Below, one piece after another: positions 1 to 25,129 of a stretch of DNA of 25,129 nt. The DNA is from Planoprotostelium fungivorum (taxonomy: Eukaryota > Evosea > Variosea > Cavosteliida > Cavosteliaceae). The stretch is taken from assembly GCA_003024175.1 (NCBI GenBank), contig MDYQ01000316.1:1-25129 (forward strand). Direction: 5' to 3'. A program made the position numbers and the translations under genes. The notes below the pieces were generated by a model. It was not told the origin of the DNA. It ran no database searches and saw only the letters and a list, made by a program, of their open reading frames with translations. The number at the start of each line of letters is the position of its first letter. Positions within the stretch are counted from its first letter, which is position 1.

Positions 1-66
1 TTCATCCACTCTATCACTATCGACCCTTCTGTTCTCTCTTTCAGTCTCTTCTCTTCTCTGTCATGT
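1..66. repeat. Inverted terminal identity, left copy
   Basis: Bases 1-66 are the exact reverse complement of 25064-25129, and the first mismatch is at base 67. Both copies lie in the kinase-like domain of a receptor paralogue that is cut by the window edge. This is paralogue identity in opposite orientation, not a transposon end. A plausible reason for the sequence stopping here is an assembly break at a shared k-mer. Confidence 0.85.
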
Positions 67-3000
67 TATCACACCTGCACTGTCTTGTCCCAGATACATC
101 ACTATATTCGGATGATGCTGTCTCTGTCTCTGTCTCAGCTTCTATGTCCTCCTTCTTCTCTTTCTCTTCTCTCTCACCTGCAACATGACAGCCTCTCTGG
201 TCAGCTCTGCCTTGCCCCTTGCGTCCACTGCCTTCACCACACACACTGCAGTCACGCCGTCGCACACTGCCTTCCATGTCTCTATGCCTTCTTCTTCTCT
301 TTCCTTTCTTTCCATCTTCACTCTTCCTTTCATCTCTTCACCTCTGGTCATGCTGATCATCGTCTCGCCTTTCGTCTAGTTTATGTTCAGACGCGTCTCA
401 TCAACCTCTCTCACCCCTCTCCTGTTCCGCATGACAAGGAGGATAGCAATGATGGACAGAATGAGGATTGATCCGCCCGCAGCACAGCAGATGATGACGA
501 TCAGTGTCTTTGAAGTCATTCCTCCTCCGTCTGCAGGTATGGATCTGGTGTTGGCAGCTATAATTCCAATAGAAAAGTTTGTTAGATGACTGCACTGACA
601 CACAGCCAGACGTGCTTCGTCTATATAGAGATCACAGTCATCGCGTGACCATCCTTTCTGTGTCTCGTTCCACCACTGACACACTGCCGCTGTACCTCGG
701 TCACTTTCTCGTTCATCTGACACTGAACATGTTTCATACTCACTGTGATCAGTAGGGATATCATCGATGTATCCCATAGTGATGTTGATCTTCTCTGTTA
801 CTCCTGCTATCTCTACCTCTCTTCCACTTCCATCGTACACTTGCACTCCCACTACTCCGCCTCTTCTGTTCATTCTCCATCACTTCAAATGAAATCATCG
901 TTCTCATCGACTCACATTGATTCATTGTAGACGGACAGCAGAGAAGAAGAGAGTCGGAAAGATAGTGCCACAGATACTGTCCATCTCAGCTTCTCTCTCT
1001 TCCACCATCTCACCTTCTTCGTACGCCGATACAGAAGATAACGGAAGCCTCACTGAGCATGTACGGCCGTTGATTGCATTCTCTATCGCATCTAAACTGC
1101 TCTCGTTCTTGCTGTACGTCTGCAGGCTGAGTGACACAGAGTCTGATGTATAGCTAAACGTCTTTGTGGAGCGTAAGAGTGCCGTGACTACAGCAGATAT
1201 CACATCGATATTCTGCCAACACTTTCAGACTGAATCATCCATCTGATCTCACTTCATCTGTGATCTGGCCTGCGGAAGAGTACCTTCGCAGAATATCCTG
1301 CACTCGCTTTCAGTCTTCTCCTTCTCCCTTTCTGCATCACTGGAGGAGATCAATGTCCCTGCACTGTACAGCAACTGTAATGGACATGTTGTGTTCACTG
1401 ATATCAAGCAATTTGAGTTGGAAGGCTGTGCAGTGAAGCATGGGAATGGATTGTTGGCAACAGAGCATGTGGATGTGAAGCCGCTGAGAGCATTCTCCTC
1501 GATCAGAGTAAACTGATTGTTGGACAGATCGATTGATGTCAGAGAAGGAAAGGTGGAAGCGTTCATGAAAGATGGTACAGAACCGTTGAGATAGTTAGAT
1601 CTGTTGTCGTTCACCTTTCGATCACATCGTAATATCACCTGAGGTTCAGTGTTCTGAGAGCTGGTAGTTGCGACAGACTAGAAGGTATTCCACCGACCAA
1701 ATTGTTGTTCTGCAGCTCTTCATTCAACACAGACATCACATCATCCAGTCTCACACTCAGATCCACAGTCGTCAGCTGACTCAGACTGCCAAAAGATGCA
1801 GGAAGCATTCTGTTTGCTGTCGAGCCTTGGAAGGCATTGCTCATAGACAGCGTCGTCAGCTTGTACAGAGATGTCAGTCCACTCAGATCGCCAGACAGAC
1901 GGACGTTGTTCATGCTCAGAGTGACAAGATTGGGTAACTGAGATGACATTCCATCCAGTGTTCCGTTGACATCTGATGACAGCGTTACAGAGAACAGATT
2001 GTATTTCACTTCACTCACTTGAGTTATCGAGGCTCAGGTATGTGATGGACTGTGGCAGATTGACCATCACACTGCTGATGTTTTGTGGAGTGTAACTGTT
2101 GTACAGCTCGATCTTGGTCAACTTGGTCATTGTGACCAGTGATGGAATCGATATCAGAAGATTATATCCCAAGTTGAGGCTGATAACGCTTGGAAAGGCA
2201 GAAGCAAAGTTGTCTTGTAGAGCAGTGATGTTATTACCATCGGCAGATAAGGTCGTCAAACTCGTCAGATTTCCATAAAGATAGGAAGGTAGATTTCCCA
2301 ACGTCCCCATACCTTCATCTCCTTCAGTAAATGATGTACAACATCATCTCACCTCCAAGAAGAAGAGATGTCAACTTGGAAGGAGAGGAGAAGATGACGT
2401 TGGAAGGATAACTGAACTTGTTGTAGCTCAGTTGTGCGGATGTGATGGAAGAGTTGAACACAAAGGGTGGTATCTCTCCACTGAAGCTGTTCAAGTTCTG
2501 TTGTCTCGTCAGATGAAAAGATGAAGAGAACGAGTATCACCGTGCCGATGCTCGTGAGGTTTGTACAGCCCTGTAGGACGTTGATTGACCCGTTCAACCT
2601 GTGCTCTGTCATCTTCTCTTCGCTTCTGCACAGAGATAGTTCACCCAGTATTATTGCTGAGGTCCAAGGTACGCAGATTAGTCAGATTTCCCATCGAAGA
2701 AGGAAGGGGTCCGCTGAACATGCTGTTAGACAACTTGAGATAGGTCAGACTCTGCAGCTGACCGATGGTGGAGGGTATATGTCCATTCAGCTGAGTCGAA
2801 TAGATGCTCAGACTCGTCAGATTCGTCAAACTACCTGCGACACTTTTAGCTGACAGAGAAGGAGTGAGGTTACCGATGGAAGGCGACAGTGTGCCGTTCA
2901 GACTCTTTCCAGTCAGTGAAAGACCTGTGACGATGCCATTCGTGCAAGTGACACTGAGGAAGTCGGTCGTGTTGCAGGGCTGTCGTTTGACTCTCAGACA

Positions 3001-3169
3001 GAACATTCTCGATACAAGTACTCACGTTCTGTCCTCTGTAATAGCTAGGAGACCCACCGGCAGCCGACCAGATGTCTTTCAGACTGATCACTACAGAGGG
3101 ACTCTGTGCTGCGGTCGGAACGAGCACGCCAAAGAGGAGGAAGAAGGATACGATGCAGACTCCGATCAT
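1..3169 (-). CDS. Receptor gene 1: LRR - GPS - membrane helix - pseudokinase, 3' end off the window, probably disrupted
   Basis: The ATG at 3169 opens a signal peptide (hydrophobic VSFFLLFGVLVPTAA); exon 1 is 3026-3169 and its 46-nt intron has the same length as in receptor gene 3. The LRR N-cap (PCNTTDFLSVTC) and plant-type LRRs (LxGxIP pattern) follow down to about 1390, then a GAIN-like region (about 880-1215), the GPS motif (about 573-684, with CQWW...CDLY...CQCSHLT), a membrane helix (about 429-507) and the kinase-like N-lobe (VMK lysine, REAVML). The gene leaves the window at the EWM segment. Exon borders match receptor gene 3 throughout, with one exception. Near 1333 a 9-nt deletion removes the donor that follows DAQ in gene 3; reading on reaches a TGA at 1249, before the GPS. 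The likely product is a truncated secreted LRR protein, or the locus is a young pseudogene. The family assignment is firm; functionality is doubtful. Confidence 0.75.
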
Positions 3170-3593
3170 GTTCTTCAGTTATCCGTTGTAGAGGTCGTCG
3201 GGACGAGCGTTCTTTGTCCTTTGAAGATGACCGACGGTGATAATAATATTTCTTGGAATTCTTCTTTCCCTCTTCTGCCCCGTTTTTGCACGCGCTCCAC
3301 AAAAAAAGAGAAAATGAAAAGACAGAAACGTTCTGTTGTAATCTGACGGTTGACCTCCGCCGCGGCGCCATCAGACACATCACCCCTTCCACTTCACAGT
3401 TGTTGCTCACAAAACTTCTCCTGACGAAATTTTTCTCCCTCAGAGGTAAATGCATCGTCATCGAAGTCCTTCATTTCCTTCAACAACATCCGCTTCGAAC
3501 AAGATGGTCACATCCTCCTCGAACACTCTGTGTCTGCTCTATAGACAATCAAGACTGATCTCCAAGACAGCTGACCTTTCTACTGCAGTCCTC
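3170..3593. promoter_or_regulatory. Region between receptor gene 1 and the GRAM-gene pseudogene; inverted copy of 11745-12010
   Basis: This non-coding stretch lies between two divergent units. Segments at 3300-3390 and 3480-3620 match the reverse complement of about 11920-12010 and 11745-11870, which form the upstream and 5' leader region of the intact GRAM-domain gene, so the promoter was copied with the gene. Bases 3273-3295 hold a 23-nt element (reverse complement begins GCGCGTGCAAAAACGGG) that recurs with one mismatch upstream of receptor gene 3. It lies about 100 nt upstream of the gene 1 ATG. No TATA box could be assigned. Confidence 0.6.
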
Positions 3594-4140
3594 TGAAGTG
3601 GGTGGCAAATCACGAGGACATCTCTCGATGGGACAACAGGAATCACTCGGAGGAGAACTGAGCGAGAAGGACAACCAAAATACGATGGTGATCGCTCCTC
3701 GTTGGAAGATCATCGATCATCGTTATGCAGGTCCTCTGAGAGCTGAGTTGGAACACAATCTTGCAGAAGCCAAATCGAAGAGAACAAGAGAAGAGTGATG
3801 GGCCGACGTTCGATGGACATTCCGTCACTATGTCGACTGAGAGAACAGGTGGCAGAGCTGAAGAAATCACTGCCACACTTTGAAGAAGAGTCAACTTACC
3901 ATTTCTGAGTCTTCTCAGTCAATCGTTCGGCAGCATCCGCTACGCCCCACGGTGGATATGCAGAAGATTCCAAGAACGTCCCGCATGAAGATGAACGTGG
4001 CCATGAGTCCGGTCGACAACATAATCATCGACGTGCATCATCTCGATCGATGATCATCATCTAGAGGACAAGACCCAGGGTAGTTGGCAGAGTAGTTTGC
4101 AAGTTTCAGTTTCTATCGTCCACATCATCAGTTTCGAGGC
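3594..4140 (+). pseudogene. Degenerate inverted copy of the coiled-coil/GRAM gene
   Basis: The sequence follows the sense strand of the intact gene at 8611-11738. At 3594 the intact ATGAGTAACAAATCACG reads GTGGGTGGCAAATCACG, so the start codon is lost. Recognisable coding pieces are GKD/EKDNQNTM (about 3665-3690), ELEHNLAEAKSKR (about 3745-3785), the VAELKKSL..FEEES exon (about 3850-3890), a piece matching the Ser/Pro-rich exon near 9570-9670 (about 3915-3995), its GATC-rich intron (about 4010-4060) and the start of the FSF exon (about 4105-4125). Several exons between these pieces are missing and frames are broken by stops, for example TGA near 3797. It is a truncated, internally deleted pseudogene. 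Confidence 0.78.
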
Positions 4141-4199
4141 CAGAAAGGTGAGAAGTCGGGTGTCACGAAAGATTGAGACGGCGTAGGTACACACGTATA

Positions 4200-4960
4200 T
4201 GTTGCTGGGATACGGAGGCAATGCCATCTGTCTCCGATCTCATCGAGAAGCTGTACAGGGACAATGTCGTTCCCGCCTTCTTCCATATGTCGGCCTGAGA
4301 TGATGCACAACTATTCCGACGCATCAGATTACGATGAGAGGGGCATGACAATTTGCGCCGTTTCATTCATCTATCGCATGAGACTGTGTGACAGGCTGCC
4401 AATTGAGACGGCTCTTTCACTTTGTCATGAGACGTGTGAGCTGAGAGGAAGACGACGACGACGTTAGACAGATGTCGAGCGATATGACAGAAGAAGGCTG
4501 CGGGATGTGATCTGGGGAAGATTCACCACAGATCACGTTTTGGCCATCACGGTGAGCTCGACATCATGATCATCGCGATCATGAGACGATGATGAACTGA
4601 CTTTGATCGCGATGATCTGTTGTGGATGATGATGATCTGATGACGATGAACAGAAAGTCGACGCAACGGGAGAGGTGCTCGTTGTAGATTGTCAGAATCA
4701 TCTCTATCTCTTCTACGCCTGAGGGGATCCAGTTTCAAAGCTTCGTGCTCGAATCGTGAAGGCTGCACAGCAGGCAACAGTGTATCATTTGGATTGAGAT
4801 TCTGATCCCATTCTCCATGTCATCTCAGGTGAGTCTGTTCACGTGTCCCTTGACATGTGTCAGGTCAGTGTTGAGAAGATTGGGCAGAGAAGAACAGAGA
4901 ATGAAAGACATGTATAAAATCCGAGATGAAAAGCTGCTTCATGAAGAGTTCTGAGTTTCC
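4200..4960 (+). repeat. Degenerate copy of an unidentified sequence, inverted partner of 12020-12840
   Basis: Several islands match the reverse complement of the 12 kb region: 4430-4480 with about 12660-12715, 4500-4560 with about 12590-12620, 4660-4700 with about 12475-12500, 4825-4865 with about 12310-12370, and 4895-4925 (ATGAAAGACATG then TATAAAATC) with about 12233-12258. Coding-like islands on the plus strand include a 4221 ATG opening MPSVSDLIEKLYRDNVV, a segment reading VDATGEVLVVDCQNHLYLF near 4650-4705 that ends in TGA, and a tail RMKDMYKIRDEKLLHEEF ending in TGA near 4950. I do not recognise the family. Stops and indels separate the islands, so this is more likely a decayed gene than a working one. 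Confidence 0.45.
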
Positions 4961-5110
4961 GTTCATGATGTGTATAAATTAGTTTTGTCCTTCTCAGCAT
5001 CAGTTTTGAGTTTTCTTCGAGTTCACGTCATCGCGGATCAAGGCATTGGATTTGTTTTGCTGTCTGAAACCAACGCAAATGAGAACATTTGGTCTAATTT
5101 ATTGTACATC

Positions 5111-7668
5111 TTAAAGATGTGCATACGAGTCGTAACATGGATCATCTTTGTATCTCCTCGCCCCGTCCCCCTCACTCTTCACGTCGGCAGAGACTGCTTG
5201 TCTTCGTACCCTCAGCTTCTTTGCGATGTCGAAGAAGTTCGGTCGGTCTTGTGTTTGCGTGCAGTCGAGGACGAGTGCTTTCATTCCTGTGTCCCAGCTT
5301 TTCGTCAGGACGGCTGAAGACTCTCTCGTTGCAAGACGCTTTCCTGTCTAAGTGCGTTCAGCGCGTGATTCTGTGTGTGATAGACATCACCTGCTCAGAT
5401 ATGTCTTCTTGTTCGACCATCGACCACAAAAGCAGTCCATAGCTGTACACGTCTGATGCCTTCTTGTACACCCCTTCTCTGCCTACCTCTGGCGCCTCGC
5501 TCTCTGTCAGCTCTCTTCTCGTCTCTGCTGTCACTCACTGTGTGCGGTCCCATCTGTTGCTGCTCTGCTCTGTCGCCTTCTGTGACAGCGTGACGCATGT
5601 TGGCTATCTTGGCTGTCACTTCTCCATCGATCACATTCACATATACCTGCAGGTGATCTTCAGCATCATCATCCGTAGTCATCATGAAGGTGACTCACGC
5701 TCTTGGCCGTGAGATGAGTGTGAACGAGACCTTGTTCATGGATGTACGTCATTCCCTTTGCCACATCTTCTCCTCTGCATACCGTTCAGCTCTTCTCTCT
5801 TCAATTTCGCTCACATCTTCAGTAGTCTGCTCAGATCCAGCTCCTCCTTTTTTACATATTCCTGTAGTCTTCCTGCGGTCATCCACTCTGTCACGATGTA
5901 CCCTTCTGTCCTCTCTTTTAGCTTCTTTTAAATTCTTCTCGTCATGTTATCACACCTGCATTGTCTTTACCCAGATACATCACTATATTCGGATGATGCT
6001 GTCTCTGTTCCTCTCTCAGCTCTCGACGCTCTCCTTTCTTTCTCTTCTCTCACCTGCAACATGACAGCCTCTCTCGTCAGCTCTGTCTTGCCTCTTGCGT
6101 CCACTGCCTTCATCACACACACTGCAGTCACGCCGTCACACACTGCCTTCCATGTCTGTATGCCTTCTTCTTCTCTTTCCTTTCTTTCCATCTTCACTCT
6201 TCCTTTCATGTCCTCGCCGCTAGTCATGCTGATCATCGTTTCGCCTTTCGTCTAGTTTTTGTTCAGACACGTCTCACAAGAGCAGATCAATCTCTCTCAC
6301 CGCTCTTCTGCTTCGCCTGATAAGGAGGATAGCAATGATGGACAGAATGAGGATTGATCCTCCCACAGCGCAGCAGATGATGATGATCAGTGTCTTTGTC
6401 GAAACATCTCCGTCTGCAGATATAGCTCTGGTGTTGGCAGCCATCACATTGATCGAGAAGTTTGTGAGATGACTGCACTGACACACAGCCAGACGTGTTT
6501 CGTCTATATAGAGATCACAGCCGTCACGTGACCATACTCTCGGTGTCTCATTCCACCACTGACACACTGCCGCTGTACTTCTTTCACTTTCTCGTTCATC
6601 ACACATCGAACATGTCGTATACTCACTGTGATCAGAAGGGATGTCATCGATGTATCCCATAGTGATGTTGATCTTCTCTGTCACTCCTCTTATCTCCACC
6701 TCTCTTCCATTTCCATCGCACACTTGCACTCCCACTACTCCGCCTCTTCTGTTCATTCTCCATCACTTCGATTGAAACCATGGTTTTCATCGACTCACAT
6801 TGACTCGTTGTATATGGATGATAGTGGAGAAGAGAGCGCGAGAGATAGTGCCACAGATACTGCTCATCTCAGCTCTCCTCTCTTCCACTACCTCACCTTG
6901 TTCAAATGCCGATACAGAAGATAACGGAAGTACAACCGAGCATGCACGGCCGTCGATCTCATTCTCTATCGCATTTGAGCTGCTCCCATTCTTGCTGTAC
7001 GTCTGCAGGCTGAGTGACACAGAGTCTGATGTGTAGCTGAACGTCTTTGTGGAGCGTAAGAGTGCCGTGACTACAGCAGATATCACATCGATGTTCTGTT
7101 GACCATCGTCAGTCTCCATCATACATCTGACATTCTCACTTGATCTGAGAAAATACATTGACCAAGATGAGTTGTCATCAATTAAAATCTGGGTCCCACA
7201 TTCCCTATTGTTATAAACCAGTGAGTCATCTGATGGATAGAAGGCTGAGAGACAAACAGGAACCGTCCTTAATGCAAGGATCACAAGATCATCTGCAAAG
7301 GATGTGGAATGATTTACACTCCAGGGAGAGGTTCAGAGGAGGTCGTCCATATGTGATGCATTTTCTCTTCAGATCTTGTGATGAACGACTGCCATCTCTG
7401 ATGGTACAGGTGATATGGTTTCATCACAAAGATGTGCCAATATTGCCTGCCCGGTAACAGTCACACAAGATAACTGCAACCAAGATTACTACTATTTGGG
7501 CGTATGAGCCCAAAATTAACCAGGATTTGTAGTTATGATTACACAATAACCATTCATTTGCGTATTTTGGTAGTGGATGAGGTGGTAAAATCCTTGCTGT
7601 GTCAGAGCCGCGGTTGGTGAGATCACAGCGTAGATTATGAAGATGGTCAAGAGGTAGACTTCTCTCAT
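5111..7668 (-). CDS. Receptor gene 2: GAIN-like/GPS - membrane helix - pseudokinase, without leucine-rich repeats
   Basis: The start is the ATG at 7668 (signal peptide MREVYLLTIFIIYAVISPTA, close to MRAVYLL... of receptor gene 3). A short novel N-terminus follows. A 252-nt intron (7293-7544), much longer than the family's usual 37-61 nt, can join exon 1 in frame to a segment ending in the shared VISAVVTALLRSTKTFSY GAIN-like region. The GPS motif (about 6455-6565, CQWW...DGCDLY...CQCSHLT) and membrane helix (about 6310-6390) are intact. The kinase-like domain keeps the VMK lysine and HHPNIVMYLG, but the catalytic loop reads VHTHLTAKS (HTH at 5714-5722) and the activation segment starts with ANM (5596-5601). 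APE-like, DVYSYG and CTQTQDRP elements complete the C-lobe. The gene ends with AHL and TAA at 5111, and AATAAA on the sense strand follows at about 5098-5103. The first intron is the least certain part. Confidence 0.72.
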
Positions 7669-8610
7669 GCTGATGTTTCGTCTGGTGTCTGTTGGCAGAA
7701 TGGAAGCGGTTGCAGACAGAGTGTCGACTACTCGCCTCACATTCGCTTCCTGACGCGAATGGTCTAATCTTCACCTCCGTTTGTTGTCATTATATCAGAT
7801 CAGATCGTGGAAGATTAGGAGCGGCTTTCTGCTTTAAAACGTTCTTCTTATCGATACATACCGTCTAGTATATGCCGTTGGTAACCTGTTAAGATGTGAG
7901 GTAATCATCTCCACCATTTGGAACGAGGAGTGGGGACTAAACCTCCAGATAGGGACTTCATCAGCTACAATAAAAACACTTGTATTATACGTGGGGCTCA
8001 TATGATGTTCGTTGGCATGATTGTGTCATCCGCCCGTCAAATTCCCATTTTTACAGTCAAAGAGCTGAGACCTCTATTCCAGTGATAAAAAGACACATGG
8101 CGCTCACTACACCAAGGAACAGACCTCCCGAGGAGACACCTCCATCATCACTGTATTATTCGGTTTTACACTTTCTTTCCTTCCGATCAAGAGGCAACAC
8201 GCTCCTGGTGAGTCCACCATGTCTCCTTCTATCGATCTCCATTATCCGACATGAATCATCGAAAGATGAGACATCGGTATGGATTTCTGAATGGCCTTCT
8301 CTTGAAAGTTCAGTGAGTCTGAAATAGATTAGTCAGCCTTCCTCTTCAGAGTAGAATCACACAAGATGACGCTTCATAGCATCATATCCTCGATTTATAT
8401 CCATCTTGAAGTCTCGATCTCCTCTCCTTCTCTGTTTTCAATCGATATTGTACATAAATACATATCTCCTTTTGATAAACATATCCAAACTCATCGGCAA
8501 CGGTTGCTGCCCTACGACAGGGCGAAACTTGTGTTCTCACAAAAGTCATCTACATTCACCCGCCACTCACGCAAACAGCTGCATCACCAACCTCCGTCCT
8601 CTTTATTGTC
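7669..8610. other. Intergenic region between receptor gene 2 and the GRAM gene, no gene supported
   Basis: Both neighbours are on the minus strand, so this stretch holds the upstream region of receptor gene 2 and the downstream region of the GRAM gene. Open frames here are short, lack recognisable domains and do not join at good splice sites. The 23-nt upstream element shared by receptor genes 1 and 3 was not found here, which suggests gene 2 uses a different promoter. Confidence 0.5.
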
Positions 8611-11600
8611 TCAATCGTCGCTGTTCTCAGTCGAGTGAGTCTGAAACAACTTCTTCACAATTTCAAAAGTGCCATCTAAAGATGCGAAGCCTCCCAAGAC
8701 AAACTACCCACGTCAATGATTTCATCTACAACGAGACATCACCCTGGTGTTCTTCTTCGTTTCTACGTGGAAGATGTCACGTGACCAGACGAATAGACCG
8801 AATGGCTTGAGAATGTTCTTGATGTCGTTGTACAGCAGTTTGATGCGTAAATCTTGTGTGGGTGTCTGTGTGTAGATGAGATGAAGGAGAATTCACTTTT
8901 ACATCCATCTCTACATTCGCTCTTCTATGAATTCATAGAATGAAGATGAAAAGATGGAACAATAAGATGAATGGAAGAATGTGGGGTGTAAATAAATCGA
9001 AATAAAACCCTCACCTGTCTCAACGCGTGGAAATAAATTCCGTGCTCCGTCACATACAGATTTCCCTTGATGTTATCCATCATGCAGTTCGAATAGACTG
9101 ACACAGTCATCACTCTCCACACGATCTAAAACTCACACTCGATGAGGAACTCGCTGGGCTTCATGAAAGAGAAGATCTTGTGCATGGCTGTGTTCTGATC
9201 TTGGTACTTGTGAACGAAGGCAGCGTAGGGCTTGTGTCTGTCGGAATCGTCTTCTTCTAAGAAGGTAACGGGGATGGGACTGGTGTTGGGAGGGCAGAAA
9301 CTGAAACCTGCGAATCGATCGGTGTCATCTTCTCGGAGAGATGATGATGATGATCTCGATCGATCGAGATGATGCAGATTGATGTCACGATCATCATGTC
9401 GATCGGCACCACGACACGATCATGATCCATGTCTTACCGTTGTTATTCGCCTTCCTCTCCAACTCGTTATACGCGGCGCCATCTTGGCTGCTTGTAGTTT
9501 GAGTCTGCTGGGGTGGTAATGCCACCACTTTCTTTGGTGTCTCCGCTGATTTTGTCATCTTCAGTGGTGTGGGCTGCGGAACGTTCTTGGAACTTTCTGA
9601 CTGTCCACCGCGAGGAGTAGCGGGTGCCGACGAACGGTTGACCGAAATGACTCGCTGATTGAACTGATGACGTAAGTTTACGTCATCGTGCATCTACAAC
9701 GATGTAAACGAACCTGGTCTTGTATCCATGGATACCACTGATGGAATTCGATGTTCTCCTTCATTGCCGTCTCGTACATTTTCTGTGAATTTTCTTCAGC
9801 GTCACGTGATCAGGGTATGTGATGACGTATGATGACGTCACGCACCTTCAGATCGACCTCTTGCAGTTGGATAGCTTTGTCTGGATAAGCTATAAATAGA
9901 TTGATCTTCACAGCTGCCGCCGCCGTGAAGAAGAATTCGGACATGGTAGCCCCGGGGTCGACCTGAAATTTCCGTGAGTTTTCCCGGCTGTACAATTGCA
10001 CATTGTACGCACCATGTGATGGTCTGACTCCAACGGATTCTTCTTCACTTGACCGATCACCTGTGAAATTTCAAAAAAAAACGACGGAAATTTCGAAGAG
10101 TTTCACCCTCAAATTTCCATTGTCCTTGGCTGCGGGGGACGCGGGAACGAGGCTCGTTGTAGATTGACTGTTCGTGATGGGTGGACTGTCCGTCAGAGGA
10201 TTCGTCGTGACGTTTTGGCTCGTTGTAGTGGAAAGTACGTCTGGTTGTAGATCAATGAGAGGCGCAGCATCCTGTGCTGGAGCGGAAACAACATCTTGCT
10301 TTCGCGTCCCAATCGATTGGGCCAGCTCGGCAAACAACGAGTCCGTCTAGGTGAGTTAGAACGAGTGAATCATCGAGCGTCTACAACGATGTAGATGTAC
10401 ATATTCGAGAGATTCACCGCGTCCATGCTAGAGATGTGTTCGGGTAGGTTTCTCTGATCTCCCATTTGCATCTCCCTCTGTTCTCTCAAGTGATCCGACA
10501 GCTGTTCGAAATTGAGATCCTCGTTTTGAGCGGGAAAATTTTGGCGGGAGGAATTCGACGGGAAACTCACCTCTTGGTTCTCTACCTGCAGCTGTGAGTT
10601 CTGCTTGACCAGAGTTGCCACTGTCGTTTGTAGATTGTGAATGTTGTCTCCGTATCCCTTCATCTCTTCCTTGTACTATTCTACCCCTCAGCATTTTCCT
10701 CGAATTTTCCCACTCACCAGCTCGAGTTGGTCTCTGGCCTCGTTGGTCTCGTATTCTTTTTCTTTGAATTTTCTCTTCAGTTCGTTGTAGTTCTTCGTCA
10801 GGCTCTGCAATTTCTGGTCCAGCGCAGCGCACTGTTCTACGATTTTTCTCAGAATCTTCCCAAAAAGTTTGTTCTACAACGAGTCACACCTGACAGATTG
10901 TTCTTTTCGGCCTCCAAGAGTGAAGTCTGCCTCTTGTATTCGTTGTCACGAGTCAACATCAACTCTAATGACTTCTGATGTTTGTGCGACTCTTCTTCAA
11001 AGTGCGACAGTGATTTCTTCAGCTCTGCCACCTGTTCTCTCATCGGTCATCGTCCATCAATCGACATCATCATGAGATGTCCATCCTCTCCCGATGTCTT
11101 TCGACTCACTTCGCTCTGTGCTTGCTTGTCCTTCTTCTTCATCTGTTGTTGTAGATCCTCGTGATTCAGTTGCAGTTGATTTAGGGTGTGCATGAGCTGC
11201 TCGTTCCTCTATGAAAGAGTCAGGACACGTCTATCACATCTTGACAGGTCATCAGAGGTGCTCACCTCTTGCTGAAGTCGGTACTCTTGTTGGAGGTAGT
11301 TGGCATCAAACGTTGGCTCATCGCTCTTCTCTTGTTTCCTCTTCGATTTGGCTTCTGCGAGATTGTGTTCCAACTCTTGGATGACCTGTATAACCATGGT
11401 CGGTGATCGATCATTCATCGAGAAACGTTTCGTCACCATCGTGTTTTGGTTGTCCTTCTCGATCAACGTGATGATCTGTCCTTCCATCTCTTGATTCTTC
11501 TCCAATAATGATTTACCCAACTCTGTGCTCGTATCACAGTTGATTCGAGAACGAAGAGTTCACCAGCGACCATGGCGACCTCTTGTTCTTTGTTGGCCAA

Positions 11601-11738
11601 TTCTTCCTCCAGTTGCTTGTATGCTTGTTCCCAAACTTGTGCATCGGATAGATCGGTTGGAATGTCTAAACTCTTCCTGAAGACATCCATGGACCCCCTG
11701 TTGCCTGGAGAGAGAGCTCCCCGTGATTTGTTACTCAT
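8611..11738 (-). CDS. Long coiled-coil protein with C-terminal GRAM-like domain
   Basis: About 17 short exons join in frame to roughly 700 aa. The start is the ATG at 11738 (MSNKSRGALSPG), which follows a likely 5'-leader splice acceptor (TTGCAG). Exon 1 is 11564-11738 and exon 2 is 11437-11522. Residues about 55-320 are heptad-rich coiled coil and include AELGKSLLEKNQEMEG, which resembles the N-terminal motif of CDR2/TRAK/BICD-type adaptors. A Thr/Ser/Pro-rich linker follows (about 10095-10340), then a conserved block with AYPDKAIQLQEVDLK and FHQWYPWIQDQ (9720-9955), and a second Ser/Pro-rich linker (9430-9665). The C-terminus contains FLIE, NIKGNLYVTEHGIYFHA, IKNILKP, SRDIFHVET and FVLGGFASLDGTFEIVKKLF, a GRAM/PH-like fold pattern, and ends with TGA at 8611. 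An adaptor role linking membranes to transport or cytoskeleton is an inference. A decayed inverted copy lies at 3594-4140. Confidence 0.78.
9353..9370. repeat. 18-nt perfect palindrome in a GATC-rich intron
   Basis: ATCTCGATCGATCGAGAT is its own reverse complement. It lies in an intron of the coiled-coil/GRAM gene (about 9315-9428) that consists largely of GATC and ATCATC words. The decayed copy at about 4030-4060 keeps part of the same composition. Confidence 0.8.
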
Positions 11739-11744
11739 TTCAGA

Positions 11745-12010
11745 GGACTGCAATAGAAAGGTCAGCTGTCTCGGAGATCAGTCTTGATTGTCTATAGAGG
11801 ATAGACAGAGTGTTCGAGGAAGATGTGACCATCTCGTTTGAAGTGGATGTTTTCGAAAGAAATGAAGAACTTCTGTGACGATGCATTCACCTCAGAAAGA
11901 GGCGTTTCGTACTCGACTGTGAAGTGGAAGGGGTGATGTGTCTGATGGCGGTAGAGGTCAACCGTCAGACTACAACAGGACGTTTCTGCCTTTTCATTTT
12001 CTCTTTTTTT
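11745..12010. repeat. Upstream/leader region of the GRAM gene, inverted partner of 3300-3620
   Basis: The reverse complement of this segment carries a leader with TATAGACAATCAAGACTGAT, a candidate 5'-UTR intron ending TTGCAG, and the sequence just upstream of the ATG at 11738. The match to 3300-3620 is nearly continuous with scattered substitutions. It is the probable promoter and leader of the minus-strand coiled-coil/GRAM gene. Confidence 0.65.
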
Positions 12011-12019
12011 GAAACCTTT

Positions 12020-12840
12020 CTTCTCTACTTTCTTCAGGATGATGTCGACGTCAACGAATCAGAAAGCGGAGGCATCTCCACTGACGCTACGTTTGACGAC
12101 TTCATTCGATGCCATTTCAAGAGAGTGAGCTTGAGGGAGATGACGAGACGAATGGGGAGGAGAAGAACTGGGAGGCACTCCGGTCTCACGAGATGGACGG
12201 AAACGTCTACACCCAGAAGTGAGATCGTCTTTGATTTTATGCATGTCTTTCATTCTGTCCTTCTTTACTTCTCCGACAGAGATGCCAACTTTCTCAGCTC
12301 AACAGCACACCTGACACGTGAAGACCTGTCTCTTGACATGCAGGTGAGCGAACAGACTCACCTGACACGGATGATGGAATCTATATTCCTCCAAGTCAAG
12401 CGGCGTCACCTTCGATCCGAAATTTCATGATGACGCCGGCTCCCTCATGGTCCAGAAGAGATCGAGGTGATGATTTTGGCGATCTACAACGAGCACGTCT
12501 CCCATCACATCGATCACTGGTCATCGTCGTCAGGTCATCATCATCGGCTGATCATCATTGTCTAGCGATCGTGATGTCGAGCTCATCGCGACGGTCGAAA
12601 CGTGATCTGTAGCGATCTCAACTTCCCTCGATCACATGCATAGCCTACTCTTGTCATATTGTTTGCGGCGTCTGTCTCGTGATGTCGATCATCGTCTTCT
12701 CAACTCACGTCATGAGACCCCGCCCCGAAGCTGATCACAGTTCTTGCCAGATATCGAATTTAGGTCCCGTTCTCAGATGTAGAGTGGTGCAGACGTCCTG
12801 ATTTGCAGCCAATCACCACGCACAAGGTCGTCTCGTGTGA
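12020..12840 (-). repeat. Unidentified sequence, inverted partner of 4200-4960
   Basis: On the minus strand coding-like islands resemble those of the partner: LVVDRQNHHLDLF near 12460-12500, and RMKDMHKIKDDL at about 12215-12255, the latter followed by a Ser/Pro-rich tail ending with TGA near 12059. Between them are a GATC-rich stretch (about 12500-12615) and a GTGAGTCTGTTC donor-like site near 12360. Stops interrupt the islands in both copies. The relative order differs: here the sequence lies upstream of the intact GRAM gene, while at 4200-4960 it lies downstream of the GRAM pseudogene. I cannot name the protein. Confidence 0.42.
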
Positions 12841-13156
12841 TGGGAGGTGTGCTCTGTTCAACCGCCCTGCTACGTGTCAACAAGGTTTAGATGATGACCC
12901 TGTACCAGTCAGATGAGATGCAGCGGACATTCGAAGGCTCACTCTCTCAAGTTCGATTGGACTTCTTCACGTCATTCTTCTGGAAAAACGGCCTGTGGCA
13001 AATGACTCCTACCGATCACAACCACGTGATTTGTGGTAATTCGACAGAACAGGCTTGTTGGAGTGCTCCTTCTCTTCGGCTCGAAGGTGACAAACGTGGA
13101 GCGAGATGTCTCTCTTTCTGTCCACATGACTCTGCATAAACTTGATCTCAGACAAA
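12841..13156. other. Intergenic region, no gene supported
   Basis: An ATG-initiated 82-codon open frame runs from 12891 to 13139 on the plus strand. It shows no recognisable motif, no repeat of its pattern elsewhere in the window and no convincing splice connection, so it is not called as a gene. Confidence 0.4.
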
Positions 13157-13220
13157 TTAGTAATCTGAATCTTTCAGATTACTAAACTCCCTCTGAATCT
13201 TTCAGATTACTAAACTCCCT
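13157..13220. repeat. Hairpin-forming tandem repeat (2 x 28 nt) upstream of receptor gene 3
   Basis: CTGAATCTTTCAGATTACTA begins a 28-nt unit present as two perfect direct copies (13165-13192 and 13193-13220). Bases 13157-13185 form a perfect inverted repeat: a 13-bp stem (TTAGTAATCTGAA pairing with TTCAGATTACTAA) around a TCT loop. It lies about 220 nt upstream of the ATG of receptor gene 3. It could be a small mobile-element remnant or a regulatory hairpin; neither is shown. Confidence 0.85.
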
Positions 13221-13348
13221 CTGAAATCACCTCTTTCTAACCCTGTCAGATGAAAGACAATCTTTCATCACTCACTAACTGTAGTCATCAGACAGAATAT
13301 CATCGATACTTGAGGCCTTTTGGTGATGCGATCCGATCGCTTCAGCGA

Positions 13349-13371
13349 GCGCGTGTAAAAACGGGGCAGAA
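13349..13371 (+). promoter_or_regulatory. Upstream element shared by receptor genes 1 and 3
   Basis: GCGCGTGTAAAAACGGGGCA opens a 23-nt element that matches the reverse complement of 3273-3295 with a single mismatch. It ends 71 nt upstream of this gene's ATG, against about 104 nt in gene 1. Surrounding leader sequence is much less conserved, so the element may be a promoter site or merely residual paralogy. Confidence 0.5.
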
Positions 13372-13441
13372 TATTGCAAAGGATGTCGGAAGGTGTTCGC
13401 GTGCGGAGAAGAATAAGAATCCAACTGAAAGAAGAGATAGC

Positions 13442-16400
13442 ATGCGAGCAGTCTACCTCTTATGCTTCTTCCTCCTCTCCGCTACAATCTTGCCGACCGC
13501 AGCTCAGGATGTGATAGTTAGCAGTCTGAGAGATGTCTGGCTGACCGCCAGTGGGTCTTCTGATTATTACAGAGGACAGAACGTGAGTACTTGTGACCAG
13601 AATGTTCTGTCTGAGAGTCGAACGACAGCCCTGCAACTCAACTGACTTCCTCGGTGTCACATGCACGAATAGCACCGTCACGGGTCTTTCACTGACTGGA
13701 CGGAATCTGAACGGAATGCTGTCGCCTTCCATCGGTATTAATAACATCACTTCCTTGTTCTCTCTCTGTCAGCTGAAAATATTGCAGGGAATTTGACGAA
13801 TTTGACCAGTCTGAGCATCACTTTGACTCAGCTGAACGGACAGATACCCTCTACCATCGGTCAGCTGCAGAATCTGATCTCTCTCCAGTTGGCCAACAGC
13901 AACTTTAGCGGACCCCTTCCTTCTTCGATGGGAAATCTGACTAATCTACAGAAACTAGACCTCAGCTATAACTATCGGTGAATCATCGATGTGCAGAAGC
14001 GAAGAGAAGATGACAGAGTACAGGCTGAACGGGTCGATCGACGTTCTACAGAGCTGTACAAACCTCACGAGCATCGGCACGGTGATACTCGTTCTCATCA
14101 TCTTCTCATCTGACGAGTACAACAGAACATCAACAACTTCACAGGAGAGATACCACCCTTTGTGTTCAACTCTTCCATCACATTCGCGCAACTGGGCTAC
14201 AATCAATTCACTTATCCTCCCAACGTCATCTTCCCTTCTCCTTCCAAATTGACATCTCTTTATCTTGGAGGTGAGTTGATATTGTACATCATTCACTGAA
14301 AGAGATGAAGGTATGGCGTCGTTAGGAAATCTACCTTCCTATCTTTATGGAAATTTGACGAGTGTGACGACCTTATCTGTCGACATTAATGACATCACTG
14401 CTCTGCAAGACAGCTTTGCCTCTGCCTTTCCAAACGTTACCAACCTCAACTTGGCATATAATCCTCTGACATCAATCCCGTCACTGATCACAATGAACAA
14501 CTTGACCACGATCAATCTGTACAACAGCTACAATCTACGAAACATCACCAGTGTGTTGGTCAATCTGCCACAGTCCATCACGTACCTCAACCTCGATAAC
14601 ACAAGTGAGTGAAGTGAAACACAAACTGTTCTCTGTAACGCTGTCATCAGATATCAACGGAATACTAGATGGAATGTCATCTCTGTTACCCAATTTGAAC
14701 ACTCTGATCATGAACAACGTCCGTCTGTCTGGCGATCTGAGTGGACTGACATCTCTGTACAAGCTGACAACGCTGTCCATGCAAAGTGCCTTCCAAGGAT
14801 CGATAGCAAACAGAACACTTCCTGCATCTTTTGGCAGTCTGAGTCAACTGATGACTGTGGATCTGAGCGTGAGACTGAGTGATGTGATGTCGGTGTTGAC
14901 TGGATCGGAACAGAGCAACAGACTGGTCGGCGGAGTACCTCCTAGTCTGTCGCAACTACAAGCTCTCGTAACACTGAACCTCAGGTAATCTATCGAGGTG
15001 ATCAAATGATGAATGACAACAGATCGAACTATCTCAACGGATCTGTACCATCCTTCATGAACGCCAGCACCTTTCCTTCTCTGACATCGATCGATTTGTC
15101 TAACAATCAATTTGCTCTGATTGAGGAGAACGCTCTTAGCGGCTTCACATTCAAATGTTCTGTTGTCAACAATCCATTCTCATGCTTCACTGCACAGCCT
15201 CTCAACTCGATTTGCTTGATATCAGTCAATACGACATGTCCATTACAGTTGCTGTACAGTGCAGAGATATCGATCTCCTCCAATGATGCGCAAGTGAGAG
15301 AAAGGGAGAAGGAGAAGACTGAAAGTGAGTGCAGGATATTCTGAGAAGGTACTCCTCTGCAGGCCAGACCACAGATCAAGTGAGATCAAATGGATGATTC
15401 AGACTGAAAGTGTCGACAGAATATCGATGTGATATCCGCAGTAGTCACGGCTCTTTTACGCTCGACAAAGACGTTCAGCTACACATCAGACTCTGTGTCA
15501 CTCAGCCTGCAGACATACAGCAAGAACGAGAGCAGCTCAGATGCGATAGAGAATGTAATCAACGGCCGTACATGCTCAGTGAGGCTTCCGTTATCTTCTG
15601 TATTGGCGTACGATCAAGGTGAGATGGTGGAAGAGGGAAAAGCTGAGATGAACAGTATCTGTGGCACTATCTTTCCAACTCTCTTCTTCTCTGCTGTCCG
15701 TCTACAATGAATCAATGTGAGTCGATGAAAATAATAATTTCATTCGAAGTGATGGAGGATGGACAGAGGAGGCAAAATGGTAGGAGTGCAAGTGTACGAT
15801 GGCAATGGAAGAGAGGTAGAGATACAAGGAGTGACAGAGAAGATCAACATCACTATGGGCTACATCGATGACATTCCATCTGATCACAGTGAGTATACGA
15901 CATGTTCGATGTCAGATGAACGAGAAAGTGAAAGAAGTACAGCGGCAGTGTGTCAGTGGTGGAACGAGACACAAAGAGTATGGTCACGCGATGGCTGTGA
16001 TCTCTATATAGACGAAGCACGTCTGGCAGTGTGTCAGTGCAGTCATTTAACGAACTTTTCTATTGGGATTATAGCTGCCAACACCAGAAATATACCTGCA
16101 GACGGAGGAGGAATGTCTACAAAGACACTGATCATCATCATCTGCTGTGCTGCGGGTGGAGCAATCCTCATTCTGTCCATCATTGCTATCCTCCTTGTCA
16201 TGCGGAATAGAAGAGGGGTGAGAGAGGTTGATGAGACGTGTCTGAGCAAAAACAGACGAAAGGCGAGACGATGATCAGCATGACCAGCGGCGAAGAGATG
16301 AAAGGAAGAGTGAAGATGGAAAGAAAGGAAAGAGAAGAAGAAGGCATAGAGACATGGAAGGCAGAGTGTGACGGCGTGACTGCAGTGTGTGTGATGAAGG

Positions 16401-17394
16401 CAGTCAATGCAAGGGGCAAGTCAGAGCTGACGAGAGAGGCTGTCATGCTGCAGGTGAGAGAGAAGAGAAAGAAAGAAAGGAGAGCGTTGAGAGCTGAGAA
16501 AGAGACAGAGACAGCATCATCCAATGATAGTGATGTATCTGGGACAAGACAGTGCAGGTGTGACCAACGTGACAGACAGAAGAATCTGAAGGAGGGCAGA
16601 AGGCTACATCGTAACAGAGTGGATGAACGCAGGAAGACTGCAGGAATATGTGAGAGGGGAGGAGTTGGATCTGTACAGACTACTCAAGATGTGAGTAGCA
16701 TCGAGCGATGGAAGGGCTGAACTGTATGCAGAGGAGAAGATGTGGCAAAGGGAATGACATACATACATGAACAAGGTCTCGTACACACTCATCTCACGGC
16801 CAAGAGCGTGAGTCACCTTCATCATGACCACGGATGTTGATGCTGAAGAACACCTGCAGGTGTTCTTGAGTGTGATCGATGGAGAAGTGACAGCCAAGAT
16901 AGCCAACATGCGTCACGCTGTCACAGAAGGCGACAGAGCAGAGCAGCGACAGATGGGACCGCACACAGTGAGTGACAGCAGAGACGAGAAGAGAGCTGAC
17001 AGAGAGCGAGGCGCCAGAGGTAGGGAGAGAAGGAGTGTACAAGAAAGCATCAGACGTGTACAGCTATGGACTGCTTTTGTGGTGGATGGTCGAACAAGAA
17101 GACATATCTGAGCAGGTAATGTCTTTACACACAGAAATATGTGCTGAGCGTGCTTAGACAGGACAACGTCTTGCAACGAGAGAGTCCTCAGCCATGACGA
17201 CGAAAAGCTGGGACACGGGGATGAAAGCTCTTGTCCTCGGCTGCACGCAAACACAAGATAGACCCAAATTCTTTGACATCGCAAAGAAGATGAGGGCACG
17301 GAGACAAACAGTCTCTGCCAACATAAAGAGTGAAGAGGACAGGATCAGGAACCACAACGACAGTCAAGCTGGAGACTCGTATGCACATCTTTAG
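13442..17394 (+). CDS. Receptor gene 3: complete LRR - GAIN-like/GPS - membrane helix - pseudokinase
   Basis: Twenty exons join in one frame (13442-13582, 13629-13734, 13788-13977, 14024-14081, 14126-14270, 14311-14604, 14651-14868, 14914-14984, 15023-15293, 15335-15379, 15420-15618, 15656-15716, 15767-16217, 16256-16453, 16515-16557, 16600-16690, 16732-16807, 16860-16967, 17005-17115, 17158-17394), giving 1037 aa. The order is: signal peptide (1-21), LRR N-cap with two cysteines, about 12-14 plant-type LRRs, cysteine-containing C-cap, GAIN-like stalk, GPS motif (CQWW...DGCDLY...CQCSHLTNF; cleavage expected between HL and T near 16050), membrane helix (about 16125-16209) and kinase-like domain. 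The lysine (VCVMK) and the alpha-C glutamate (REAVML) remain, but the glycine loop is degenerate, HRD is HTH (16784-16792) and DFG is ANM (16905-16913). APE, DVYSYG and CTQTQDRP elements are kept. It is probably a surface receptor that cleaves itself and signals without phosphotransfer. Confidence 0.87.
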
Positions 17395-17401
17395 ATTGTA
17401 C

Positions 17402-17407
17402 AATAAA
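17402..17407 (+). terminator. Candidate poly(A) signal of receptor gene 3
   Basis: AATAAA lies 8 nt after the TAG stop at 17392-17394. A matching signal follows the stop of receptor gene 2 at about 5098-5103 on the minus strand. Confidence 0.5.
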
Positions 17408-17518
17408 ATCGCTGGAACCATTCAATGTCATGGAGGAGATGATGACTCCGTCAGAGGTGAGAATCAGTGAGACGGTGTGTCGTGTTGAGTGAGGGCAAAT
17501 CATGTGTGAATTATTTAG

Positions 17519-17785
17519 ATGGACTACAATTTGTCGATGCAACCAAATTTGCGATTACAAATCAATCACACCCCGCATCACATCATGCCACACGAACCAA
17601 AGGGTGCATTCGAAGAGCTACACTCTCTCGTTGATCAATTCGGCTGTGCCAAATACTACTACTCCGTTGAGGAATGTTTGAATGCCAACAACAGAGACTT
17701 TAGAAAATGTCAGACTGAGATGCGTGAATTTCAAAAGTGTTATATGGAAAACAAGAAGAAAGCAGCCAACGAACAAAAGAAGTGA
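17519..17785 (+). CDS. COA4: COA4-like twin CX9C mitochondrial assembly factor
   Basis: This single-exon 88-aa protein has two CX9C motifs in a helical hairpin: GC-AKYYYSVEE-C and KC-QTEMREFQK-C, each with exactly nine residues between cysteines. The pattern YxVEEC, RDFRKCQ, FxxC and a basic tail matches COA4 (CHCHD8/Cmc3 group), and the length is close to that of human COA4. Members of this family are oxidised in the mitochondrial intermembrane space by the Mia40 relay and support cytochrome c oxidase assembly. The ATG at 17519 follows a TTTAG that could be a leader splice acceptor; a second in-frame Met six codons later is an alternative start. The gene starts only 125 nt after receptor gene 3 ends. 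Another small CX9C family such as COX19 or CMC1 is less likely. Confidence 0.85.
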   Translation: MDYNLSMQPNLRLQINHTPHHIMPHEPKGAFEELHSLVDQFGCAKYYYSVEECLNANNRDFRKCQTEMREFQKCYMENKKKAANEQKK

Positions 17786-18015
17786 TAAAATGATGATGGG
17801 TGATCGATGATTTGAGATCTGACCTCTTCCTTCAGAAACAGGTCGACGTTGCTGTAGGATGATGAGTAACATCACATAATCTAACAATGTTAATCACCCC
17901 ACTAAATCACATCCAATCACAAACACGATCGATCACGAACCATCTTTATCCTTCCATCCAAAAAATGTTCCACTCCATTCATCTCTCTTCAAATCGAACA
18001 CGATTCCTCTCTTTC

Positions 18016-20393
18016 TCATCGTTTCTCCGTCTTGATGTTCTTGTCGATGAATCCTCTACAACGGGATCAGTCTCTTCCATCGTCGTCTTCAGATCATGAC
18101 GCACCTGCATTTGGTGGATAAAGACATGGCACCGTATATGTCTGCAATCTCTAACAAAGTCTCCGCATTTTCTGTACAAATTCCATGACTAACGACCTGT
18201 CCAAATGAGATGCTGATCGATCACATCGCAATGTCAATCACGTGACGATTTCGATGGTGTTGACATCGACACGATCTCCATCGTGAAGACATGGGTGATG
18301 ACATCCAACACAAGATGACATGCACACTCACCCTCTCCGCCATAGCTTTCAACTCTGGCAGCAGATACCGATCACCGATGATCATCGTCTCCACGGCAAC
18401 TTCCGCATCGATGACTACATAGTCCGTGTACCTTCCTCCTTAGTCGACATTCACAAACGTCGACACCCACAGATACTCCATGACGATGAGAAAGACCTGA
18501 TGATCAACGTCCGACATCTCTATGGTATCTTGATAGCTCTCCCTCATTCGATTTGATATGAGAGCGTTGAAGTGTTCGCTGCGTGTGGCCAATATGTTCT
18601 TGTGTGCGAATACCTTACGGCCTTCCACGAGAAAGACAATGTCGGAGAATTTCTCCGAATTGACTAATCTCCGAAGATCTCCCGCCAAACTTCGCGGAGG
18701 GGGGACCGCCGCCGTGACAGAAAATTCTGGGGAAAATCAGGGGGGGACGGGGGGGTAACACACCGAAATTGAACCGATGGAGGTCGTTCAGGTTGGTCTG
18801 ACGCTTCGAATATCCGCCGAATATGTACATGTTCTTGCAGTGAACGATGGCACAGTGGAAGTGTCTTGCTGAAGGGGTGCGAGCGTCAGATTCTGATATG
18901 GTCACCCATTTCTTGTCCGTTCCATCTACAACAGTTCAATCGGATGAGACAATCTGGAAGGGGAGAATCTAGGGAGATTTCGGGTTACGTACCGAGTTCG
19001 AGGGTGCAGACGTCACCGTATTGTTCCTTGTTGAAACCACCGTGGACGTACAATCGATCGTTGTGGGCCACGGTCACGTGACCTCTACGCTTCTGGGGGA
19101 GGCTACTGATACGTATCCATACGTAAGTGTCCAGATTGAAACGAAAGCAGTCCCCTTGGTTGTCCGTGGCGGCTAAACCTGTTTCTCCGTCAGTTCGAAT
19201 TGTACACAGACATTTCGCTGCTCATTCGTTGTAGATTGATAATAACATGGATATGTGGATACCGTTGTAGATCGAACCGTGCGTATATACGTGGGCATGG
19301 TACAAGCGTATGATGTCTCTATCGATGCATCGAGGATGTCATCGTGAACAGAGATGGATGATATTACAAATCGAACATGGATGGATAGAAGTGGATTCAC
19401 CTCCTACGATGTATAGATTGTGATTGAACAAAGCTGCTCCGTGAAATTGTCTCGCAGCTGGTGGTGTGCCGAAGGCGGGAAGAGATCTCCATATACCAGA
19501 TCCTGCAAGCTTCAGTTTGAAATTTGAATCTCCCGCCGAAATCACCGATGTGGAATTCGTGTGCATCTCTCAGGAAGTGAGTACCGTAACCACCGAAGAC
19601 GACGATGGAGGCCTCCCCATTCTCTCTACAACGAGTCAATTTCATTTCCACCCTCTACTAGATGTATGTAGGGCGGCACGGTAAAGATCGTGAATTTTGC
19701 GGTAGTTAAGGTGTTCTCACTTGAGATGGAGGTTTGCAGTGTGACCCCAACGTGGTGTGGGTGGATTATCACTTCTTATCTCTCGCCAGGCTCCAGTGAC
19801 TGTGCATCGGTAAGCATCATGTGAATTTAATGGACTCACTGATGTCAAAGTGATGTAAATCGTTTCGAACTTGACCGTTGGTGCCTTCATTCCATCAGAT
19901 CCTGATGGTGACGCTCGAGATGAGATCACACCGATGCCACCGAAGACGTAAAGTCCATTGTTGTGACAGACCATTGTGTGGGAGTGACGAGCTGGTGGCC
20001 GATCCGCTTTGTTTCCTTGGTAGACAAAGTCCCATCTTCCTTCGTCTATAGAGATCAACAGGTTTTCGATTTTCAATAAACGTATCACGTGGGTGGTTTG
20101 TCATTCAGAAATAGAATTGAAGAGAAGAAATGTCTCTCGCTCGTGCGAACATGGAAGATGTATACGATGATCACCTAGACTGTATTTGTGAAGGTCATTC
20201 CGGTGAACTCCTCTTCGGTCGACGTCATCACTGACAGTGATTCTCAGAGGAAGGCGGCCAGCTATGAGGATTCGACTCACCTATATCCTCCAAAGACATA
20301 AATGTAATTGGCATGGACTGCCATCGCATGACAGTGCCTGGGAACAGGTACTGTACCTGTTGTGGCCAACACCTCCCATGAATTAGCATCCAT
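18016..20393 (-). CDS. Kelch-repeat BTB protein, LZTR1-like
   Basis: Eleven exons join perfectly in frame to 487 aa (20393-20281, 20230-20175, 20045-19721, 19625-19546, 19502-19401, 19178-18993, 18925-18764, 18678-18471, 18431-18332, 18196-18105, 18055-18016). Residues 1-320 hold about six kelch repeats of the form P-x-R-x-x-H...YxFGG (for example PVPRHCHAM...YIYVFGG, PPARHSHTM...LYVFGG, PSARHFHCA...MYIFGG). A BTB domain follows (LRRLVNSEKFSDIVFLVEG, KVFAHKNILATRSEHF), then a BACK-like tail (ENAETLLEIADIYGAM). Kelch before BTB is the LZTR1 arrangement rather than that of KLHL proteins, so a CUL3 substrate-adaptor role is likely; LZTR1 itself has two BTB domains and only one is seen here. The ATG at 20393 is the first in frame after a stop. 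One intron end contains a C/G-homopolymer-rich stretch (18700-18760). Confidence 0.86.
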
Positions 20394-20576
20394 CCCGATG
20401 TGAATCTCGATGGGTGTTTGTCCGTTTTGGAAGGTAACCGTGACACGAAGGATGGGTTAGATGCCCACAGATCGTCTTTAGAGGTCAGTGAATGCCTATA
20501 TCGTGATTGCTGATGCCGATGTGAAATACAGAAATAACATCTTCCCGCCTTTTATTTATTCAACATCGGCCACAAC
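20394..20576. promoter_or_regulatory. Short divergent promoter region between kelch-BTB gene and HAUS1
   Basis: Only 183 nt separate the start codons of two genes transcribed away from each other. It holds an AT-rich TTTATTTATTCAA stretch at about 20551-20563. It must contain the promoters of both genes unless the kelch gene has an unseen upstream exon. Confidence 0.55.
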
Positions 20577-21672
20577 ATGAACGATCAGGTTTTAGAGGAC
20601 AAGTATAAAGTCGTCCTAGGATGGCTCAAATACAAATACGGCAACGACATACCTCCATGGGAGGTCACCGCAGATAACATCCAGATCATGTATGATCTGG
20701 CGACCCTAAATCAAATACGAACCGCACAAGTGCAAGCGAAGACACAATTCATGTTAGAGATCCTTCAGGAATACAAGGTGGAAACCGATATGATGAGACA
20801 AACTATCGATCATTTGGGCGTCAAGAAGATGTTACCCTCCATCACCTCTTCAGATTCTTCCACATCATCTCTGCATCAAGTCGTCAGAAGTCTCACCGCC
20901 TCCGCCGTCGAGCTCGATCTCAAAGACACAGAGACAAGCAGGTGATGCACATCCAACGACACGTTTGTCACGGCCTTCTCATCTGATCCTCTCCAGTTTC
21001 TTCTTTGCCATCAATCGACTTCATTCCGATCAGAATGACCTCGTAGACAGACAGAGAAGTGTAGATCGATCCCATCGTGTCATGAAACAGAAGCTCTCTC
21101 AAGCTCAGACGGCTCTCAATAGTTTACAAAAGTGAGACGTTCTGAGTCATCCCAGTCATCTATATTGATCATCGCAGGATCTTGAAAGAGACGAAACTCA
21201 ATGCGGAGAAGACGAGAGATCTGATGAAGAAACAAAAAGAAGAATCACCTTACTACGATCAGAAGCAGGCTGAATACACGGAAGAATTATCGGAGTTGCA
21301 AGAGAAGGTGATGATGTTTCACAAGTTCATCAGAATGAAAGGCACAATATATTGATATCGTACAGCTGACTGCCTCTGGCTTGAAGCGAGAGATCATGCA
21401 TCCCGCTTTGGTCCAACTTCGGTCCGAGTTGGACGAAGTCCAACAAGAAGATTCCGAGATTCGGTCCAAGTTGGACGTCTACAACGATCTACCTCCCGTG
21501 AGAACTTGTCATCGTCATCGGCATCTCATCACATCTGGAATGTCATCACGATCAAAGGAGACTGATGGATGTGCAGGATGTTGCCTTGGCTGAGATCAAG
21601 ATCACAGAGGCCAAGAGAAGGTACAACGAGATGGAGGACAAGTTGAGGACAGCCATCTCCGAGTTCATCTGA
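20577..21672 (+). CDS. HAUS1: HAUS augmin-like complex subunit 1
   Basis: Five exons (20577-20941, 20997-21131, 21178-21307, 21366-21497, 21577-21672) give 285 aa, close to the size of human HAUS1. The N-terminus VVLGWLKYKYGNDIPPWEV matches the family's calponin-like start (WL..G...IP.YEV). The conserved centre LTASAVELDLKDTETS-SFFFAINRL corresponds to the SAVALETKDTSLASF region of animal HAUS1, and the C-terminus keeps the coiled coil with LDVYNDLPPDVALAEIKITEAKRR. HAUS1 belongs to the eight-subunit augmin complex that recruits gamma-tubulin to pre-existing microtubules for branching nucleation in the spindle. All splice phases agree and no disruption was seen. The ATG lies at the start of the conserved domain. 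Confidence 0.9.
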
Positions 21673-21928
21673 AGTCATGCGACCCGTTTGAATTCCTTGT
21701 ACATAAAAAGACGTTCGGTTTTCGGGGCGTTGAAGGAAATGACAGATGCATGCGTAGACACTGCCATATCAATGCTCATTTTCCCCCTTTAAGTCAATAC
21801 AAGCGACAGCCGCGCTGCCAATGATGCCACGATGAGTTCCTGCAACGTTAGAAGTCGTCGCTACCACACGCTAAATCGCCTTTGGAATAATCCTAGAAGG
21901 ACACGATATCTGATAACAGTTCTATCGC
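21673..21928. other. Intergenic region between HAUS1 and receptor gene 4
   Basis: These 256 nt hold the HAUS1 3' end (an ATAAAA stretch near 21704) and the receptor gene 4 upstream region. The 23-nt element of receptor genes 1 and 3 is not present. Confidence 0.4.
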
Positions 21929-24900
21929 ATGATGAGAAGGATCACCTTCTACTTGGCTGTGGTCCTCACCATCGTCTCAGCTCAGAGTGTGGTGGACGAT
22001 CTGAAAGATGTCTGGGCGACCGCCGGTGGCTCTTCAAACTTTTACGTTGGTAATGACGTGAGAGAGAATCGATCGAAGATTCCACCTGATACGCGATCGA
22101 CAGCCGTGCAATCTGACCGATTTTGTGGGTGTAACATGCAATCAAGGCACCGTCACACAATTGTCCATCTCTGGGTCGACTCTGAACGGGAAGATCTCGC
22201 CGTCGATCGGTAAGAATATGACATCCATCTCCATCATATGAATGCTCTCACAGGTCGATTGATAAATCTGACGAGTCTGAGCATCTCTTCGACTCAGCTG
22301 AATGGACACATACCCTCTACCATCGGTCAGCTGAAGAGTCTCACCTATCTTAAGTTGTCCAGCAACAACTTCAGCGGACCTCTTCCTTCTTCTCTCGGTA
22401 GTCTACACGATCTACAAGCTATCGATGTCAGCTATAATGGGTGATTCATCCATGCGTTCATTTGAGAAGATAACGCGAAACAGACTAAACGGCACCATCG
22501 ACGTCCTCCAGAACTGCACTAGTCTGACGAGGGTCACAATGGTGAGATTCTTTACGTCTCATGCTCCTCTGACCATCGATCAGGGTGTCAATTCATTCTC
22601 CGGAGAGATACCTCCCTTCATCTTCAACTCTTCCATCACTTATGCTATTCTCTCTTACAACAAATTCACTTTTCCATCGAACGTCGATTTCTCTTCTCCA
22701 TCCAAATTGATTTACGTTTCTCTCGCTGGTGAGCATTCATCTCTCACCTCACACGCTGAACATGAAAGGCCTTGGGTTATATGGCTTACCTTCTTATCTC
22801 TACGGAAATTTAACGAACGTAATCACGTTATCCATCGATCAGAATAACATTGGATCCCTACGGGACGATTTCGCTTCTGCTTTTCCTAACGTCACGTATC
22901 TCAACTTGGGCTACAACGATCTCAATACGATTCCATCATTATTGACGATGAAAAAATTGATCAAGATCGAACTGTACAATAATTACAATCTCGAGAGCTT
23001 CGACACACTCTTGGAGAAACTGCCACCTTCCATCTCTTATCTGAACTTGGATAAAACGAGTGAGTTCGATTGAAATCGATGGAGAGGAGTCCCGTGTGAC
23101 ACATTGACACAGACATCAACGGGACTCTCGATCGAATCTCTTCACGGCTGCCGTATCTGAATTTTCTGTCGATGAGTTCAACGAAACTCTCTGGTGATCT
23201 TCAAGGGCTGTGTCCACTGCACAATCTCACGACCTTGAACATGAACGCTGCATTCGGTGGATCGACGGAAGACAGGGGGTTGCCTTCATGTTTTGGAAGT
23301 TTACTTCGATTGACGACTCTTTCGTTGAAGGTGAGATGAAGGATGAGACGAATGATTTTGAGACAGAGCAGAGAAATAGACTCATTTCCCTACCCATCCT
23401 CATAACAACTCTTCATAGTCTCAAAACACTCGATCTAAGGTGATGTATGATTCACCCTGCTCTCCTTCTACGATCTGTCTTCATCTTGATTGACGAGAGC
23501 AGTTCGAATCTCCTCAAAGGTTACGTGCCTTTATATTTGTGCGCCTACTGGTTTCCCTCTCTCACATACATCGATCTATCCAACAACTCGTTCTATTTTC
23601 TCGAAAGAACTGCCCTCATCGGCTTCCAATCTTTTTGTTCTGTTCTCAACAACTCGTTCTCCTGCTTCAGCGCTCGGCCGACAAACTCCGTCTGCATGTT
23701 GAACGATGATTCCGTTTGTCCACTGATTGGTCTGTACGATCCAAACATATCGATCTATCCTAGAGATGCACAAGTGAGGAGACATGACGAGATATGAGGC
23801 TGATCTCAATCACAGAGCATTTTGGATCATTATAATGCTGCAGATCAGGTGTGTGACATCTTGTACCTTGTACCTTTGAATCAGACGGATGGGAATGATT
23901 GACGAGGACGACAGAGCGTCGATATCATATCTGCCGTAATCACAGCACTGTTACGCACGGCATATGGTTCATTCAGCTATTCATCCAACACCACGTCGAT
24001 CAGCCTGCAGACGTACGACAAGAGAGTCAACGGCACAGATACGATACAGAACGAGATCGTCGAACAGAACTGCTCCGTCAGCCTTCCCTTGACCTCCGTA
24101 TCTGCTTATGATCGAGGTGAGAGAGAACGAGAGAAGAGAATTGAGTCGGAACAGTGTCCGTTGCACTCTCATCCATCAAGTCTTCTGCTTTCATGTCGAT
24201 CTACAACGAGTCGATGTGAGAACGTGAAGTCGAAATGAACTGATGGAGAACGAATAGAAGAGGCAGAGTGGTAGGAGTGCAAGTGTATGACGAGAGAGGA
24301 AGAGAGGTAGAGATAGGAGGAGTAACAGAGAAGATCAACATCACTATGGGATACATCGATATCCCTTCTGATCACAGTGAGTATACGACATGTTCGATGT
24401 CAGATGAACGAGAAAGTGAAAGTGACCCAAGTACAGCGGCAGTGTGTCAGTGGTGGAACGAGACACAGAAAGGATGGTCACGTGACGGCTGCGATCTCTA
24501 TATAGACGAAACACGTCTGGCAGTGTGTCAGTGCAATCATCTCACAAACTTCTCTATCGGTGTGATGGCTGCCACCAGATCCATACCTGCAGACGGAGGA
24601 GGAATGACATCAAAGACACTGATCATCATCATCTGCTGTGCTGCGGGTGGATCAATCCTCGTTCTGTCTTTGATCATTTCATTCATTATCATACAAAAGA
24701 GACAGAGAATGGTGAGAGAGAATACGTAAAGAACAAAAGTGAATCGAAATACAGACGAAGAGCGAAGTGGAGATGGATCTGAATCAAGGAGAAGAGATGA
24801 AAGGAAGAGTGAAGATGGAAAGGAAGGAAAGAGAAGAAGAAGGCATAGAGACATGGAAGGCAGTGTGTGACGGCGTGACTGCAGTGTCTGTGATGAAGGC

Positions 24901-25129
24901 AGTGAACGCAAGAGGCAAGACAGAGCTGACGAGAGAGGCTGTCATGCTGCAGGTGAGAGAGAAGAGAAAGAGAAGAAGGAGGACATAGAAGCTGAGAGAG
25001 AGACAGAGACAGCATCATCCGATGATAGTGATGTATCTGGGTAAAGACAGTACAGGTGTGATGACATGACAGAGAAGAGAAGAGACTGAAAGAGAGAACA
25101 GAAGGGTCGATAGTGATAGAGTGGATGAA
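21929..25129 (+). CDS. Receptor gene 4: diverged LRR - GAIN-like/GPS - membrane helix - kinase-like, 3' end off the window
   Basis: The start is the ATG at 21929 (signal peptide RRITFYLAVVLTIVSAQS); exon 1 is 21929-22057. Splice borders follow receptor gene 3 throughout: N-cap PCNLTDFVGVTC, LRRs (22250-23620), cysteine cap, GAIN-like stalk (about 23925-24210), GPS (about 24440-24560, CQWW...DGCDLY...CQCNHLTNF) and membrane helix (about 24620-24690). The helix half after ICCAAGGS differs (LVLSLIISFIIIQ), as does the juxtamembrane exon. The kinase-like N-lobe keeps VSVMK and REAVML and stops at EWM at the edge, so the catalytic motifs cannot be seen. The LRRs have diverged strongly from the other copies while the GPS and N-lobe are nearly the same in DNA, which suggests gene conversion or constraint on the signalling half. 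All visible frames are intact. Confidence 0.86.
25064..25129. repeat. Inverted terminal identity, right copy
   Basis: This is the exact reverse complement of bases 1-66. It lies in the kinase-like domain of receptor gene 4, at the intron end and EWM exon also reached by gene 1 at the left edge. Confidence 0.85.

Follow-up and report, generated by a model that had tools for sequence, protein, structure and literature searches.

The third of four related gene copies in the window (the whole 25,129-nucleotide stretch analysed, which is an entire contig) belongs, on balance, to a large family of single-pass receptor pseudokinases that cleave themselves and signal as scaffolds for a partner kinase. 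Its architecture, in which an ectodomain is followed by a GPS motif, a membrane helix and a kinase-like domain, is almost certain. Self-cleavage is predicted as quite likely and a scaffold output as fairly likely, whereas an output through phosphorylated tyrosines and SH2 proteins is only tentatively predicted.

Structure of copy 3

All gene models were our own and were made from DNA alone; copy 3 was spliced by hand. It ran from an ATG at 13442 to a stop codon at 17392-17394 with no internal stops, and its 20 introns (37-74 bp) were all GT-AG (Table 1). The first-pass annotation had placed LRRs, a GPS, a single helix and a kinase-like domain in one chain, and hand splicing joined them in one reading frame of 1006 aa, with Pfam matches to the LRRs (LRR_8, 68.5 bits; LRR_14, 64.1 bits), the GPS (aa 632-670, 37.7 bits against a cut-off of 22.5) and the kinase-like domain (PK_Tyr_Ser-Thr, aa 766-972, 87.5 bits against a cut-off of 23.1); GAIN beyond the GPS was weak (hhalign probability 20%). 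The signal peptide that it had proposed was also recognized, as a putative one judged by eye, and the segment of about 25 residues before the helix agreed, in length only, with the 26 residues counted from the HLT threonine (T666). One helix and then the kinase-like domain followed the GPS, a seven-helix domain being absent from this position, and no PKD channel/PLAT membrane part was matched by Pfam in copy 3 at E up to 1.

Table 1. Features of the window, with position, strand and basis of assignment.
Feature	Position	Strand	Basis
Copy 1, architecture as copy 3, kinase N-lobe cut by contig end	3..3169	-	spliced alignment
Copy 2, GAIN-GPS-helix-pseudokinase without LRR; 5' limit provisional	5114..7318	-	no LRR part above background upstream; no frameshift or stop
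Copy 3, complete receptor gene, 21 exons, 1006 aa	13442..17394	+	hand splicing; frame and introns matched in copy 1
Signal peptide, putative (aa 1-21)	13442..13504	+	translation judged by eye
Plant-type LRR ectodomain and cysteine cap, in exons	13629..15190	+	Pfam LRR_8, LRR_14, LRR_4, LRR_1 above cut-offs
GAIN-like region closing with GPS, ~200 residues (about aa 455-670), 6 exon pieces	15191..16064	+	profile comparisons
GPS motif	15948..16064	+	PF01825, 42.8 bits in six-frame search, 37.7 bits in protein
HL^T, predicted self-cleavage between 16049 and 16050	16044..16052	+	HLT tripeptide
Single transmembrane helix	16128..16202	+	hydrophobicity scan, one segment after HLT
Kinase-like domain (probable pseudokinase), 7 exon pieces	16388..17289	+	PF07714, 87.5 bits, aa 766-972
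HRD equivalent HTH, catalytic Asp lost	16784..16792	+	sequence
DFG equivalent NMR, metal-binding Asp lost	16905..16913	+	sequence
C-terminal tyrosine tail GDSYAHL	17371..17391	+	sequence; Tyr near most family termini tested
Copy 4, architecture as copy 3, truncated by other contig end	21926..25127	+	spliced alignment

Distribution of the family in the genome

A six-frame search of the genome detected at least 150 GPS loci above the curated Pfam cut-off, so the GPS is not a chance match. This supports a receptor family, as proposed from the window, over an accidental arrangement, but the LRR is not its constant part, which consists of GAIN, helix and kinase-like domain. Ectodomains varied among loci (LRR; LRR with TIG and a Ser/Thr stalk; others), their motif counts being based on ab initio gene models that are possibly short at the 5' end. 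A B-lectin ectodomain, the first impression in one locus (L003), received no support from Pfam at E 0.01. Near-identical copies exist: there were 124 distinct loop blocks, and 103 of the 105 further pieces were distinct.

Of the 146 loci examined, 139 had a readable kinase-like catalytic loop behind the GPS. In 37 of the 39 sampled loci, counted downstream of the GPS start, the loop lay at +797 to +976 nt and the DFG equivalent at +875 to +1046 nt; no kinase motif was found in L016 and L023. Among 105 further pieces, 100 could be assigned a loop and five could not; since these pieces had been excised where the loop was expected, they are no test of this distance. A hydrophobicity scan detected one helix after the HLT in 37/39 sampled loci, as well as in copy 3.

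The GPS motif and the GAIN region

The HLT tripeptide read by the first-pass annotation was confirmed in copy 3 and was intact in all the GPS loci read (n = 43/43; 42 directly, L039 across an intron), while one GPS cysteine was missing in 11/43 according to a simple pattern. The GPS profile matched 10/10 diverse family members. Pfam GAIN matched none of the same ten and nothing in the genome, where the control was equally silent. A GAIN profile built from 10 paralogues found ADGRG2 (E 4.7e-13) over profile positions 28-193, GPS included, and the best PDB matches of GAIN/GPS were adhesion-GPCR chains (ADGRG2, ADGRG6, ADGRL3 and others). Without the GPS, this profile found nothing significant in the PDB (best E 1.4, an epimerase), so the adhesion-GPCR match was mainly due to the GPS. 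The corresponding hhalign comparison was weak (E 0.0011) and in register, and its score was reached by 0/40 column shuffles. From these profiles, a GAIN fold outside the GPS appears weakly supported.

The 54-nt intron before the GPS was considered as coding, as suggested by its open frame in all four window copies, its length (a multiple of 3) and its conservation; this was rejected, given the introns at that place in three further loci (L022, L028 and L041), which have stops and other lengths. A structure prediction for one contiguous frame spanning the GPS exon and the helix, reading through this intron, had a pLDDT of 41.7 and was discarded.

Some adhesion GPCRs stay uncleaved, and the GPS could likewise be a structural relic, the GAIN fold acting as an uncleaved spacer in ordinary LRR receptor-like proteins. 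The weak detection of GAIN beyond the GPS would agree with this, as would the enhancement of ADGRE2 cleavage by its 7TM part (PMC12488864). We consider the relic unlikely, given that the HLT was retained where a cysteine was not, that dN/dS for GAIN+GPS was 0.20-0.46 (21 pairs), and that one foreign helix was enough for GAIN cleavage in a chimera described in the same source (PMC12488864).

The kinase-like domain

The kinase-like fold claimed for copy 3 was supported at the level of the sequence profile by the PK_Tyr_Ser-Thr match, but the domain is catalytically incomplete: the match begins at profile position 31, beyond the Gly loop, and neither the HRD nor the DFG equivalent retains its aspartate. 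Judged from its residues, the domain is very probably a pseudokinase. In a census of 139 loci, the HRD Asp was kept in 12, the DFG Asp in 30, both in six and neither in 103, that is, catalytic residues have been lost in nearly every family member. Residues replacing the HRD Asp were R (29), Q (19), S (16), A (14), N (12), H (11) and others. Signalling by the receptors' own phosphotransfer is thus unlikely, although the six loci retaining both Asp could be active. Among chosen control kinases from the same genome, 14/15 retained both Asp, a set that leans canonical since high scores and long open frames were the selection criteria. A regular expression free of the family model found HxD...N in any frame in 10 of 144 pieces, and no canonical loop in those that had been left unread.

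The census omits 11 of the 150 loci. Four are cut by contig ends (window copies 1 and 4 and two others), L016 and L023 have no motif, and L091, L094, L107, L128 and L137 gave no loop above threshold. Motifs of 37 sampled loci were chosen by eye and the rest were assigned with small profile models built from those, with four loop assignments below 7 bits (L119, L125, L150 and L151) and seven DFG assignments below 1 bit (L063, L064, L108, L123, L126, L133 and L151). On the 15 controls, the loop model, checked by eye, was placed correctly in 12, displaced by two residues in L044 and L055 and wrong in L051, and six of the 15 scored under the threshold used; the DFG model was less reliable.

Activity by an unusual mechanism, despite the altered HRD and DFG, might be argued from the six loci with both Asp and from a beta3-Lys-like motif in 24/39 sampled loci (loose regular expression, judged by eye). 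It is nevertheless very unlikely, as 103/139 loci have neither Asp and the HRD Asp has been replaced in many different ways, a pattern that looks like loss and not like one new mechanism.

Other copies and selection

The claim of four copies in 25 kb holds for the GPS matches in the window (n = 4), but copy 3 alone is complete, copies 1 and 4 being cut off by the two contig ends and copy 2 being without LRR. Copy 1 aligned with aa 1-810 of copy 3 at 83% identity with no frameshift or stop, its 16 introns in this part lying at copy 3 positions, and copy 4 aligned with aa 2-810 at 64% identity, also without frameshifts. No LRR part above background was found within 5 kb upstream of copy 2; a candidate remnant 5' of it reached a score of 139, compared with 122.5 for an unrelated stretch, and was dropped.

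The kinase-like domain showed dN/dS of 0.13-0.26 in the 10 pairs with a full domain, which corresponds to purifying selection as measured within one subfamily of 7 sequences; in the subfamily tested, the dead domain is kept by selection. This value, the conserved intron positions and the zero frameshifts and stops in copies 1, 2 and 4, L022, L028 and L041 make a pseudogene family decaying after tandem duplication highly improbable, despite its many copies, the missing LRR of copy 2, the lack of kinase motifs in L016 and L023 and the 11/150 unreadable loci. Two genes, one for an LRR protein and one for a GPS-kinase protein, with exons wrongly joined, are just as improbable: copy 2 is a GPS-kinase part occurring without LRR, whereas copies 1, 3 and 4, L022, L028 and L041 are collinear over the whole length between LRR and kinase, with 16-20 introns and free of stops.

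Tyrosine tail and possible partners

Thirteen of the 15 termini on which two gene models agreed carried a tyrosine among their last 12 residues, and two lacked it; the binomial probability of 2.6e-5 overstates this excess, as the termini are paralogues and not independent. The genome contained 79 SH2 matches and 43 tyrosine-phosphatase (PTP) matches, the latter counted at exon level, and the loops HRDIAARN and HRDLALRN occurred in two control kinases (L053 and L054).

Proposed mechanism and significance

In the self-cleaving receptor pseudokinase that we favor, GAIN would fold in the ER and be cut at HL^T, after which both fragments would move together as one. Self-cleavage persists when a GAIN ectodomain is placed on a single foreign helix (PMC12488864), and a natural one-helix form of Cirl exists (PMC13197933); since the full 7TM part of ADGRE2 raises cleavage (PMC12488864), one helix may cleave less well. 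Binding to or pulling on the ectodomain would loosen or remove the outer fragment, altering the packing of the helices and dead kinase domains, and the dead domain could then serve as a scaffold or allosteric partner of a real kinase. Phosphorylation of the C-terminal tyrosine may occur in trans, with SH2 proteins as readers. The tethered-agonist step is the least certain, because a receptor with a single helix offers no 7TM pocket. Ectodomain diversity over a conserved cytoplasmic part would have spread via duplication and gene conversion, and fits a recognition repertoire for prey, microbes or kin.

More speculatively, some 150 self-cleaving receptors might provide innate recognition without a phosphotransfer signal of their own. 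Ligand or tension would strip the non-covalent ectodomain, and the freed dead-kinase stub with its phosphotyrosine tail would recruit the few active members, or free tyrosine kinases, together with SH2 adaptors, ectodomains being exchanged over the GAIN-helix-pseudokinase chassis by gene conversion.

Extracellular self-cleavage is a property of animal adhesion receptors; nearly all work on GAIN autoproteolysis concerns seven-helix receptors, with the tethered agonist presumed to insert into the 7TM core. About 150 natural one-helix receptors would uncouple cleavage and the release of the fragment from the 7TM mechanism, and therefore raise the question of what GAIN release does alone. The family would also be a candidate receptor repertoire beyond animals and plants, with a predicted self-cleaving module in a receptor-kinase-like stalk, and an exceptionally large collection of receptor pseudokinases, whose many different catalytic losses are a natural data set on the purpose of dead kinases.

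Comparison with known receptors

Receptor pseudokinases of the ErbB3/HER3 type combine a dead kinase domain with tail tyrosines used in trans, but have another ectodomain, no GAIN and one gene against about 150. Plant LRR receptor kinases share with copy 3 the plant-type LRR, one helix and the PK_Tyr_Ser-Thr domain, here in a single chain with the putative signal peptide; GAIN/GPS is not known from plants, and nearly all members of the copy 3 family differ from these kinases in being without catalytic residues. A non-catalytic allosteric output has been described for the plant LRR receptor kinase EFR, in EFR-BAK1 (PMC11259431).

Adhesion GPCRs (ADGRG2, ADGRG6, ADGRL3 and others) likewise have a GPS with HLT/S ending the GAIN before the first membrane helix, but continue with seven helices instead of one helix and a cytoplasmic pseudokinase. 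GAIN on one helix also occurs in a single-helix Cirl isoform of Drosophila (PMC13197933) and in a laboratory chimera of the ADGRE2 ectodomain and the PDGFR helix (PMC12488864), no kinase-like domain being named in the extracts of these two sources. The Polycystin-1 family carries GAIN/GPS outside classical adhesion GPCRs, with eleven helices (PMC9672506) against one in copy 3. GPCR-TKL proteins of choanoflagellates, oomycetes and amoebozoans form expanded families of receptors fused to a TKL-like kinase, but have seven helices, in contrast to the GAIN-1TM-pseudokinase order (PMC12716839). No description of the GAIN-helix-pseudokinase architecture was found among the literature matches listed, and a paper on Acrasis kona contained none of the relevant terms in the intended sense.

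Elsewhere in the genome, 7tm_2 (Pfam) gave no match, but its control was also silent, so this is no proof of absence. None of the seven PKD_channel matches adjoined any of the 150 GPS loci. Dicty_CAR had one match in the genome, with 33.4 bits.

Copy 3 and its paralogues in the window

Copy 3, the complete receptor gene among the four GPS loci of the window, was spliced by hand from a three-frame translation, and its neighbours were then compared with it using a custom-written spliced aligner. The hand-spliced gene runs from the ATG at 13442 to the stop codon at 17392-17394, with 21 exons and 20 introns of 37-74 bp, and encodes 1006 aa. In the spliced alignments copy 1 matched aa 1-810 at 83% identity, with no frameshifts and 16/16 introns in place, and copy 4 matched aa 2-810 at 64% identity. 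The first-pass annotation had counted four copies in 25 kb; copy 2 aligned convincingly only from the GAIN region onwards. A 54-nt stop-free stretch before the GPS was rejected as coding, given the intron with stop codons and other lengths found there in three other loci (L022, L028 and L041).

Pfam profiles run on the spliced protein matched LRR families in the ectodomain, the GPS with 37.7 bits (cut-off 22.5; aa 632-670) and PK_Tyr_Ser-Thr with 87.5 bits (cut-off 23.1; aa 766-972), confirming the earlier proposal that LRRs, GPS and kinase-like domain lie in one chain. The GAIN/GPS region alone retrieved 16 distinct PDB chains at E up to 10 (best E 0.0002), 15 of them named adhesion GPCRs and the other latrophilin-1, also an adhesion GPCR. 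When ten diverse members of the family were combined into a profile, it matched ADGRG2 (E 4.7e-13, profile positions 28-193) and ADGRG6 (E 1.2e-10, positions 27-193), and the remaining chains over shorter stretches, each ending in the GPS. Without the GPS this profile gave no significant match in the PDB (best E 1.4, an epimerase), but a GPS-less profile-profile comparison aligned 111 columns in register (score 26.9, E 0.0011, probability 20%), a weak match that nevertheless exceeded the reversed target (11.3) and all 40 column-shuffled targets (best 23.7). GAIN homology is thus likely, with the GPS providing most of the support for it.

A large receptor family in the genome

Contig C277, which the window covers completely (25129 bases), belongs to a eukaryotic assembly of 36.86 Mb and 471 contigs. 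At least 150 GPS matches in this genome exceeded the cut-off, spread over 85 contigs; the number is a lower bound because 150 of 176 candidates were scored. The loci were clustered, with 10 on contig C351, seven on C1 and six each on C196 and C58. Taking every fourth match by rank gave 38 loci, reduced to 37 by dropping one inside the window; two more (on C34 and at C58:331384) were picked deliberately, for a sample of 39. Gene models were built ab initio for 37 loci, and by homology for the region behind the GPS in all 39.

In 37/39 loci, with motifs picked by eye, the distance from the GPS start was 797-976 nt to a kinase-like catalytic loop and 875-1046 nt to the DFG equivalent, both lying behind the GPS. 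A single hydrophobic helix followed the HLT in 37/39, the exceptions being L036, with two adjoining segments, and L038, with none in the model used. By simple motif counts, in which some models may be short, at least three plant-type LRR motifs were present in 20/37 ectodomain models, and 10/37 had no LRR motif; that of L004 matched TIG over the cut-off and LRR families below it, and long Ser/Thr runs occurred in several. The receptor family is large and defined by the order GPS, helix, kinase. Two GPS receptors, L016 and L023, apparently stop a short way past the membrane helix; they lack the kinase-like domain and are possibly decoy or truncated forms.

Loss of catalytic residues

A further census covered 107 GPS loci outside the window, from which 105 pieces of 411 bp were cut at the expected distance, two loci lying too near a contig end. 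The catalytic loop was assigned in 100 of these pieces; together with the 37 sampled loci and copies 2 and 3, this gave 139 loci of 146 examined, of 150. The HRD aspartate was kept in 12/139, the DFG aspartate in 30, both in six and neither in 103, and the HRD arginine in none. As controls, 15 further kinases were taken from this genome among stop-free PF07714 matches of high score, a choice biased to canonical kinases; 14 of them retained both aspartates (ten by pattern, four by eye from sequence). In nearly every member of the receptor family, the kinase-like domain is a pseudokinase. A model-independent pattern, [HY]xD[LIVM]xxxN in any frame, was found in 10/144 pieces.

The six loci with both aspartates, L072 and L073 (identical motifs), L124, L126 (DFG assignment of weak score), L148 and L160, are candidate active partners. 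L124, L126, L148 and L160 retain both catalytic aspartates and the loop asparagine, and lack the HRD arginine. The control kinase-like gene L044, which has no GPS, has neither aspartate and scores 19.1 against the family's loop model; it may be related to the pseudokinase while lacking the receptor part. Genome-wide, PF07714 gave 1388 first-look candidates, of which 134 were scored; for a genome of 37 Mb, this may mean a very large kinome.

Selection and probable exchange among paralogues

Our own Nei-Gojobori estimates for seven sequences of one subfamily gave dN/dS of 0.13-0.26 for the kinase-like domain (10 pairs with the full domain), 0.18-0.65 for the N-lobe only (11 pairs, 88 codons only; highest for copies 2 and 4), 0.20-0.46 for GAIN plus GPS (21 pairs) and 0.24-0.54 for the LRRs (nine unsaturated pairs, >300 codons). 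LRR values peaked in the closest pairs (copies 3 and 1, 0.54; copy 1 and L041, 0.48; copy 3 and L041, 0.47).

Synonymous distance between copy 3 and L041 depended on the region (LRR 0.32, GAIN plus GPS 0.79, kinase 0.18). Intron 13 is the same in copies 3 and 4 except for a 6-nt insertion, intron 19 of copy 3 is identical in copy 2, L022 and L041, and windowed identity between paralogues showed the same mosaic; taken together, these patterns were read as signs that paralogues have undergone gene conversion or exchange.

Proposed mechanism and related systems

The order of parts, the retained HLT, the loss of catalytic residues and, in one subfamily, the selection are shown by the sequences. 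In the mechanism proposed, the receptor would cleave itself at the GPS, the two fragments would stay associated until the outer one is released, and the dead kinase domain would signal as a scaffold, with output through tyrosine. The tethered-agonist step of the first-pass annotation is the weakest part, because one helix offers no 7TM pocket. In a published chimera, an ectodomain with a GAIN joined to a single PDGFR helix cleaved itself efficiently, although a full 7TM part raised cleavage (PMC12488864). EFR illustrates how the kinase domain of a receptor can signal by activating a partner, with no catalysis of its own (PMC11259431).

Among the matches listed, judged by titles and abstract beginnings outside subscription papers and preprints, none described a GAIN/GPS protein that has one membrane helix and a kinase-like domain. 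Amoebozoan family-2 GPCRs are reported to have no GAIN (PMC10445921), and LRR-RLKs occur across many eukaryotes, the term GPS being absent (PMC13091385); further comparison literature comprised PMC12716839, PMC11589745, PMC4758236, PMC4053784 and PMC13197933.

C-terminal tyrosine and possible readers

Tails were compared in 15 proteins, copy 3 and 14 loci whose ab initio and homology models agreed on the stop codon. Tyrosine occurred within the last 12 residues in 13/15, often with an acidic residue ahead of it and a small residue behind it (DSYAHL, DAYGTIHV, DPYRMQ, DHYGMQE). The expectation from cytoplasmic tyrosine frequency was 0.33 each, and the binomial tail of 2.6e-5 overstates the excess because, as paralogues, these proteins are not independent of one another. 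Among four control kinases whose long frame is closed, one had such a tyrosine, a sample too small to weigh. The genome holds 79 SH2 matches and 43 exon-level tyrosine phosphatase matches, and other kinases have the loops HRDIAARN and HRDLALRN, which by known rules resemble those of tyrosine kinases.

Neighbouring genes

Other genes and frames in the window accompany the receptor cluster.

Features neighbouring the receptor genes in the window
Feature	Position	Strand	Evidence
Coiled-coil-like frames between copies 2 and 3	10370-11777	-	By eye; no Pfam match at E 0.01 for frame 11212-11559
Small CHCH/NDUFB7-like protein directly behind the receptor gene	17537-17782	+	Matches below curated cut-offs
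Kelch-repeat gene or genes	18618-20100	-	Kelch-family matches in two distinct exon frames
HAUS1-like exon, augmin subunit beside the receptor cluster	20538-20942	+	Pfam HAUS1, 78.8 bits
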